Shown here: piece after piece, positions 1-64,000 of the stretch
Position numbering within the stretch: position 1 is the first letter of the stretch
Layout of the letters: the number at the start of each line of letters is the position of its first letter
Origin: Clostridia bacterium
GTDB taxonomy: Bacteria > Bacillota > Clostridia > Oscillospirales > Butyricicoccaceae
Direction of reading: 5' to 3'
NCBI GenBank assembly: GCA_017455565.1
Contig: JAFSZV010000057.1
Coordinates: 1-64,000, forward strand
DNA length: 64,000 nucleotides
The notes under the pieces: model-generated
What the model saw: only the letters and a program-made list of their open reading frames with translations
Databases searched by the model: none
What the model was told of the DNA's origin: nothing
Position numbers and translations under genes: made by a program

Positions 1-789
1 ATCAAGATCAGGCAGAAGCAGGAAAGCTACGAGCTGTGGGGTGGGTACAGCGAGGACGAGCTGACCGTCCCCACGATCTCCTTTGAGCAGTACAAAGCGC
101 TGACGGACTATCTGAAAAAGAAGGATAACCCGGCGCTCCTGCCCATCCAGATCGCCTACTACACGGGGCTTCGGATCGGCGAGGTCTGCGCCCTCACATG
201 GCAGGACATTGACCTCAAGGAGCAGACCATCACGGTGCGGCGCAGCATGCGCTACAATGGGGCAAGGCACAAGACGGAGGTCGGCACCACCAAGCGCAGC
301 AAAATCCGTACAGTGGACTTTTGCGACACACTGGCGGCGATTCTCAAGGCGGCAAAGACCGAGCAGCACAAAAACCGCTTCAGGTACGGCGAGTTCTACA
401 GCCAGAACTACTACAGGCAGGTGCAGGAGAAGGGCCGCAGTTACTACGAGCTGTACAGTCTGCAAAGGTGGTCAGAAGCGCCGGAGGACTACAAGGAGAT
501 CGACTTCGTCTGTCTCCGCCCGGACGGGTGCTTTGAATCATCCAGCACGGTCAGCATTGCCTGCCGGACGGCCTCAAAGAAGATACCGGGGCTTGAAGGC
601 TTTCACTTCCATCAGCTTCGCCACACGTTCACCAGCAACCTGCTCTCGAATGGGGCAGCACCGAAGGACGTACAGGAGCTTTTGGGACACGCCGACGTCA
701 GTACCACCATGAACATCTACGCTCACTCGACAAGGGAAGCGAAACGTTCCTCGGCCCGCCTGCTGGATAAGGTAGTAGGCGGCGACTGA
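1..789 (+). CDS. tyrosine recombinase/integrase, 5'-truncated by the window edge
   Basis: The frame is open from base 1, so the start lies upstream; 262 residues are visible. The C-terminal catalytic domain of the phage integrase (tyrosine recombinase) family is clear: the first catalytic Arg in TGLRIGE (visible residue 58), HQLRHT supplying the His-x-x-Arg box, LGHADVSTT with the second His, and the nucleophilic Tyr in MNIYAH near the C-terminus. The SAM-like core-binding region begins just outside the window. Enzymes of this length and style serve integrative conjugative elements, transposons and prophages, and usually sit at one end of the element. Being the first gene here with chromosomal genes to its right, it probably marks the right edge of an integrated element. 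The element type cannot be told from this fragment. Confidence 0.93.
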
Positions 790-790
790 T

Positions 791-839
791 AAAAAAGTTT
801 CCCTTGTTTTGCCCCACAAGGGCAAAAACAAGGGAAAAC
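791..839 (-). terminator. strong hairpin with a T-run on the minus strand
   Basis: Arms at 797-814 and 820-839 pair almost perfectly around a 5-base loop (one bulged base). A run of six A on the plus strand (791-796) gives six T after the hairpin for minus-strand transcripts, so it best terminates the XRE gene that reads toward the integrase. It may also stabilise the 3' end of the integrase mRNA. Confidence 0.7.
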
Positions 840-949
840 GGAGCTTATTATGGTAGCAGACCTGCGGGAAATGCAGGAAAATCAATGGGTTTCAGAGATT
901 TGGATAGATAAATTAGAATTTGTCTGTCTAGTCCTGGCCGTCCGTTTCT

Positions 950-1543
950 TCATCGCTTAAGACCTACGGCCAATGCGAGACCCATTCCCACAAAAAGTCC
1001 AATCTGCAGCCACAAACCGATGTTTTTTGTTGCAATTCCGACTGCGGTTCCGATTGCTGCGGTTCCGATTGCAATTCCTATACACATACCAATCGTAAGG
1101 CCGGATGAATTATTGCCTTCCTCATTAGGCTCTGTCTGACTTAAATATGTCATCGATGCTGCCACTTCGATACCGATCAGCACCCACAAGATAGCAGCCT
1201 CGCAAAAGCCTTTGAAGGCTCCGCCTACAATTGTACTGACGGCATACACCAGCAGAACAGCGATAACCAGGACAGCAGTTACTTTGATCAGCCTCTTGTT
1301 GTTATTCGCATCTTTTGCGTCTTTCCTTACTTTTTCCACCATTTTCGAATCTCCTTTCACCAATTCATCCAAACTGATGCTGTAGAGATCGCTGAGACTT
1401 ATCAAACTGACGATATCGGGCAGCGACTTTCCGTTTTCCCAATGGGAAACGGTCACACGGGATACCATGATTTTTTCTGCAACCTGGTCCTGTGTCATAC
1501 CGGCTTTCTGCCTTGCTTCTTTCAGCTTTTCTGAAATCTCCAT
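950..1543 (-). CDS. XRE-family helix-turn-helix regulator with C-terminal membrane segments
   Basis: 197 residues. Residues 1-65 form a Cro/C1-type HTH (KLKEARQKAGMTQDQVAEK, then SRVTVSHWENG). A charged linker follows, then hydrophobic segments at about 85-110, 115-130, 148-168 and 175-195, so this is a membrane-anchored transcription factor. Its start has a good AAAGGAG site about 8 bases upstream. Codon use is AT-richer than the flanking core genes, consistent with acquired DNA beside the integrase. The regulatory target is unknown; no divergent operon lies directly next to it. Confidence 0.88.
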   Translation of the reverse strand: MEISEKLKEARQKAGMTQDQVAEKIMVSRVTVSHWENGKSLPDIVSLISLSDLYSISLDELVKGDSKMVEKVRKDAKDANNNKRLIKVTAVLVIAVLLVYAVSTIVGGAFKGFCEAAILWVLIGIEVAASMTYLSQTEPNEEGNNSSGLTIGMCIGIAIGTAAIGTAVGIATKNIGLWLQIGLFVGMGLALAVGLKR

Positions 1544-1784
1544 CTCTGCGATCTCCTTTGCATGGCTTTAGTTTATCCGAAAACGAACCCGCCTGTCTAT
1601 CAAATGGTATTTACAGAACCCTCAATCGCTGTAAAAAAACCTTTACATCACCATTTTTCAAGGGTTTTCTTCATCATAACAGCGGAATCTGGATGCCAGA
1701 TCCCGGTTTTCCGACAAGCTGCGATTTGCTTTGATCATTATACCATTGCGGACCGGCGCGGTCAATTACCCTGCTTTCAAAGGG

Positions 1785-1832
1785 AAGGAGGCGCTTCCTT
1801 ACGAAGTGCCTCCTTTCGGGCCGTCCTTTTTT
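1785..1832 (+). terminator. hairpin followed by a T-run
   Basis: Arms 1785-1797 and 1803-1815 pair with a 5-base loop (one G-U-type mismatch); a T-run follows at 1827-1832 after an 11-base gap. It may be the terminator of a lost gene or of an unannotated short transcript. Confidence 0.45.
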
Positions 1833-2083
1833 GAAATCTTCCGAGAACGGACAAAGAAAAACAACCCGGTGCGCGACAGCGCGGCAGAGCCGTAAACGGC
1901 GTTATCCGCCAGATCTCTTGTCTATAGTCGGCATACAAGGCGTCATACCGGCGTTGTCAAGTATATCGGAATTTGCAATCCGGTACCTTGCTGCTTCCAA
2001 AAACCCAAAGGGCGGCGCTTTCCTGCAAAGCCATCTTCCGGCCGTCCTTCTTCTGCAAAAATCTCCGTAGTTTGGGCACAATG

Positions 2084-2113
2084 CTTTTAAAACGAAAAGT
2101 TTTTCGTTAAAAG
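2084..2113. repeat. AT-rich inverted repeat upstream of rny
   Basis: CTTTTAAAACGAAAA (2084-2098) pairs with TTTTTCGTTAAAAG (2100-2113) apart from a two-base bulge. It sits 15 bases upstream of the rny -35 box, so it could be an operator or an upstream-transcript hairpin. Confidence 0.4.
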
Positions 2114-2127
2114 ATCAGAACATTTCC

Positions 2128-2156
2128 TTGACAGTTTTCTCTTAAGGATATAATAT
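2128..2156 (+). promoter_or_regulatory. sigma-A promoter for rny
   Basis: TTGACA at 2128-2133. TATAAT at 2149-2154 gives a 15-base spacer; the overlapping TAATAT at 2151-2156 gives 17. The leader is about 65 bases to the rny start. Confidence 0.75.
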
Positions 2157-2221
2157 ATAAGTTAGCTTATTTTCTTTATTTTTCATAAATAAGCGTAAAT
2201 TATTGAGAGGAAGTTATAGCA

Positions 2222-3784
2222 ATGCCGTCACCGACTTACTGGATCGTGTGGATCGTTGCTTTGTTTGCCGTCGCCGCCGCGGGAATTTTTGCAGGCTATT
2301 TTTACCGGAAAAAAGTTGCAGAAAAAGAGATCGGCAGCGCCGAAGATGAAGCAAAAAAGATCATCAACGAGGCCATCAAATCCGCAGAAGCCAAGAAACG
2401 CGAAGCCGTGGTGGAAGCCCGGGAAGAAATTTTCCGCGCCCGCACCGAAAACGAGAAGGAATGCAAGGAGCGCCGTGCCGAGGTTCAGAAGCAGGAGCGC
2501 CGCATCCAGCAGAAGGAAGAGGCCATCGACCGCAAATATGAGAGCATCGAGGCCAAGGAAGAAAAACTCAGCCAGCGCATGAAGCAGCTGGACGAGCAGA
2601 AGGAAGAAGTCGCCGCCCTGAAAAAGAGCCAGCTTGAAATGCTGGAAAAGATCTCGGGTCTTACGGTGGAAGAGGCCAAGGTCCAGCTTATTTCCCAGGT
2701 GGAGGAGGAGGCCCGTCACGACGCCGCCGTCCGCCTGAAGGAAATCGAGCGTCAGACCAAGGACGAGGCCGACGCCCGTGCCCGCGAGATCATCACCACC
2801 GCCATTCAGCGGTGCGCCGCCGACCATGCCAGCGAGGCCACCGTTTCGGTTGTGCCGCTGCCCAGCGACGAGATGAAGGGTCGCATTATCGGCCGCGAGG
2901 GCCGTAACATCCGCACACTGGAGACCCTGACCGGCGTGGATCTCATCATCGACGACACCCCTGAGGCCATCACCCTGTCCAGTTTCGACCCGGTCCGCCG
3001 TGAGGTGGCCCGCGTGGCGCTGGAAAAGTTGATTACCGACGGACGCATCCATCCCGCCCGCATTGAGGAAACGGTGGACAAGGCCCAACGCGAGGTGGAA
3101 TCCATCGTCAAGCAGGAGGGGGAGCGCGCTATTTTCGAAACCGGCGTCCACGGCGTCCACCAGGAGCTTGTCAAGCTGCTGGGCCGGATGCGTTATCGCA
3201 CCAGCTACGGCCAGAACGTGCTGGCGCACTCCGTTGAGGTGGCGCATATCGCGGGCCTTCTGGCCAGCGAGCTGGGCCTGCCCTCGCAGCAGGTGATGCT
3301 GGCCAAGCGCGCCGGTCTGCTGCATGATATCGGCAAGGCCGTCACCCACGAGGTCGAGGGAAGCCACGTCGCCATCGGCGTGGAGCTTACCCGCAAATAC
3401 CGGGAGAAGGAAGACGTGATCCATGCCATCGAGGCCCACCATGGCGACGTGGAGGCCAAGACCATGGTTGCCTGCATCGTGCAGGCGGCCGACGCCATCT
3501 CCGCCGCCCGTCCCGGTGCCCGCAGAGAGAATCTGGAGGCTTACATCAAACGTTTGGAGCGGCTGGAGGAGCTGGCTTCCGGTATGCCCGGCGTGGAAAA
3601 GTGCTTCGCCTTCCAGGCGGGCCGTGAGATCCGCATTTTGGTCAACCCCGACCAGGTCAAAGACGACGATATGGTCCTGCTGGCGCGGGATCTGTCCAAG
3701 AAGATCGAAAACGAGCTCAATTATCCCGGCCAGATCAAGGTGCATGTGGTGCGCGAGACCCGCGCCGTGGATTACGCGAAATAA
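2222..3784 (+). CDS. rny: ribonuclease Y
   Basis: 520 residues, the normal length for RNase Y, the membrane-bound endoribonuclease that starts mRNA decay in Firmicutes. Order: N-terminal membrane helix (about 6-26), a long charged coiled coil (about 30-205), a KH RNA-binding domain with [12 protein letters not shown] near residue 219, and an HD domain with LLHDIGK near 366 supplying the metal-binding His-Asp. The C-terminal domain ends [14 protein letters not shown]. The ATG is preceded by GAGAGGAAG. It has its own promoter and a strong terminator, so it is monocistronic here. Confidence 0.98.
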
Positions 3785-3792
3785 CAGGTCTG

Positions 3793-3820
3793 CCGGCCCG
3801 CTTCTGCGGGCCGGTTTTTT
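3793..3820 (+). terminator. intrinsic terminator of rny
   Basis: CCGGCCCGC and GCGGGCCGG arms (3793-3814 with a TTCT loop), followed by six T. Confidence 0.93.
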
Positions 3821-3838
3821 GCGGGAAACAGGATGCCG

Positions 3839-3867
3839 TTGCAAAACCCGGCGGGATCTGCTACAAT
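3839..3867 (+). promoter_or_regulatory. sigma-A promoter upstream of the C26-type hydrolase
   Basis: TTGCAA (3839-3844), a 17-base spacer, TACAAT (3862-3867). The start codon follows about 65 bases later. Confidence 0.7.
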
Positions 3868-3932
3868 GCGATTGCGGGCGAACGCTGGCAAAATAAGGAA
3901 ACAATAAACCGGAAAGAAAGAAGGTTCATGAC

Positions 3933-4658
3933 ATGCTCAAGGGAAAACCCCTGATCTGCTGCACCACCTCCGGACGCAGCGATGAGAACGATCCCCGGCA
4001 ACGCGTTCTGGAAGACTGGAAAACCTATCCCCTGGCGATTTTGGCGGCGGGGGGCATCCCCATCTCCACCAACGAGCTTTGCCCGGAGGAGATGGCAGAG
4101 TTGTGCGACGGGCTGGTGCTCACCGGAGGCGCCGATATCGATCCCGACCTTTACGGCGAGGAGATCTTCAACGACACCGTCAAGCCGGATCCCATCCGCA
4201 CGGCCTTTGAGGTGCCGCTGACCCGGGCCTTTCTGGAACGGAAAAAGCCGATCCTTTGCATCTGCCGGGGGTTTCAGCTGATGAACGCCCTGCTGGGCGG
4301 CGACCTGTGGCAGGACACCGTGGCCCAGCTGGGCTACGTCCATATGAACCGCGACATCCGGCATCCCGTGTTTGCCGAGGAGGGCTCGGTGCTTTACCGC
4401 CTGTTCGGGCGGGAGTTCCGGGTGAACAGCACCCATCATCAGGCGGTGAAAACGCCGGGCAGGGGGCTGCGCGTTACCGCCCGCTCGGTGGAGGGCATCA
4501 TCGAGGCTTATGAGCACGAGAGCCTGCCCATCTGGGGCACCCAGTTCCATCCCGAACGGCTGACGGGTAGTTTGTGGGACGACCGCACCCCCGATTTCGC
4601 TCCCTATTTCCGCTTTTTCGTGGAGGAAACGAAAAAAAACGCCCAGCGGAGGGCGTAA
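3933..4658 (+). CDS. gamma-glutamyl-gamma-aminobutyrate hydrolase-like (peptidase C26) glutamine amidotransferase fold protein
   Basis: 241 residues. A class I glutamine amidotransferase-like fold with the nucleophile Cys in ILCICRGFQ (about residue 110) and the His-Glu pair in FHPERL (about 204-206); LTGGADIDPDLYGE is typical of the PuuD/C26 branch. This family hydrolyses gamma-glutamyl bonds of small compounds such as gamma-glutamyl-GABA, or gamma-glutamyl peptides. Substrate is not deducible: no putrescine or GABA genes are adjacent. It stands alone between its own promoter and a terminator. The start is supported by an AAAGAAAGAAGG site. Confidence 0.9.
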   Translation: MLKGKPLICCTTSGRSDENDPRQRVLEDWKTYPLAILAAGGIPISTNELCPEEMAELCDGLVLTGGADIDPDLYGEEIFNDTVKPDPIRTAFEVPLTRAFLERKKPILCICRGFQLMNALLGGDLWQDTVAQLGYVHMNRDIRHPVFAEEGSVLYRLFGREFRVNSTHHQAVKTPGRGLRVTARSVEGIIEAYEHESLPIWGTQFHPERLTGSLWDDRTPDFAPYFRFFVEETKKNAQRRA

Positions 4659-4675
4659 ACAAGCAAAAACAAAAC

Positions 4676-4699
4676 GGCGCCGGGCGATTGCCCGGCGCC
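4676..4699. terminator. bidirectional hairpin between convergent genes
   Basis: GGCGCCGGGC and GCCCGGCGCC arms with a 4-base loop between the C26-type gene (plus) and the ABC-F gene (minus). The A-rich side gives a T-rich tail to minus-strand transcripts. Confidence 0.8.
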
Positions 4700-4712
4700 T
4701 GTTGCGCTAAAA

Positions 4713-6329
4713 TCATCCGCTCAGCTTTTCGCCCCGGGCGCGGCAGTATTCGATGAACTCGTCGTAGGTGCCGCGGAAATCGGTGAGGCCGTCTTCCCGG
4801 AGATAGAGGATGCGGTTGGCGATGGTCTGGATGAACTCGTGGTCGTGGCTGGAAAAGATCACCACGCCCTTGAAGTCCCGTAGGCCGTCGTTTAAGGCGG
4901 TGATGCTCTCCAGATCCAGATGGTTGGTGGGCTGATCCAGCACCAGCACGTTGCTGCCAAAGAGCATCATGCGGGACAGCATGCACCGCACCCGCTCGCC
5001 GCCGGACAGCACCTTCACCTGCTTAAAGACCTCGTCCCCCGAAAAGAGCATCCGGCCCAGAAAGCCCCGGAGGAAGGTCTCGGTGTCCTCGGTGGGGGTA
5101 TATTGCCGCAGCCATTCGATGAGATTGAGCTCCACCCCGTCGAAAAAGGCGCCGTTGTCCTTGGGAAAATAGCTCATGGAGGTGGTGCCGCCCCATTTGT
5201 ATTCGCCGGCGTCGGGCTCCGCTTCCCCGGCGACCACCTGCAAAAAGGCGGTGATGGCCAGCTCGTTGTCCGCGAGGACGGCCACCTTGTCGGTGCGCTC
5301 CAGCCGGAAGTCCAGATGCTGAAAGAGGGCTGCGCCGGAGGCGTCGTTCTTTCCCAGACCGTGGACCTCCAAAATCTCCTTGCCCGGCTCACGGTCGGGG
5401 CTGAAGCCCACGAAGGGATAGCGGCGGGACGAGGCGGGCAGCTCCTCTACCGTCAGCTTGTCCAGCAGCTTTTTGCGGCTGGTGGCCTGGCGGGATTTGG
5501 ATTTATTGGCCGAGAAGCGGGCGATAAAGGCCTGCAGGTCGGCGATCTTCTCCTCGGCGCGGCGGTTTTGCTGCTTGATGAGCTTCTGGATGAGCTGGGA
5601 GGATTCGTACCAGAAGGCATAGTTGCCCACATACATCTTAATTTTGCCGTAGTCGATATCCACGATGCGGGTGCAGACGTTGTTGAGGAAATGCCGGTCG
5701 TGGCTCACCACCAGAACGGTGCCCTCATAACCGATGATGAACTCTTCCAGCCATTCGATGGCGTCCAGATCCAGCTGGTTGGTGGGCTCGTCCAGCAGGA
5801 TGATGTCCGGCGAGCCGAACAGGGCCTGGGCCAGCAGGATCTTGACTTTTTCGCTGTCGGTGATATCGGCCATGTTTTCATAGAGGATGCTTTCGGGCAG
5901 GCCAAGCCCCTGCACCAGACGGGAGGCGTCACTCTCGCTCTCCCAGCCGCCCATCTCGGCATATTCCCCCTCCAGCTCGGCGGCGCGGATGCCGTCCTCG
6001 TCGGAGAAGTCCTCCTTGGCGTACAGGGCGTCCTTTTCCTTCCATACGTCGTAAAGGCGGCGGTTGCCCATGATGACGGTGTCCAGAACGGAGTATTCGT
6101 CAAAGGCGAAATGATCCTGCCGCAGCACCGACATCCGCAGGTTTTTTGCCATGGTAACGGTGCCCCGGGTGGGCTCGAGCTGTCCCTCCAGGATCCGGAG
6201 GAAGGTGGACTTGCCCGCGCCGTTGGCGCCGATGATGCCATAGCAGTCGCCGGGGGTGAACTTGAGATCCACGTCCTTGAACAGGGTCTGCTTGTCGAAG
6301 GTCATGGCAAGGTCGGAAACAACGATCAT
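4713..6329 (-). CDS. ABC-F family ATPase, YkpA/YbiT-like, with one degenerate ATP site
   Basis: 538 residues: two ABC domains joined by a linker, with no membrane segments. ABC-F proteins bind the ribosome and act in translation or antibiotic protection. NBD1 has a canonical Walker A (GANGAGKST, about 33-42) and Walker B LLDEPTNQLD. NBD2 has a canonical LSGGERVR signature. However, NBD1's signature is ITDSEKVK, NBD2's Walker A position reads VLADNELAITAF with no Gly-Lys-Thr loop, and NBD2's Walker B is VLDQPTNHLD with Gln for the catalytic Glu. These three changes belong to the same composite site. The linker is rich in Lys/Arg (SANKSKSRQATSRKK). The start has AGAGGAGG. Downstream function is inferred from the family only. 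Confidence 0.94.
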   Translation of the reverse strand: MIVVSDLAMTFDKQTLFKDVDLKFTPGDCYGIIGANGAGKSTFLRILEGQLEPTRGTVTMAKNLRMSVLRQDHFAFDEYSVLDTVIMGNRRLYDVWKEKDALYAKEDFSDEDGIRAAELEGEYAEMGGWESESDASRLVQGLGLPESILYENMADITDSEKVKILLAQALFGSPDIILLDEPTNQLDLDAIEWLEEFIIGYEGTVLVVSHDRHFLNNVCTRIVDIDYGKIKMYVGNYAFWYESSQLIQKLIKQQNRRAEEKIADLQAFIARFSANKSKSRQATSRKKLLDKLTVEELPASSRRYPFVGFSPDREPGKEILEVHGLGKNDASGAALFQHLDFRLERTDKVAVLADNELAITAFLQVVAGEAEPDAGEYKWGGTTSMSYFPKDNGAFFDGVELNLIEWLRQYTPTEDTETFLRGFLGRMLFSGDEVFKQVKVLSGGERVRCMLSRMMLFGSNVLVLDQPTNHLDLESITALNDGLRDFKGVVIFSSHDHEFIQTIANRILYLREDGLTDFRGTYDEFIEYCRARGEKLSG

Positions 6330-6402
6330 GGATATTCCTCCTCTGATTGCAAAGCGATAGCTCCATTATATCGGCGGGAGCACGCGCCGTCAAGGGGAGG
6401 TC

Positions 6403-6431
6403 TTGCAAGGCGGGCGGCGGTTTGGTATAAT
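6403..6431 (+). promoter_or_regulatory. sigma-A promoter of the trmN6-rsmI operon
   Basis: TTGCAA (6403-6408), 17-base spacer, TATAAT (6426-6431), 21 bases before the GTG start. Confidence 0.85.
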
Positions 6432-6452
6432 AGGAAAAAAGGGGGAAGCGCC

Positions 6453-7163
6453 GTGGAACAGATTTGTCGGGAGATCCGCGTCCGCGGGGATTTGACCCTG
6501 TTGCAGGACGCGCGCTTTTTCCCCATGACCCAGGACAGCGTGCTGCTGGCCGACTTCGCCGCGCCCCGGCTGCATGGCCGGGGGCTCGATCTTGGGGCGG
6601 GACAGGGGTTTCTGACCGTTCTCACCGCCCTGCGGGCAACCGGGGCGGCCTTCGAGGGGCTGGAGCTGCTGCCCGGGGCGGCGGCGCTGGCCGAGGAAAA
6701 CTGCCGCCGGGCGGGGCTTTGCGTCCCGGTGACGGCGGGCGATCTGCGGGAGCTGCCCGCGCACTTCAAGGGCAGGTTCGATTTCTGTCTGTGCAACCCG
6801 CCCTATTATGAGGCCCGGCGGGGCAAAACGGCAAAAACCGGCACGCTTGCCGCGGCCCGGGCCACGGGGGCCGGGATCGGGCAGGTGTGCAGGGCGGCGG
6901 CGCTGGCGCTGAAGGACAGGGGACGGCTGTTTGTCTGCTTCCCCGCTGGGCGGCTGGCGGCGCTGGCCCGCGCCCTTTCGGAGCACGCGCTGGAGCTCAA
7001 GATCCTGCGCTTCGTGCGGGAGCGGGAGGGGGCGGGTGCGTCGCTTTTGCTGGCAGAGGCCGTCAAACAAGGCGGCGAAGGGCTTTCGGTTCTGCCCGAC
7101 CTGATCCTGCGGGACGGGGCGGGCAACCATACCGAAGAATACCGCCGCATTTACGGAGAATGA
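6453..7163 (+). CDS. SAM-dependent methyltransferase, TrmN6-like
   Basis: 236 residues from a GTG start at 6453, chosen because GGGGG lies 7 bases upstream and the promoter sits just before it; the frame is open much further upstream, but only as antisense of the ABC-F gene. Motif I DLGAGQG (about 46) binds S-adenosylmethionine, and CNPPYY (about 115) is the NPPY motif of adenine-N6/guanine-N2 methyltransferases. The N-terminus (LLQDARFFPMTQDSVLLADF) matches the TrmN6 (tRNA1Val adenine37-N6) group. First gene of an operon with rsmI, which modifies rRNA, in the order seen in many Firmicutes. Confidence 0.88.
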   Translation: MEQICREIRVRGDLTLLQDARFFPMTQDSVLLADFAAPRLHGRGLDLGAGQGFLTVLTALRATGAAFEGLELLPGAAALAEENCRRAGLCVPVTAGDLRELPAHFKGRFDFCLCNPPYYEARRGKTAKTGTLAAARATGAGIGQVCRAAALALKDRGRLFVCFPAGRLAALARALSEHALELKILRFVREREGAGASLLLAEAVKQGGEGLSVLPDLILRDGAGNHTEEYRRIYGE

Positions 7164-7164
7164 T

Positions 7165-8016
7165 ATGGAAGGACGAAACACGGCAGGAAAACTGTATGTG
7201 GTGGCCACGCCCATCGGCAATCTGGGGGATTTTTCGCCCCGGGCGGTGGAAACGCTGGAGCGGGTGGACTTTATCGCCGCCGAGGACACGCGGGTGGGGG
7301 CCAAGCTGCTGAACCACTTCGGCATCAAAAAGCCCCAGATCTGCTATTTCGAGCACAACCGCCGCAGCAAGGGCGAATATATCGCCCAGCGCATCCTGGC
7401 GGGCGAGAGCTGCGCCATCATCACCGACGCAGGCACCCCCGCCATTTCTGATCCGGGCACCGATCTGGTGGCGCTGTGCGCCGGGCTGGGCATCGAGGCG
7501 GTGACCGTTCCCGGCTGCTCGGCGGTGGTGTCGGCCCTGAGCATCTCGGGCATGGCCTGCGGAAGATTCACCTTCGAGGGCTTTCTTTCCACCACCAGAA
7601 AGAGCCGCATGGAGCATCTCAACGAGGTGAAATACGAAAAGCGCACCATGGTCTTTTACGAGGCCCCCCACAAGCTTTTGCGGACGCTGCAGGACATGCT
7701 GGAGGTGTGGGGCGACCGGCCCGTCGCCCTGTGCCGGGAACTCACCAAGCTCCACGAGGAATGCTTCCGCACCACCCTTTCTCAGGCGGTGGAGCATTAT
7801 ACCGAGCATCCGCCCCGGGGCGAGTTCGTGCTGGTGATTGCCGGCAGCGAGGGCGACGCCGCTGCCCTGCCGCAGCCCGACCTGCTGGCGCTGGTGGGCG
7901 AGCTGGTGGAGGGGGGCATGCCCCTGATGAGCGCCGTCAAGCAGGTGTCCCGGGAGCACAACGCCCCCAAAAACCGCCTGTACCAGCAGGCGCTGGAACG
8001 ATATGGAAATGACTGA
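7165..8016 (+). CDS. rsmI: 16S rRNA (cytidine1402-2'-O)-methyltransferase
   Basis: 283 residues. N-terminal LYVVATPIGNLGD, AEDTRVG and ITDAGTPAISDPG are signature blocks of RsmI, a tetrapyrrole-methylase-fold enzyme that 2'-O-methylates C1402 in the ribosomal P site using S-adenosylmethionine. The start is one base after the upstream stop, so translation is probably coupled. The C-terminal helical part (PLMSAVKQVSREHNAPKNRLYQQ) is present and full length. Confidence 0.97.
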   Translation: MEGRNTAGKLYVVATPIGNLGDFSPRAVETLERVDFIAAEDTRVGAKLLNHFGIKKPQICYFEHNRRSKGEYIAQRILAGESCAIITDAGTPAISDPGTDLVALCAGLGIEAVTVPGCSAVVSALSISGMACGRFTFEGFLSTTRKSRMEHLNEVKYEKRTMVFYEAPHKLLRTLQDMLEVWGDRPVALCRELTKLHEECFRTTLSQAVEHYTEHPPRGEFVLVIAGSEGDAAALPQPDLLALVGELVEGGMPLMSAVKQVSREHNAPKNRLYQQALERYGND

Positions 8017-8635
8017 CCGGCTGCTTGTTCCCCCAGAGGCCTATCTGCAAAACGCCGTTTCGCTGGCCAGACGGCTTCTGGGATGCCGCCTGATCCACGA
8101 AACCCCCGAAGGCCGCTGCGGCGGGATCATCGTGGAAACCGAGGCCTATATGGGCCTGCTGGATGACGCCGCCCACAGCTACCGGGGCAGCCCCGGGGGG
8201 CGGGTCAACATTCAGTACGGCCCCGGCGGGACGGCCTATATCTATCTGATTTATGGGATGCACAGCTGCTTCAACGTGGTGGCCAACGGCCCGGGGGTCC
8301 CCGAGGCGGTACTGGTGCGGGCGCTGGAGCCCGACACCGGGCTGGAGCGGATGCGCCTGCGCCGCCCCAAGGCGAAAACCGACCTGCAGCTCTGCGCGGG
8401 GCCGGGAAAGCTGTGCGCCGCGCTGGGCATAACAAGGGCGCAGTACGGGCTCGATCTGCGGGGCGGGACGCTGTATATCGAAGACAGGTGCGCCGAGCCG
8501 CCCATCGACGCCTCCCTGCGCATCGGCGTGGGTTACGCCAAAGAATGCCGGAACAAGCCCTGGCGCTTTACGGTGGCGGGGAACCCTTATGTCAGCATCC
8601 CCGCAGGAAAGGAGAAGCAATATGACGGAATATGA
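8003..8635 (+). CDS. 3-methyladenine DNA glycosylase (AAG/MPG family)
   Basis: 210 residues. ETEAYMGLLDDAAHSYRG, YGPGGTAYIYLIYGMHSCFNVV and LCAGPGKLCAALGI are the conserved blocks of the alkyladenine glycosylase family (PF02245), which removes alkylated and deaminated purines in base-excision repair. It overlaps rsmI by 14 bases; an alternative ATG two codons later (8009) is possible. Third gene of the operon. Confidence 0.95.
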   Translation: MEMTDRLLVPPEAYLQNAVSLARRLLGCRLIHETPEGRCGGIIVETEAYMGLLDDAAHSYRGSPGGRVNIQYGPGGTAYIYLIYGMHSCFNVVANGPGVPEAVLVRALEPDTGLERMRLRRPKAKTDLQLCAGPGKLCAALGITRAQYGLDLRGGTLYIEDRCAEPPIDASLRIGVGYAKECRNKPWRFTVAGNPYVSIPAGKEKQYDGI

Positions 8636-9341
8636 ACTCAACGCCTTTCAATCGGAATTCGATCCGGTGAAGGCGGCGGACAGCCTGCAGGCAGACAACT
8701 CGCGGGAAAATAAGATCCGCAACTTCGCCGTGCTCAAGACCTCGTATTTTCTGGCCTATACCAAGGGGCCGGGGCGGCTGGCCGTCCTCAACAAGAAGGA
8801 CGGGACGGCCCTCATTGCCGTGTTCACCAACCGGGCCGAGCTGGAGAAGTGGCCCTTTGAAAAGCAGGAGGTGGGCGAGATCCCCTTTGAAACGCTGAAC
8901 AAGATGGTGCGGGACAACGCCCGGCTGGAGGGCATCGTTATCAACCCCTTCGGCGCGTCCATGACCCTGCGCCGCCCGCAGCTCAGCGATATCGACCTGA
9001 CCATGCGCGCGGCGGCGGGCGCCGGGGAAAAGCGGGAGTTGCGGCTCAAGGCCACCCGGGATTATCCCATGGGGCTTCCCGCGGCGCTGCGGGCGCTGAT
9101 GGAGGAGCATCCCGAGGTCTACCGGGTGTGGCTGGTGGCGGCCCACGCCGAGGGTGAGCACACCGACCACAAGCTGTTCATCGTGGATTTCGACGGGAAA
9201 AAGGAGGGCCTTTTCCCGCTGATCGGACAGGCCGTCCGCCCCTATCTGCGGGAGGGCGAGCCGGTGGAGATGCTCAAGGCCGACCTGGCCCTGCTGCGCA
9301 TCGCTGAGCAGGCCGCAAAGCCCATGTATGTAAAGGAATAG
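8622..9341 (+). CDS. SseB-family (enhanced serine sensitivity-like) protein
   Basis: 239 residues from the ATG at 8622, chosen because AAAGGAG precedes it by 7 bases; upstream in-frame starts lie inside the glycosylase gene. The middle (YFLAYTKGPGRLAVLNKKDGTALIAVFTNRAELEKW) resembles the SseB N-terminal domain (PF07179), and the C-terminal half (YRVWLVAAHAEGEHTDHKLFIVDFDG) the SseB C-terminal domain. Soluble, no catalytic motif seen. The biochemical role of SseB proteins is not established. Last gene of the operon, overlapping the glycosylase by 14 bases. Confidence 0.72.
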   Translation: MTEYELNAFQSEFDPVKAADSLQADNSRENKIRNFAVLKTSYFLAYTKGPGRLAVLNKKDGTALIAVFTNRAELEKWPFEKQEVGEIPFETLNKMVRDNARLEGIVINPFGASMTLRRPQLSDIDLTMRAAAGAGEKRELRLKATRDYPMGLPAALRALMEEHPEVYRVWLVAAHAEGEHTDHKLFIVDFDGKKEGLFPLIGQAVRPYLREGEPVEMLKADLALLRIAEQAAKPMYVKE

Positions 9342-9346
9342 AACGG

Positions 9347-9377
9347 AAGCAAGCGCCGCAACGCCGGCGCTTTTGCT
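9347..9377 (+). terminator. terminator of the trmN6-rsmI operon
   Basis: AAGCAAGCGCC pairs with GGCGCTTTTGCTT across a short loop, ending in a T-rich tail, 6 bases after the stop. Confidence 0.75.
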
Positions 9378-9417
9378 TAACCCCGAAGAGCGGGAAACCG
9401 GCGCAAGATTCCAAAAA

Positions 9418-9490
9418 TAGAACGATATTCTAAAAAAGATATTGACGGGAGCGGAGCCGAATGGTATGCTAAAAATAAAATGATATTCTA
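9418..9490 (+). promoter_or_regulatory. promoter flanked by two palindromic operator-like sites
   Basis: A promoter TTGACG (9442-9447), 17-base spacer, TATGCT (9465-9470) lies between two similar 15-base palindromes: TAGAACGATATTCTA (9418-9432) and TAAAATGATATTCTA (9476-9490). One is 10 bases upstream of the -35 box and the other just downstream of the -10 box. This is the arrangement expected for binding by the TetR protein encoded in the same operon (9508-10934). The regulator assignment is inference. Confidence 0.65.
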
Positions 9491-9507
9491 ATTTAGGGGG
9501 CTCGGCG

Positions 9508-10386
9508 GTGAAAGGACGCATCTATTACTTTACCGGCACGGGAAACAGTATGCGGGCGGCGCGTGTGATCGCGCAAAAGCTGGGGGATACCGAGATCGTT
9601 TCCATGCGGAACGATCCCGGCGAATGCTCCGCGGCCGACTGCGACATGGTGGGATTCGTTTATCCCGTCTATCATTGGACCATGCCCGCCCACGCGGCGG
9701 CGTTTGTGGAGGGTCTGGAGATCAACCCCAACGCCTATGTCTTTGTCGTTGCGATGCCCAGCTTTATCTGTGGGATCGCCTGCGAACGCCTCGCCGGGAT
9801 CCTGGCGGAAAAGGGCATTTCCCTCCATTACGGCAATCTTGTATACAGTGTGGCAAACTATGCCATCGTGTATCCGCCGTTCCCTCCGGCAAAGCTTCGC
9901 ATTCCGGGAACGGAGCGGAAGCTCCGAAACATCGCGGACGATATTTCGGAGAAAAAGCGGCGGGCCTTTCCCCGTGCAGGAAAGCTCATCAAACGGCGCA
10001 GAGATCGCTTGATGACGCCGTATCTGGCGCTTCAGAAGTATGCGGACAATCCGTTTACCGTCAGCGGCGATTGCGTTTCCTGCGGACTGTGCAGCCGGGT
10101 ATGCCCCTGCAAAAACATCGTCCTTCAAGCCGGGAAGCCCACGTTTCAGCATCATTGCGCCAACTGCATGGCCTGTGTCGTGAGCTGCCCCAAGCGCGCC
10201 ATCGGATATGATATCACCGGAGGCGACAGGAAGCTTCTGGACGCGATGAGCCCCAAAACGCCGCTCGTCAAGTGGATGGGGCTGCCCGCGAAGCGCAAGC
10301 TCTACAGAAATCCCTTCATCACCGCAAATGATCTGACAAAGGACAGAGAACTATGGCAAGAAGAGGCGAAACCAGAGAGATTCTGA
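9508..10386 (+). CDS. EFR1-type flavodoxin-ferredoxin fusion protein
   Basis: 292 residues from a GTG start (AGGGGG upstream). The N-terminal 150 residues are flavodoxin-like, with the phosphate-binding loop YYFTGTGNSMRAA and the block VYPVYHWTMP. The C-terminal part has two 4Fe-4S ferredoxin clusters: CVSCGLCSRVCPCKN and CANCMACVVSCPKRA. This is the architecture of the EFR1 family, electron carriers of unknown partner in anaerobic Clostridia. It is transcribed from a palindrome-flanked promoter and overlaps the downstream tetR-like gene by 34 bases, which suggests autoregulated redox control. Confidence 0.9.
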   Translation: MKGRIYYFTGTGNSMRAARVIAQKLGDTEIVSMRNDPGECSAADCDMVGFVYPVYHWTMPAHAAAFVEGLEINPNAYVFVVAMPSFICGIACERLAGILAEKGISLHYGNLVYSVANYAIVYPPFPPAKLRIPGTERKLRNIADDISEKKRRAFPRAGKLIKRRRDRLMTPYLALQKYADNPFTVSGDCVSCGLCSRVCPCKNIVLQAGKPTFQHHCANCMACVVSCPKRAIGYDITGGDRKLLDAMSPKTPLVKWMGLPAKRKLYRNPFITANDLTKDRELWQEEAKPERF

Positions 10387-10934
10387 TCAACGCCGCGACA
10401 AAGGTGTTTTTCCAAAACGGCTTTGAAAAGACCTCTGTAAAAATGATTCTGGAAGAAGCCCATATCGTTACAGGGAGCTTCTATCATTTCTTTCCGTCGA
10501 AGGAAGCTCTTTTTGAGGCGGTGATGGAACGGTTTCTGGAAGAGTACGCGCAGCGGATGGACACCATATTCCGCAACGACACCCTTGCCGCGGAGCAGAT
10601 CGTGGCGCGCGTCTTGGGGGAACTCCGGCGGACTTTCGAAACATACTACAACATTCTTCAGGGAGATAAACTCCACTGGACGGTTCAGGCAGCTCTGCAC
10701 GACCGGACGCTGGACGCGATGGTTCAGCCGCTGGCGCAGGCGATCTCCAAAAGAAAGACGCAGGGGTCGATCGCGAGCTTTCTTGCCGTTGACGATGTCA
10801 CTTTGGCAAAAATCCTCATCAAGGGGACGGAGGCGGTGATTTCCGGGCAAACGGCTGAGGGCGCCCGGCAGTTTGTGTCGGAAAAGGCGCAAACCGACAT
10901 CCTGGAATTCTGGAAGCGGATCATCCGCTTCTGA
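10353..10934 (+). CDS. TetR/AcrR-family transcriptional regulator
   Basis: 193 residues. The N-terminal HTH (RGETREILINAATKVFFQNGFEKTSVKMILEEAHIVTGSFYHFFPSKEALFEAV, cited by its ends: TREILINAA to YHFFPSKEAL, residues 6-52) is a typical TetR DNA-binding domain. The C-terminal ligand domain is all-helical. It overlaps the EFR1-type gene by 34 bases, so the two are one operon, and it is the obvious candidate to bind the twin palindromes at 9418-9490. Ligand unknown. Confidence 0.93.
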   Translation: MARRGETREILINAATKVFFQNGFEKTSVKMILEEAHIVTGSFYHFFPSKEALFEAVMERFLEEYAQRMDTIFRNDTLAAEQIVARVLGELRRTFETYYNILQGDKLHWTVQAALHDRTLDAMVQPLAQAISKRKTQGSIASFLAVDDVTLAKILIKGTEAVISGQTAEGARQFVSEKAQTDILEFWKRIIRF

Positions 10935-10956
10935 TTGCCGAAAAGCGAATACGCTG

Positions 10957-10987
10957 CCGCCCCGGGCAAACGCCCGGGGCGGTTTTT
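10957..10987 (+). terminator. terminator of the EFR1-tetR operon
   Basis: CCGCCCCGGGC and CGCCCGGGGCGG arms with a 3-base loop, then five T. It abuts the convergent small gene. Confidence 0.9.
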
Positions 10988-11211
10988 CATCGGCAGCCGC
11001 CGCCTGACAGGGGGAACTTGAGTTCCTCCGCCGTTTCCAAAAGGGCGGTTTTTACGCCGCTTTTTACCACAAAATACAGGGCAAACAGCGCCACCGCCAG
11101 CCCCAGCAGTCCCATTAGAAGGGTGTCGTTGTTTGCCTGCGGCTTGCCGCCGGGGGGCGGACAGGGCTCGGGGCCGCAGTTCACCGGCTCAAAAGAAGAA
11201 AATCCCGGCAT
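10987..11211 (-). CDS. small single-pass membrane protein
   Basis: 74 residues. Cys/Pro-rich N-terminus (FSSFEPVNCGPEPCPPPGGK), one membrane helix (about 31-50, LLMGLLGLAVALFALYFVV) and a charged C-terminal tail ending GGGCR. A strong AAGGAGG lies 6 bases before the ATG, and it starts 12 bases after the stop of the P-loop ATPase gene, so it is real and co-transcribed with it. No family recognised; the two N-terminal Cys could bind a metal or form a disulfide (speculation). Confidence 0.72.
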   Translation of the reverse strand: MPGFSSFEPVNCGPEPCPPPGGKPQANNDTLLMGLLGLAVALFALYFVVKSGVKTALLETAEELKFPLSGGGCR

Positions 11212-11223
11212 AGGCCATCCTCC

Positions 11224-12264
11224 TTACGGGCGCAGACGCCCGAGAAGCGTCTGATATTGCGCTTCCGCCGCGGAAAAATCCATGTGGGGGCGGAAGATGG
11301 CCTCGATTCTGTCGTGGAAGGCGTGGGCGCAGGCGATGTGACGCACGGCCTCGTCCAAAAGGGCGCGCTCGGTCTGCTCCAGACGGCGCAAACGGTTCCG
11401 CAGCGGACGCATCGCCTCCCGGGGAAGCATGGCGTCCACGCGGATGACCCGGTTGACCGAAAGCGAGGCGGGCAGGTCGCCGTCGTCGGTGACAAAGGCC
11501 AGCGACAGCTCCGGCAGCAGCAGATGGCGGACACGCTGGGGCTCCAGCGGGTCGAGGCAGACAAAAACCGTCAGATCGCGGGCGAGGGCCTCGTCCCGAA
11601 GGCGTTCCAGCATGGGCTGCGCCAGACCGAACCGATCCTCCAGCGCCACGATCCGGCTGGCGCAGGCCGCCGCGGTATCGTCCAGAAACAGCCGACCCTT
11701 CGGCGTGATGCCGTCGAGAAAACGCAGGCGCAGGCGTGGGGCGCTGCCCGTCGAAAGCAGACGGCGGGCCAGCCCCAGAGCCCGTTTTTCGGCCTTTTCT
11801 CCAGGGAAAAGGGGTAGGACGGCCTGGCGGCGCTGTTCCCGGGTCAGGGCCGCCGCCCCCAGAAGACGATAGGCCGCGGCGTATTCCGTGCGGGAGGCAG
11901 CTTGCAGGGCGGCAAGCGCATCCCGCTTTTCCGCCAGCTCCGCCGGGGCGAGGGGCGGCGGCATAAAGAGATATTCCCCATCGCAGCCGGGAAACTCCGG
12001 CTCAAACACGTGAGGCGCCGTTCCGTCCAAAAGGGCCAGATCGGAGAAGATCGCCCCGTCCAGCGAGTCGGGGTCGGAGGAGCAGAGAATTTCCTCGTCC
12101 GCGCCGCCCAGCAGAGAGGAAAGGGCGCGGATACAGGTGGATTTCCCGCTGCCCGGCCCGCCCTTTACGGCAAAGATGCGGCGGCCCGGCTCATGCCGCA
12201 AAGCGGGGTAAAGAGAGAAAAAGCCGTCTTTTGTGTTGGCGCCCAGAAAAAAACAAAGTGCCAT
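11224..12264 (-). CDS. P-loop ATPase, resembling the PRK06851-type clostridial protein
   Basis: 346 residues. Walker A FAVKGGPGSGKSTCIRAL (about 31-47) is near the N-terminus after LGANTKDGFFSLYPAL. A second block (RLRLRFLDGITPKGRLFL, about 180) begins a second domain, as in the two-part PRK06851-like ATPases of sporulating Firmicutes, whose function is not established. No membrane segments. An AAAGGA site precedes the ATG. The small membrane protein downstream may be its partner (inference from coupling). Confidence 0.7.
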   Translation of the reverse strand: MALCFFLGANTKDGFFSLYPALRHEPGRRIFAVKGGPGSGKSTCIRALSSLLGGADEEILCSSDPDSLDGAIFSDLALLDGTAPHVFEPEFPGCDGEYLFMPPPLAPAELAEKRDALAALQAASRTEYAAAYRLLGAAALTREQRRQAVLPLFPGEKAEKRALGLARRLLSTGSAPRLRLRFLDGITPKGRLFLDDTAAACASRIVALEDRFGLAQPMLERLRDEALARDLTVFVCLDPLEPQRVRHLLLPELSLAFVTDDGDLPASLSVNRVIRVDAMLPREAMRPLRNRLRRLEQTERALLDEAVRHIACAHAFHDRIEAIFRPHMDFSAAEAQYQTLLGRLRP

Positions 12265-12331
12265 AGGAAGGATTCCTTTCCATTTGATTTTGCCTCATTC
12301 TATGGCAAAGAGCGGGCAAAGGTGAAAACGA

Positions 12332-12360
12332 TTGACAAATGAGCGCCTTTTGGGTAAAGT
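12332..12360 (+). promoter_or_regulatory. sigma-A promoter of the cyclophilin gene
   Basis: TTGACA (12332-12337), 17-base spacer, TAAAGT (12355-12360). Confidence 0.75.
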
Positions 12361-12394
12361 AAGGAAAGGATCTCAAAACAGAGGAGGAACGATC

Positions 12395-12871
12395 ATGAGC
12401 AACGTGATCAAAGGAAAGATCGAAATGGCAAATGGCGCGGTGATGGCCTTTGAACTGTATCCCGACGTGGCGCCCAAATCGGTGGAGAATTTCGTGAAAC
12501 TGACCGAAAGCGGCTTTTACGACGGGCTGACCTTCCACCGCATCGTCCCCGGCTTTGTCATTCAGGGCGGCGATCCGCTGGGCAACGGCACCGGCGGCCC
12601 CGGCTGGACCATTCCCGGCGAGTTCAATTCCAACGGCTTCCGCAACGATCTGAAGCACGAACGGGGCGTCCTTTCCTGGGCGCGGACACCCGATCCCAAT
12701 TCCGCGGGCAGTCAGTTTTTCATCATGGTGGACGAGGCCCCCTCTCTGGACGGGGAATACGCCGCCTTCGGCCGCGTGACCGAGGGGCTGGAAATCATTG
12801 ACCAGATCGTAAACGGCGAGCACGGCGCCCGCCCCGTGATGAAAAAAGTCCGGATCAAAAAGAATAAATAA
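12395..12871 (+). CDS. peptidyl-prolyl cis-trans isomerase, cyclophilin type
   Basis: 158 residues from the ATG at 12395 (GAGGAGG 6 bases upstream). FHRIVPGFVIQGGDP (catalytic Arg in FHR), SWARTPDPNSAGSQFFI and AAFGRVTEGLEIID are the core cyclophilin blocks. No signal peptide, so cytoplasmic. It speeds proline isomerisation during protein folding. Monocistronic. Confidence 0.97.
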   Translation: MSNVIKGKIEMANGAVMAFELYPDVAPKSVENFVKLTESGFYDGLTFHRIVPGFVIQGGDPLGNGTGGPGWTIPGEFNSNGFRNDLKHERGVLSWARTPDPNSAGSQFFIMVDEAPSLDGEYAAFGRVTEGLEIIDQIVNGEHGARPVMKKVRIKKNK

Positions 12872-12950
12872 GCCCGAACAATAAAAACCCAAAAGGGTTT
12901 GCCATGCGTGAATATGCGGGCAAAGCCCGACCGGAGCGTATGCAAAGGAA

Positions 12951-12977
12951 AGGGCCCCCGAAAAGCCCTGCTTTTTT
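12951..12977 (+). terminator. hairpin and T-run before the riboswitch
   Basis: AGGGC (12951-12955) pairs with GCCCT (12965-12969), then a six-T run (12972-12977). It probably ends the cyclophilin transcript; a second small hairpin (GCGGGC AAA GCCC) lies upstream in the same 80-base stretch. Confidence 0.6.
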
Positions 12978-12982
12978 GGGAG

Positions 12983-13026
12983 AAGTGAGTTCGAGACCTT
13001 CCTCACTTAAAACAAAACTAAAGGAG
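12983..13026 (+). promoter_or_regulatory. preQ1-I-like riboswitch in the queT leader
   Basis: A short stem AAGTGAG (12983-12989)/CTCACTT (13002-13008) closes a 12-base loop TTCGAGACCTTC, followed by an A-rich tail (13009-13020) ending in ACTA that runs straight into the Shine-Dalgarno AAGGAG (13021-13026). This stem, C-containing loop, A-rich tail and SD-proximal tail is the layout of the preQ1 class I aptamer, where the tail forms an H-type pseudoknot with the loop and hides the SD when preQ1 binds. The downstream gene is a queuosine-precursor transporter. Exact pseudoknot pairs were not modelled. Confidence 0.72.
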
Positions 13027-13036
13027 ACAAGTGAAT

Positions 13037-13531
13037 ATGAAAGAAAACAAGACGCTTTATCTGACCCAGGGCGCGGCAGTGGCCGCGCTGTATGTGGCGC
13101 TGACCTATCTGGCCTCGGCGATGGGACTTTCCTCCGGCGTGATCCAGGTGCGGTTTTCCGAGGCGCTGACCATCCTGCCCTGCTTTTTCGGGGCGGCGGT
13201 GCCCGGCCTGTTCGCGGGATGCCTGCTGGCCAACCTGCTCACGGGAGCCGTGGTGTGGGATGTGGTCTTTGGCAGCATCGCCACGCTTTTGGGCGCCATC
13301 GGCACCCGGCTTTTGCGGAAAAACCGCTGGCTGGCCTGCCTGCCGCCCATCGTCAGTAACGTGTTGATTGTGCCCTTTGTGCTGGCTTACGCTTACGGCT
13401 TTTCCGATCCTATCCCCTATCTGATGCTGACGGTGGGCGCCGGTGAGGTGATCTCCTGCGGCATTCTGGGCCAGTTGTTATATACCGCCCTGGACAAACG
13501 GCGGGATCTCCGCTTTTTGCGGGATCGCTGA
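13037..13531 (+). CDS. queT: queuosine-precursor ECF transporter substrate-binding (S) subunit
   Basis: 164 residues from the ATG at 13037 (a GTG two codons upstream is too close to AAGGAG). Five to six hydrophobic segments cover the protein; the N-terminal GAAVAALYVALTYLAS and VRFSEALTILPCFFG are QueT-family (PF06177) features. QueT is the membrane S component of an energy-coupling-factor transporter for preQ1/preQ0-type queuosine precursors. The preQ1-like riboswitch directly upstream supports the assignment. No ECF ATPase genes are nearby, so it would share a common energising module encoded elsewhere. Confidence 0.92.
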   Translation: MKENKTLYLTQGAAVAALYVALTYLASAMGLSSGVIQVRFSEALTILPCFFGAAVPGLFAGCLLANLLTGAVVWDVVFGSIATLLGAIGTRLLRKNRWLACLPPIVSNVLIVPFVLAYAYGFSDPIPYLMLTVGAGEVISCGILGQLLYTALDKRRDLRFLRDR

Positions 13532-13559
13532 AAAAAGCGCCTCTGTTTTGAAAATCTTT

Positions 13560-13588
13560 GCCGGAAAGCCCTGCTTTCCGGCATTTTT
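13560..13588 (+). terminator. terminator of queT
   Basis: GCCGGAAAGC and GCTTTCCGGC arms with a 3-base loop, then five T. Confidence 0.88.
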
Positions 13589-13707
13589 GTTGCGAAAAAG
13601 CGGAAAAGCAGTTATAATCAAAATAGGGAAGAAGGGGATTTTCCCGGCCCCGGCGCCCGGGAAAGGGCCTTTGCGGACGATCTAACGTGAGAACGAGGTG
13701 AAACTCC

Positions 13708-14652
13708 TTGAACAGCAAAAAACGGAGTCTTTTGTTTCTGGTGAACGCCCACGCGGGCAAGGAGGCCATTCGCGCCCCCTTTCTGCAGGTGCTGAACACC
13801 TTTGTCAAGGCGGGCTATCAGCCCACGGTCTATATCACCCAGCGCAGCGGCGAGCTGCCCGAGCTGGCGGCCCGGGAGGCGGGGGACTATGACCTGGTGG
13901 TGTGCTCCGGCGGCGACGGGACGCTCAACGAAACCATCAACGGCCTGATGCGGCTGGAGCATCCGCCGGTGCTGGGCTATATCCCCGCCGGCACCACCAA
14001 CGATTTCGCCGCCAGCCTCTGCCTGCCCCACAGCATCGAGGCGGCGGCAAAAGTGGCGGCGACGGGGACCACCATCGCCGTGGACGTGGGCCGGTTCGGC
14101 GAGGACTATTTTTCCTATGTGGCGGCCTTCGGCGCCTTTACCGACGTGCCCTACGCCACCAGCCAGGAGGCCAAAAACATGCTGGGCAAGTTGGCCTATG
14201 CCCTTGAGGTGGCCCAGCGGCTGGGCAATCTGCCCTCTTACCGCATCCGGCTGGAGCACGACGGGGGCATCATCGAAGACGAGATCCTCATCGGGCTGGT
14301 GAGCAACAGCAGCTCGGTGGCGGGCTTTCCGCTGGGGAAATGGATCGACATTTCCATGAACGACGGGCTTTTGGAGATCACCCTCATCCGCAAGCCCCCC
14401 ATGCTCATCGAGCTGACCCGGGTCATCAACACCCTGCTCAGCGGCGAGCTGGACGAGGAGCTGATCTATTCCGTCAAAACCAAAAAGCTGCACATCTCCT
14501 GCGATACGCCCATCCCTTGGACGCTGGACGGGGAATACGGCGGCTCGCGCCGGGCGGTGGACATCGAAAACGTCCACCGGGCCCTGCGGATCAACGTGCC
14601 CGCCGAGCAGCTTGAGATGAAGAAGCTCAAGAGCATCACCGCCGATGCTTAA
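13708..14652 (+). CDS. YegS/BmrU-family lipid kinase (diacylglycerol kinase catalytic domain)
   Basis: 314 residues from a TTG start with GAGGTG 7 bases upstream. The nucleotide-binding signature CSGGDGTLNETINGL (about 65-79) and YIPAGTTNDFAASL are hallmarks of DAGK-type kinases such as DgkB and YegS. These cytosolic, membrane-associated enzymes phosphorylate diacylglycerol or related lipids; the substrate is not fixed by sequence. First gene of a long plus-strand run, overlapping the NusG-like gene by 8 bases. Confidence 0.93.
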   Translation: MNSKKRSLLFLVNAHAGKEAIRAPFLQVLNTFVKAGYQPTVYITQRSGELPELAAREAGDYDLVVCSGGDGTLNETINGLMRLEHPPVLGYIPAGTTNDFAASLCLPHSIEAAAKVAATGTTIAVDVGRFGEDYFSYVAAFGAFTDVPYATSQEAKNMLGKLAYALEVAQRLGNLPSYRIRLEHDGGIIEDEILIGLVSNSSSVAGFPLGKWIDISMNDGLLEITLIRKPPMLIELTRVINTLLSGELDEELIYSVKTKKLHISCDTPIPWTLDGEYGGSRRAVDIENVHRALRINVPAEQLEMKKLKSITADA

Positions 14653-15019
14653 AACGAGGTTTGGATGGTGGGACGGGGCGATGTGCGCCCTGATCCTGCT
14701 TTTGGCGCTGGGCCTAACTCTGGGGCTGCATGCTGGGGCAAAAACCGACGGCGCCCAGGTGGTCGTCAGCGCCGGCGGCACCCAAGTGCTGCAAAAGCCG
14801 CTGGAGGGGACGGAGGGGCGCTTCCCCATCGACGGGGAATACCCGCTCACCGTCTGCATCTCCGGCGGGAGGGTGTGGGTGGAGGACTCCCACTGTCCCG
14901 GGGGCGATTGTCAGGCGCAAAGACCCATCTCCCGGCCGGGGCAGAGCATCGTCTGCCTGCCGGGGCGGATCACCGTGGCCATCCGGGGCGGCGGGGCCGC
15001 CGACTTGATCGTGGGGTGA
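14645..15019 (+). CDS. membrane-anchored NusG domain II protein
   Basis: 124 residues. One N-terminal membrane helix (about 13-31), then a small beta domain ending with DSHCPGGDCQ and IVCLPGRITVAI, the pattern of the NusG_II family (PF07009). Despite the name it is an extracellular domain of unknown function, often next to Gx-transporter and FMN-binding redox genes. Here it overlaps the lipid kinase gene and is followed 4 bases later by the Gx transporter. Confidence 0.88.
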   Translation: MLKTRFGWWDGAMCALILLLALGLTLGLHAGAKTDGAQVVVSAGGTQVLQKPLEGTEGRFPIDGEYPLTVCISGGRVWVEDSHCPGGDCQAQRPISRPGQSIVCLPGRITVAIRGGGAADLIVG

Positions 15020-15023
15020 GGGC

Positions 15024-15578
15024 ATGAACCGAAGGACGAAAACGCTGGCGCTGTGCGCCCTTTTGACGGCGCTGGCGCTGGGACTCTCGTATGTGGAACG
15101 GCTGATCCCGCTGGGACTTTTAATCCCCTTGCCGGGGATCAAGCTGGGGCTGGCCAATGTGGTGACGCTGTTCGCCCTGTGCTTTTTGGGGCTGGGGCCG
15201 GCCTTTGCCGTTTTGATCGCCCGATGCTTTTTGGGCAGCCTGTTCGCGGGCAGTCTTTCGGGGCTGGTCTTTTCGCTGACGGGCGGCCTTCTGGCCATGG
15301 TCGTGATGGCGGCCGCCCGCAAGGGCGGGCGGCTTTCGGTCTACGGCGTCAGCGTGTGCGGCGCGGCGGCCCACAATCTGGGGCAGATCTGCGCCGCCAT
15401 GGCGGTGATGAAAACGCCGGCGGTGATCTCTTATTTGCCGGCGCTGCTGGTGACCGCCGTTTTTGCCGGGGCGCTGACGGGCGCGGCGGCGGCGGGGGTC
15501 TTTCGCGCCGCGCAGTCCTCGGGCTTTGCACAGGCGTGGGGACGGGAAACGAATGGGAAACAAGGAGGTGCGACATGA
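15024..15578 (+). CDS. Gx transporter family protein (HepPPS component I-like)
   Basis: 184 residues, five to six hydrophobic segments. [17 protein letters not shown] and the Gly-rich membrane stretches fit the Gx_transp family (PF07456), once named heptaprenyl diphosphate synthase component I. It is an S-component-like small integral membrane protein of uncertain substrate. It is paired with the NusG domain II gene, a common clostridial arrangement, and overlaps the sirtuin start by 4 bases. Confidence 0.87.
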
Positions 15579-16297
15579 CCGAACAAGAAACGCTGCAAAA
15601 CTGGATCGACGAAAGCCGGCGCATCGTCTTTTTCGGCGGGGCGGGGGTGAGCACCGAATCGGGCGTGCCCGATTTCCGCTCGCAGGACGGGCTGTACCGT
15701 CAGACCTGGAAATATCCCCCCGAAACGATTTTGAGCCATACCTTTTTCCGGCAGAACACGGCGGATTTTTACGAATTTTACAGGGCAAAAATGCTGCCGC
15801 TGGAGGCAAAGCCCAACGCGGCCCACAAAAAACTGGCCGAACTGGAGCGGGCCGGAAAGCTGGAAGCCGTCATCACCCAGAACATCGACGGGCTGCATCA
15901 GGCGGCGGGCAGCAAAAACGTGCTGGAGCTCCACGGCTCGGTACACCGGAACTACTGCACCCGCTGCGGGAAATTTTACGACGCGGCCTTTATCAAGGCG
16001 TCGGAGGACATTCCCCGGTGCGACTGCGGCGGCGTGATCAAGCCCGACGTGGTGCTTTATGAAGAAAGCTTGGACGGCGATGTGATCGCCCGGGCGGTGG
16101 AGGCGCTGGAAAATGCCGATCTGCTCATCGTGGGAGGCACGTCGCTGGCGGTTTATCCGGCGGCGGGGCTCGTCCAGTATTACGGCGGGCGGCGCATCGT
16201 GCTCATCAACCGGGACCCCACCCCCTACGACAGCCGGGCGGGGCTCATCCTGCGGGAGCCCATCGGGCAGGTGCTGGGGAGCGTGGCGGTTCGATGA
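15575..16297 (+). CDS. NAD-dependent protein deacylase, sirtuin (Sir2) family
   Basis: 240 residues from the ATG at 15575 (AAGGAGG upstream). [18 protein letters not shown] binds [11 protein letters not shown] and ELHGSVH (catalytic His) follow. The zinc site is CTRC plus a close pair CDC, so all four Cys are present. It removes acyl groups from protein lysines, making nicotinamide and O-acyl-ADP-ribose. It overlaps the Gx transporter and polymerase IV genes by 4 bases each (ATGA), so translation is coupled. Confidence 0.96.
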
Positions 16298-17535
16298 ACG
16301 ACCGCACCATCCTGCATTGCGACTGCAACGGCTTTTACGCCTCCTGTGAGCAGATCCGGCATCCGGAGCTTAAGCGCGTCCCCATGGCGGTGTGCGGCGA
16401 CCCCGAAAGCCGCCACGGGATCATTCTGGCCAAAAATGAACTGGCAAAGGGCTTCGGCGTGAAAACGGCGGAGACCATCCGCGAAGCAAAGGCAAAATGC
16501 CCCGATCTGGTGCTGGTGCCGCCTCATCACGAGGACTATGCCCGCTGGTCGAAGGTGGTGAACGCCATCTATCAGCGCTATACCGAGCAGGTGGAGCCCT
16601 TCGGCATCGACGAGAGCTGGCTGGACGTGACGGGGAGCCGGACGCTTTTCGGCGACGGAAAGACCATTGCCGACCGCCTGCGCCGGGAGGTGCGGGAGGA
16701 AACGGGACTGACAATCTCGGTGGGGGTGTCCTTCAACAAGATTTTTGCCAAGCTGGGTTCCGATCACAAAAAGCCTGACGCCACCACCGTTATTGGACGG
16801 GAGGATATGCCCTATCTCGTCTGGCCCAAGCCGGCCGACGCCCTGCTGTTCGTGGGCAGCCGGGTCAAGCTGACGCTGGCGGGTATGGGCATCCATACCA
16901 TCGGGCAGATCGCCCTTGCCGGCAAAGAAACGCTGCAGGCCCGTCTGGGCAAGCTGGGAGAGCAACTTTGGGAATACGCCAACGGGCTGGACGACAGCCC
17001 CGTGGCCTCGATCTACGACAGCCGCCCCGTGAAATCCATCGGCAACGGTATGACCTTCCGGCGGGATCTGGTGGGCTGGGAGGATGCGCGCATGGGGATC
17101 CGCGCTCTGGCCGACGAGGTGGCGGGGCGAATGCGCCGGGGCGGCGTCAAGTGCCGCACCGTCCAGCTCACCATCAAGGATCCGTCCCTACGGGTCATTA
17201 CCCGCCAGCGGGGGCTGGAGCGGCCAACCCATCTGGCCTCGGCGCTCACCGAGACCTGCATGGCGCTTTTGCGGGACAACTGGGAGGAACACAAGCCCAT
17301 CCGCATGCTGACGGTGACGGCGCTCCAGCTTGTGACGCCGGAGGAGGAGACCGAGCAGCTCCGGCTGTTTGACGAGGAGGACGCCGAAAAGCGGAAAAAG
17401 CGCGAGGATCTGGAATCAGCGGTGGACGCCATCCGCAGCCGGTACGGGCGGAGCGCCATCCACGCGGCGGAGCTGCTGCAGAACGATCTGGGCATCCGTG
17501 TAGAGCCTCCGCGGGAGGAAGAGATCGAAGAATAA
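16294..17535 (+). CDS. dinB: DNA polymerase IV (Y-family translesion polymerase)
   Basis: 413 residues. Catalytic Asp in [13 protein letters not shown] (about residue 9) and [11 protein letters not shown] (Asp-Glu about 105) are the metal ligands; [20 protein letters not shown] and the little-finger domain follow. It copies past damaged bases. The C-terminal tail is acidic and Lys-rich and no clear beta-clamp motif was noted. No LexA-type box is visible upstream; expression comes from within the operon. Confidence 0.95.
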
Positions 17536-17563
17536 CGCGGCCGGGCCGCAGAAGAAGGTTTGT

Positions 17564-18055
17564 ATGCTGCATATCGTGCTTTTGGAGCCGGAGATCCCGC
17601 AAAACACCGGCAACATTTCCCGCACCTGCGCCGTGACGGGGGCGGAGCTCCATCTCATCGGGCCCATGGGCTTTTCCATTGAGGACCGATGGCTCAAGCG
17701 GGCGGGGCTGGATTACTGGCATCTTTTGAAGGTGTTTTATTACGAAAACTGGGAGGCCTTTCGCAGGGCCCATCCCAACGTGCGCCCGTGGATGGCCTCA
17801 TCCAAGGGGGCGAAAAGCTATTGCGACGTGTCTTACGGCGGCGATGTGTGGCTGCTCTTCGGCAAAGAGACCCACGGCCTGCCCGAGCCGCTTCTGGCCG
17901 CCGATTATGACCGGGCCGTCCGCATCCCCATGCGGGAGGGGGCCCGGTGCCTCAACCTGAGCAACGCCGTGGCGGTGATGGCCTACGAGGCCCTGCGGCA
18001 GCAGGGCTTTGCCGGGCTGCAGGAGCGGGGCGAGCTCACCGGACGGGCCGACTGA
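17564..18055 (+). CDS. trmL: tRNA (cytidine34-2'-O)-methyltransferase
   Basis: 163 residues, the usual TrmL length. A SPOUT/SpoU fold with the N-terminal block EPEIPQNTGNISRTC, GPMGFSIEDRWLKRAGLDYW, FGKETHGLP and the C-terminal knot IPMREGARCLNLSNAVAV. It 2'-O-methylates the wobble base of tRNA-Leu. Follows dinB by 28 bases. Confidence 0.97.
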   Translation: MLHIVLLEPEIPQNTGNISRTCAVTGAELHLIGPMGFSIEDRWLKRAGLDYWHLLKVFYYENWEAFRRAHPNVRPWMASSKGAKSYCDVSYGGDVWLLFGKETHGLPEPLLAADYDRAVRIPMREGARCLNLSNAVAVMAYEALRQQGFAGLQERGELTGRAD

Positions 18056-18083
18056 AAAACGGATGGGAGAGGAGAAAAAGGGT

Positions 18084-18530
18084 ATGATATCTTTGCGCGA
18101 GATCAATGAAGACAATTTTGACGATATTATCCGCATGAAACGGCCGCCGGAGGAGAAGTACGTGGCGTCCAACAGCTATTCTTTGGCGCAGGCGTGGCTT
18201 TATCGGGAAAACGGCGACGTGTTTCCCTACGCCGTTTATCGGGACGAAGAGCCCGTGGGCTTTTTGCTTCTGGAGGAGGATACGGAGGCGCGCTGGCTCT
18301 GTATCTGGCGGCTCATGTTTCCGGAGGAGCAAACCTGCAAAGGCTACGGACAGAAAACCGTTGGCCTTGTTCTGGAGCGGGCCCGGTCACACCCCGAAAA
18401 ATACGACAGGGTGATCTGCGAATGTGATCCGAAGAACCGCCGCGTCCTGCACGTCTGCGAAAAGATGGGTTTTGTTCCCACCGGCGAGATCAGCCACGGC
18501 GCGGTGGAGCTGGAATACCGGCTCAAATGA
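18084..18530 (+). CDS. GNAT-family N-acetyltransferase
   Basis: 148 residues from the ATG at 18084, with GAGAGGAG upstream. EEQTCKGYGQKTVGLVLERA resembles the acetyl-CoA-binding motif A (R/Q-x-x-G-x-G/A), and CDPKNRRVLHVCEKMGFVPTGE is a typical GNAT end. It resembles the PaiA/BltD-like polyamine group loosely, but the substrate is unknown. Confidence 0.88.
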   Translation: MISLREINEDNFDDIIRMKRPPEEKYVASNSYSLAQAWLYRENGDVFPYAVYRDEEPVGFLLLEEDTEARWLCIWRLMFPEEQTCKGYGQKTVGLVLERARSHPEKYDRVICECDPKNRRVLHVCEKMGFVPTGEISHGAVELEYRLK

Positions 18531-18596
18531 CCGCGCCAGAGGGCGCGGGGAGAGAAGAATTCACAAATCCCACCCCGGGATTTCGGCAAGAATGAC

Positions 18597-18627
18597 GGCG
18601 GGTCCGCAGGGCCCCGCCGCTTTTTTT
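18597..18627 (+). terminator. terminator after the GNAT gene
   Basis: GGCGGG pairs with CCCGCC around a loop, followed by GC and seven T. The rest of 18531-18827 holds no gene and leads to the pgk promoter. Confidence 0.75.
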
Positions 18628-18736
18628 CAAACGGAGCGCAATCCGGCAACCCCGCCAAAATGTTCAGAAAAAAGGCGGTTTTCTATCGGAATTTACCAAA
18701 AATCCCGCGGGCATATTTGAAAAAAGCTTTTTTCAG

Positions 18737-18765
18737 TTGCAAAAAAAAGCGCCCTATACTATAAT
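18737..18765 (+). promoter_or_regulatory. sigma-A promoter of the glycolytic operon
   Basis: TTGCAA (18737-18742), 17-base spacer, TATAAT (18760-18765), about 60 bases before pgk. Confidence 0.88.
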
Positions 18766-18827
18766 CAAAAAAGGCGGATCACCGCCGAAAACCAACAAAA
18801 TACAGAGAGATTGCGAGGACGACTGCC

Positions 18828-20024
18828 ATGAATTATCACAAGAAGTCCGTAACGGACATCGACGTTTCCGGAAAGAAAGTATTTCTCCGTTGCGACTTCA
18901 ACGTGCCTATGAACGATCAGGGCGAGATCGCCAATGATATTCGCATCCGCAGCGCGCTTCCCACCATCCGCTATCTGCTGGAGCAGAAAGCGGCGATCAT
19001 CCTGTGCTCGCACCTGGGCCGCCCAAAGGGAAAGGTCAACCCCGCCATGAGCCTTAAGCCCGTTGCGCAGCGGCTGAGGGAATTTCTGAACATGGACGTC
19101 CCGCTGGCCGAGGACATCGTCGGCCCGCTGGCCAAGGCCATGGCCGCGGCGCTCAAGCCCGGCCAGGTCATGCTGCTGGAGAACATCCGCTTCCGCCCCG
19201 AGGAGGAGAAGAATGACCCCGCCTTTGCCAAAGAGCTTGCCTCCATGGCCGAGATCTTCGTCAACGATGCCTTCGGCACGGCCCATCGGGCCCACGCCTC
19301 TACCGCCGGGGTGGCCGATTATCTGCCTGCGGTGTGCGGTTTCCTCATCAAAAATGAGATCGGTATTATGGGCCGCGCCATGGAAGCCCCCGAGCATCCC
19401 TTCGTGGCCATTCTGGGCGGCGCGAAGGTGGATGAAAAGCTGGCCCTCATCGAGCGCCTTTTGCTGGAGCACTGCGACTATGTGCTGGTGCTGGGCGGCA
19501 TGAGCTATACCTTTATGAAGGCCGAGGGCGGCACCATCGGCGACTCGCTCTGCAACGACGCCATGCTGGACGAGGTGCGCGGCCTGAAGGAAAAGGCCGA
19601 GGCCTGCGGCGCCAAGCTCATGCTCCCGCTGGACAACATCGTGGCCGACCGCTTTGCCAACGACGCCAACATCATGTGCGTCCAGAGCGGCCATATCCCC
19701 GACGGCTTCATGGGCATGGACATCGGCCCCAAGACCATCGAGGCCTATACCAAAATCATCGAAGACGCCCGCACGGTGGTGTGGAACGGCCCGGCGGGCG
19801 TTTTTGAAATGCCCAACTTTGCCAACGGCACCCGCGCCATCGCCACGGCGGTGGCCCGCTCCAAGGGCATCTCCATCGTGGGCGGCGGCGACAGCGCGGC
19901 GGCGGTGGATCAGCTTGGCTTCTCCCGTCAGGTGACCCATATCTCCACCGGCGGCGGCGCTTCGCTGGAGTTTTTGCAGGGGCTGGAGCTGCCCGGCATC
20001 GCCTGCCTGCTGGACGCGGAATAA
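18828..20024 (+). CDS. pgk: phosphoglycerate kinase
   Basis: 398 residues, full length. [12 protein letters not shown] (substrate Arg/Asp/Asn), [28 protein letters not shown] (cited in part) and the C-terminal [11 protein letters not shown] are diagnostic. Cytosolic: converts 1,3-bisphosphoglycerate and ADP to 3-phosphoglycerate and ATP. First gene of pgk-tpiA-gpmI-eno. gapA, often the first gene of this cluster, is absent here. Confidence 0.99.
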
Positions 20025-20042
20025 AATAAAAGAAGGAAGCCT

Positions 20043-20811
20043 ATGGATCTCAGATACCGAAAAACCATCATCGCCGGCAACTGGAAGATGAATCTCAACG
20101 CCGAGGAGGCCAAGCGCTTCATTACCGAGTTAAAGCCGCTGGCGGCCCGGGCCAAATGGTGCGATATCGTGCTGTGCGTCCCCTTTTTGCAGATCCCCGC
20201 GGCGGTCAAGGCCGCCAAGGGGAGCAAGATCGCCATCGGCGCGCAAAACTGCCATTTTGAGCCCAGCGGCGCCCATACCGGCGAGATCTCCTGCGAGATG
20301 CTGGCAGAGGCCGGGGTGAAATACGTCATCGTCGGCCACAGCGAGCGCAGGCGCGACTGGGGCGACACTGACCGGCTGGTGAACCAGAAGGTGCTGGCGG
20401 CGCTGCAGGCGGGGCTCCGGCCCATCGTCTGCGTGGGCGAAACCCTGGAGATGCGGGACAACGGCGTGACGCTGGACGTGGTGCGGATGCAGGTCAAGAC
20501 CGCCCTGCGTGGCGTGATGCTGGAGCAGCTCCGGCGTGTCACCGTGGCCTATGAGCCCATCTGGGCCATCGGCACCGGCTATACCGCCACCCCCCAGCAG
20601 GCCAACGAGGTAGGCGCCTGCATCCGTGAGGTGCTCCGGCAGAATTACGGCGCGCGGGCTGCCCGGGGCGTTTCCATCCTCTACGGCGGCAGCATGAACA
20701 CCGGCAACGCCTGTCAGCTTCTGGCCCAGCCCGATGTAGACGGCGGCCTGATCGGCGGCGCGTCGCTGAAAACCGAAAGCTTTGGAAAGATCATAGAGGC
20801 GGCAGAACAAC

Positions 20812-20819
<8 letters not shown>
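20043..20819 (+). CDS. tpiA: triosephosphate isomerase
   Basis: 258 residues. GNWKMNL at the N-terminus (catalytic Lys), [14 protein letters not shown] (catalytic His), [11 protein letters not shown] (catalytic Glu) and [10 protein letters not shown] are all present. Interconverts dihydroxyacetone phosphate and glyceraldehyde-3-phosphate. It starts 18 bases after pgk and overlaps gpmI by 8 bases. Confidence 0.99.
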
Positions 20820-23662
<2,843 letters not shown>

Positions 23663-23680
23663 CATTTCAATCAAAAGCAC

Positions 23681-23715
23681 ACGCCCGGGAGAGCGCAGCT
23701 CTTCCGGGCGTTTTT
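23681..23715 (+). terminator. terminator of the glycolytic operon
   Basis: ACGCCCGG...CCGGGCGT hairpin with an inner AGAGC/AGCTCT stem, followed by five T. Confidence 0.9.
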
Positions 23716-23720
23716 GCGTA

Positions 23721-23747
23721 AAAAACCGCCCCGCTTTTGCGGGACGG
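23721..23747 (-). terminator. terminator of the C39-like protease gene
   Basis: CCGCCCCGC and GCGGGACGG arms with a 4-base loop (one mismatch). The five A at 23721-23725 become the T-run for minus-strand transcripts. Confidence 0.8.
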
Positions 23748-23757
23748 TAAAAAAACA

Positions 23758-25422
23758 TCAGCGTTTCTTTTTTAACAGAAGGATGATCGCCAACAACAGC
23801 GCGGCGCCGGCAATGACCACGTAAACGGTGGGAAACGTGTCCGTGCCGGGCTGCGTTGTCGGTGAGGCGGGATCCGCGGCGGGATCAGTTTCCGCGGGCG
23901 GCGTATAGGGCTCGACGGTAAGGGTGGCCGCGTAGGTAACGCCGTCGTTTTGAATGATCCAGACCGTGCCCGATTTTTCGGCAAGCGCCTGCTGCTGGGC
24001 GCCGGTCAGCGAGACCAGCCCCGCCGAGACGCTGAGATACTCCCTGGGAAGATTGGCGGCGGTCACGGGGACCGGATCGGGCATGGCGGGCGCGGACGCG
24101 CTGTCCTCGATCCAAAACGCCGTTCCCGCGCCCAGCGATTCGGTCTTCATCGAAAAGAAGCGGCTCAGCTCCACCGGCGCGCCGCCTGCGGTCAGACGGT
24201 ATGTTCCCGCGGCGTCGGCGGGTTCCAGCGCGGCCTCGATCCGCTGAGGCGCGGCAAGGCCGGCACCCTGCTCGGGCGACGCGCTGACAACATAGACGAT
24301 GCGGCCGCTCCAGGCGGCGTCAAGCTGGTCGGCCCGATAGCGGCGCAGGGCGCAGGACACGTCGTCGCCCGCGGCGCTGTCGTTGCTGTAGAAATATTCG
24401 ACGCCGTCGATCGTTTCATATCCCACGATGGCGATGAGGTGGCCGCTTGTGTTGGAGATGGCACCATTTTCCAAATAAGGATTGGCACCGTTTGGAGTAG
24501 AGGAATAGCGGACGCTCAACGCCACGCTGCGGCCATGGGCCAGCTCCTGCCGGACGAAATCCAGGTCGGCGTAGTGGCAGTAGCCGTCGAAACCGAAGGC
24601 GCCGGCGTAAGCCACGGTAAAGGGCCAGTTGCCGAAGCCGTAACTGAAGTCATATTCCTGTAGGGCGACCTCCTCGGGAAAAAGCTCTAAGCCCCGTTGC
24701 CCCAGCATCACGCACAGGCTGGTGGGGCTGCAGATGGAATTGCCGATGGCGGGATCCCGGGTTATTTGGGAATAGGCGGGCGCCGCCAGCAGAACCTTTT
24801 CGGGCAGCGGCTCGCCGGCATGAGGTTGATAGACGGGAATGTCCTGCCCGGCCAGCGTGTTTTTCATGGTGCCGGACAGACTGCGGAGGCAGGGCGAAGC
24901 GTCGGGCGCGTCGGAATGGAGCACCGCCTCCACCTGCACTCGCGAGGCGGTCTCGCCGCTGCTGCCCAGAACGATAAAAGTGTCGGTGTCCATTTTTGCC
25001 AGCCCGTCAGAGCGGTCAAGGCTGCCCCGGGCGAGCCGGATGCCGCTTTTTCCCCAGGAGAGCCAATCGCTCCACTGCTCTTTTTGATCCACGTAAGCGC
25101 GGGCACGGATCTCCACCCAGGAGCCCTCCGGCGTGTCGGCGCTCCAGGAGGCCACCAGATACTCAAAGGCGGGGACGGTCATTTCCGGAGAACGATAGGC
25201 CCCATCGGTCTCTCCGGGCGCGAGGCAGAGCGCGCCATCGCCCACCTCGTCCAGCACGATCAAACGATCCAGCTCACCCTGCCGCCAGCCTTCGGCGGAG
25301 GTGACGCGGAAGAAATTGTCTTGCAATACGTCGCCCGGCGGGCCGTTTTCGGCAAAGACGCCGGGAGCCAGCGCCACCAGAAGGCCGGCGCAGAGCAAAG
25401 CGGATAATAAGCGGTGTTTCAT
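23758..25422 (-). CDS. secreted, membrane-anchored C39-like cysteine peptidase
   Basis: 554 residues. Signal peptide at 1-24 (lysine-start, LLSALLCAGLLVALAPGVFA), a C-terminal membrane helix (VIAGAALLLAIILLL) and KKKR tail, so it is anchored on the outer face. The middle (about 205-380) is a peptidase_C39_2-type papain fold: nucleophile Cys in SICSPTSLC (about 231), His in SGHLIAIVGYE (about 327) and Asp/Asn in YSNDSAAGDD. The C-terminal Pro/Thr-rich stretch is wall-spanning. Substrate unknown; no lanthipeptide or bacteriocin genes are near. Third gene of a minus-strand run with a phosphohexomutase and an aldo/keto reductase. Confidence 0.85.
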   Translation of the reverse strand: MKHRLLSALLCAGLLVALAPGVFAENGPPGDVLQDNFFRVTSAEGWRQGELDRLIVLDEVGDGALCLAPGETDGAYRSPEMTVPAFEYLVASWSADTPEGSWVEIRARAYVDQKEQWSDWLSWGKSGIRLARGSLDRSDGLAKMDTDTFIVLGSSGETASRVQVEAVLHSDAPDASPCLRSLSGTMKNTLAGQDIPVYQPHAGEPLPEKVLLAAPAYSQITRDPAIGNSICSPTSLCVMLGQRGLELFPEEVALQEYDFSYGFGNWPFTVAYAGAFGFDGYCHYADLDFVRQELAHGRSVALSVRYSSTPNGANPYLENGAISNTSGHLIAIVGYETIDGVEYFYSNDSAAGDDVSCALRRYRADQLDAAWSGRIVYVVSASPEQGAGLAAPQRIEAALEPADAAGTYRLTAGGAPVELSRFFSMKTESLGAGTAFWIEDSASAPAMPDPVPVTAANLPREYLSVSAGLVSLTGAQQQALAEKSGTVWIIQNDGVTYAATLTVEPYTPPAETDPAADPASPTTQPGTDTFPTVYVVIAGAALLLAIILLLKKKR

Positions 25423-25458
25423 AGGTGGCTCCTTTCTCAGAGAAGGGCGGGGCGGCGG

Positions 25459-26487
25459 TCAGATCAGTCCTTTCTCCGCGCAGAAGGCGCGGTAATAGGC
25501 GTAGTTTTCCTCCAAAAGGGCGGGGGTGTCCAGCTCATAGGGACAATGAGAGGCGCAAAGATTGCAGTGAAGGCATTGCTCAATGGTGGACATTTTTTCG
25601 ATCCACTCCGGCGTGGTGTAGTCCTGCCAAGGGGCGCGGCCCAGCATCAGCCGCATCCGGGCGGCGGTGGAGATGGGGATCCCCACGGGGCAGGTGGCCA
25701 TGCAGTAGCCGCAGCCCCGGCAAAAGCCGCCCTTGAGTTCCTCCTTGTCCTTGGCGATGACGGCACGAAGCTCGTCCGTCAGCGTGACGCCCTCCCGGGC
25801 GGCGGTGAGGAAATCCTCCAGCTCCCGCTGTTTCTGAACGCCCCAGATGGGCACCACGTTATCGTATTGGGTGAAAAAGGCGTAAGCCGCCCGGGGACTG
25901 GAGATCAGCCCGCCGCTCATGCCCTTCATGGCGATGAGGCCTACGTTGTGCTCCCGGCACAGGTCAATGAGGGTGAGATCCTCGTCCGAGGCCAGATAGC
26001 ACAGGGGGAACTGGACGGTGTCGTACAGACCGCTTTTGACGGCCTCCACCGCCACGGGCAGGCGATGGGTGGTGATGCCGATGAAGCGGGTCTTCCCGGC
26101 GGCGCGGGCCTCCAGAAGGGCATGATAAGCGCTGCCGGGATCGGTTGTGTCGGGCAGTTCTGATAGACAATGGAGCTGCCAGATGTCCACGTGGTCGGTC
26201 TTGAGATTGTGCAGCGAGGTTTCCAGATCGGCTAGGGCGGCGGCCTTGGTGCGGCCCATGGTCTTGGTGGCCAGCACATAGTCATCCCGCCGGTGCGAGA
26301 TGGCAAGGCCGATCTTTTCTTCGCTGTCGGTATAGGCGCGGGCGGTGTCGATGAAATTCACGCCCTGGTCCAGCGCATTGTTCAATATGGCGGCGGCCTC
26401 TTCCGCCGGAATGCGTTGGATGGGAAGCGCGCCGAAGCCGTTTTCGGCTACGGAAAGGCCGGTGCGGCCCAGAATCTTTCGTTTCAT
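25459..26487 (-). CDS. aldo/keto reductase with C-terminal 4Fe-4S ferredoxin domain
   Basis: 342 residues from the ATG at 26487 (GGGGAGG upstream); the frame is open further upstream but without a ribosome-binding site. The TIM-barrel catalytic Asp/Tyr (DTARAYTDSEEKIG), Lys (LATKTM) and His (IWQLHCL) are present. The C-terminal 80 residues hold CRGCGYCMATCPVGI and CLHCNLCASHCPYELD, two 4Fe-4S motifs. Fe-S aldo/keto reductases of this type occur in Clostridia; physiological substrate unknown. Confidence 0.95.
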   Translation of the reverse strand: MKRKILGRTGLSVAENGFGALPIQRIPAEEAAAILNNALDQGVNFIDTARAYTDSEEKIGLAISHRRDDYVLATKTMGRTKAAALADLETSLHNLKTDHVDIWQLHCLSELPDTTDPGSAYHALLEARAAGKTRFIGITTHRLPVAVEAVKSGLYDTVQFPLCYLASDEDLTLIDLCREHNVGLIAMKGMSGGLISSPRAAYAFFTQYDNVVPIWGVQKQRELEDFLTAAREGVTLTDELRAVIAKDKEELKGGFCRGCGYCMATCPVGIPISTAARMRLMLGRAPWQDYTTPEWIEKMSTIEQCLHCNLCASHCPYELDTPALLEENYAYYRAFCAEKGLI

Positions 26488-26545
26488 GAAAAAACCTCCC
26501 CGTTTATTGGAATTCGCTTTGAAAACAAGCGTGGCGGGCCGGGCG

Positions 26546-28246
26546 TTACAGCGCCAGGATCGTTTCCTGCGCCGCCGCAGCGCAGGCATAGGCGCGCCTG
26601 TCGGCGGCGGGGGCGGAGGCGCCCTGCATCAGCGCGTAGATCTTGATCTTGGGCTCGGTGCCCGAGGGGCGGATCACCAGCGCCTCGCCGGTGGAAAACT
26701 CATAATACAGCACGTTGGAGCCGGAGATCTCCGTGGGAGAATCGCCCTCGGTGCAGTGCCGCACCCCGGCGGAATAATCCCGCCATGCGGACACCGTCAC
26801 ACCGCCGAGCTCCGCGGGGGGAGCCTGCCGCAGCGCCTCCATGATGCGGGCCATGCGGTGCATGCCGTCTTCTCCGGGAAGCATGACGTTGACGGTGTTT
26901 TCCCCGTAAACGCCGTACTGCTTCCAGATCTCCTCCAGTCCGTCGATGACGGTCATGCCCCGGCGGTGATACCAGGCGGCCATCTCGCACAGGAGCAGGG
27001 CGGCTACCACGGCGTCCTTGTCCCGGGCGTGATCGCCGATCATATAGCCGATGGACTCTTCAAAGGCCAGGACGTAGTGATACACGCCCTCCTGTTCCAG
27101 CCGGGCCAGCTTTTCGGCCATGTATTTGAAGCCGGTGAAGGTGTTGAAGCAGGCGGCGCCGCTGGCCTCCGCGATCTTCTGGGCCAGAGGGGTGGTGACC
27201 ACCGTTTTGATCAAAGCGGGGTGATCGGGCAGGACGCCTTTTTCGGCCCCCGCCGTGAGGATATAGTGGAGCAGAAGCGCCCCCGTGCGGTTGCCGGTGA
27301 TGGGGATATATTCCCCCGTCCTGTCCCGGGCCACGATGGCGATGCGGTCGGAATCGGGGTCGGTGCCGATGATAAAGGGGGCGTCGTGCTGCTTCGCCAG
27401 CTCGATGGCCATGGCAAAGCCCGCGGGCTCCTCGGGATTGGGGCTTTCCAGCGTGGGGAAGGTGCCGTCGGGCTCGAACTGCTCCGGCACGGGGATGAGC
27501 TGCCGCAGCCCGGCCCGCTTGAGCACCTGCGGCACGGCAAAGCCGCCCACGCCGTGGAAGGCGGAATAAACCACGCGGAACCCGTCGTCGGCCAGTGCCA
27601 GGTTTTCGGGAGCGACGGCGCATTTCAAAACGGCGGAGATGAACGCCTCGTCAAAATCCTCCTCCAGCCAGGTCAGCGGCGCGGGATGCTCGCAGGTGAG
27701 ACGGGGAGAGAGGGGATCGATGCCCGCCATCTTTTCGGCCACCAGGGCCGCCTTGTCCGGCGGGAGCTGGGCCCCGCCGTTCCAGTAGACCTTATAGCCG
27801 TTGTAGGCCTTGGGATTGTGACTGGCGGTGACGTTGATGCCCGCCGCCGCGTCAAAATGCCGCACGGCGAAGCTGAGCTGAGGCGTGGGGCGGCAGCCCC
27901 GGAAGAGCCGCACGGGGATCCCCCGGCAGCGCATCACGTGGGCGGCCTCCTCCGCGAAAAAGCGGGAATTGATGCGGCAGTCATAGCAGATGCACACGCC
28001 CTTTTCTGCCATGCCGCTTTCCAAAATGACGCGGGCAAAGGCGTCGGTGGCCTGACGGATGATGTATTCGTTCATCCTGTTGAGGCCCATGCCCATCACA
28101 CCCCGCAGTCCGGCGGTGCCGAACTCCAGCGTGCGGTAAAAACGATCGTTGATCTCGTTCTCGGTGAGCGCGGAGAGCTCGGCCCGCTGCGATTCGGTGA
28201 TCACAGGGGACAGAAGCCAGCGCTCATATTCCTGTTGACGGCTCAT
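26546..28246 (-). CDS. phospho-sugar mutase (phosphoglucomutase/phosphomannomutase family)
   Basis: 566 residues from the ATG at 28246 (AAAGGAG upstream). Phosphoserine loop TASHNPKAYNGYK (about 143), metal loop DPDSDRIA (about 298), sugar-binding FEESIGY and phosphate-binding RPSGTEPKIKIY complete the four-domain alpha-D-phosphohexomutase fold; length matches PgcA-type phosphoglucomutases. Interconverts hexose-1- and -6-phosphates for cell-surface sugars and glycogen. Leads the minus-strand group with the aldo/keto reductase. Confidence 0.96.
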   Translation of the reverse strand: MSRQQEYERWLLSPVITESQRAELSALTENEINDRFYRTLEFGTAGLRGVMGMGLNRMNEYIIRQATDAFARVILESGMAEKGVCICYDCRINSRFFAEEAAHVMRCRGIPVRLFRGCRPTPQLSFAVRHFDAAAGINVTASHNPKAYNGYKVYWNGGAQLPPDKAALVAEKMAGIDPLSPRLTCEHPAPLTWLEEDFDEAFISAVLKCAVAPENLALADDGFRVVYSAFHGVGGFAVPQVLKRAGLRQLIPVPEQFEPDGTFPTLESPNPEEPAGFAMAIELAKQHDAPFIIGTDPDSDRIAIVARDRTGEYIPITGNRTGALLLHYILTAGAEKGVLPDHPALIKTVVTTPLAQKIAEASGAACFNTFTGFKYMAEKLARLEQEGVYHYVLAFEESIGYMIGDHARDKDAVVAALLLCEMAAWYHRRGMTVIDGLEEIWKQYGVYGENTVNVMLPGEDGMHRMARIMEALRQAPPAELGGVTVSAWRDYSAGVRHCTEGDSPTEISGSNVLYYEFSTGEALVIRPSGTEPKIKIYALMQGASAPAADRRAYACAAAAQETILAL

Positions 28247-28430
28247 AACATGCTCCTTTCCGTAAGCGCCGGGGGCGCGACGGGGTATTTGGATGAAAAC
28301 ATTATACAACAAAAAGGAAAGGGTTTCCACCGTGTTTTGTAATTTTTCCGCCGGAAGGGGCAGACGCGGACTTTTCTTTTGCCGCAGGATGGGTTATACT
28401 GAAAAAAACAAAAGCAACGGAGGAACGACT

Positions 28431-29576
28431 ATGGGTGAAGACCGCCATTACGATTCTTTCGGCCGGGGGATGGCCGTTTTGCCGGAGCTGCGGGTCAGGC
28501 GGGCCCGCAGATGGCGCCGCCCGCTGGCTTGGGCGGCGGGGATCCTTGCCGCCCTGGTGTTGCTTACTGCCGTCGCTGCCGGTTCGGTGACTCTTTACGA
28601 CTGGCTGACGGGGCGCCAGGTGAGCCTGACCGGGCGGAAGGTGATCTTTTCGCAGGTGCAGACCGACCGGGAAAAAGCCCTTTCCGTTCCGGAAATTTTT
28701 GAAAAATGCCGCGGCTGGGTCACGGAGATCACCGTGACCTTCCCCGACAGCGTGGCTATGGGGACGGGCATCGTGTTCAGCGAAGACGGATACGTCGTCA
28801 CCTGCGCCCACCTGCTGGAGGGCGGCGATGGGACCATTGAAGTCAAGACCGTTGACGGAACGGTGTTTCCCGCGCAGAAGGTGGCCTCGGATCTCCAGAC
28901 CGACATCGCCGTGCTGAAGGTGGCGGCCCGCGGGATGGAGCCCGCCGAGCTGGGCTACGGCGGCCAGGTGCTGGTGGGGGAGACGGCGGTAGCGCTAGGC
29001 AATCCGCTGGGGAAGGGCTTTGCCGAGACCCTGACGGTGGGCGTGGTGTCCGCCCGGGAGCGCAGCGTGGTGGTGGAACGGTATGAGATGTCGCTTCTGC
29101 AATTCGACGCCGCCGTAAACAGCGGCAATTCCGGCGGCCCTCTCCTCAACAGCGCGGGCCAAGTGATCGGCATGGTCAACGCCAAGATCAGCCGCGACGG
29201 GGGCGCCCGGGTGGAAGGCATCGGCTTTGCCGTCCCCATCGACCGGGTGGTGGAGGTGGCGCAGGACTTGATTCGCTACGGCTTTGTGCAGGACCGCCCG
29301 TGGCTGGGGGTGGTGGTGACTCAGTACGACGGCGAATGGCCCGCTGTGCGGGTGGATTCGGTGACCGAAGACGGCGCCGCAGACCGGGCCGGCATTCGCC
29401 CCGGCGACTGGATCCTGGCCTTCAACGGCGTGCCCATTTCCAACTATACCGTGCTCAACCGGGAAAAGGACCGCTGCACCGTGGGCGACACGGTGATTGT
29501 CGTGGTGCGCCGCGACGGGACCGACCTGCCGTTGGAATGTACCCTGCTGGCCATGACGGCGGCCGACCGTTCTTAA
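28431..29576 (+). CDS. HtrA/DegP-like S1C serine protease with PDZ domain
   Basis: 381 residues from the ATG at 28431 (GGAGGAA). An N-terminal cytoplasmic stretch and one membrane helix (about 38-58) place the protease outside. Triad: His in TCAHLLEGG (about 125), Asp in QTDIAVLKV (about 157), Ser in NSGNSGGPLLN (about 233). A C-terminal PDZ domain (about 290-370) contains DRAGIRPGDWILAFNG. Typical quality-control protease of the Gram-positive surface. Divergent from the phospho-sugar mutase gene. Confidence 0.94.
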   Translation: MGEDRHYDSFGRGMAVLPELRVRRARRWRRPLAWAAGILAALVLLTAVAAGSVTLYDWLTGRQVSLTGRKVIFSQVQTDREKALSVPEIFEKCRGWVTEITVTFPDSVAMGTGIVFSEDGYVVTCAHLLEGGDGTIEVKTVDGTVFPAQKVASDLQTDIAVLKVAARGMEPAELGYGGQVLVGETAVALGNPLGKGFAETLTVGVVSARERSVVVERYEMSLLQFDAAVNSGNSGGPLLNSAGQVIGMVNAKISRDGGARVEGIGFAVPIDRVVEVAQDLIRYGFVQDRPWLGVVVTQYDGEWPAVRVDSVTEDGAADRAGIRPGDWILAFNGVPISNYTVLNREKDRCTVGDTVIVVVRRDGTDLPLECTLLAMTAADRS

Positions 29577-29720
29577 AAAATTATCCGGAAAAAGTTCAGA
29601 GACCGTTTACGAAACGGCAACAAATTTTGGCGGGGGGTATGGTATGATAATCATGCAGATAGCGAAATGCGTTTTGCCCCCTCATTTTCCTTTTTATCTC
29701 TTTTCCCCCAAAACAGAGCA

Positions 29721-29756
29721 AAGCAGAGGGCCCGCCGAAAGGCGGGCCCTCTGCTT
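29721..29756. terminator. 16-bp perfect hairpin between convergent genes
   Basis: AAGCAGAGGGCCCGCC and its exact complement flank a GAAA tetraloop, between the HtrA-like gene (plus) and the MFS gene (minus). Neither side has a long T-run. Confidence 0.7.
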
Positions 29757-29790
29757 GTCAAAAAAGTCAAAATCGCGTCCGGCGGAGCCG

Positions 29791-31092
29791 TCAAATGCTT
29801 TGCGTCGCCTTATTGAACAGCAGCGACAGCGCCGTAACTGTAAAGCCCACCGAGCAGGCCACCAGCAGCGGCGTGCTGCCGAAATACTGCAAAACGGCGC
29901 CGGCCAGCACCGAGGCGATGGGCGTCAGGCCCTGGGCGAAGAGGCTGATGATGCTGGTGACCTTGCTCAGCTTGTCCTTTTCCACGATGCGCATCAACAC
30001 GGTGTTGAAGGGGATGTTGATATGGACCACAAGAAATCCGACCCCAAGGCAGCTCAGGCTGAACAGCAGCAAAAAGGCGTTCAGGGAAAGGCCGCGGCGC
30101 ACCAGCAGCCAGTAGGAGAGGGTGAGCAGGACCATAAGGCCCGCCATCACGCAAAGCAGCCGCGCGGTGCGGCGCCCGCATTTTTCCGCCTGCTTCCGGG
30201 TGCTGATGATGACCGAGCCCACAAGAGAGCTGGCCCCCACCAGTACGCTGAACACCGAAAACCACAGCTCCGGCGTGAGCAGGCCGTCAAACAGATACGA
30301 GGGGGCGGCGGCAACGTCGGTTTTGATAAAATAGGGAACGAAATTCCCGAAGATAGGCGAGGTAAAGAAGTTGATAAACAGAATGGCCGCCATCAGGGCC
30401 AAAATGGCCTTCTGGGCCTTCAGATAGACCAGCCCGTCGCGCATGTCCGTCAGCGCCAGCCGGACGGTCAGCCGCTCCTCGCGATTGACGTGCCGATAGC
30501 GGATGAACATCTCTGACACGCCGGACAGGACGTAGCACAGGCCGACGATGAAAAACAGCAGATGGATCGGGATCACCGCATACAGCACGCCCGCCAGCAC
30601 GACCCCCAGAATGTTAAGCGTCGCGCTTTTGACGGAGAAGTAGGCGGTGGCCTGCTGGAGCTTGTGCTCCGCCACGATATGGGGCAGCAGCGCGCCGGAC
30701 GCCGGGTTGAAGATGCCGCTGACGGCATTCCCCAGCAGGCCGACGGCAAACAGCAGCAGGATGTGCGCCCGGGGCGCGGGAAAGACCAGCATGGCCAGCG
30801 TGGCCAGCAGGATCAGCCCGCCCTTGAGATAATCGCAGAGGAACATGATCCGCCCCTTGTGAAAGCGGTCGCCCAGCACGCCGCCGATGGGGGTGAAGAT
30901 GAGCAGCATGACGCCGCAGAGGGACAGATAGAGCCCCTGCAAAAAGGCGTTGTTTTCGCTGATCTCCAGAATATAAAAGCTGACGGCAAAGCTGTACAGG
31001 ACTGCGCCCAGCTCCGACACCAGCGCGCCGAAGAATACGAGCCGGAAATTTTGGTTCCAAAAGACGTTGCGTTCCGCTGACGGGTTATCCAT
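29791..31092 (-). CDS. MFS transporter
   Basis: 433 residues from the ATG at 31092, which has AAGGAGG 9 bases upstream; the longer frame upstream lacks a site and crosses a terminator. About twelve hydrophobic segments, with IGGVLGDRFHKGRIMFLCD being the loop 2-3 MFS motif. It resembles the MefA/MacrolideE-type and siderophore exporters of the DHA3 branch, so efflux of a small hydrophobic compound is likely, but the substrate is unknown. Monocistronic. Confidence 0.87.
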   Translation of the reverse strand: MDNPSAERNVFWNQNFRLVFFGALVSELGAVLYSFAVSFYILEISENNAFLQGLYLSLCGVMLLIFTPIGGVLGDRFHKGRIMFLCDYLKGGLILLATLAMLVFPAPRAHILLLFAVGLLGNAVSGIFNPASGALLPHIVAEHKLQQATAYFSVKSATLNILGVVLAGVLYAVIPIHLLFFIVGLCYVLSGVSEMFIRYRHVNREERLTVRLALTDMRDGLVYLKAQKAILALMAAILFINFFTSPIFGNFVPYFIKTDVAAAPSYLFDGLLTPELWFSVFSVLVGASSLVGSVIISTRKQAEKCGRRTARLLCVMAGLMVLLTLSYWLLVRRGLSLNAFLLLFSLSCLGVGFLVVHINIPFNTVLMRIVEKDKLSKVTSIISLFAQGLTPIASVLAGAVLQYFGSTPLLVACSVGFTVTALSLLFNKATQSI

Positions 31093-31130
31093 GGCCGGCG
31101 GCCTCCTTCTACATGGTTGACAGCACTCGG

Positions 31131-31194
31131 TTTTCAAAAGCAGGAGCGTCGTTTCGGGGCGTATGGGGGGGCGGCCCGAAACGATGCTCCTGCT
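31131..31194 (-). terminator. 20-bp inverted repeat, minus-strand terminator
   Basis: Arms 31139-31158 and 31175-31194 match over 20 bases (one G-U) around a 16-base loop. On the minus strand the hairpin is followed by TTTT, so it terminates the TVP38-like gene upstream of the MFS gene. Confidence 0.75.
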
Positions 31195-31241
31195 CTGGGG
31201 GTCAGAAATCGGGGTTTGCCGCTGGTGCGCAGGCTTGCCCC

Positions 31242-31838
31242 TCACCCGCCCAGCAGCGGGCGGGCCGAAAGATACAGGATGCTGTAAGCCGCGATGGTGG
31301 GCAGCTTGAGCAGCAGGATCAGCAGAAACCGCTTCCAGGACATTTCGGTGAGGCCCGCGATGAGGCACAGGGCGTCGTCGGGAAAAAAGGGCAGCAGGAT
31401 GGCCGCGGCAAAGAGCCAGGCAAAGCGTTTCTGGTTCTCGTTCAGCCACTTGAAGTATTTAACACGGGTCTGTTCGGAAATCAGCCGGCGCACCAGCGGC
31501 TTGCCCCAGCGCCTGGCGATGGCGAAATTGATGGAGGAGCCCAGTACCGTTCCCACAAAATTATACAGCAGCCCGATCCACGGGCCGAAGCACACCACGC
31601 CCGCGGTGAGCAGGATCCCGCCGGGGACGAAGGCCATGAGGATCTGCATGATCTGCATCAAAAGAAAGATCAGCGGCGCCCAGGCACCCTTGCTGTCGAT
31701 AAACTCCTGCAGAAGCGCCTCGTCCCGCAACAGGCCGCGCCGCCACGCCCACAGGCACATCCCCGCCATCAGCAGCAGGAAAAGCACCGTCCCCAGCTTG
31801 AGCAGCGTCTGGGTGCGGGATCGGTCGTTCTTTGCCAT
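31242..31838 (-). CDS. TVP38/TMEM64-family (DedA-like) membrane protein
   Basis: 198 residues, five or six hydrophobic segments. FVPGGILLTAGVVCFGPWIGLLYNFVGTVLGSS (cited in part as FVPGGILLTAG and GLLYNFVGTVLGSS) and LPFFPDDALCLIAGLT are the SNARE-associated/TVP38 blocks (PF09335). Related proteins move lipids across the membrane; the specific role is unknown. AAAGGAG precedes the ATG. Confidence 0.9.
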   Translation of the reverse strand: MAKNDRSRTQTLLKLGTVLFLLLMAGMCLWAWRRGLLRDEALLQEFIDSKGAWAPLIFLLMQIMQILMAFVPGGILLTAGVVCFGPWIGLLYNFVGTVLGSSINFAIARRWGKPLVRRLISEQTRVKYFKWLNENQKRFAWLFAAAILLPFFPDDALCLIAGLTEMSWKRFLLILLLKLPTIAAYSILYLSARPLLGG

Positions 31839-31870
31839 GGCGGGGTCTCCTTTCGCGGTTTTCTCTCATG

Positions 31871-31899
31871 ATGATAGCATTTTCTGAAATGCGGCGCAA
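31871..31899 (-). promoter_or_regulatory. sigma-A promoter of the TVP38-like gene
   Basis: On the minus strand TTGCGC (31894-31899), 17-base spacer, TATCAT (31871-31876). Confidence 0.6.
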
Positions 31900-32001
31900 G
31901 CCGTGGCCGGGCGAAAAGCGAAAGATTTCAGAAAAAATCAGAAAGGCTTCCGTTTTTTTTGCCGCTGACACGGTTTTTTCTTGGAAATCCGCCGGAAACA
32001 G

Positions 32002-32030
32002 GTGCAAAAAAGAAAAATCTGTGCTATAAT
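32002..32030 (+). promoter_or_regulatory. sigma-A promoter upstream of the DUF2156 gene
   Basis: GTGCAA (32002-32007), 17-base spacer, TATAAT (32025-32030), 48 bases before the start codon. Confidence 0.7.
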
Positions 32031-32078
32031 TTATTCTGTATTGCTATGACGGTTTTGAAAGGATGAGTTCCTGTCTTT

Positions 32079-32969
32079 ATGCTGACGTTTAAACCGCTGA
32101 CGTTGGAGGTCATCCCGCCTCTGCGTCACTATTTCGTGAAACAACCCAGCCGTATCTGCGACGGCACCGTGGGAGGCACGTTTCTCTGGCGCGACCTTTA
32201 TCAAACGCAGTATGCCGAGGAAAACGGTACGCTGTTCCTCCGCTCGGTCCTGCCCCAAAGCGGCCTGCGGATCTGCTCCGTTCCCATGGACGGCGACATC
32301 CCGGCGGCCCTGAAGCTGTTGGAAAAGGCCCTGCGGGCCCAGGGCGCGCCTCTGACGCTGTTTGCCGCCCGGGAGGATCTGGACACCGTGCTGAGCCTTT
32401 GGCCCGGGGCCGCAGTGGAGGAACTGCCCGATTCGGCCGATTATCTCTATCGGGCGCAGGATCTTCAGGAGCTGCGGGGCAGGCATTACGCCGCCCAGCG
32501 CAACCAGATCAGCCAGTTTGTCCGCGCCTTTCCCGACTGGCGCTTCGAGCCTATCGGGGCGGACAACCTGGAAGAGGTGCGGCGGTATTTCTTTCACTAC
32601 GAGAGCGAGCGGGACAAGCCCGGGGAATCCTTCCGGGAAGACGAGCGCAAGGTGGAAGAGGTCTTGGCCCACTACGGCGTATACGGCTTTCTGGGGGGCG
32701 CGATCCGCGCGGGCGGAAGCATTGTGGCCATGGCCATGGGCGAAACGCGGGGCGACACGCTTTACGTCCACATCGAAAAGGCCGAGGCGCAGATCCACGG
32801 CGCCTATCAGATCATCGTGCGGGAGTTTTCCCGCTTTGCGGCCGGGCCCGACGTGAAATACATCAACCGGGAGGACGACGCCGGCGACCCGGGCCTGCGC
32901 CGGGTGAAGCAGTCGTACAAGCCCTGCGCCATGCTGGAAAAATATCTGGTTCAGGTACCCGCCGTCTGA
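32079..32969 (+). CDS. DUF2156 protein (LPG-synthase C-terminal-like acyltransferase fold)
   Basis: 296 residues, soluble. YAAQRNQISQFVRAFPDW, the central DERKVEEVL, and the C-terminal GAYQIIVREFSRF and YINREDDAGDPGLRRVKQSYKP match the DUF2156 family (PF09924), two GNAT-like domains related to the aminoacyl-phosphatidylglycerol synthase C-terminus. No N-terminal flippase is attached, so it is the stand-alone form, whose acceptor is unknown. It heads the plus-strand genes with uppP and ftsK. Confidence 0.86.
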   Translation: MLTFKPLTLEVIPPLRHYFVKQPSRICDGTVGGTFLWRDLYQTQYAEENGTLFLRSVLPQSGLRICSVPMDGDIPAALKLLEKALRAQGAPLTLFAAREDLDTVLSLWPGAAVEELPDSADYLYRAQDLQELRGRHYAAQRNQISQFVRAFPDWRFEPIGADNLEEVRRYFFHYESERDKPGESFREDERKVEEVLAHYGVYGFLGGAIRAGGSIVAMAMGETRGDTLYVHIEKAEAQIHGAYQIIVREFSRFAAGPDVKYINREDDAGDPGLRRVKQSYKPCAMLEKYLVQVPAV

Positions 32970-33045
32970 GCGGAGGACATGGCGCATATCTTATCAGAGA
33001 GCAGCTGCGGCACAGCCGCGAGACGATCATAGAGGTGAATGTTTT

Positions 33046-33864
33046 ATGCCGATCTGGGTGGCGATCCTTTTAGGCGCGGTGCAGGGACTGGCGGAGTTTC
33101 TCCCCATCTCTTCTTCCGGCCATCTGGCGCTGATGCAGGCGCTGGTGGATTTTGAGCGGTACAATGTAAACGCGGTAGCCTTTGACCTGGTGCTCCATGT
33201 GGGCACGCTGGCGGCGGTGATCGCCGCTTTCTGGGGCGACGTGAAAAAACTGGTGGCAGAGGCCGTCAAATGGATCATCGACGGGTTCAGGATCCGCAAT
33301 AAGCCGGCCCGGCGGCTGATTGTTCTGCTGCTGCTGGCCACGGTGCCGCTGGCGCTGGGGGCCGTGCTGGAGCATTATGTGGAAGAGGCGTTTTCCAGCA
33401 CGCTGCTGGTGGGCGTTTTCCTGTGCTGCACAGCGGTGCTTTTGTGGGTGGCCAGCGCCCACAACGGCGGCAAAAAGACCGAGGCCGACGCCAAATACTC
33501 CGACGGCGTCAAGGTGGGTCTGATGCAGCTCATCGCCCTGTTTCCGGGGGTCTCGCGCTCGGGCAGCACCATCTGCGGCGGCCTGTTCTGCGGTTTCCGC
33601 AAGGATTTCGCCGTCCGTTTCGCTTTTTTGATGAGCATCCCCGCCGTGCTGGGCGCGGTGGTGTTCAAGCTCCCCGACTTAAAGGAGGCGGGCATCTCCG
33701 GCGGGATGCTGCTGCCCTGCGCCGTGGGATTTGTGGTGGCGGCGGTGTGCGGCTATCTGGCCATCTTTACCGTCCGCCTGCTGATGAAAAAAGGCAGCTT
33801 CCGCTGGTTTTCCGTCTATTGTCTGGCCGCCGGATTGGCAGCCATCCTTTTGAGTATCCTTTGA
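33046..33864 (+). CDS. uppP: undecaprenyl-diphosphate phosphatase (BacA type)
   Basis: 272 residues, about eight membrane segments. LGAVQGLAEFLPISSSGHLAL (N-terminal Glu/His/Ser motif) and FPGVSRSGSTI (Arg motif) carry the active site of the BacA family. It dephosphorylates the lipid carrier for peptidoglycan and gives bacitracin tolerance. Preceded by AGAGGTG. Confidence 0.98.
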   Translation: MPIWVAILLGAVQGLAEFLPISSSGHLALMQALVDFERYNVNAVAFDLVLHVGTLAAVIAAFWGDVKKLVAEAVKWIIDGFRIRNKPARRLIVLLLLATVPLALGAVLEHYVEEAFSSTLLVGVFLCCTAVLLWVASAHNGGKKTEADAKYSDGVKVGLMQLIALFPGVSRSGSTICGGLFCGFRKDFAVRFAFLMSIPAVLGAVVFKLPDLKEAGISGGMLLPCAVGFVVAAVCGYLAIFTVRLLMKKGSFRWFSVYCLAAGLAAILLSIL

Positions 33865-33879
33865 AGAAGGTGAATCGCT

Positions 33880-36450
33880 TTGGCACAAACCAAATCGCAG
33901 AAAAGCAAGAAAAAGAGCGGCGCTTCGGCGGGAAGGAAGCGGACTTCGTCCGCGAGAAAAAACGCCGCCGCACAGAAGCGGGCAGCCGAACAGCTTGCCC
34001 AGCGCCGCGTGATTCTGGGCGCAATTTTGCTGCTGGCGGCCTTTGTGGGGCTGCTATCGCTGTTTGACGTCCGGGGCTTTTTAATCGACGGCTATCGCAC
34101 GGCGGTCTATTGGCTTTTGGGCTACGGCGGCGAGGTGCTGCCGCTGATGCTTCTGATCTGCGCCATTTTGATCGTGGCGCGTCGCCGGAAAAAGGTGCGG
34201 CTGCAGGCCCTTAGTTGGGCGGCGATCCCCCTGTTGTTCGGCGCGGTGCGCCATGTGCTGGCCAACGGGCCCGAGTATTATCCCGCGCTGCCGCGGCTTT
34301 CCCAGATGGGAGCGGACGGGCAGCGGCTTACCTCCGGCGGACTGCTCGGCGGCGGGCTGGGCGAGCTTTTGCGGGCGGCGGTATCCACCGTGGGCGCCAT
34401 CATCCTGCTTTGCCTGCTGCTGACGGTTTGCGTGCTGTGCGGCCTGCGGCTCACGCCGCGGAAGATTTGGGAGGGGCTGAAAAAGCTCCGTCCCATCCCC
34501 GAGGACACCCTGCCGCCGGAGCCCGAACCCGATTTCAGGGAAGAGGCGCGGAAAGCTGCCCGCCGTCAGCGGGAAGAGCAGCTCTGGCGGGAGCAGACTG
34601 CCGCCGCGCGCCGACCCAATATCGACGTGGCGCTGGACGACGAGCCGGTCTCGCAGCGCACCCCCGATCCCAACCGCAAGGGCCGCGTGGCCCCGCCCAA
34701 CGTATCAACTCCCGCCGAGGTGCTGCGGGGCATCTTCCACAAGGAAAAGCAGGAAGCCCGTGCCGCCGCGGAGCGCAAGCCCGCGCCTGACGTGACCGCG
34801 CCGCAGACCGCCGTCCGGGAGCCCGCGCCGAACGTACCCGAGCCCTTTGAGGCGCCTGCCGCGGAGCCTGCCGTTCCGGAAAAGCGGGAGACCCTTGACC
34901 CGAAAGAGGTGGCGAAGGAAACGGCGGCTGTCAGCCAGCAGATTGAAAAGGCGCTGGAAAAGGCCGAAGACACGCCACTTTACCTCTATCCGCCGCTCAG
35001 GCTGCTGAAGGCCGGCTCGGGCAAGCCCGCCGGTTCGGCGGAGGCCATCCGCCGCTGCGCCGAGCGCCTGCTGGACACGCTGGAGAGCTTCGGCGTTTCG
35101 GCCACCGTGATCGACACCACCGACGGCCCCGCCGTCACCCGCTATGAGCTGGTGCTTCAGCGTGGCATCAAGTTCAGCAAGGTGGCCAATCTGGCCGACG
35201 ATATCGCACTGGCGCTGGGCGCCTCCGGCATTCGCGTTTCCACCATTCCCGACAAAAACGCCGTGGGCATCGAGGTACCCAACGAGGTGCAGGAGATCGT
35301 CACCGCCCGGGACATCATTGGCAGCCAGGCATTCCAGACGGCAAAGAGCCGCCTGTCCTTCGCCGTGGGCAAGGACATCACCGGACAGGCCGTGGTGGGC
35401 GACATCTCCAAAATGCCCCATATGCTCATCGCCGGTACCACCGGCTCGGGCAAATCGGTGTGCATCAACAGCATTTTGATGAGCCTGCTCTATAAGGCCA
35501 CCCCCGACGAGGTGCGCCTCATCATGGTGGACCCCAAGATGATCGAGCTGGGCGTTTACAACGGCATCCCCCATCTGCTCATCCCCGTGGTCACCGACCC
35601 GAAAAAGGCCGCCGGCGCCCTCAACTGGGCTGTCACCGAAATGATGCGGCGGTATAAGCTGTTTTCGGAGGTGGGCGCGCGGGATCTCAAGAGCTACAAC
35701 GCCGAGATGGAGCGCAATGCAAACGAGGGCGGCGAGGGCGAGAAGTTGCCGCAGATCGTCATCGTCATCGACGAGCTTTCCGACCTGATGGCGGTGGCCC
35801 GCTCTGAGGTGGAGGAGGCCATCATCCGTTTGGCGCAGATGGCCCGCGCCGCGGGAATGCATCTCATCATCGCCACGCAGCGCCCCTCCGCCGACGTGAT
35901 CACCGGTCTGATGAAGACCAACATCCCCTCCCGCATCGCTTTTGCCGTGGCTTCCGGCATCGACTCCCGCATCATTCTGGATCAGCTCGGCGCCGAAAAG
36001 CTGCTGGGAAAGGGCGATATGCTTTATTTTCCTTTGGGCATCCAAAAGCCCCAGCGGGTGCAGGGCTGCTTTGTTTCCGACCGGGAGGTGGAAGAGGTGG
36101 TGGCCTTTGTCAAGCAGTGCGGCATGGCGGAATATGACGACAGCATCATCCAGCACATCGAAAACCAGGCCAAGGCCGCCGAAAACGCCGCCAACGGAGG
36201 CGGCGGACTGGAGGACGAGGGCGAGGACGAAAAGTTCGACGAGGCGGTGGAGATCGTCATCGAGAGCGGACAGGCTTCTACATCCATGCTCCAGCGCAGG
36301 CTCAAGCTGGGCTATTCCCGGGCCGCCCGTTTGGTGGATGAGATGGAGGAGCGGGGCATCGTCGGCCCCTACGAGGGCAGCAAGCCCCGGGCCGTGCTCA
36401 TAACCAGGCAGGAGTGGCAGGAGCGCATGATCCGCAAAAAGGAGTGCTGA
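33880..36450 (+). CDS. ftsK: DNA translocase FtsK/SpoIIIE
   Basis: 856 residues from a TTG start (GAAGGTG upstream). Four membrane helices at about 40-190, a Pro/Ala-rich linker (200-365), then the motor: Walker [14 protein letters not shown] (about 513-525), Walker [11 protein letters not shown] (about 628) and the RecA-like fold, ending with the winged-helix gamma domain ([20 protein letters not shown], about 798-818) that reads polar sequences. Pumps chromosomal DNA at division or into the forespore; the genome sporulates (spoIIE at 61 kb), so SpoIIIE-type use is likely. Confidence 0.97.
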
Positions 36451-36460
36451 AGGAGGCGTT

Positions 36461-38389
36461 ATGCCCGTAAGAGAGGAGTTTCTCCCCGTTTCCAAGGCGG
36501 ATATGCTGGAGCGGGGCTGGTATTATTATGATTTCCTGCTGGTCACCGGCGACGCCTATGTGGATCACCCCTCCTTTGGAACGGCGGTGATTTCCCGGGT
36601 GCTGGAAAAGCAGGGCTTCCGCGTGGCCGTTTTGTCGCAGCCTGGCTGGCGCGATACATCGGCCTTTCTTGCCATGGGCAGGCCGCGCCTGGGCGTGCTG
36701 GTCAACGCGGGCAATATTGACTCTATGGTGGCGCATTATTCCGTGGCGAAGCGCCGCCGGACGCGGGACGCCTATACCCCCGGCGGCGAGCCGGGCAGAC
36801 GGCCCGACCGAGCGGTGATCGTTTACGCCAACCGGGCACGGGAGGCATTTCCCGGCGTGCCCGTGATTATCGGAGGCATTGAAGCATCTTTGCGGCGGTT
36901 CGCCCATTATGATTATTGGGACGACGCGGTACGCCGCACAGTGCTGGAGGACAGCGGGGCCGATCTGCTTTCTTACGGCATGGGTGAGCGCTCCATGACC
37001 GAGATCGCTCTCAGGTTGAAAAAGGGCGAAAAGATTTCGGAAATGAAAGACATCCGGGGCACCTGTTTTCTGACGGGAGACCCCGGGGAATGCGCCTTTG
37101 AAAACGCCTTGACCCTGCCTTCCTTCGAGCGGGTGCGGGATGACAGGCGCGCTTATGCCAAAGCGGCCTTTTTGCAGCAGAACGAAAACGATCATGTGCG
37201 GGGTCGTGCGCTCATCCAGCCAACGGGGAGACATTTCCTCATCCAGAACCCGCCGGCGCTGCCGCTGGAGGGTGCCGAGTTGGACGCCGTGTTCGACCTG
37301 CCCTATGCCCGCTGGTATCACCCCGATTACGAGGCACAGGGCGGCGTGGCCGCCATCGAAGAGGTGCGCTTTTCCATCATTCACAACAGGGGATGCTTCG
37401 GCGCCTGCAACTTCTGCGCCCTGGCGCTCCATCAGGGGCGCTATGTCACCGCCAGAAGCCGGGATTCGATTTTGCGGGAGGCGAAAAAGATCGTTTCCGA
37501 CCCGGATTTCAAGGGATATATCCACGATGTGGGAGGGCCTACGGCCAATTTCGATCATCCCGCCTGCAAAAAGCAGAGGGAGCACGGAGCCTGCCCCAAC
37601 CGGCAATGCCTGTTTCCCACTCCCTGCCCCAATCTGGACGCCGATGAGCGGTCGTATCTGGAAACGCTGCGGAAGCTACGGGCGCTGCCTGGGGTGAAGA
37701 AGGTCTTCATCCGCAGCGGCATCCGCTTTGACTATATGCTGCAGGACAAGGACGGCTCGTTTTTCCGCGAGCTGGTGCAGCATCATGTCAGCGGGCAGCT
37801 CAAGGTGGCCCCCGAGCACATCAGCCCCCGGGTGCTGCACTATATGGGCAAGCCCTTTGCCGACGTATACGACCGGTTTTGCCGAAAGTATTACGAGCTT
37901 ACGGCGGACTGCGGCAAAGAGCAGTATCTGGTACCGTATCTTATGTCGTCCCATCCGGGCAGCGGGCTGAAGGAAGCAATCGACCTGGCCTGCTATCTGC
38001 GGGAAAACCGCCTGAAGCCCGAACAGGTGCAGGATTTTTATCCCACCCCCGGCACCCTGTCCACCGCCATGTATTACACCGGCCTCGATCCCCGGGATAT
38101 GACCCCGGTGTTTGTGGCGCGCACGCCGGAGGACAAGGCCATGCAGCGGGCGCTGTTGCAGAGCACCAACCCGAAAAATTTCGGTTTGGTACGCAAGGCG
38201 CTGCGTTTGGCGGGACGGGAGGACCTCATCGGCACGGGGAAGCATTGTCTTGTCCCGCCGGAAAAGGGCGCAAAAAAAGTCTCCGCGCCGGAAAAATCAT
38301 CGAAAAATGCGGGCCAAAGGCCCAAATACGGAAAAAAACAGAAAAAAACCGCCCGGGGCGGGGACAGGCCCCGGGCCGGACGGCGGTAA
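36461..38389 (+). CDS. YgiQ-family radical SAM protein
   Basis: 642 residues. RNRGCFGACNFCALAL-type cluster (CFGACNFC, about 312-319) binds the 4Fe-4S cluster with three Cys. The UPF0313/YgiQ N-terminal domain (SKADMLERGWYYYDFLLVTGD) and C-terminal extension (EDLIGTGKHCLVPP) are full length. Function unassigned in the family. Starts 10 bases after ftsK with AAGGAGG. The last 50 bases contain a terminator for the opposing gene. Confidence 0.95.
   Translation: MPVREEFLPVSKADMLERGWYYYDFLLVTGDAYVDHPSFGTAVISRVLEKQGFRVAVLSQPGWRDTSAFLAMGRPRLGVLVNAGNIDSMVAHYSVAKRRRTRDAYTPGGEPGRRPDRAVIVYANRAREAFPGVPVIIGGIEASLRRFAHYDYWDDAVRRTVLEDSGADLLSYGMGERSMTEIALRLKKGEKISEMKDIRGTCFLTGDPGECAFENALTLPSFERVRDDRRAYAKAAFLQQNENDHVRGRALIQPTGRHFLIQNPPALPLEGAELDAVFDLPYARWYHPDYEAQGGVAAIEEVRFSIIHNRGCFGACNFCALALHQGRYVTARSRDSILREAKKIVSDPDFKGYIHDVGGPTANFDHPACKKQREHGACPNRQCLFPTPCPNLDADERSYLETLRKLRALPGVKKVFIRSGIRFDYMLQDKDGSFFRELVQHHVSGQLKVAPEHISPRVLHYMGKPFADVYDRFCRKYYELTADCGKEQYLVPYLMSSHPGSGLKEAIDLACYLRENRLKPEQVQDFYPTPGTLSTAMYYTGLDPRDMTPVFVARTPEDKAMQRALLQSTNPKNFGLVRKALRLAGREDLIGTGKHCLVPPEKGAKKVSAPEKSSKNAGQRPKYGKKQKKTARGGDRPRAGRR
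38342..38376 (-). terminator. minus-strand terminator inside the 3' end of the YgiQ gene
   Basis: GCCCGGGGC (38351-38359) and GCCCCGGGC (38368-38376) form a hairpin with an 8-base loop; seven A at 38342-38348 give a T-run for the minus strand, ending the DMT transporter transcript within the opposite coding region. Confidence 0.7.
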
Positions 38390-38398
38390 AAACCAGAT

Positions 38399-39319
38399 TC
38401 AGGAAGAGTTTTCCGCGGCTTCCTTCTTTTGCCGCTGTTTTTCTGTTAAAACATTGTGGACCGCGATGGTAGCTATCACCAGGACGCTGCCCACTACCGA
38501 GAGCAGGCCCATGGCCTCGCCCAAAAAGATCAGCGCCAGGATGGGGCTGAGCACCGGTTCGACCATGGTGATGAAGCTGGCCTGAAGCGAGGGTGTGGTC
38601 CGGATGCCCTTGGAGAAGCAGATCCAGGAAAGCCCTAACTGGCAAGCGCCCATGAAAAAGACGGCCAGCCAGCTCTGCCAGGCGGGGATGCCGGCGGTGG
38701 CGGGGTGCATAACGGCGGGATCCCGTAGCAAAAAGGGAAGAAAAAGCACATAAAGGCTGTTGCCCAGAATGGTGGAGTGCAGGGGATTTGCCCCCGGCAG
38801 GCGGCTGGTGAAAAAAATGCCCGCATAAAATACGCCGGACAGCAGTGCCAGCAGGTTTCCCAGCGCGGGATTCGTGCCGGGCAGCTCGCTGCCTCGCAGG
38901 GTGTCGAGCATCGAGAGCACAATGCCCGCGAAGATCACCGCTCCCACGCAAAGATCCAGCCTGGAGGGCTTTTGCCGGAGCATGAGCAGCGACAGCAGGA
39001 TGATATACAGCGGCGAGGTATTCTGCAGCACGATGGCTGAGCCCGCCGAGGTCATCTTGTTGGCGAACATGAACAGGCAGGTTTCGCCCAGATAGCAAAC
39101 GGCCGTGAGCAAAATGGGCCACGTGACCCTAACGCGGAAGGTGCGGGAATAGAGCATCTGAACCGCGGCGGCGATGAGTCCGCGGACGCAGGCCAGACTG
39201 AGGGCGCTCCAGGGAATGAACTTGGACAAAACCCCCGCCGTGCTCCAGAGGACGGCGGCCGCTACCAGGAACAGCGGGCCGGTATAAGACGACTGCCGTT
39301 TCGTTTCGAGATCAGACAT
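38399..39319 (-). CDS. EamA/DMT-superfamily transporter
   Basis: 306 residues from the ATG at 39319, chosen because GAGGTG is 6 bases upstream (an ATG immediately before it would be too close). Ten hydrophobic segments in two EamA repeats: VAAAVLWSTAGVLSKF in the first and LQASFITMVEPVLSPILAL in the second. Drug/metabolite exporter type; substrate unknown. Confidence 0.9.
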   Translation of the reverse strand: MSDLETKRQSSYTGPLFLVAAAVLWSTAGVLSKFIPWSALSLACVRGLIAAAVQMLYSRTFRVRVTWPILLTAVCYLGETCLFMFANKMTSAGSAIVLQNTSPLYIILLSLLMLRQKPSRLDLCVGAVIFAGIVLSMLDTLRGSELPGTNPALGNLLALLSGVFYAGIFFTSRLPGANPLHSTILGNSLYVLFLPFLLRDPAVMHPATAGIPAWQSWLAVFFMGACQLGLSWICFSKGIRTTPSLQASFITMVEPVLSPILALIFLGEAMGLLSVVGSVLVIATIAVHNVLTEKQRQKKEAAENSS

Positions 39320-39340
39320 CATGATCACCTCACAACCCTG

Positions 39341-39369
39341 ATTGTAGCACAGACGCAAGGGGCGCACAA
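39341..39369 (-). promoter_or_regulatory. sigma-A promoter of the EamA transporter gene
   Basis: On the minus strand TTGTGC (39364-39369), 17-base spacer, TACAAT (39341-39346), close to the start codon. Confidence 0.65.
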
Positions 39370-39402
39370 CCCCAAATATTTACTGAAAAGGGGGAAGCAG
39401 CC

Positions 39403-40314
39403 ATGGAAGAGCTCCTGCGGCGGGCGGGAGAGCTTTTGACGCGGGCGGGCGCCTGCGCCTGGGGCTGCGCCGACGGCGCATGGCTGCTGCCCCGTATGCG
39501 CGAAGAAGCACGGGCAAAGGCGCTAGAACAGACGCCGGGGTTCAGGCGTCTTTTGTGCGCCGCCTTTCCCTATGCCCGGGGGACGGAGCGCGACGGAAGG
39601 ATCTCCCGTTACGCCCGCGGCGAGGACTATCACCGGGCAATCCTGCGGCGGCTGAGTCCCGCAGCCGAGGCGCTGGAGGCGCTGTGCCCGGGGGCAGTCT
39701 TTACGCCGTGGGCCGACAGTTCTCCCTTTCCCGAGGTTTACGCCGCCGCCCGCTGCGGTATGGGAAAGCTGGGGGAAAACGGACTTTTGCTGACGGAGGC
39801 GGCGGGGAGCTATGTCTTTCTGGGCTTTCTTGCCACAAACGCCCCCCTTCCCGCAACGGGCGGGGAAATTACGCCCTGCCGGGGCTGCGGCCTGTGCGAA
39901 GAAGCCTGTCCCGGCGGCGCGCTGCGCGGCGGCACGGTGGATCCGGAAATATGCCTTTCGGCCCTGACGCAGAAGCGGGGGGCGCTGACGCCGGAGCAGG
40001 AGCGTCTGCTGCGCCGGGGCGGGATGCTCTGGGGCTGCGATCGGTGCCAGCTCTGCTGTCCAGAAAATCATGGATTGACGGCGGCGCCGCTGCCCGAGTT
40101 CGACCGGCCTGAGCCGGCGATCACAGAAGCGGATCTGGCGCTGGGCGACCGGGCCTTCCGCCGGCGGTTCGCGGGCCGGGCCTTTGTTTGGCGGGGCGTG
40201 CAGCCCCTGCGCCGCAATGCGGCGCTTTTACAGAAAACAAAAGCGGAAAGTACATCCGCATATCATACGCCCCACGGGGGAAAAGAGGAAAGGACGAACG
40301 AACATGGAGAATAA
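39403..40314 (+). CDS. queG: tRNA epoxyqueuosine reductase-like protein
   Basis: 303 residues. DUF1730-type N-terminal half (FPYARGTERDGRISRYARGEDYH), PWADSSPFPEVYAA (catalytic region Asp, about 103), then two 4Fe-4S motifs, CRGCGLCEEACPGG (about 159-172) and CDRCQLCCPENH (about 211). QueG reduces epoxyqueuosine to queuosine in tRNA with cobalamin. It is somewhat shorter than typical 310-380-residue members and lacks the HEAT tail, as in the short Firmicute form. Its stop overlaps the asparaginase start by 11 bases. A second queuosine gene, queT, lies 26 kb away. Confidence 0.85.
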   Translation: MEELLRRAGELLTRAGACAWGCADGAWLLPRMREEARAKALEQTPGFRRLLCAAFPYARGTERDGRISRYARGEDYHRAILRRLSPAAEALEALCPGAVFTPWADSSPFPEVYAAARCGMGKLGENGLLLTEAAGSYVFLGFLATNAPLPATGGEITPCRGCGLCEEACPGGALRGGTVDPEICLSALTQKRGALTPEQERLLRRGGMLWGCDRCQLCCPENHGLTAAPLPEFDRPEPAITEADLALGDRAFRRRFAGRAFVWRGVQPLRRNAALLQKTKAESTSAYHTPHGGKEERTNEHGE

Positions 40315-41323
40315 AAAGCTGCTGATCCTGGCCACGGGTGGCACTATCGCCTCCGACGCCACCGAAAACGGCCTTTCGCCGGAGCATTCCGCCGCCGAGA
40401 TCGCGGCGGGCAGCCTGCAGCACATGACCGACTGCCTCATCGACTGCCGGGACGTTCTGGCGCTGGATTCTTCCAACATCCAACCGGAGGAGTGGCAGGT
40501 CATCGCCCGGGAAACCGCGGCCGCCGCGGGGAATTACGACGGCATCGTGATCCTTCACGGCACCGACACCATGGCTTATACCGCATCGGCCTTGACCTAT
40601 ATGCTGCGGGAGCTTCCCATCCCCGTGGTGTTCACGGGGAGTCAGCTCCCCTTTGTGCATCCGCTCACCGACGCCATGGACAATCTTCGCTGCGCCGCGG
40701 CCATGGCCCTCAGCGGGCGGCCCGGCGTGTTTCTGGCCTTTGACCGCAAGGTGATGCTGGGCTGCCGGGGCGTGAAGGTGCGCACCTCGGGCTTCGATGC
40801 CTTTGAGAGCATCAATTATCCCTATGTGGCCAAGGTCACCGGCGGCGGGCTGGAAATCCGGGACAAGCTGCTCCCGCCCCGTCCCGCAGGGCCTTTCCGG
40901 CTGGAAGAGGAGTTATGCACCCACGTGTTTCTGCTCAAGCTGACCCCGGGGCTTGACCCCGCCATCTTTGACCTGCTACTGCAGAGCGATTACAAGGGCA
41001 TTGTCATCGAGGCCTTCGGCGCGGGCGGGCTGCATTACGTCCACCGAGACCTGTATAAAAAGCTGCTGGAGCTGCGCCAGCGGGAGATCCCCGTGGTGGT
41101 GGCCAGCCAATGCCTGTATGAAAAGAGCGATCTTTCCAAATACGAGGTGGGCAAGCTGGCGCTGGAGCGGGGCGTCATCTCGGCGCAGGACATGACCTCG
41201 GAGGCGGCGCTCACCAAGCTGATGTGGGTGCTGGCCCGGGCCGGGGGCGTGGAAAATGTGCGGGCATGGTTTGAACGCAGCTTGGCGGGCGAGATCACCT
41301 TGGACGACGAAGCCGGCGTATGA
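40304..41323 (+). CDS. type I L-asparaginase family protein
   Basis: 339 residues from the ATG at 40304, with AGAGGAAAGG upstream. Catalytic Thr in LATGGTIAS (about 14) and HGTDTMAYTASAL (about 85, second Thr and Asp-Lys region), TGSQLP, DAMDNLR and VKVRTSGFDAFES are asparaginase blocks. No signal peptide, so cytosolic; hydrolyses asparagine to aspartate and ammonia. Confidence 0.95.
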   Translation: MENKKLLILATGGTIASDATENGLSPEHSAAEIAAGSLQHMTDCLIDCRDVLALDSSNIQPEEWQVIARETAAAAGNYDGIVILHGTDTMAYTASALTYMLRELPIPVVFTGSQLPFVHPLTDAMDNLRCAAAMALSGRPGVFLAFDRKVMLGCRGVKVRTSGFDAFESINYPYVAKVTGGGLEIRDKLLPPRPAGPFRLEEELCTHVFLLKLTPGLDPAIFDLLLQSDYKGIVIEAFGAGGLHYVHRDLYKKLLELRQREIPVVVASQCLYEKSDLSKYEVGKLALERGVISAQDMTSEAALTKLMWVLARAGGVENVRAWFERSLAGEITLDDEAGV

Positions 41324-41373
41324 CAGGTGTCGTTTTGAAAGACTGAGAAAGGAACTCCCTTGCGGAGACCCAT

Positions 41374-42258
41374 ATGGAAATCATCCCTCTTTACGGAAAG
41401 ACCGGGATCATCGAGACCCCCATTACCACCGTGGGCATTTACCGTCTGTCGCGGGATCAGGCGGTGTTGATCGATTCCGGCGATTATCCCCGCCCGGAGC
41501 TGCCGGAGCTGCTGGAGCGGGAAGGACTGGCGGTGCGGGCGGTGATCTGCACCCATCTGCATCCCGATCACATTTCCAACAACCCCGCGCTGGTGGAGCG
41601 GTACGGTGCGGAGATCTTTGCCCACGAGGCTGAGCGGGATTCAGCAAAGGCCATATTCGACATGCTGGAGTCCATGGGACAGTATCCCCAGTGGACAAAG
41701 ATCCGTCCCATGTATCCCATTACCTGGCTAAGCGGCGGGCAGGAAGAGGTCACGGTGGACGGCGCGCCCTTCCGCATCATTCAGACGCCGGGCCATTCCT
41801 TCGGCCATATCGCCGTGGTCACGCCAGACGGCGTGTGCTGTCTGGGCGACGCCATGATGTCGGTGCCCCGGGTGCGGCAGGCCAAGCTGCCCTATATGGA
41901 AGACGCGGACCAGGCCATCGAAAGCATGGAACGCATCCGCGAGACGCAGTATCCCTTTTACGTCACGGCCCACAAGGGAGCGACGCCGCTGGAGGCGCTG
42001 GAGCTGATGGTGGACGAAAACGTGCGGGTGGAGCTGGAGCTTTACGACCGCTTTTTGCGGATGATGGATCATCCCCGCAGCGAGGAAGAGGCCATCCGCG
42101 ATTTTCTTGTGGAGACGGGAACGTGGAAGGGGGACGGGCAGGTGAGCTGGTTCGTATCGCACAGCGCCGAAACCCAGCTGATGTCGTTGATTCGCGCGGG
42201 CGAGCTCAAATGGCACGACGGGATGGTGTACGCGGCGCGGCAAATGAGCCGGGCCTGA
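41374..42258 (+). CDS. MBL-fold metallo-hydrolase
   Basis: 294 residues. Metal-binding THLHPDH (about 59-65), TPGHSFGH (about 138) and GDAM (about 157) give the metallo-beta-lactamase fold. A long C-terminal helical extension (ELELYDRFLRMMDHPRSEEEAI) is typical of glyoxalase II-like or RNase-unlike members. Substrate unknown. Confidence 0.9.
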   Translation: MEIIPLYGKTGIIETPITTVGIYRLSRDQAVLIDSGDYPRPELPELLEREGLAVRAVICTHLHPDHISNNPALVERYGAEIFAHEAERDSAKAIFDMLESMGQYPQWTKIRPMYPITWLSGGQEEVTVDGAPFRIIQTPGHSFGHIAVVTPDGVCCLGDAMMSVPRVRQAKLPYMEDADQAIESMERIRETQYPFYVTAHKGATPLEALELMVDENVRVELELYDRFLRMMDHPRSEEEAIRDFLVETGTWKGDGQVSWFVSHSAETQLMSLIRAGELKWHDGMVYAARQMSRA

Positions 42259-42270
42259 AAGAGAAAAAAC

Positions 42271-42299
42271 AGCGGGTCTGCCACGGCAGACCCGCTTTG
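42271..42299. terminator. bidirectional terminator between the MBL gene and the DUF2089 operon
   Basis: AGCGGGTCTGCC and its complement flank a 2-base gap; TTT follows on the plus side and AAAAAA precedes it, giving T for the minus side. Confidence 0.85.
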
Positions 42300-42311
42300 A
42301 TTTGCAAAAGC

Positions 42312-42635
42312 TCAATCCAGATCCTGAAGGTCCATTTTCTCCAGTTGCTTTTTCCGGCGCAGCTTTTCCCGGCAGGCGATGTAGACGGCAAGCAGGATCA
42401 AGGTTGGAATATTTGCCCAGAAAAAGGTTTCCGCAATTGACAGAATGAAGCCGAAGGTGACGCCCTCTTCCGGCGCGAGCTGACCCATCAGCACAAAAAC
42501 CGACGCCAGAAAAAACAGCAGGGGCAGGATCAGGCCCGGCCACTTGTTCTGCCGTTTGGAAAGAAAGAGCTGTAAAAACACCAGACCGGCATACACGGCC
42601 AATGAGATAAGTAATACAATAATAAAAACTTTCAT
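42312..42635 (-). CDS. small membrane protein with three helices
   Basis: 107 residues, hydrophobic segments at about 1-26, 33-52 and 63-88 and a charged KLRRKKQLEKMDLQ tail. It overlaps the DUF2089 gene by the ATGA of stop and start, so it is co-translated. No family recognised; DUF2089 genes often pair with a membrane protein, suggesting regulation of it. Confidence 0.82.
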   Translation of the reverse strand: MKVFIIVLLISLAVYAGLVFLQLFLSKRQNKWPGLILPLLFFLASVFVLMGQLAPEEGVTFGFILSIAETFFWANIPTLILLAVYIACREKLRRKKQLEKMDLQDLD

Positions 42636-42937
42636 TTGGCTGCCTCCTGATGCAGTTTTTTATATTCCTCGATCAACACCTTTGCCGTGCCGAAGTCAAG
42701 CTTTTCCTTGACGGCCATGCGCTTGATGAGGGAGATATAGGGATCTTTTTCCGTGTCTTCGCTGAGCTTGATTTTTTGAATGAGCCGGTCCAGCCGGAGC
42801 CGGACGGTGGGATAGGTGACGGAATATTGCTTAGCGAGCTCTTTCAGCGAGCCCGAGGCCAGAAGAAACCGCTTGATGAACGCGAGATCCTCATCCTCCA
42901 GATTAGCCATCCAATCCGGAAGCAGTTCGATTGTCAT
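42632..42937 (-). CDS. DUF2089-family helix-turn-helix protein
   Basis: 101 residues. LASGSLKELAKQYSVTYPTVRLRLDRLIQKI is the DUF2089 HTH (cited by its ends LASGSL to LIQKI, about 27-56), with a helical C-terminus. No zinc-ribbon N-terminus is present in this short form. GGAGG lies 8 bases before the ATG. Likely DNA-binding autoregulator of this two-gene operon (inference). Confidence 0.87.
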   Translation of the reverse strand: MTIELLPDWMANLEDEDLAFIKRFLLASGSLKELAKQYSVTYPTVRLRLDRLIQKIKLSEDTEKDPYISLIKRMAVKEKLDFGTAKVLIEEYKKLHQEAAK

Positions 42938-42954
42938 AAAGAAGGCCTCCTTTC

Positions 42955-42992
42955 ATAATATTAATATTATCATTAAACAATATTAAAGTCAA
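42955..42992 (-). promoter_or_regulatory. promoter and overlapping 16-bp palindrome of the DUF2089 operon
   Basis: On the minus strand TTGACT (42987-42992), 17-base spacer, TAATAT (42964-42969). ATAATATTAATATTAT at 42955-42970 is a perfect 16-base palindrome covering the -10 box, a likely operator. Confidence 0.7.
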
Positions 42993-43063
42993 TAGGAAAA
43001 ATCATATTTATTTTTGTGAAATAGATCTCCAGAGGAGCGGCGCTTGTGCCCGCTGCGGGGATT

Positions 43064-43102
43064 TGCAAAAAAGAACCCCGCGAAAGCATTGCTTTCGCGG
43101 GG
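43064..43102 (-). terminator. terminator of tRNA-Val
   Basis: CCCCGCGAAAGC (43076-43087) and its complement (43091-43102) around an ATT loop; the A-rich stretch before it gives a T-run for the minus strand. Confidence 0.88.
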
Positions 43103-43105
43103 CTT

Positions 43106-43182
43106 TGGTGGACGATACAGGAATCGAACCTGTTACCTCCTGTACGTCAAACAGGCGCTCTAGCCAAGTGAGCTAATCGTCC
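43106..43182 (-). tRNA. tRNA-Val(GAC)
   Basis: 77 bases on the minus strand including the encoded CCA. Acceptor stem GGACGAT/ATCGTCC, D-arm, anticodon stem CCTGT/ACAGG with loop TTGACGT (anticodon GAC), variable AGGTA and T-arm ACAGG-TTCGAATC-CTGT all fold normally. Confidence 0.98.
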
Positions 43183-43200
43183 TTCGCACGGTGCCTTTAT

Positions 43201-43229
43201 AGTATACGGCGAAGCAGGGCAAATGTCAA
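43201..43229 (-). promoter_or_regulatory. sigma-A promoter of tRNA-Val
   Basis: On the minus strand TTGACA (43224-43229), 17-base spacer, TATACT (43201-43206). Confidence 0.9.
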
Positions 43230-43295
43230 GAATTTTTTTGCGGAAATTGCGTTTTTTTGAAAAGCCGGCCGCCCCCGCGGGGAGCGGCCTCATCT

Positions 43296-44105
43296 TTAGA
43301 ACACATAGGAAACGCAGGCGAGAACGTCCAGATAATCGTCGGTTTCCAGCCGGATGGTGCGATCACCTGCTAGTTTGAAACCCGGGAACCAGGAATAGCG
43401 CACCGCGTCCCGGTGCTCCTTATACGTCAGCTCCAGCACAAAGCGCCGGGGCAGCTTGCACAGCGCGTCCGACAGATCCTGCCGCAGCGCCTCTTCGGCG
43501 GCGGCGCGGATGCGATCGCAGGCCACCTTGGGGTGCAGGCAGCGGATCATGCCGCCCAAACCGTCCTTGACGGCGACGGTTTTCAGTTTGGGATGGATAT
43601 TCTGGGCAAGGGAGTCCTCGGTGAGCATTTTGTCGCCGGTGAGCAGCACCGAGGGCACGCCCTCCAGCGCGCAGGCCCAGCTAAACAGCAGGAATTCAGT
43701 GCAGATCATGCCGTTGAGGGTCACCTGCGTGGTTCTGGTGGAGTAGGTGTGGGAAAGGGGATTGCCCCGGCGTCCGGCGGCCGAGTGGTAGCCGATGAAC
43801 ATGGCGGCGTCGAAGCTTTTGTCCACGCCGTAAGCCATGGCATAGGGATGGCCGTTCCAGCTTCGAATGAGCTGTACGCATTCGGGAAGCTGGACGGGGT
43901 CGAGATTGACGGCGGGGCCATGGGCGTCCTTGATGAGGATTTCGGTGGCGCCGGCGGCGATGGCACCCTCGCAGGCGGCCTTGACCTCGGCGGTCATCTG
44001 CTGAATATGCGGCTTTGCCGTGGCCAGATCGTTGACGGGAAGGGTCTGGTTCCAGGCGTTGGCGAGGGTAGTGCCCTCAATATCCGCGCTGATAAAGACT
44101 TTCAC
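43296..44105 (-). CDS. M55-family D-aminopeptidase (DppA-like), copy A
   Basis: 269 residues from a GTG start with AAGGGGGC upstream. ADIEG (Asp8, Glu10), DAHG (His62), GYHSAAG (His107), LSHTYST (His119) and ICTEFLLFSW (Glu137) supply the DppA metal and catalytic residues. Zinc enzyme that releases D-amino acids such as D-Ala from small peptides, in peptidoglycan turnover. It follows copy B after 12 bases. Confidence 0.92.
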   Translation of the reverse strand: MKVFISADIEGTTLANAWNQTLPVNDLATAKPHIQQMTAEVKAACEGAIAAGATEILIKDAHGPAVNLDPVQLPECVQLIRSWNGHPYAMAYGVDKSFDAAMFIGYHSAAGRRGNPLSHTYSTRTTQVTLNGMICTEFLLFSWACALEGVPSVLLTGDKMLTEDSLAQNIHPKLKTVAVKDGLGGMIRCLHPKVACDRIRAAAEEALRQDLSDALCKLPRRFVLELTYKEHRDAVRYSWFPGFKLAGDRTIRLETDDYLDVLACVSYVF

Positions 44106-44117
44106 AAAAGCGCCCCC

Positions 44118-44915
44118 TTACAGACAGAACTGTACGGCTCGCAGAACGTCCATGAAATCGCCGGTCTCCATGCGGATGGTGTGATCGTCCAGCAGCGCAA
44201 AGCCGGGATAGAACGAGCGGCGCACCGCGTCGTGATGTTCTTTATAAGAAATCTGGAATACAAAATGCTCGGGCAGCGTGATTCCCGCGCCCGACAGATC
44301 CTGCGACAGCGCCTTTTCCGCCATTTCCCGGATCATGCGGCAGGCTAGATTGGGATTGATGGACTTGGTGCAGCCGCCCAGACCGTCCTTCACGGCCACA
44401 GTGTGCAGGACGGGATGCAGGCCGCGGCTGTCGTCAATGAGGGTCTTGTCGCCGCACAAAAGCACTGTTGGCACGCCGAAGGCAGCGCAGGCCCAGCTAT
44501 ACAGCAGGAATTCCGAGCAGACCATTCCGTTGAGGGTCACGGAGGTGGTTTTGGTGGAATGGGTGTGGGAAAGGGGATTGCCGATCCGCCCGGCGGCGGC
44601 ATGATAGCCCACGAACATGGCGGCGTCGAAGCTGCCGTCGACGCCGTCCGCCATACCCAGCGGGCTGCCGCTCCAGCCGCGGATGACCTCGACGCATTCG
44701 GGAAGCTGGGAAACGTCCAGATTGACGGCCTCGTCGTGGGCGTCATTCACCAGGATATAGTCGGCTCCGGCAGCCACGGCGCCCTCGCAGGCAGCCTTGA
44801 CCTCGGCGGTCATCTGCCGGGCGGCGGCGGGATACAGATCTTTGCCGCGCTCGGTCTCGTCCCACAGAGTGGTAAAGGTAGTGCCTTCGATGTCGGCGCT
44901 GATGAATACACGCAT
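44118..44915 (-). CDS. M55-family D-aminopeptidase (DppA-like), copy B
   Basis: 265 residues from the ATG at 44915, with AAGGAGG 8 bases upstream. All ligand positions match the DppA family: Asp8, Glu10 (ADIEG), His60 (NDAH), His105 (GYHAAAG), His117 (LSHTHST) and Glu135 (VCSEFLLYSW). Related to the next gene along most of its length but clearly diverged, so this is an old tandem duplication. First of the two-gene operon. Confidence 0.93.
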   Translation of the reverse strand: MRVFISADIEGTTFTTLWDETERGKDLYPAAARQMTAEVKAACEGAVAAGADYILVNDAHDEAVNLDVSQLPECVEVIRGWSGSPLGMADGVDGSFDAAMFVGYHAAAGRIGNPLSHTHSTKTTSVTLNGMVCSEFLLYSWACAAFGVPTVLLCGDKTLIDDSRGLHPVLHTVAVKDGLGGCTKSINPNLACRMIREMAEKALSQDLSGAGITLPEHFVFQISYKEHHDAVRRSFYPGFALLDDHTIRMETGDFMDVLRAVQFCL

Positions 44916-44950
44916 AAACAATTCCTCCTTATTGAATAATTAGCAGCTTG

Positions 44951-44979
44951 ATTGTAGCATATTTTTTACTCTGTTACAA
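44951..44979 (-). promoter_or_regulatory. sigma-A promoter of the M55 pair
   Basis: On the minus strand TTGTAA (44974-44979), 17-base spacer, TACAAT (44951-44956). Confidence 0.78.
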
Positions 44980-45007
44980 CAAAAAAGTGCGAAAAATTGG
45001 GGCCGGG

Positions 45008-45036
45008 TTGACAAGGAAAGTATGCCGTAATACAAT
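45008..45036 (+). promoter_or_regulatory. sigma-A promoter of the CPBP protease gene
   Basis: TTGACA (45008-45013), 17-base spacer, TACAAT (45031-45036), divergent from the M55 promoter. Confidence 0.85.
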
Positions 45037-45081
45037 AAAATAAATAAAAAGCCCGCTTCAACGGGCCGGAAAAGGTGCTTT

Positions 45082-45810
45082 ATGAGCAAAACCGGGAAAA
45101 CGATCCTGCGCTTTTTTGCCGTGACGGCGGCTTTTATCCTGTTTCGGGAATTGGTGGACAGATTGGGCTGGAAACTCGCCCTTGCGCTTGACAATGGAGT
45201 GCTGGATCCGGACGGCGTGTTTCTGGCTGTGTCCATTCATCATGTTGTGTATGTGCTGTGTACGCTTCCGGTCTGCTTTGCGCTGCATAAGGCGGCGGGG
45301 CTGGAGTTTCCATTAAAGCCCCGGAGAGACGACCGAAGCGCGAGATTTGTGGCGCGGCTTTGTCTCGTCTTTCTGGTATATAACCTGGGCTGGTATCTGA
45401 TTGTGGGAGTGCTGGAACGTGCGATTGTTCCGGTTGATTATGCGCTCACCGCCGTGAATGTGGCGGGAACGCTGGGGTTTCAATTATTTTTGTCAGGCAC
45501 GGGGGAAGAACTGCTGTGTCGTGCGCTGCCCATCACCTGCCTCCGGGCGGCGTGCGGGGAGCAACGCAAGTCTACGGACAGCGTGATCCTCTTGATTACC
45601 GCGCTGTTGTTTGCCGCAGGACATATTCGGGTTTCGGCCCCGCTGTCGACTCAATGGTATAACCTTTTGTATGTTTTTGTTCATGGTATGATTTATGGCA
45701 TGGTCTATTTGCGCGCAAAAAGCGTGATATATCCTATGATCCTGCACGGGGTGAGCAATGTTCTTTCCGTGGGCGGATGTTATCTGTATATGCTATTGTG
45801 CAACCCGTAA
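45082..45810 (+). CDS. CPBP family intramembrane glutamic endopeptidase
   Basis: 242 residues, about seven hydrophobic segments. GEELLCRALP (E-E-x-x-x-R, about 142), AAGHIRVS and ILHGVSNVLS (H-x-x-x-N, about 222) are the CPBP/Abi motifs. These intramembrane proteases process prenylated or peptide substrates and often give bacteriocin self-protection; no bacteriocin genes are near. Codon use is AT-richer than in the surrounding genes. Confidence 0.92.
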   Translation: MSKTGKTILRFFAVTAAFILFRELVDRLGWKLALALDNGVLDPDGVFLAVSIHHVVYVLCTLPVCFALHKAAGLEFPLKPRRDDRSARFVARLCLVFLVYNLGWYLIVGVLERAIVPVDYALTAVNVAGTLGFQLFLSGTGEELLCRALPITCLRAACGEQRKSTDSVILLITALLFAAGHIRVSAPLSTQWYNLLYVFVHGMIYGMVYLRAKSVIYPMILHGVSNVLSVGGCYLYMLLCNP

Positions 45811-45840
45811 AAACAAGCGGGAAATTTATCATGGAAAAAA

Positions 45841-45866
45841 GAGGAGCTTGCCGGCTCCTCTTTTTT
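45841..45866. terminator. bidirectional terminator between the CPBP and terminase genes
   Basis: GAGGAGC/GCTCCTC stem with a 6-base loop, followed by six T and preceded by six A. Confidence 0.87.
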
Positions 45867-45870
45867 GCGG

Positions 45871-47394
45871 TTACAGGTTCAGCGGCAGAGTGAACAGCCG
45901 ATCGCCCTGCTTGCACAAACGGACGGCGCCCTCCAGCGCGTCGGGCCCGTCGTCATAGCGACCCATTGGGAATTGCGAAAGCTGATTCAAAAGCTCCGTC
46001 TGGTCCCGCCGGAACAGCAGATAACCGTTGCGGATGTCTGGCTGCAGCGACTGGACGCGAAGCGTTTTGTCCGAGGCGGCCCGCACCTCGCGGATAGGGA
46101 GATAAATTCCCTGGGCGGCGCTCTCAGTGGCCAGGCGCTCCTTGAGAAACCATTGAAACTGATTGGTCTCGGCGCCAAAGGCGGCAAATCCCCGGCCGTA
46201 TTCCCGCTCCAGCCGCAAAGCGTGTTCCAGAATATCCCGGATGATGACGTCGGGATGCCGCCGCTGCAAATCGGCCTCCAGAACATAGAGCAGGCCAGAG
46301 CGCCGCTCCCGGGCCAGGATCACAATGGCGGAAAAATCGCCGGAGGCCGTTTTGCCCAGACTGGGGTCGCAATAGCCGAAAAACCGAAAATCCCCGGAAA
46401 AATCCACGCCCTCGGGGTCGTAATAGCGGAACCATTCCGCCGGGAACAGACAGCTCTGCGGATCCACGGGGGTGTTTTGCATCTCCTGATAAAAGATTCC
46501 TTCGCCCTCGCTGACCATCATGCACATCAGCTCGTAATAGGGGAGCTTTTTGGGCCACAGCACACGGGTCCCCGCCAGCATCTCCTTGCGGTGGGCGGTA
46601 AAAAAACGCAGGGCGGTCTTGTCCCGCCGGGGATCGGAAAGGTCGGTGTAGAGAGCCTGCCAGCGCCGCCACAGGTCACTTTCGGAAAACCTCTCTATCG
46701 CCTGCAGCCGCAGCGTTTTGTAGGCGGGATTTCGCAGCAGACGGCTCAGAAGGCTGTCGTGATGCAGCACGGTTCCGATGCACACAATGTCGGTATAGCG
46801 GTCGCCCGCCTTGCTCACTGCGCCGAAAAACCACCGCTCCAGTTTTTGCCGCAGGTCGGCGGACAGCACCTCCTGGTCGTTTTCCACGTCGTCCAGCAAA
46901 ATCAGATCAGGGCGGCGGGCGCCGTGCCGTCGGCCCCGCAGCTTTTGCCCCGAGCCCACGGCGTCGATGCGCGCCCCGTTTTCCAGCAGGATGACAGTGC
47001 TTTTCCAAACCCGCCCTTTTTGTGCGCCGAAGTCCCGCAAAATCGCCTCGTTGTCCTCCAGCTCGGTTTTGATTGCGTCGAGAAAGGCGGCGGCCTGGGC
47101 TTCGGTGTCTGAGACCAGCAGGATGTATTTTTTGTAGCCGTAAAGCGCCGCGTGCAGAACGTTTTGCAGGCTCATCAGCGTGGATTTCGCGTGGCCGCGG
47201 GGGGCGGCCACCGCCAGCCGGCAGCCGGGGCTTTCCAGCATGGCGGCCGTCCCGCCGGACAGAGGATCCATTCCTCGCATCACCGTTTTGGCCCACAGAC
47301 GGCAAAGCCGCCGATGAAACGGCGGCGAGGGCAGGGTGAAATAATGGGGCAGATAGGTCCGGCCAAAAAGCAGCGGATCGGCAGCGCAGGCCAT
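45871..47394 (-). CDS. phage-type terminase large subunit, orphan
   Basis: 507 residues if started at the ATG at 47394, one base after the upstream stop (TAAGATG); an in-frame ATG at 47421 would give 516. Neither has a clear Shine-Dalgarno, so coupling decides. Walker A-like APRGHAKSTLM (about 64-74), Walker B LILLDDVEND (about 165) and coupling motif IGTVLHHD show the packaging ATPase. The C-terminal RNase H-like nuclease has GYCDPSLGKTASGDFSA (about 340), FGAETNQFQ and YDDGPDALEGAV with the acidic residues in place. All motifs look intact. No portal, capsid, tail, holin or lysin genes are adjacent. Confidence 0.92.
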   Translation of the reverse strand: MACAADPLLFGRTYLPHYFTLPSPPFHRRLCRLWAKTVMRGMDPLSGGTAAMLESPGCRLAVAAPRGHAKSTLMSLQNVLHAALYGYKKYILLVSDTEAQAAAFLDAIKTELEDNEAILRDFGAQKGRVWKSTVILLENGARIDAVGSGQKLRGRRHGARRPDLILLDDVENDQEVLSADLRQKLERWFFGAVSKAGDRYTDIVCIGTVLHHDSLLSRLLRNPAYKTLRLQAIERFSESDLWRRWQALYTDLSDPRRDKTALRFFTAHRKEMLAGTRVLWPKKLPYYELMCMMVSEGEGIFYQEMQNTPVDPQSCLFPAEWFRYYDPEGVDFSGDFRFFGYCDPSLGKTASGDFSAIVILARERRSGLLYVLEADLQRRHPDVIIRDILEHALRLEREYGRGFAAFGAETNQFQWFLKERLATESAAQGIYLPIREVRAASDKTLRVQSLQPDIRNGYLLFRRDQTELLNQLSQFPMGRYDDGPDALEGAVRLCKQGDRLFTLPLNL

Positions 47395-47395
47395 C

Positions 47396-47644
47396 TTAGC
47401 GCTTGGCGACAAGGATGTCATAGATCTGTGTCAGCTTCTGCTCGATGGAGGTCTGAAACCGGCAGAACTCATCGTAGCGGAGATAGCTTTCCCGAATGCG
47501 GTCGAGGGCCTTTGCCGTCTGTTTTTTTTCGTCCTCCAGATCCTTGCGGAGGGCGTCGTGGCCTGAGATCAGCCGCTTGAAAAAATAGCCGAAAGCCCCT
47601 GTGACCGCCGCCAGCGCGCAGGAGACCCAAACCGTTTGATTCAT
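47396..47644 (-). CDS. small membrane-helix plus coiled-coil protein coupled to the terminase
   Basis: 82 residues from the ATG at 47644, with GGAGTG 8 bases upstream. N-terminal membrane helix (about 5-23), then a charged helix (RKDLEDEKKQTAKALDRIR) and IEQKLTQIYDILV. It ends one base before the terminase start, so the two are translationally linked. No family recognised; phage holin or XhlA-like membrane proteins are the nearest idea, but their domain order differs. Confidence 0.78.
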   Translation of the reverse strand: MNQTVWVSCALAAVTGAFGYFFKRLISGHDALRKDLEDEKKQTAKALDRIRESYLRYDEFCRFQTSIEQKLTQIYDILVAKR

Positions 47645-47716
47645 AAAAATCACTCCTTTGCCGCCTATTGTGGGGCAAAGGAGCGGAAAAGAAAAAGGAA
47701 GCGTGCATTTGACAGA

Positions 47717-48847
47717 TCAGCCCGGGGCCTCCGTCCACTCCCGCACAGGGAGGACAGTGAAATTCTGCCCCGTCAGATAGCTGCAGATCACGGGGAGCAC
47801 CTGCTGGGTCAGCTCGTCGGGGCGTAGCAGCAGCGTGCCGCCGCTTTCGGCGGAGCGAAGGGCCTGCTGCAGCGCCGTGCGAAGACGCGGGGCGGTGAGT
47901 TCCGGGGCGTAAACGTCGATCGTGGGGATCCAAAGCTGAAAGCCCGCCCGGCTGAGGGCCGCGCGCTGCTGCTGGGAAAGGGTCTCGGGGTCGGCTGCAG
48001 TGACCAGCCGGACCCGGATGTGCAGTAGCGAGGCCAGCTCCGCCGAGGCTGCTTCGGCCTCGGCCACGGGATCATCCCCCGTCAGCAGGATCCCCAGGGA
48101 AAAGTCCCGGCAAAAGACCTGCCGCATTTGGTCGGCCGATCCGGCCAACCCATCGGAGGGGAAGAAGAAAGCCGCGGAAAAACGCGAGGCTTCCAGCGTG
48201 TCCAGCAGATCGGACAGCGAGTCGTCTGGCGCGCCCAAAAACAGCAACGAGATATCGCGCGCGGCGGGGGCGGGGGGCGGCGCAGGCGGCGTGTCGCTGC
48301 CTGGAATGACAAGGCCGCTGTTGACGTTGCGGGCGCCGGCCACGTCGGCCAGCGTCTGCTGATTGCGGGAAATCACCGCAGCTTCCGAAAGCGTCGGGGT
48401 TTTGCCCGCCACGCGGATCACGGGATAGCCCACGCCGCTGTCGGCGGCGGAAACAAAGGCAAAATATAGGTTGAGCCAGATGCACACAAGCTGAATGGGC
48501 AGATAGGGGACGCCGCCCCGCATTTTGGCGGAAAGCGGGATCTGGCGGTCGATGGTATGGGTGTTGCCAGTGTCCAGCTCAAAATAGATGGCGTTGCCCG
48601 TGCGGAACACGGTGACCATCTGGTCGGCGGCGTTGTAGGAGCAGCCCACGCCGCTGAGTTTTTGCAGGGTGGTATAGGGGGTATAGATGATGCCGTCGAG
48701 ATAGACGGCCATGCCGTTGTCCGAAGCGTCGGTGAGGACGGTGTCCTCGGCGATGGTGAGCAGATAACTGTCGGCGGCAAAAACCGGAACAGAGGCAGGC
48801 AGCACGGCCAGCGCCAGCGTCAGAAGTAACGCCAGAGTCTTTTTCAT
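47717..48847 (-). CDS. secreted stalk-domain protein with degenerate deacetylase-like domain
   Basis: 376 residues. Signal peptide 1-24 (KKTLALLLTLALAVLPAS, ending VFA-A). The first half (VYLDGIIYTPYTTLQKLSG, VPYLPIQLVCIWLN) is a copper-amine-oxidase-N/stalk-type domain, often a surface repeat. A Pro-rich linker (PPAPPPAPA) follows. The second half (about 195-376) has the layout of a polysaccharide deacetylase (DLLDTLEASRFSAAFFFPS), but the TFDDGP block reads LFLGAPDD and the metal His pair is absent (GILLTGDD), so it is probably not an active deacetylase. Two genes upstream of the terminase on the same strand. Confidence 0.78.
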   Translation of the reverse strand: MKKTLALLLTLALAVLPASVPVFAADSYLLTIAEDTVLTDASDNGMAVYLDGIIYTPYTTLQKLSGVGCSYNAADQMVTVFRTGNAIYFELDTGNTHTIDRQIPLSAKMRGGVPYLPIQLVCIWLNLYFAFVSAADSGVGYPVIRVAGKTPTLSEAAVISRNQQTLADVAGARNVNSGLVIPGSDTPPAPPPAPAARDISLLFLGAPDDSLSDLLDTLEASRFSAAFFFPSDGLAGSADQMRQVFCRDFSLGILLTGDDPVAEAEAASAELASLLHIRVRLVTAADPETLSQQQRAALSRAGFQLWIPTIDVYAPELTAPRLRTALQQALRSAESGGTLLLRPDELTQQVLPVICSYLTGQNFTVLPVREWTEAPG

Positions 48848-48888
48848 TTCCGCATCCCTCCCTGCATAAGGTTGTTCAGATCAGCTTT

Positions 48889-48917
48889 ATTATACGGCAT
48901 TGGCCGAAAATTGGCAA
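48889..48917 (-). promoter_or_regulatory. sigma-A promoter of the stalk-domain gene
   Basis: On the minus strand TTGCCA (48912-48917), 17-base spacer, TATAAT (48889-48894), about 40 bases before the start. Confidence 0.75.
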
Positions 48918-48941
48918 GTGGAGAAAATAGGGGGTGTTTTC

Positions 48942-49202
48942 GTGGCGAACAGCGGGTTTTTCGATCTTCCGCCCCAATTGATGTGCGCGCTGGCCACGGT
49001 GCTGGGCTTTGCCGCCGCCGGCAAGCTGACGCCTGCCCAGCAGAATGCTCTGGGCAACGCCCTGATGCTGACGGCCCAGGTGCTGGAGACCGCCTCGGCT
49101 CAGGGGCAGAACCTGCAGGCGCAGGAGTCCTCGCCTCACGAGCGTCGTCTGGCGGACATCGAAGCCCGCTTGGCGGAGTTGGAGCGGCAAACCGGCGTTT
49201 AA
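48942..49202 (+). CDS. small helical protein with C-terminal coiled coil
   Basis: 86 residues from the GTG at 48942, chosen for GGGGGTG 7 bases upstream; an in-frame TTG at 48900 would add 14 residues. A hydrophobic helix (LMCALATVLGFAAAG) is followed by LTPAQQNALGNALMLTAQ and a charged coiled coil (RRLADIEARLAELERQ). No family recognised. It is divergent from the stalk-domain gene and its last 4 bases overlap sfsA. Confidence 0.72.
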   Translation: MANSGFFDLPPQLMCALATVLGFAAAGKLTPAQQNALGNALMLTAQVLETASAQGQNLQAQESSPHERRLADIEARLAELERQTGV

Positions 49203-49879
49203 AGAAGAACCGGAACAGAGCGGATGATTTCCATCCTGTCAGGGGTGACGGCGCATTCCAGCGCCTGCACGTTCACACCGGCCCGGGCCGCTTCCCGCAG
49301 AGCCTCGCCAAAGGCGGGATGGGTGCGGTCGTTGGGCATAAAACCGAGGACGTGGGACATTTGGACAATAAAAACCACATGGGCGCCCAATCCGGCGGCC
49401 TTGGCCGCCGTCAGCTCCCGCAGGTGCTTCACGCCGCGCAGCGTGGGCGCGTCGGGAAAACGGACAAGGCCGTTTTCCTCCAGTGTGACGCCTTTGACCT
49501 CAATATAATGGAGCGTCCCGTCCGCTTCCATGGAAAAATCGAAGCGAGAAGCGCCGCAGGGAACTTCGGCGCGCAGCAAGCCTCCGTCGGGGAGAAAGCG
49601 CCCCGCCCGGGCATATTCCGCGAAAGCGGCGTTGGGCGCGGCGGCGTCTATATTGATTAGGCGGACGCCTTTTTCCACGGCGATCAGGTCAAAAGCCGTT
49701 TTGCGCCCCGGCTTGTCCGCACGGCTGAGCCAGACCCGCGCCCCGGGAAGCAAAAGCTCCCGGCAGCGGCCGGTGTTTTTCACATGGACGGTCTCCTCGG
49801 CCCCGTTCAGCAGCACTTGGGCGATAAAGCGGTTGGGCCGCCGGACAAAGACCGCCGGAACGACCTGCTCATAGCGCAT
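49199..49879 (-). CDS. sfsA: SfsA, sugar fermentation stimulation family DNA-binding/nuclease protein
   Basis: 226 residues from the ATG at 49879 (AGAGGAGAGGG upstream). VHVKNTGRCRELLLPGARVWL, RFDFSMEADGTLHYIEVKGVTL (cited in part) and FPDAPTLRGVKHLREL are the SfsA blocks; the EVKG element is the PD-(D/E)XK-like core. Its cellular role is uncertain. The DUF1653 gene stop overlaps this start. Confidence 0.95.
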   Translation of the reverse strand: MRYEQVVPAVFVRRPNRFIAQVLLNGAEETVHVKNTGRCRELLLPGARVWLSRADKPGRKTAFDLIAVEKGVRLINIDAAAPNAAFAEYARAGRFLPDGGLLRAEVPCGASRFDFSMEADGTLHYIEVKGVTLEENGLVRFPDAPTLRGVKHLRELTAAKAAGLGAHVVFIVQMSHVLGFMPNDRTHPAFGEALREAARAGVNVQALECAVTPDRMEIIRSVPVLL

Positions 49880-50109
49880 CAGACCCTCTCCTCTTGTCCC
49901 AACGGGACAAAGCGGGGCTGGCGGCAGCCTTCCCGCTCCACAATCTCGTTCCACATGGCGGCGGGACGCACCCAGACGCCCCGGTCGCCGTACAGGGCGC
50001 GATAGACCACCATCTCCTCACCCGTTTCGCTGTGGCGGGCGAGATACAGCACCCGATAGAGCCCTCCCTTGAAATGCCGGTAAAGCCCGGCGCGGATCTC
50101 AGACCTCAT
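49879..50109 (-). CDS. DUF1653 domain protein
   Basis: 76 residues. YRHFKGGLYRVLYLARHSETGEEMVVYRAL is the core of the DUF1653 family (cited by its ends YRHFKGG to VVYRAL), a small beta-rich domain of unknown function. TGATG couples it to sfsA. Confidence 0.92.
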   Translation of the reverse strand: MRSEIRAGLYRHFKGGLYRVLYLARHSETGEEMVVYRALYGDRGVWVRPAAMWNEIVEREGCRQPRFVPLGQEERV

Positions 50110-50158
50110 GCGATCACCTCACCGACAGTATACCCGAAACTTTTTTCAGAGGCAAGCC

Positions 50159-50187
50159 TTGCGGCAAAGCAAATTTCATGATAGGAT
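50159..50187 (+). promoter_or_regulatory. sigma-A promoter of the DUF362 gene
   Basis: TTGCGG (50159-50164), 17-base spacer, TAGGAT (50182-50187). Confidence 0.6.
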
Positions 50188-50215
50188 AAGGTAAATCACC
50201 AAGGAGGAATCAACT

Positions 50216-51337
50216 ATGGCAGCATCCAAGGTCTATTTTACCGATTTTTCCGCCAGAAGAGAGCCGCTGCAGCGCAAACTTTATCGTTTGATGGTGGCAG
50301 CGGGCGTCAAAAGCATTGATTTTGAGAACAAGTTCACCTGCATCAAGCTACATCTGGGCGAGCCGGGCAATCTGGGCTATCTGCGGCCCAATTACGCCAA
50401 AACGGTGGCAGATCTGGTCAAGGAGCTGGGAGGCAAGCCCTTTTTGAGCGACGCCAACACCCTTTATGTGGGCCGCCGGAAAAACGCGCTGGAGCATCTG
50501 GAGGCCGCCTATGAAAACGGGTTTTCCCCCTTTTCCACCGGCTGCCATGTAATCATCGCCGACGGGCTCAAGGGCACCGACGAGGTGGAGGTGCCCGTGG
50601 CAGGCGCGGAATATTGTCCCACCGCCAAGATCGGCCGCGCCTTTATGGACGCCGACGTATTCCTCTCCCTGACCCACTTCAAGGGCCATCAGTCCGCCGG
50701 CTTCGGCGGCTGTCTGAAGAACATCGGTATGGGCTGCGGCTCCCGTGCGGGCAAGATGGAGATGCACTCCCGAGGCATCCCCTCGGTAAACGCCAAAAAA
50801 TGCGTGGGCTGCCGCATCTGCGGGCAGAACTGCGCTCACGGCGCCTTTTCCTATGACTCCGGAAAGGCCAGCCTGGACGAGAGCAAGTGCACCGGCTGCG
50901 GAAGATGCATCGCCCATTGTCCCACCGACGCCATCCAGTGCAAGTGGGACGAGGCTCGCTCGGTGCTCAGCAAAAAGGTGGCGGAATACACCAAGGCCGT
51001 GGTAGACGGGCGGCCCTGCTTCCATGTGACGCTGGTGACGGACGTTTCGCCTAACTGCGACTGCGACACCTGCAACGACCTGCCCGTGATTCCCGACGTG
51101 GGCATGTTTGCCTCCTTTGACCCGGTGGCGCTGGATCAGGCTTGCGCCGACGCGGTGAACGCTCAGACGGTGGCCAAGGGCAGCCTGCTGGACGAGATCG
51201 TGCGGGAGCAGGGATTGGACAAGCCAAAGGGCGAATATTTCCGCGCCATGCATCCCGATACCCGCTGGGAAGACGGGCTGGAGCACGCCGAAAAGCTGGG
51301 ACTTGGCACCCGGGAATATGAATTGATCGAGATCTGA
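50216..51337 (+). CDS. DUF362 Fe-S protein
   Basis: 373 residues. The DUF362 core includes IKLHLGEPGNLGYLRP, THFKGHQSAGFGGCLKN and the C-terminal SFDPVALDQACADAV. Inserted are two 4Fe-4S ferredoxin motifs, CVGCRICGQNCAHG (about 195) and CTGCGRCIAHCPTD (about 225), plus CDCDTCNDLP. Cytosolic; role in the family is not established, though an electron-carrying enzyme is likely. AAGGAGG precedes it; the HExxH gene follows by 14 bases. Confidence 0.94.
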   Translation: MAASKVYFTDFSARREPLQRKLYRLMVAAGVKSIDFENKFTCIKLHLGEPGNLGYLRPNYAKTVADLVKELGGKPFLSDANTLYVGRRKNALEHLEAAYENGFSPFSTGCHVIIADGLKGTDEVEVPVAGAEYCPTAKIGRAFMDADVFLSLTHFKGHQSAGFGGCLKNIGMGCGSRAGKMEMHSRGIPSVNAKKCVGCRICGQNCAHGAFSYDSGKASLDESKCTGCGRCIAHCPTDAIQCKWDEARSVLSKKVAEYTKAVVDGRPCFHVTLVTDVSPNCDCDTCNDLPVIPDVGMFASFDPVALDQACADAVNAQTVAKGSLLDEIVREQGLDKPKGEYFRAMHPDTRWEDGLEHAEKLGLGTREYELIEI

Positions 51338-51351
51338 GAGGAGCGAAAAGC

Positions 51352-51813
51352 ATGGAACGGCAGGAATTGGAACGCCTGTTTGCGTTTTGGTGCGCCAAAC
51401 TGCGCGTCACGCCGGGATGGGACGTCAAGCTGGAACTGGTGGAAAAACCCGGCTGGCGCAAGACTGGGGACATCAAGATCGACTGTGACGATAAAAAAGC
51501 GGTGGTGCTGCTCAACACAGCCCGGATGGAGGGGCGCAACCCGGAGGAGATTTTGGTGCACGAGCTGTTCCACCTCAAGCTTTATCCCCTGGATCAGACC
51601 ACCGAGAGCCTGATCAACAGCAACTTTGAAGAGGGGACGCCGGCCCGCGCCTTTGCCATGACGCAGTTTTTTACCACGCTGGAGCAGACGGTGGAGGAAC
51701 TGGCCAAGTGCTTTTTGCTGGAGTTTGGCGAAGACCGGACGCTCTCCTTCGGCCGGTGCAAAGACAAGCCCTCGTTCAACGAGCTGTTCGGCGGGCTGAA
51801 AAATCTGGAGTGA
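51352..51813 (+). CDS. predicted HExxH zinc metallopeptidase-like protein
   Basis: 153 residues. The sequence EILVHELFHLKLYPLD (about 64-79) is an HExxH zinc motif within a helix. A later Glu (LEQTVEELAKCF, about 107-118) could be a third ligand. The N-terminal half is beta-rich. No membrane segment. Similar in layout to small zincins; exact family not recognised. Co-transcribed with the DUF362 gene. Confidence 0.75.
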   Translation: MERQELERLFAFWCAKLRVTPGWDVKLELVEKPGWRKTGDIKIDCDDKKAVVLLNTARMEGRNPEEILVHELFHLKLYPLDQTTESLINSNFEEGTPARAFAMTQFFTTLEQTVEELAKCFLLEFGEDRTLSFGRCKDKPSFNELFGGLKNLE

Positions 51814-51858
51814 GCGGGAACGGAACAAACCTGCGGGAGAAAAGCAGCAGAAAAAAGC

Positions 51859-51886
51859 AAGGAGCGGGCAGTTGTCCGCTCCTTTT
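51859..51886. terminator. terminator between the HExxH gene and citC
   Basis: AAGGAGCGG/CCGCTCCTT stem with an 8-base loop and T-rich tail on both sides of the convergent genes. Confidence 0.8.
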
Positions 51887-51913
51887 CCCGTTTTTGACAG
51901 GGAACTTGCGGTT

Positions 51914-52903
51914 TTATTCCACCCCGAACCGCTCCCGGAGATAGGAAAGGGTGGTTTTCGGCACAAGCTGCGCGATGGCGGGCCAGTCCCGTTCAGACAA
52001 AAGCGCCCGTACCCGGGAGGCCGAGATGGGCGAGCCGTTTTGTTCCCAGCGGGGGAGCTCGGTTACCTGAATGCCCCGCGGAGGCAAAAAGACCATCATG
52101 CGGCGGTTGTAGGCCTCCGTCACGGGAGAGAGGGGCTCGGTGCCTACAAAGCGGCGGGTGATGCCCAGCGCTGGGGCGAAATACGAGCAAAAGATCTCTA
52201 GATCCAGATCGCAGCGGATGTCGGCTGCCCGCTCCTTATCCTTAATGAAATAGGTGGGGAAGGTGGCCGCCGAGATGAGATAATCCCCCGTGGGATGGAC
52301 GATGACGTTTTCCAGGTCGGCGGTGCCGGCCCGCGCCAGCGCCAGCCGGTGGGCGGCGGGGATGAGGCTTTTGTCCTCTGAGAGAATAAAGACGTGGAGC
52401 AGCTCGCAGGCCGCGGCGGCCTGCTCCATGAGATAGCGATGCCCCAGGGTAAAGGGATTGCAGTTTGCCACCACGGCGCCCACCGGCCCCCCACAGGGCC
52501 GGGTCTCCAGCGTAGAGACGAAATCCCGCGCCCCGTTTCGCGTGTTTTCCATCAAAAGAGTGTCGGCGGTCTCGGCCACGGGATAAAAGTCCAGGTCGGA
52601 AAACATCATCCGGTTTTTCGGCTTGGTATAGAGAAACAGGTGGCGAATGCCCCGGCGAAAGGCCTCCTTCCGCAGCTCGGTGATCACCGTGGCAGTCAGG
52701 CCCTCGCCCTGTCGGGCGGGATCCACCGCGATGCACTTGAAAATGTTTCCCGAAAGCGAGCCGGTGGCAATGATTTCCTCATTCTCCAGCAGATTCACCG
52801 TATATTCGATGCGCTCGTCATAATCCAGCCCCTGCCGGGCGAGAAAGTCACGCAGCGTTTTCTGCCGCCACGGGCGCAGCGGGGCGCCGTATTCCAGTTC
52901 CAT
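51914..52903 (-). CDS. citC: [citrate (pro-3S)-lyase] ligase-like acetyltransferase
   Basis: 329 residues from the ATG at 52903 (GGGAGGTG upstream). A GNAT-like N-terminal domain (RQGEGLTATVITELRKEAF) and a nucleotidyltransferase domain with NCNPFTLGHRYLMEQA (about 144) and ISASRVRALL (about 291). This is the CitC layout, which acetylates the prosthetic group of citrate lyase. No citrate lyase citDEF genes lie nearby. It is last in an operon after tatD and metG. Confidence 0.9.
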   Translation of the reverse strand: MELEYGAPLRPWRQKTLRDFLARQGLDYDERIEYTVNLLENEEIIATGSLSGNIFKCIAVDPARQGEGLTATVITELRKEAFRRGIRHLFLYTKPKNRMMFSDLDFYPVAETADTLLMENTRNGARDFVSTLETRPCGGPVGAVVANCNPFTLGHRYLMEQAAAACELLHVFILSEDKSLIPAAHRLALARAGTADLENVIVHPTGDYLISAATFPTYFIKDKERAADIRCDLDLEIFCSYFAPALGITRRFVGTEPLSPVTEAYNRRMMVFLPPRGIQVTELPRWEQNGSPISASRVRALLSERDWPAIAQLVPKTTLSYLRERFGVE

Positions 52904-53679
52904 CAAAGCACCTCCCGGGAGATCCCGTAAAACCGCAGGGCGTTTTCGCAGGCGGTCTGAAGAATTTCCTCCGGCGTCACGCCCCGAAGGTGGGCGATGC
53001 GCTCCGCGATATAACGGATGTTGCGGGAATCGTTGCGCTTGCCCCGCATCGGGACGGGGGAAAGATAGGGCGCGTCGGTCTCCAGCAGCATCCGGTCGAG
53101 GGGGCACATAGCCGCCGTTTCGGCGGTCTTGCGGTTGTTTTTATAGGTAATGGGGCCGTCAAAACCCAGATACCAGCCCAGCTTCAAAAGCTCCTTTGCC
53201 ATCTCGGCGCTGCCGGAATAGCAGTGGAACACGCCCCGCACCCGGGGAAATTCTTTGACGATGGCAAGGCAGTCGCCGTGGGCCTCCCGGTCGTGGACGA
53301 TGACGGGGAGCGAGAGCTCCTCCGCCAGGGCGAGCTGTGCGCGAAAGACCGCCTGCTGATGCGCCCGGGGCGGGTTTTCCGGCCAGTAATAGTCCAGCCC
53401 GATCTCGCCCACGGCGACCACCTTTAGGTCGCCTGCCAGCGCCCGCAGCTCCTCCAAATGGGTGGGGACGTAAGGGGCGCAGTTTTCCGGATGATAGCCC
53501 ACGGCGGCATAAACGTGGGGAAAGGCGTGGGCCAGCGCCACCGCCGCCCGGGAGGAGGGCAGATCGCAGCCGGGATTGACGATATAATTCACCCCGGCGG
53601 CGGGCATGGAGGAAAGCAACGCCTTCCGGTCGGGGTCAAAGGCGCTGTCGTCATAGTGAGCGTGGGTGTCGAAGATCAT
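52903..53679 (-). CDS. TatD-family metal-dependent hydrolase
   Basis: 258 residues from the ATG at 53679 (AAGGAG). HxH near the N-terminus (FDTHAHYDD), VGEIGLDYYW, PVIVHDREAH, FHCYSG and LLETDAPYLSP complete the TIM-barrel metal ligands. TatD hydrolases act on DNA/RNA ends. TGATG overlap with citC and position after metG match common Firmicute order. Confidence 0.97.
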   Translation of the reverse strand: MIFDTHAHYDDSAFDPDRKALLSSMPAAGVNYIVNPGCDLPSSRAAVALAHAFPHVYAAVGYHPENCAPYVPTHLEELRALAGDLKVVAVGEIGLDYYWPENPPRAHQQAVFRAQLALAEELSLPVIVHDREAHGDCLAIVKEFPRVRGVFHCYSGSAEMAKELLKLGWYLGFDGPITYKNNRKTAETAAMCPLDRMLLETDAPYLSPVPMRGKRNDSRNIRYIAERIAHLRGVTPEEILQTACENALRFYGISREVL

Positions 53680-53695
53680 AAGGGCTCCTTGTTTT

Positions 53696-53726
53696 GTGCC
53701 CTGCGCGGCAGAGCGGCGCAGGGCAC
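53696..53726 (-). other. 11-bp perfect hairpin between metG and tatD
   Basis: GTGCCCTGCGC and GCGCAGGGCAC arms around a 9-base loop in the metG-tatD gap. It lacks a T-run on the minus strand, so it may be an RNA-stability or processing element rather than a terminator. Confidence 0.6.
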
Positions 53727-53734
53727 GGGTTTGT

Positions 53735-55693
53735 TCAGCACAGCTTCGCGCCGGCGGGGATGGCATCGTCCAGCATGATAAGCTGGAGCTTTTCTTCGCC
53801 TTTTTCCTTATGGACGGCGGAGAGCAGCATACCGCAGCTCTCCAGACCCATCATCTTCCGGGGCGGGAGATTGACGATGGCCAGCAGGGTCTTGCCCACA
53901 AGTTGCTCGGGCTCGTAGAACTTGTGGATACCGGAAAGGATCTGCCGGTCGACGCCCGTGCCATCGTCCAGGGTGAAGCGCAGCAGCTTGTCCGACTTTT
54001 TCACCGCCTCGCAGGCCTTGACCTTGACGGCGCGGAAGTCGCTCTTGCAGAAGGTGTTGAAATCCACCGTTTCCTCGTTCTGCGGCTCGAGCTCCAGAGC
54101 GGGCAGGGCAGCCTTGGCCCGCTGGGCCAGCATGGCCTGAATTTCCCCGGTCTTTTTGGGGATGTCGATGCGGGCAAAAAGGATCTCGCCCTCGCCCAGC
54201 CTGTGGCCGGCCTCCAGCGCGCCGAAGGAGCCCAAGCTCTCCCAATCCGAGGGGGCGATATTGAGCTGCCGGAAGATGCGCTCCGCCGTTTCGGGCAGGA
54301 AGGGAGCCAGCAGCGTGGCGGAGAAGCGGATGGTTTCCAGCAGGTTATAGAGCACGGTGTCCAGACGGGCGTGGTTGTTCTCGTCCTTGGCCAGCACCCA
54401 GGGCGTGGTTTCGTCGATATATTTGTTGGCGCGGCGCAGCAGGGTAAAGATCTCGTCGATGGCGTCGGCCACCCGGAGCTGATCCATCTTGGAGGCCACC
54501 CGGCCGGGGGTCGCCAGACACAGGTCGATGAGCTCCCGGTCAAAGTCGCCGGGCACGGCGTGGTCGGACAAAACGCCGCCGCTGTATTTGTGGCTCATGG
54601 CGATGGTGCGGTTCACCAGATTGCCCAGGATGTTGGCCAGATCGCTGTTGATGCGTTCCATCAAAAGATCATAGGTCAGCGTGCCGTCGCTGGCAAAGGG
54701 GATCTCATGGAGCAGGTAATAGCGCACGGCGTCCACGCCGAAGAGCTCCACCAGATCGTCGGCATAGATCACGTTGCCCTTGGATTTGCTCATTTTGCCG
54801 TCGGCCATGGCCACCCACGGGTGACCGAACACCTGCTTGGGCAGGGGCTGATCCAGCGCCATCAGCAGAATGGGCCAGTAGATGGTGTGGAAACGCAGGA
54901 TGTCCTTGCCGATGAGATGCACGTCAGCGGGCCAGTATTTCCGATATTGCTCGCCGTGCTTGCCGTCTATCTCATAGCCGGGGAAGGTGATGTAGTTGCT
55001 CAGCGCATCGATCCACACATAGACCACATGCTTGGGGTCGAACGTCACGGGCACGCCCCAGGTGAAGCTGGTGCGGGAAACGCACAGATCCTGCAGGCCG
55101 GGCTTTAAGAAGTTGTTGACCATCTCGTTTTTCCGCGCTTCGGGCTGGATGAAGCCGGGGTGCTCCTCGATGTGCTTCATCAGGCGGGGCGCGTACTTAC
55201 TCATTTTGAAGAAATAGGCCTCTTCCTTGGCGGGGTGGACGGGGCCGCCGCAGTCGGGGCACTTGCCGTCCACAAGCTGGCTCTCGGTCCAGAAGGATTC
55301 GCAGGGGGTGCAGTACATCCCCTCGTATTCGCTTTTATAGATATCGCCCTGGTCATAGAGCTTTTGGAAGATCTGCTGTACCTTGCGCTCGTGCATGGGG
55401 TCGGTGGTGCGGACAAAGCGGTCGTAGGAGGTGTTCATCACGTCCCAGATGCGCTTGATCTCGCCGGCCACGTTGTCCACGAACTGCTGCGGTGTAATCC
55501 CGGCGGCCGCGGCCTTTTCCTGGATCTTCTGGCCATGCTCGTCGGTGCCCGTCTGGAAATAGACGTCGTAGCCCTCCAGACGCTTAAAGCGGCAGATGGC
55601 GTCGGCAAGGACGATCTCATAGGTATTGCCGATGTGAGGCTTGCCGGAGGTATAGGCGATGGCCGTGCTCAGATAATAAGGTCCTTTGTTCAT
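53735..55693 (-). CDS. metG: methionyl-tRNA synthetase
   Basis: 652 residues from the ATG at 55693 (GAGGTG). HIGN (about 20) and KMSKSKGN (about 301) signatures, a zinc knuckle CTPCESFW...CPDCGG in the connective domain, and a C-terminal EMAP/tRNA-binding domain (about 545-652). Charges tRNA-Met. It has its own promoter and heads the metG-tatD-citC operon. Confidence 0.99.
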   Translation of the reverse strand: MNKGPYYLSTAIAYTSGKPHIGNTYEIVLADAICRFKRLEGYDVYFQTGTDEHGQKIQEKAAAAGITPQQFVDNVAGEIKRIWDVMNTSYDRFVRTTDPMHERKVQQIFQKLYDQGDIYKSEYEGMYCTPCESFWTESQLVDGKCPDCGGPVHPAKEEAYFFKMSKYAPRLMKHIEEHPGFIQPEARKNEMVNNFLKPGLQDLCVSRTSFTWGVPVTFDPKHVVYVWIDALSNYITFPGYEIDGKHGEQYRKYWPADVHLIGKDILRFHTIYWPILLMALDQPLPKQVFGHPWVAMADGKMSKSKGNVIYADDLVELFGVDAVRYYLLHEIPFASDGTLTYDLLMERINSDLANILGNLVNRTIAMSHKYSGGVLSDHAVPGDFDRELIDLCLATPGRVASKMDQLRVADAIDEIFTLLRRANKYIDETTPWVLAKDENNHARLDTVLYNLLETIRFSATLLAPFLPETAERIFRQLNIAPSDWESLGSFGALEAGHRLGEGEILFARIDIPKKTGEIQAMLAQRAKAALPALELEPQNEETVDFNTFCKSDFRAVKVKACEAVKKSDKLLRFTLDDGTGVDRQILSGIHKFYEPEQLVGKTLLAIVNLPPRKMMGLESCGMLLSAVHKEKGEEKLQLIMLDDAIPAGAKLC

Positions 55694-55730
55694 ACGTTTC
55701 ACCTCGGATGATTTCACAGTTCAATATCTT

Positions 55731-55759
55731 AGTATAGCAAGAAAATCGGGGTTTTACAA
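55731..55759 (-). promoter_or_regulatory. sigma-A promoter of the metG operon
   Basis: On the minus strand TTGTAA (55754-55759), 17-base spacer, TATACT (55731-55736), 38 bases before metG. No T-box leader is visible. Confidence 0.8.
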
Positions 55760-55802
55760 TATCTCCTTGCGAAAAACGGATGGATTCTGCCCTGCTGCGC
55801 GC

Positions 55803-55833
55803 AAAAAACCTCTCGCGGCAGCGCCGCGGGAGG
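55803..55833 (-). terminator. terminator of the VanW gene
   Basis: CCTCTCGCGGC/GCCGCGGGAGG stem (one mismatch) with a 3-base loop; six A at 55803-55808 give the T-run. Confidence 0.85.
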
Positions 55834-55858
55834 CAATGATGGCGGAAAAAGCGGGAAA

Positions 55859-57682
55859 TCAGCCTTCCGGCGTCAGCTCGATGGGATCGTCGTCCACGGG
55901 AGGGCCGGGATCCACGGGCACGGTGGGATCGGGCTCTGTGGGGGTGGTGGGATCAGAGGGGACCGTTGGCCCGGTGGGCGGCGTCTCCGGCGTGATTGGC
56001 TCGGTGGGCCCCACGGGCTCGGCGTCGTTGTAGAGGATCACCTTATTGTATTTTTTATAAGTGCTGTTGTTTTCCAGCGTGCGCGAGACCTCTTTGCCGT
56101 CAATATAGACCACACGGTAGCTGACGGTCTTGTAGCCGGTATAGCCGTTGGATTCCACCTTTTCCGTTCCGGGAGGCAGGGAGGTGTCCAGCTTGCGCTC
56201 CACCTCAAAGGGAGTGGTCTCCAGGATGGTGGTGTCGATCTTCACGGTCTTGTTCTGGGTCTTGGTGCCGTAGAGTTTGATGGTCAGGGTGTTTTTGGCG
56301 TGAGAGGTGACCACTTTGATGGGGAATTCCGTGTTGTTTTCAAAGCGGAAATCCTTGCTGCCCCAAGCCACGGTGGCGTCCTCGCCCTTGGGGACATAGG
56401 TGACCTCGCGGCTGTGGGCATGGCGCTCCACGATCTTCAGATCGGCCCGCAGCGTGGCATAGTAAATAGTGGAGCTCACCTGGCAGATGCCGCCGCCTAC
56501 GCCGTCCTCGGCCGAGGTGCCCACGTAAACGATGGCGTCCTTGAAGCCACGCTCATAGGTGCGGGGGCCGACGGTCTCGTTGTAGGAAAACACATCGCCG
56601 GGAAGAAGGATCTTGCCGTTGCAATAGTCAGTGGCAAGCCGAACATTGGTGGTACGACCCACGTTGCCCGGGTTAAAGCTGGTGGTGCCTTCGCCCAGCA
56701 CGTCGCGGAACAGCAAGGCCTTGTATTCGGCGGCGGTGTATTTTGGCTCAACGAGGGTGCAGGTGACGGTGGTGATCCGGGCGCTGTCGGCAATCGCGGT
56801 CATGACGGCCTTGGGATCCACGGCGACGCCAGCCTCACCGGGCAACACGGTTTTGCCCGAGGGGTCGTTTTCCAGATCCAGCGTGGGTTCCACAACGTCT
56901 TTGGCCACGGCGGCCACGATGACGTCGGGATCCAGCATTTGGGGATCGGCCTGCCGCAGAGGGGCGTCAACGGGAGAAAAATCCGCAGTGCGAAGCCGCT
57001 CTTCCAGCAGCTTGACCAGCGCGGCGCTGTCCAGCGAATAGCCGGTCTGCCCCTTGTCCAGTGTGAGGATGCCGTCGGCATAGCGGAAGGAAGAGGGCGA
57101 AAGGGGCTGCTCCACCTTGGCGGTCATCTCGCTGACCCGCTCCTCCAGAATCGAGCGGTCCAGTGTGGTGTCCAGCTCAAGCTGCACCTTGCGGGCGCGG
57201 GCTTTCCAATAGTCGTGGAATCGCTGGGAAAAACCGCCCTCGTGGCCGTAGGCCAGCGCCTCGTCCACGCATTTTGCGATGTCGTAGGACAGGCCGGCCT
57301 CGTTGGCGGCAAGTTGATAGGTGGCATTGCCCACGCGGATGTCCATGGTCTCGTTGAGCGAATCGGCACCGTAGACCCGCTCCAGTGCGGTGCGGGCCTC
57401 ATTCCGGTCCATGCCAGAAAGATCCACCTCGCCCATGCGCACGCCCTTGCGGATGGAATCGTCCAGATAAAGGCTGCGGGCGGTATGGACGCCGAAGCCG
57501 ATACCGGCCACCACGATCAGGGCCGCCGCGACGGCGCCCATGGGAAAGCCGGTTTTTTTCTTTCTGGGTCTGGGTTCAGCCGTCTTTCTGGCGGCCGCGG
57601 CCTTGGGGGCGGAAGCTGCGCGGGAAGCCTGATGCTTGCCCGCCACATGTGCCCCGCCGCGTGTTTTGCGTTGCTCGTTCAC
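55859..57682 (-). CDS. VanW-family cell-wall protein with peptidoglycan-binding and G5-like domains
   Basis: 607 residues. Basic N-terminus, one membrane helix (about 46-66), then peptidoglycan-binding-4-like repeats (about 85-290), a VanW domain with FNPGNVGRTTNVRLATDYCNG, VGPRTYERGFKDA and GGGICQVSSTIYYATLRADL (about 340-440), a G5-like beta domain, and a Pro/Thr tail (TPETPPTGPTVPSDP). Surface protein of unknown enzymatic role; frequently near murein genes such as murJ, which follows upstream here. Confidence 0.92.
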   Translation of the reverse strand: MNEQRKTRGGAHVAGKHQASRAASAPKAAAARKTAEPRPRKKKTGFPMGAVAAALIVVAGIGFGVHTARSLYLDDSIRKGVRMGEVDLSGMDRNEARTALERVYGADSLNETMDIRVGNATYQLAANEAGLSYDIAKCVDEALAYGHEGGFSQRFHDYWKARARKVQLELDTTLDRSILEERVSEMTAKVEQPLSPSSFRYADGILTLDKGQTGYSLDSAALVKLLEERLRTADFSPVDAPLRQADPQMLDPDVIVAAVAKDVVEPTLDLENDPSGKTVLPGEAGVAVDPKAVMTAIADSARITTVTCTLVEPKYTAAEYKALLFRDVLGEGTTSFNPGNVGRTTNVRLATDYCNGKILLPGDVFSYNETVGPRTYERGFKDAIVYVGTSAEDGVGGGICQVSSTIYYATLRADLKIVERHAHSREVTYVPKGEDATVAWGSKDFRFENNTEFPIKVVTSHAKNTLTIKLYGTKTQNKTVKIDTTILETTPFEVERKLDTSLPPGTEKVESNGYTGYKTVSYRVVYIDGKEVSRTLENNSTYKKYNKVILYNDAEPVGPTEPITPETPPTGPTVPSDPTTPTEPDPTVPVDPGPPVDDDPIELTPEG

Positions 57683-57732
57683 GAAAAGAGCCTCCTATAT
57701 CCTGTGGTCCTATACAAAAAGTCCTACAAATT

Positions 57733-57761
57733 ATTATATTTTAAATTGTTTAAAATGGCAA
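57733..57761 (-). promoter_or_regulatory. sigma-A promoter of the VanW gene
   Basis: On the minus strand TTGCCA (57756-57761), 17-base spacer, TATAAT (57733-57738). Confidence 0.85.
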
Positions 57762-57858
57762 CTACACTTTGGTTACAGTTTGTACGATTTTATGGTAGAA
57801 AAAGCCCTGTTTCCGGTAAAATTGTCTTTTTTAAGAAAAATTAAGAAGAAAACTCTCC

Positions 57859-59364
57859 TCAGCCGCGGGGCCGGCGAAGGGGCAGGGCAGAGCCCATCAG
57901 CAGCAGATAGAGCAGCAGGCACCCAAGCCCCACGCCGCCGCACGTCAGCACCAGCGTAAGCTTGCCTGCCTCCAGCGAGAGAAAACGGCGGTAGACAAAG
58001 GCGGCGGTCGCCCCTGTCAGCAGCGCGGAAAAAGCGCCCCGCGTCAGCGGGACCGCGGGAACGGAAGCGCCGCCTTCACGGGCAAAGCGAACGTAAAGGA
58101 ACAGGCCGCCCGCCACCAGCGCCAGCGCCGAGCAAGCCGCCAGCACGGCGCCGCTTTTGGGCAGCAGAAGGCGCCCCAGAGCGTTGAGCAGGCCGCAGCC
58201 GCCGATAATCCCCAGCGAAACGGCCAGCGGCGTCAGGGTCTTTTCCATGGCGTAATAGGCCTTGCTCAACAGATCCAGCATAAAAAAGCCCGCCATGCCC
58301 AGCGCGTAAACGGAAAACAGACGCCCCGTCCGCAGCGTGGCGGCGGCGTCGAAGCTGCCGCCTTCGAACAGGACCTTGATCACCGGCGTGCCGAACACGC
58401 AAAACAGCGCCGATACGGGCAGCACCACCAGCAGCGCGTTTTTTACCACCTGCACCACATAGGCGTGGTATTCCTGGGAAGAAAGCTCCCCGTATTTCCG
58501 GCTGAAGGTGGGAAACATGACGATGCTGATGCTGTAAATCAGCGTCGAGGTCAGCGGCTCATAGATGCGGTAAGCGTAGGAAAAGGCGCTCACCGTCCCT
58601 GCGGGCAGCGGGGCGGCAAAGCGGGTGTTCAGCAGATAGCAGAAGAGAAACACTGCCGAGGTCACCACGGTCACCGCGCCTGTGCGGAAAAAGAGCCGGA
58701 GCTCAGGCAGGCGGAAATCGGGGCGGAAGTGAAAGCGGTAGCGTTCCTTCCGGATGCAGGGAAGAGTCATGGCAAGCTGCAGCAGCCAGCCCAGCGAGAG
58801 CAGCAGGGCGTAAGCGGACAGAGTAAGGCGGTCGCCCGCTGCCAGCAGCACGCCGCACAGTGCCAGCCCGTAAAGCAGGCTCAGCGAGCCCTGAAGCGTG
58901 AAATGCCCCATGGACTGGAACAGCGCCAGCAGCAGATAGGTGAGGGTAATCACGGGCAGCGCGGGCAAAAGCCGCAAAAAGCACGAACAGAACAGCCGCT
59001 CGCCCGGAACGCCCACCAGCGTCCCGGCGGCCCCCGTCGCACCCAGCAGCGCCAGCAGTGCCGTTAGCCCCAGCGCGCCTACCAGCGTCACCGAAATCAG
59101 CCGGTCGGCGGTGTCAAAGGCCTGCTCCCGTCCCTGCCGCAGGCGGCGGGAAAGGATGGGGACGGCGGCTACGCACAGGGCATAGGCCACCGTGGTGAAC
59201 AGCGAAACGGTATAGTTGTTTGCCTGGGTAAAAAGATCCACGTCGGCGCCTGCGCCGAAGACCCGGGCCTGCAGGATGTTCCGCAAGACGCCCAGGATCT
59301 TTGCGGAGAACATCACCAGCGTCACGCCCGTGATGGCGCGGACGGCCTGATCCCGGTTTTGCAC
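57859..59364 (-). CDS. murJ: MurJ-like lipid II flippase (MATE/MOP family)
   Basis: 501 residues, about fourteen hydrophobic segments. The N-terminus (AITGVTLVMFSAKILGVLRNI) and VFGAGADVDLFTQANNY match MviN/MurJ. It moves lipid II across the membrane for peptidoglycan. Firmicutes often hold several homologues, so a polysaccharide flippase is an alternative. Confidence 0.88.
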   Translation of the reverse strand: MQNRDQAVRAITGVTLVMFSAKILGVLRNILQARVFGAGADVDLFTQANNYTVSLFTTVAYALCVAAVPILSRRLRQGREQAFDTADRLISVTLVGALGLTALLALLGATGAAGTLVGVPGERLFCSCFLRLLPALPVITLTYLLLALFQSMGHFTLQGSLSLLYGLALCGVLLAAGDRLTLSAYALLLSLGWLLQLAMTLPCIRKERYRFHFRPDFRLPELRLFFRTGAVTVVTSAVFLFCYLLNTRFAAPLPAGTVSAFSYAYRIYEPLTSTLIYSISIVMFPTFSRKYGELSSQEYHAYVVQVVKNALLVVLPVSALFCVFGTPVIKVLFEGGSFDAAATLRTGRLFSVYALGMAGFFMLDLLSKAYYAMEKTLTPLAVSLGIIGGCGLLNALGRLLLPKSGAVLAACSALALVAGGLFLYVRFAREGGASVPAVPLTRGAFSALLTGATAAFVYRRFLSLEAGKLTLVLTCGGVGLGCLLLYLLLMGSALPLRRPRG

Positions 59365-59455
59365 AGCAAAGCCTCCTTTTGTGCGGTTTCTACGGTAAAA
59401 ATAACACGAAGGGCGGAAATTGTAAAGAAACCGTTTGTAAACTTCCCATCCAAAG

Positions 59456-59482
59456 AAAAAGCCGCCCGCTTTCGCGGGCGGC
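59456..59482 (-). terminator. terminator of the MFS gene
   Basis: GCCGCCCGC/GCGGGCGGC stem with a TTTC loop; five A at 59456-59460 give the T-run on the minus strand. Confidence 0.85.
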
Positions 59483-59490
59483 GGGAAAGA

Positions 59491-60810
59491 TCAATCGTCG
59501 AGATCGAAGGCCTCCAGCCTGCTCTTTTTGGGCAGGGGCTTGCTGTCGCCGTGCTTCACTTGGGTCATGGTGAGGAAGGACAGCATCGAGAACGCCACGG
59601 CGTAGGGGAACAAAACCTTGTATCCCAGCCCCAGATTGTCAATGAGGAAGCCGGACAACAGCGGCGTGACGATCTGGGCCGCCATGGAAAAGGCGTAATA
59701 ATAGCCGGTGTATTTTCCCGTGTCGCCAGCGGTAGACATCTCCACCACCATGGGGAAGGAATTGACGTTGATGGCCGCCCAGCCCACGCCTACCAGACCG
59801 AAGAGCAGATACATCACCGGCGTACGGTGGGCGATGAAGATGGCGGAGAAATAGCAGACCGACATCAAAAGGATGCCCATCAGGACGGTCTTTTTCCGCC
59901 CGATCCTGGAGGAGAGGATGCCCAACGGCACAAAGCTGAGAATGGCCACGATGGTGGCCGACATCAAATAGCCGGAGGAGGCGCTGAGGTCGGCGCCCCA
60001 GACCGCCACGCAATAGCGGGAGAAGGCGGTGGTGACGGCGTTGTAGGCCGTAAACCATAAAAATACCGAAAGCAAAATAAGGATCAGGCTCTTCCGCACG
60101 TCCCGGGGCAGCTTAACATCCTTTTGCTGCTCTGCTGCGGCCCGGTCCTGCTCGGAGGCGGCCACATCGGCCCAGGTCTCGGCATTGACTGCAGGCTCCT
60201 TTACCGTCAAAAGCAAAATCGCCACGCTGACGGCCATAAAGGCCGCCACTACCGCGAAAATGGGGGTGAAGGACTGGTCGGGGGGATAAAAGTTGGAGCC
60301 ATCGGCGGATTTTTCGCTCTTGAGCAGGAGCATCATCATCAGCGTGGAAAAGATGCCACCCACATAGCCCACCAGATTGATGATGGCGTTGGCCCGGGAG
60401 CGCAGAGGCTTGGGCGTTACGTCGGGCATATAGGCCACGGCGGGCGAGCGGTAGATGCTCATGGTCACCAGAAGCAGCAGCAGGGCGACCATGAACAGGG
60501 GGAAGTTCCGCAGTTTGAGCGCCCACGCCAACACCATCAGAAGTGTTACGGCACCCGCGGTGCCAAAGAGGATATAAGGCGAGCGGCGGCCCAGCCGAGT
60601 GTGGGTCTTGTCGGAAAGTGAGCCGAACAGCGGCAGCATAAAGAGAGCCAGAATGTTGTCGATGGACATGATGGCGTTGGTGGTGAAGGTCCGCAGGCCA
60701 AAGACGTTTTCCAGCAGGTGGGGGATCACCTGATCGTAAAACTGCCAGAAGGCCAGAATGGACATAAAGGCAAAGCCGATGAGGACGGTGCGCTTGGTGT
60801 TCAGCTTCAT
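59491..60810 (-). CDS. MFS transporter, SLC45/sugar-transporter-like
   Basis: 439 residues, about twelve hydrophobic segments. GSLSDKTHTRLGRRSPYILFG is the loop 2-3 motif of the glycoside-pentoside and SLC45-like branch, and SFPMVVEMSTAGDTGKYTGYYY is typical. Probable sugar or glycoside import; substrate unknown. Confidence 0.88.
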   Translation of the reverse strand: MKLNTKRTVLIGFAFMSILAFWQFYDQVIPHLLENVFGLRTFTTNAIMSIDNILALFMLPLFGSLSDKTHTRLGRRSPYILFGTAGAVTLLMVLAWALKLRNFPLFMVALLLLLVTMSIYRSPAVAYMPDVTPKPLRSRANAIINLVGYVGGIFSTLMMMLLLKSEKSADGSNFYPPDQSFTPIFAVVAAFMAVSVAILLLTVKEPAVNAETWADVAASEQDRAAAEQQKDVKLPRDVRKSLILILLSVFLWFTAYNAVTTAFSRYCVAVWGADLSASSGYLMSATIVAILSFVPLGILSSRIGRKKTVLMGILLMSVCYFSAIFIAHRTPVMYLLFGLVGVGWAAINVNSFPMVVEMSTAGDTGKYTGYYYAFSMAAQIVTPLLSGFLIDNLGLGYKVLFPYAVAFSMLSFLTMTQVKHGDSKPLPKKSRLEAFDLDD

Positions 60811-60857
60811 GGAAGCACTTCCTTTTTGCCGGCGCGGCGCGCCGGGAACTTTCCCTT

Positions 60858-60887
60858 ATTATACTATGGGAAAAAAGGGATTTGCAA
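60858..60887 (-). promoter_or_regulatory. sigma-A promoter of the MFS gene
   Basis: On the minus strand TTGCAA (60882-60887), 18-base spacer, TATAAT (60858-60863). Confidence 0.75.
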
Positions 60888-60924
60888 CCGGAAATCTGCA
60901 AAAGACTATTTCCGCGCTCATTTC

Positions 60925-60957
60925 CTGACAGGTTTTTTCCTTGCCGGTTTCTACAAT
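60925..60957 (+). promoter_or_regulatory. spoIIE promoter with a 21-base spacer
   Basis: CTGACA (60925-60930) and TACAAT (60952-60957) are separated by 21 bases. A 21-22-base spacer is known for Spo0A-activated sigma-A promoters of Bacillus subtilis spoIIE and spoIIG. The only other -35-like hexamer here (TTGCCG, 60941) is far too close to the -10. The transcript would begin about 20 bases before the start codon. Confidence 0.6.
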
Positions 60958-60982
60958 AAAGAAAACGAGGGGAGGCGGAGCC

Positions 60983-63232
60983 ATGGAGCTGCGAAAGGAA
61001 ACCATATCGGCCCGGCTGGCCGGCTGGACACGATTGAAATGGACCGGGTGGGGGATAAACGCCCTGATGGGGGCTGTTTTTGCCGCCGCCCGGTTTGCCG
61101 GAGGGATGCAGCCCTTCGGCGTGGCGTATGCCGCGGCGGGCGGACAGGCCCTTCCCGCCGCCATGGGCGCCTTTGCGAGCTATCTGCTTCTGGGTGGACA
61201 GACGGGACTGGTGTCGGCTGCAGGCACGGCGGTGATCCTCACCTGCCGAATGGTGCTGGACGGGACGGCCCTTTCCGGAAAGCGGTGGTTTTATCCCGCC
61301 TGCGCCGCCACGGCGCTCTTCTGCACCCGGTTCGTCATCACCGAAAGCCTGCGGGGATTTTTGCTGCTGCTGTGCGAAACGGCGCTGTGCGGCGGGCTGG
61401 CGGTGCTGCTGCGGGAAGGGCGGGACAGGCGGTCACCGCTTTCACTCTGGGGCCGGGGCACGGCGGGCCTGTGCCTGCTGCTGGCGGCGCTACCGCTGCG
61501 TCTCGGGATTTTTGTTCCGGCGCGGATGCTCGCCGCACTGGCGGTGCTGGCGGCAGGCTGCTTCGGCGGCGGAGCCGCGGGCGCCTGCATGGGCGCGATC
61601 TACGGCGCAGGGATCGACCTTGCGGCGGGGACAGGCCCCTGCTTTGCCTTGATCTGGTGCGTGGCGGGGCTGTGCGCCGGACCCGGCGGGCGAAAGGACC
61701 GGCTGATGGCAACCATGAGCTTTTGCGCGGCGGGAGGCGTGATCTGCCTGTGGCTCTCTCGGGAGAGCGGGGCCATGGCGGCGCTGGTGGAGCTCTTTGC
61801 GGCGGGAGCGGGCTTTCTGCTGCTGCCCCGCGGCGCACGGGTGGCGCTGGAAACGGCTTTTGCAAAAGCTGGCGGAGCAGGCGGAAAACGGCTGCGTCCC
61901 GGCGCATCCCGGACGCTTTTGAGCATTTCGGCCGCCGTGGGACAGCTTGGCACGGCCATGGATGGATTATGGGACGGCGCGTCCCGGGATCCGGGGGATC
62001 TGAGCACCGTTTACCGCAGCGCCTGCGAAACAGCCTGCCGCTCATGCCGCCGCCGGGATGTCTGCTGGCAGCAGGAGCAGGGCGAGCTTAAGACCATGCT
62101 GGCCGATCTGGCGGAAACGCTGCGCAGTCGGCACGCGCTGGAGCTCGAAAACCTGCCCTCGTGGTTCCGGGAAAAATGCCTGCGCAGCGAGCAGTTCTGC
62201 GGCGCGGTGAACGATGCCTACCGGGAGGCGCTGCGGCGCGAGGCACGATTGCGGCGGGAGGACACGGTGCGCCGCGTGATGAGCGCCCAGTATGAGAGCC
62301 TGGAGGCCCTTTTGGACAGCGTGGCCGGAAGAGCCGGTATGGGAGCCGATTATGACCCCGCGCTGGAGGATCGGGTCCGGCGGGTGGTGCGGGCCTATCT
62401 CCCCCGGGCCAGAACCGCGGTCTGCCTCACGGGCGGACGGCTGCAGATCGACCTGCTGCTGCCCGAGGGCGCGGGTCTGTCCGGCGACGTGGAGACCATG
62501 CTCCGCTCGCTGCGGGGGGCGCTGGGCGTGGAGCTTCTCCCGCCCGAGACCGTCGCCAGCCGGCAGGGGGTCTGCTGGCGCATCTGCCAGCGGGAAAAGT
62601 GGCGGCTGGAGGTCCGCTCCGCCGTACGGAAAAAGGAGGGCGAGGTCGTGTGCGGCGACAGCTTCCGCCAGCTTTGCACCGACGACGGCCGGGCCATCCT
62701 GCTGCTTTCCGACGGGATGGGAACGGGGAAACAGGCGGGCGAGATCTCGGGACGGGCGCTGGAGTTGGTGAGCAGCTTCGTCCGGTCGGGGTGCAGCTTG
62801 GCCGAGAGCACCTCGGCGGTGTTGCCTGTTCTGGCGGCGCGGTTCACCGAATGGGGCTTCGTCACGCTGGATCTTCTGGAGGTCAATCTTTTTACCGGAC
62901 AGGCCGCACTGCTGAAATACGGCGCGGCGCCGGGCTTTCTTCTGCGGGAGGGGCGGCTGACCCAGTTTTCCGCCGGGGCGCTGCCTGCTGGGCTGGAGCC
63001 GCCGGGGAAGCAGACCCCCGCCGCCCATCTCCGCCTGCGGGAAGGCGACCGGATCGTGTTGATGAGCGACGGAGTGTGGGAAAACCCCGAGACCGAGGCG
63101 CTTTTGCGGGACGGGAGCGGCATGGAGGGGCAGGCGCTGGCCAACGTCCTGATCCGCGAGGCGGCCCGCAAGGGCCTCAGCGACGACATGACGGTGCTCA
63201 CCGCCACCTTTACCGCGGCGCAGGTGTTTTAA
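60983..63232 (+). CDS. spoIIE: stage II sporulation protein E, membrane PP2C phosphatase
   Basis: 749 residues from the ATG at 60983 (GGGGAGG upstream), shorter than the roughly 830-residue Bacillus protein. The N-terminal third (about 25-300) has about ten membrane segments, the middle region has Cys-rich CETACRSCRRRDVCW, and the C-terminal PP2C domain (about 550-745) has VCGDSF, LLLSDGMGTGKQA, KYGAAPGFLL and LSDDMTVL with the catalytic Asp residues. It dephosphorylates SpoIIAA to start sigma-F activity in the forespore. Its presence shows sporulation capacity. Confidence 0.96.
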   Translation: MELRKETISARLAGWTRLKWTGWGINALMGAVFAAARFAGGMQPFGVAYAAAGGQALPAAMGAFASYLLLGGQTGLVSAAGTAVILTCRMVLDGTALSGKRWFYPACAATALFCTRFVITESLRGFLLLLCETALCGGLAVLLREGRDRRSPLSLWGRGTAGLCLLLAALPLRLGIFVPARMLAALAVLAAGCFGGGAAGACMGAIYGAGIDLAAGTGPCFALIWCVAGLCAGPGGRKDRLMATMSFCAAGGVICLWLSRESGAMAALVELFAAGAGFLLLPRGARVALETAFAKAGGAGGKRLRPGASRTLLSISAAVGQLGTAMDGLWDGASRDPGDLSTVYRSACETACRSCRRRDVCWQQEQGELKTMLADLAETLRSRHALELENLPSWFREKCLRSEQFCGAVNDAYREALRREARLRREDTVRRVMSAQYESLEALLDSVAGRAGMGADYDPALEDRVRRVVRAYLPRARTAVCLTGGRLQIDLLLPEGAGLSGDVETMLRSLRGALGVELLPPETVASRQGVCWRICQREKWRLEVRSAVRKKEGEVVCGDSFRQLCTDDGRAILLLSDGMGTGKQAGEISGRALELVSSFVRSGCSLAESTSAVLPVLAARFTEWGFVTLDLLEVNLFTGQAALLKYGAAPGFLLREGRLTQFSAGALPAGLEPPGKQTPAAHLRLREGDRIVLMSDGVWENPETEALLRDGSGMEGQALANVLIREAARKGLSDDMTVLTATFTAAQVF

Positions 63233-63241
63233 AAACGCATA

Positions 63242-63286
63242 AAAAAACCGGCTCCCCTTACAAATGGCGGGGAGCCGCTGTTTTTT
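63242..63286. terminator. bidirectional terminator between spoIIE and the PLP gene
   Basis: CGGCTCCCC/GGGGAGCCG stem; six A before it and six T after serve both convergent genes. Confidence 0.85.
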
Positions 63287-63288
63287 CT

Positions 63289-64000
63289 TCAGTTCAGAAT
63301 GGTCACGCCGTCCAGCAGTTCCTTTTCAAACTCCACCCGGTGGTGCCTGGTGTAGATGCCGGGCAGACCGCCGGTGTGCAGGAAGATGATTTTGGAACCC
63401 TTTTGGATCTTGCCCTCCCGCACCATATCCAAAATGCCGGCGAAGGCTTTGCCGGTGTAGCAGGGATCCAGAATGATCGCCTCGCGGCGGGCCATATAGC
63501 GCACGGCGTCCCGCACCTCTTTGCAGGGATTGTTGTAGGCGCCGCGGGTATAATCTTTTTCGATGCGGAAATCTGCGCGGCAGGCGTCGCAGGTCAGACC
63601 GAAGGTCTGCTTGACGCTGTTGAAGTATTCCACGATACGATTTTCCTTGGCATCCAGGAAGGGGGAGATGGCCACGCCCACCAGTCCCAGCGGCAAATGC
63701 GCTTCCTTAAGGCCGCAGAACAGGCCCATATAGGTGCCGATGCTGCCCACGGCGGCATAGACCGCAGCGTCGGCAAGGCCCATCTCCTTCGCCTGCGCGG
63801 TGAGCTCCTGCGCGCATTCGAAATAGCCCAGAATGCCGATGTCGTTGGAGCCGCCGACGGGGATCTCATAAACCTTCTCTCCCTGCGCCTCATAGCGGGC
63901 CTTGACAGCGGCGGCGGTTTCGGCAAACTGAACGCTTTCAGGTCGACCGTCGTCTTTTTTGAGGATGACCTCGGCGCCCATCAGACGGTCCAGCAGAAGG
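63289..64000 (-). CDS. D-cysteine desulfhydrase/ACC deaminase-family PLP enzyme, 5'-truncated
   Basis: The frame runs off the window at 64000, so the N-terminus with the PLP Lys lies outside; about 237 residues are visible. Upstream of the internal ATG the frame reads LLLDRLMGAEV, typical of this family. PVGGSNDIGILGYFECAQEL, AAVGSIGTYMGL, DPCYTGKAFAGI and IIFLHTGGLPGIY are PLP fold II blocks. It probably degrades D-cysteine to pyruvate, sulfide and ammonia. Confidence 0.92.
   Translation of the reverse strand, partial: LLLDRLMGAEVILKKDDGRPESVQFAETAAAVKARYEAQGEKVYEIPVGGSNDIGILGYFECAQELTAQAKEMGLADAAVYAAVGSIGTYMGLFCGLKEAHLPLGLVGVAISPFLDAKENRIVEYFNSVKQTFGLTCDACRADFRIEKDYTRGAYNNPCKEVRDAVRYMARREAIILDPCYTGKAFAGILDMVREGKIQKGSKIIFLHTGGLPGIYTRHHRVEFEKELLDGVTILN

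Follow-up and report, generated by a model that had tools for sequence, protein, structure and literature searches.

A terminase gene among host genes points to a candidate gene transfer agent with dispersed, co-promoted operons in gut Clostridia

Introduction

What is an intact phage terminase doing among host genes? The question is raised by terL in the window, that is, the whole stretch of 64,000 nucleotides analysed here from a Clostridia bacterium contig (JAFSZV010000057.1). A preliminary description made from these letters called the gene an orphan and read it either as a relic kept intact by chance or as a domesticated packaging motor, as in gene transfer agents (GTAs).

Sets of GTA genes are difficult to recognise, as they look like defective prophages and are not self-packaging. 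GTA-like packaging has been reported in Ruminococcaceae and, with 3 of 25 events (Onthomonas), in Oscillospiraceae; the only convincing gene set came from Faecalibacterium and is FpGTA, called the second Gram-positive GTA-like system (PMC12946183). By text search of the open-licence literature, we found no GTA paper naming Oscillibacter and no other paper on a dispersed clostridial GTA system.

Results

The ORF at 45871-47421 on the minus strand is an uninterrupted gene for a terminase large subunit (TerL). Its product matches phrog_38 (PHROG, E 1.1e-101) and scores above the TIGR01630 cut-off (NCBIfam); a Pfam Terminase_6C match stays below the Pfam cut-off, and comparison with the PDB gave no sequence match. 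The gene is single copy in its own genome (G000, 1.86 Mb). Walker A (APRGHAKST), Walker B (LLDDVEND) and the nuclease acidic motifs, already noticed in the preliminary description, have invariant key residues in 27 aligned TerL sequences, among them L060, in which a contig end cuts off the last two motifs. The protein thus carries both the ATPase and the nuclease motifs of a terminase (phrog_38/TIGR01630).

The start of the gene needs correction. It had been placed one base after a small upstream ORF, at the ATG at 47394, and this codon reads GCG in the congeners G005 and G008. Because it is not conserved, 47421 is the likelier start; the conserved product (MTSLSPSAK...) would then probably have 516 aa and overlap the small ORF.

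The small ORF (47399-47644, minus strand) encodes an 82-residue protein with a transmembrane segment and a coiled coil (phrog_462, E 1e-9). Phage relatives carry this family upstream of TerS-TerL. With tblastn, we found the protein in only three of the nine genus loci (the window, L055 and, as a partial match, L060), as well as in G022, a genome of another genus, and in one of nine Oscillibacter-type loci. The distribution marks it as a presumed phage leftover that most species have lost, and the earlier idea of a dedicated membrane anchor or regulator finds no support in it.

Together these elements form one compact transcription unit: a promoter/operator at 47667-47713 on the minus strand (GTCAAATGCACGCTTCCTTTTTCTTTTCCG followed by a CACAAT box), the small ORF, terL, and an inverted repeat with T/A tracts at 45835-45866, read off the sequence, that is probably the intrinsic terminator of terL. 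A 376-aa upstream gene and a 100-aa divergent gene are conserved neighbours. We do not count them as parts of the system, since the promoter separates the 376-aa gene from the small ORF.

Across the genus, TerL is found in seven of the eight other species (73-98% identity), and the sole congener without it is represented by a genome that is 81% complete. One additional TerL-bearing genome was drawn from the contig collection (L057). The locus itself is conserved: the 376-aa gene, SfsA, a DUF362/ferredoxin gene, DppA-like genes and metG are common neighbours. Two tandem DppA-like (M55) peptidase genes lie at 43296-44921 in the window and are kept near terL in the genus. The dN/dS ratio (omega) of terL, taken over the three closest species, is 0.04-0.08, as low as that of host genes under the same measurement. 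Both checks suggested earlier, orthologues at the locus and dN/dS, speak for a maintained gene.

In Oscillibacter and its relatives, the TerL counterpart (60-65%) is encoded divergently to a cluster of capsid, head-tail connector, sheath, tube and baseplate genes and is followed downstream by a gene for a Mor-family activator. A portal and scaffold pair lies away from terL, in some genomes on the same contig at roughly 17-30 kb. Because the Oscillibacter TerL adjoins the capsid-tail cluster and the Mor gene, we searched the genome of the window for those families. Sheath (phrog_1480), capsid (phrog_422) and portal (phrog_64) occur there in one copy each, on contigs C23, C23 and C81, respectively. 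A second capsid match was seen in G004, in an apparent prophage, while capsid matches in G044 and G050 were set aside: they belong to different clusters of phage type, which lack this system's TerL, portal and sheath.

The capsid/contractile-tail operon spans about 9.6 kb (C23 16322-25939) and runs from the capsid gene through two head-tail adaptors, a tail-terminator-like gene, sheath and tube to a chaperone-like gene, LysM/XkdP-like and XkdQ-like genes, a small gene, baseplate wedge genes, a Mu gp48-like gene and fibre genes. Among solved structures, its sheath is closest to the diffocin sheath CD1363 (PDB 8v3t, E 5.6e-51). A transposase-like fragment (C23 26143-26688) directly follows the operon. 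At the second locus (C81 12759-14456), flanked by an ABC-transporter operon and a transketolase pair, are the genes for a portal of SPP1 type (Pfam E 7e-61) and for a DUF4355 scaffold (E 3e-9). The portal and capsid genes that the earlier check had proposed to look for elsewhere in the genome are thus in place.

The putative lysis locus, a holin (LLH family, E 2e-14) and a C39-like endolysin that scores below the Pfam cut-off, lies on C27 at about 45701-46779. Lysis pairs bearing the promoter motif described below occur in seven genus genomes. Another holin/endolysin pair, on contig C3 of the same genome, belongs to an ordinary prophage (C3 1-12000) with tape-measure-like and baseplate genes; its endolysin is 60% identical to the lysis-locus homologue. 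This pair lacks the shared motif, was rejected as part of the system and served as a negative control.

A likely switch is encoded on the contig of the window itself, immediately beyond the window (C30 64384-65606). The gene for an activator of the Mor family (64384-64650; Pfam score 57.8 bits against a cut-off of 24.9) is 17 kb away from terL; genes for an XRE repressor and an M78 (ImmA/IrrE-like) metallopeptidase run divergently to it. The Mor gene is present in eight of nine genus genomes, and repressor and peptidase align in the same eight. In most species a palindrome, TGTCCG-N6-CGGACA, stands upstream of the Mor gene (for example at about 4660-4700 in L186), possibly the operator of the repressor or of the activator itself.

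Hence the statement that no portal, capsid, tail or lysis gene is close to terL holds inside the window, and the term orphan is wrong at genome scale, because portal, scaffold, capsid, tail and lysis genes are found on C81, C23 and C27 and a phage-type regulator 17 kb away on the same contig.

Each of the terL, portal, capsid-tail and lysis loci has host genes on both sides, so that the genes are dispersed over separate places in the host genome (C23, C81, C27 and the contig of the window). No integrase or replication genes lie beside the particle loci, which do not form the contiguous element with such genes expected of a prophage, nor the single prophage-like late operon of the PBSX type: they are on separate contigs with host flanks. 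In the particle operons, neither TerS nor an ordinary tape-measure gene was found. The minor head protein phrog_115 is absent across the genus except for a match in G003 (contig C162), which resembles a prophage fragment and was not taken as a member.

Phage-type relatives encode, one after the other, phrog_462, TerS, antiterminator, TerL, portal, minor head, scaffold and capsid. The genome of the window therefore holds that module in pieces, minus TerS and the minor head gene. An intermediate arrangement is seen in G022, which keeps the small ORF, TerL and portal together. In G004, capsid-tail and lysis operons lie about 80 kb apart on one contig (C29) and terL and Mor 17 kb apart on another (C15). 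Since each of these contigs carries two far-apart loci, dispersal in G004 is no assembly effect; the genomes are fragmented MAGs, which give distances for only a few pairs of loci, these two among them.

The whole set is retained. Portal, capsid and sheath are found in nine of nine genus species, and TerL, activator and lysis pair in seven to eight. All particle parts are under purifying selection (omega 0.02-0.29, up to nine species), and the only disrupted copy is one baseplate ORF, in G006.

The dispersed operons also share a promoter. Regions upstream of capsid, portal and terL across the genus have TTCcTTGg.cATTTCCGg-N12-TAtaAT in common, 56-114 bp before the start (EM motif log-likelihood 421, compared to 112-146 in 12 shuffled sets). 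Its fullest form, before the portal gene of G001, is by inspection a dyad, GGAAATGTCCAAGGAAGCGCTTCATTGGGAATTTCC, which as a single strand folds with z -3.2. Because the species are related, we added a cross-operon test with a matrix trained on capsid and portal promoter sites only. Chance expectation was below 0.02 in seven of nine terL regions, and 0.13 and 0.18 in the other two; the motif is weak before terL in G002 and G004, and in G002 the best match lies at a different position from the EM site. All seven lysis regions came out below 0.03, L249 with its site at a shifted position, and the scores of three prophage lysis cassettes were at background.

A genome-wide pattern search returned three exact sites, and no more, in G000, in G005 and in G008: before capsid, terL and portal. 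As the pattern was written from such sites, this result speaks for specificity and not for discovery. In addition, GTCMAATGNNNNNTTCC occurs exactly twice in G000, G001, G004, G005 and G007, before terL and before the lysis genes, with zero control matches in these genomes. A match to it on C162 of G003 falls within a coding region and was treated as chance. A related core, GGAAgCGCTTCccAA, is shared by the Oscillibacter upstream regions; it stands out most before capsid, and less so before terL and portal. Based on these data, the dispersed genes appear to be jointly regulated through a promoter common to four operons.

The shared motif also precedes genes that we take to be DUF6291-like in G001 and G007 (L243 4432-5082, L246 5153-5799, L245 353-976). 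With a weak match in G003 and none in G000, they stand behind the motif only in G001 and G007, so we regard them as accessory and not as core members of the regulon.

When 76 TerLs were placed in a maximum-likelihood tree, the genus (9 rows), G022 and 13 rows of Oscillibacter type came together in a single group (100/100, stem 0.9), separate from the TerLs of phages and prophages. Trees built from individual particle genes agree on G001 with G007 and on G000 with G005 and G008; support elsewhere is weak. Given one TerL clade and the split Oscillibacter layout, one domestication event in an Oscillospiraceae ancestor, with dispersal thereafter, would explain the pattern. Transfer between genera after domestication is compatible with it as well.

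Discussion

We propose, with a probability of roughly 0.8, that TerL serves as the packaging motor in a phage-like, domesticated particle, a candidate GTA, whose genes are scattered over at least five chromosomal places and kept there. We file it as a candidate GTA because the genomic traits examined are present or nearly so: phage-derived head, tail and packaging genes (TerL, portal, scaffold, capsid, connectors, sheath, tube and baseplate), and vertical retention under purifying selection (portal, capsid and sheath in 9/9 species, omega 0.02-0.29, a single TerL clade). By its gene content, a prohead with portal and scaffold, a TerL with complete catalytic residues and a lysis cassette amount to a DNA-packaging particle. 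Its tail is contractile by homology to a diffocin-like sheath and, as the operon has no tape measure, probably very short.

The following cycle can be pictured. The XRE repressor would keep the Mor-type activator off until, under some stress, the ImmA-like peptidase removes the repressor and frees the activator. Assuming that activator and operators belong together, Mor would bind to the operators in front of all four operons (terL, portal, capsid and lysis) and turn them on together. The scaffold would support procapsid assembly, TerL would dock on the portal and load the procapsids with cellular DNA, probably without a pac site, short contractile tails would join the filled heads, and holin and endolysin would let the particles out. 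Since TerS was not found, a specific pac site is unlikely, and packaging of random DNA of the cell would be the natural outcome, by analogy with the packaging reported in PMC12946183. The particles may deliver this DNA to recipient cells; in sequence, delivering and killing particles would look alike.

On the fuller version of this proposal we are only a little more confident than even: a true Oscillospiraceae GTA with a contractile tail, four dispersed operons and one Mor-type activator, domesticated before Oscillibacter and this genus split. Less probable, yet to be taken seriously, is a PBSX-like killing particle, with host DNA in its heads and a contractile tail acting as a tailocin against relatives, which delivers no usable DNA. 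The closeness of the sheath to that of diffocin CD1363 (PDB 8v3t), the tail fibre and lysis genes, and the precedent of PBSX, which packages host DNA without delivering it (PMC12946183), fit such a killer. Strong purifying selection on terminase, portal and scaffold, needless for a pure killer, speaks against it, as do a tail without an ordinary tape measure and the finding of no recognised immunity gene near the operons, although none of these points is decisive.

Scattered prophage remains, intact by chance and without joint function, are by comparison very improbable. In favour of this reading, the genomes are MAG assemblies, and TerS, minor head and tape-measure genes are missing; open reading frames with low dN/dS in up to nine species, conserved host flanks and one promoter type before four separate operons strongly contradict it. 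The relic that the preliminary description had allowed for is contradicted too, whereas its domesticated motor gains from the conserved locus, selection, invariant catalytic residues and co-promoted partners. We give least credence to a TerL recruited alone for a cellular nuclease or translocase job, unrelated to the capsid and tail genes. The gene does sit among host genes with no particle gene adjoining; nonetheless, it has its promoter in common with the portal, capsid and lysis operons, GTCMAATGNNNNNTTCC stands in G000 only before terL and lysis, and in Oscillibacter TerL adjoins the capsid-tail cluster and the Mor gene.

Set beside described systems, the candidate GTA resembles several and matches none. 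PBSX is one prophage-like cluster with TerS. Like the system described here, PBSX of Bacillus subtilis is headed, contractile-tailed and domesticated, with the same sheath family (phrog_1480 matches B. subtilis), but here at least four dispersed operons stand under one promoter type. Diffocins, R-type tailocins of C. difficile, are headless, whereas capsid, portal, scaffold and TerL are retained here beside a homologous short tail sheath (PDB 8v3t). FpGTA likewise has domesticated TerL, portal, scaffold and capsid genes, is present almost throughout a gut genus that belongs to the same order, keeps tail fibre and lysis genes at a second locus and has no replication genes (PMC12946183). It differs in being podovirus-like, with a single operon of 10.5 kb for TerS, TerL, portal, scaffold and capsid (PMC12946183); compared by description, the present system has split operons at separate loci, contractile-type tail genes, no TerS found and a linked Mor-type regulator.

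RcGTA of Rhodobacter capsulatus shares phage-derived genes at several loci, vertical inheritance, purifying selection and cellular control (PMC9836097), but it is siphovirus-like, has a main cluster of about 14 kb and is regulated by GafA/CtrA (PMC9638019, PMC3999984), and its gene families are unrelated to those found here. The closest named phage TerL is that of Mushuvirus mushu (phage FP_Mushu), at 50.6% identity; the TerL tree used other phage rows. Mor-family activators belong to Mu-type control, a likeness to Mu-type phages, but FP_Mushu and similar Mu-like phages are complete phages whose TerL falls below the similarity level of the domesticated clade.

A dispersed TerL system fits the GTA-like packaging reported in gut Oscillospiraceae without identified genes (PMC12946183). 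If true, it would supply those missing genes, and gut bacteria would package, and perhaps exchange, their own DNA by such particles. The shared-promoter regulon names the genes concerned, points to a likely master switch and comes with hosts that can be cultured (Oscillibacter); thereby particle-borne DNA exchange in these gut bacteria becomes directly testable. More generally, an orphan terminase can mark the visible tip of a dispersed particle, and a shared operator can be used to find the remaining pieces.

Tandem LHETKSEF-type repeats lengthen the Oscillibacter gene that lies between those for the tail tube and the LysM protein. Such repeat-extended, chaperone-like genes lie at 3032-4015 in L063, 1904-3127 in L066, 1672-2835 in L069 and 2105-3382 in L090, and we speculate that the HETKSEF-type repeats might serve as a ruler or short tape measure.

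Finally, three contigs filed as viral in IMG/VR (L017, L018 and L019) and a human faecal 'Bacteriophage sp.' in GenBank (MT838800.1) carry TerLs that belong to the domesticated clade or are 64% identical to it. These contigs may be pieces of bacterial chromosome, perhaps recovered by way of particles that package host DNA.
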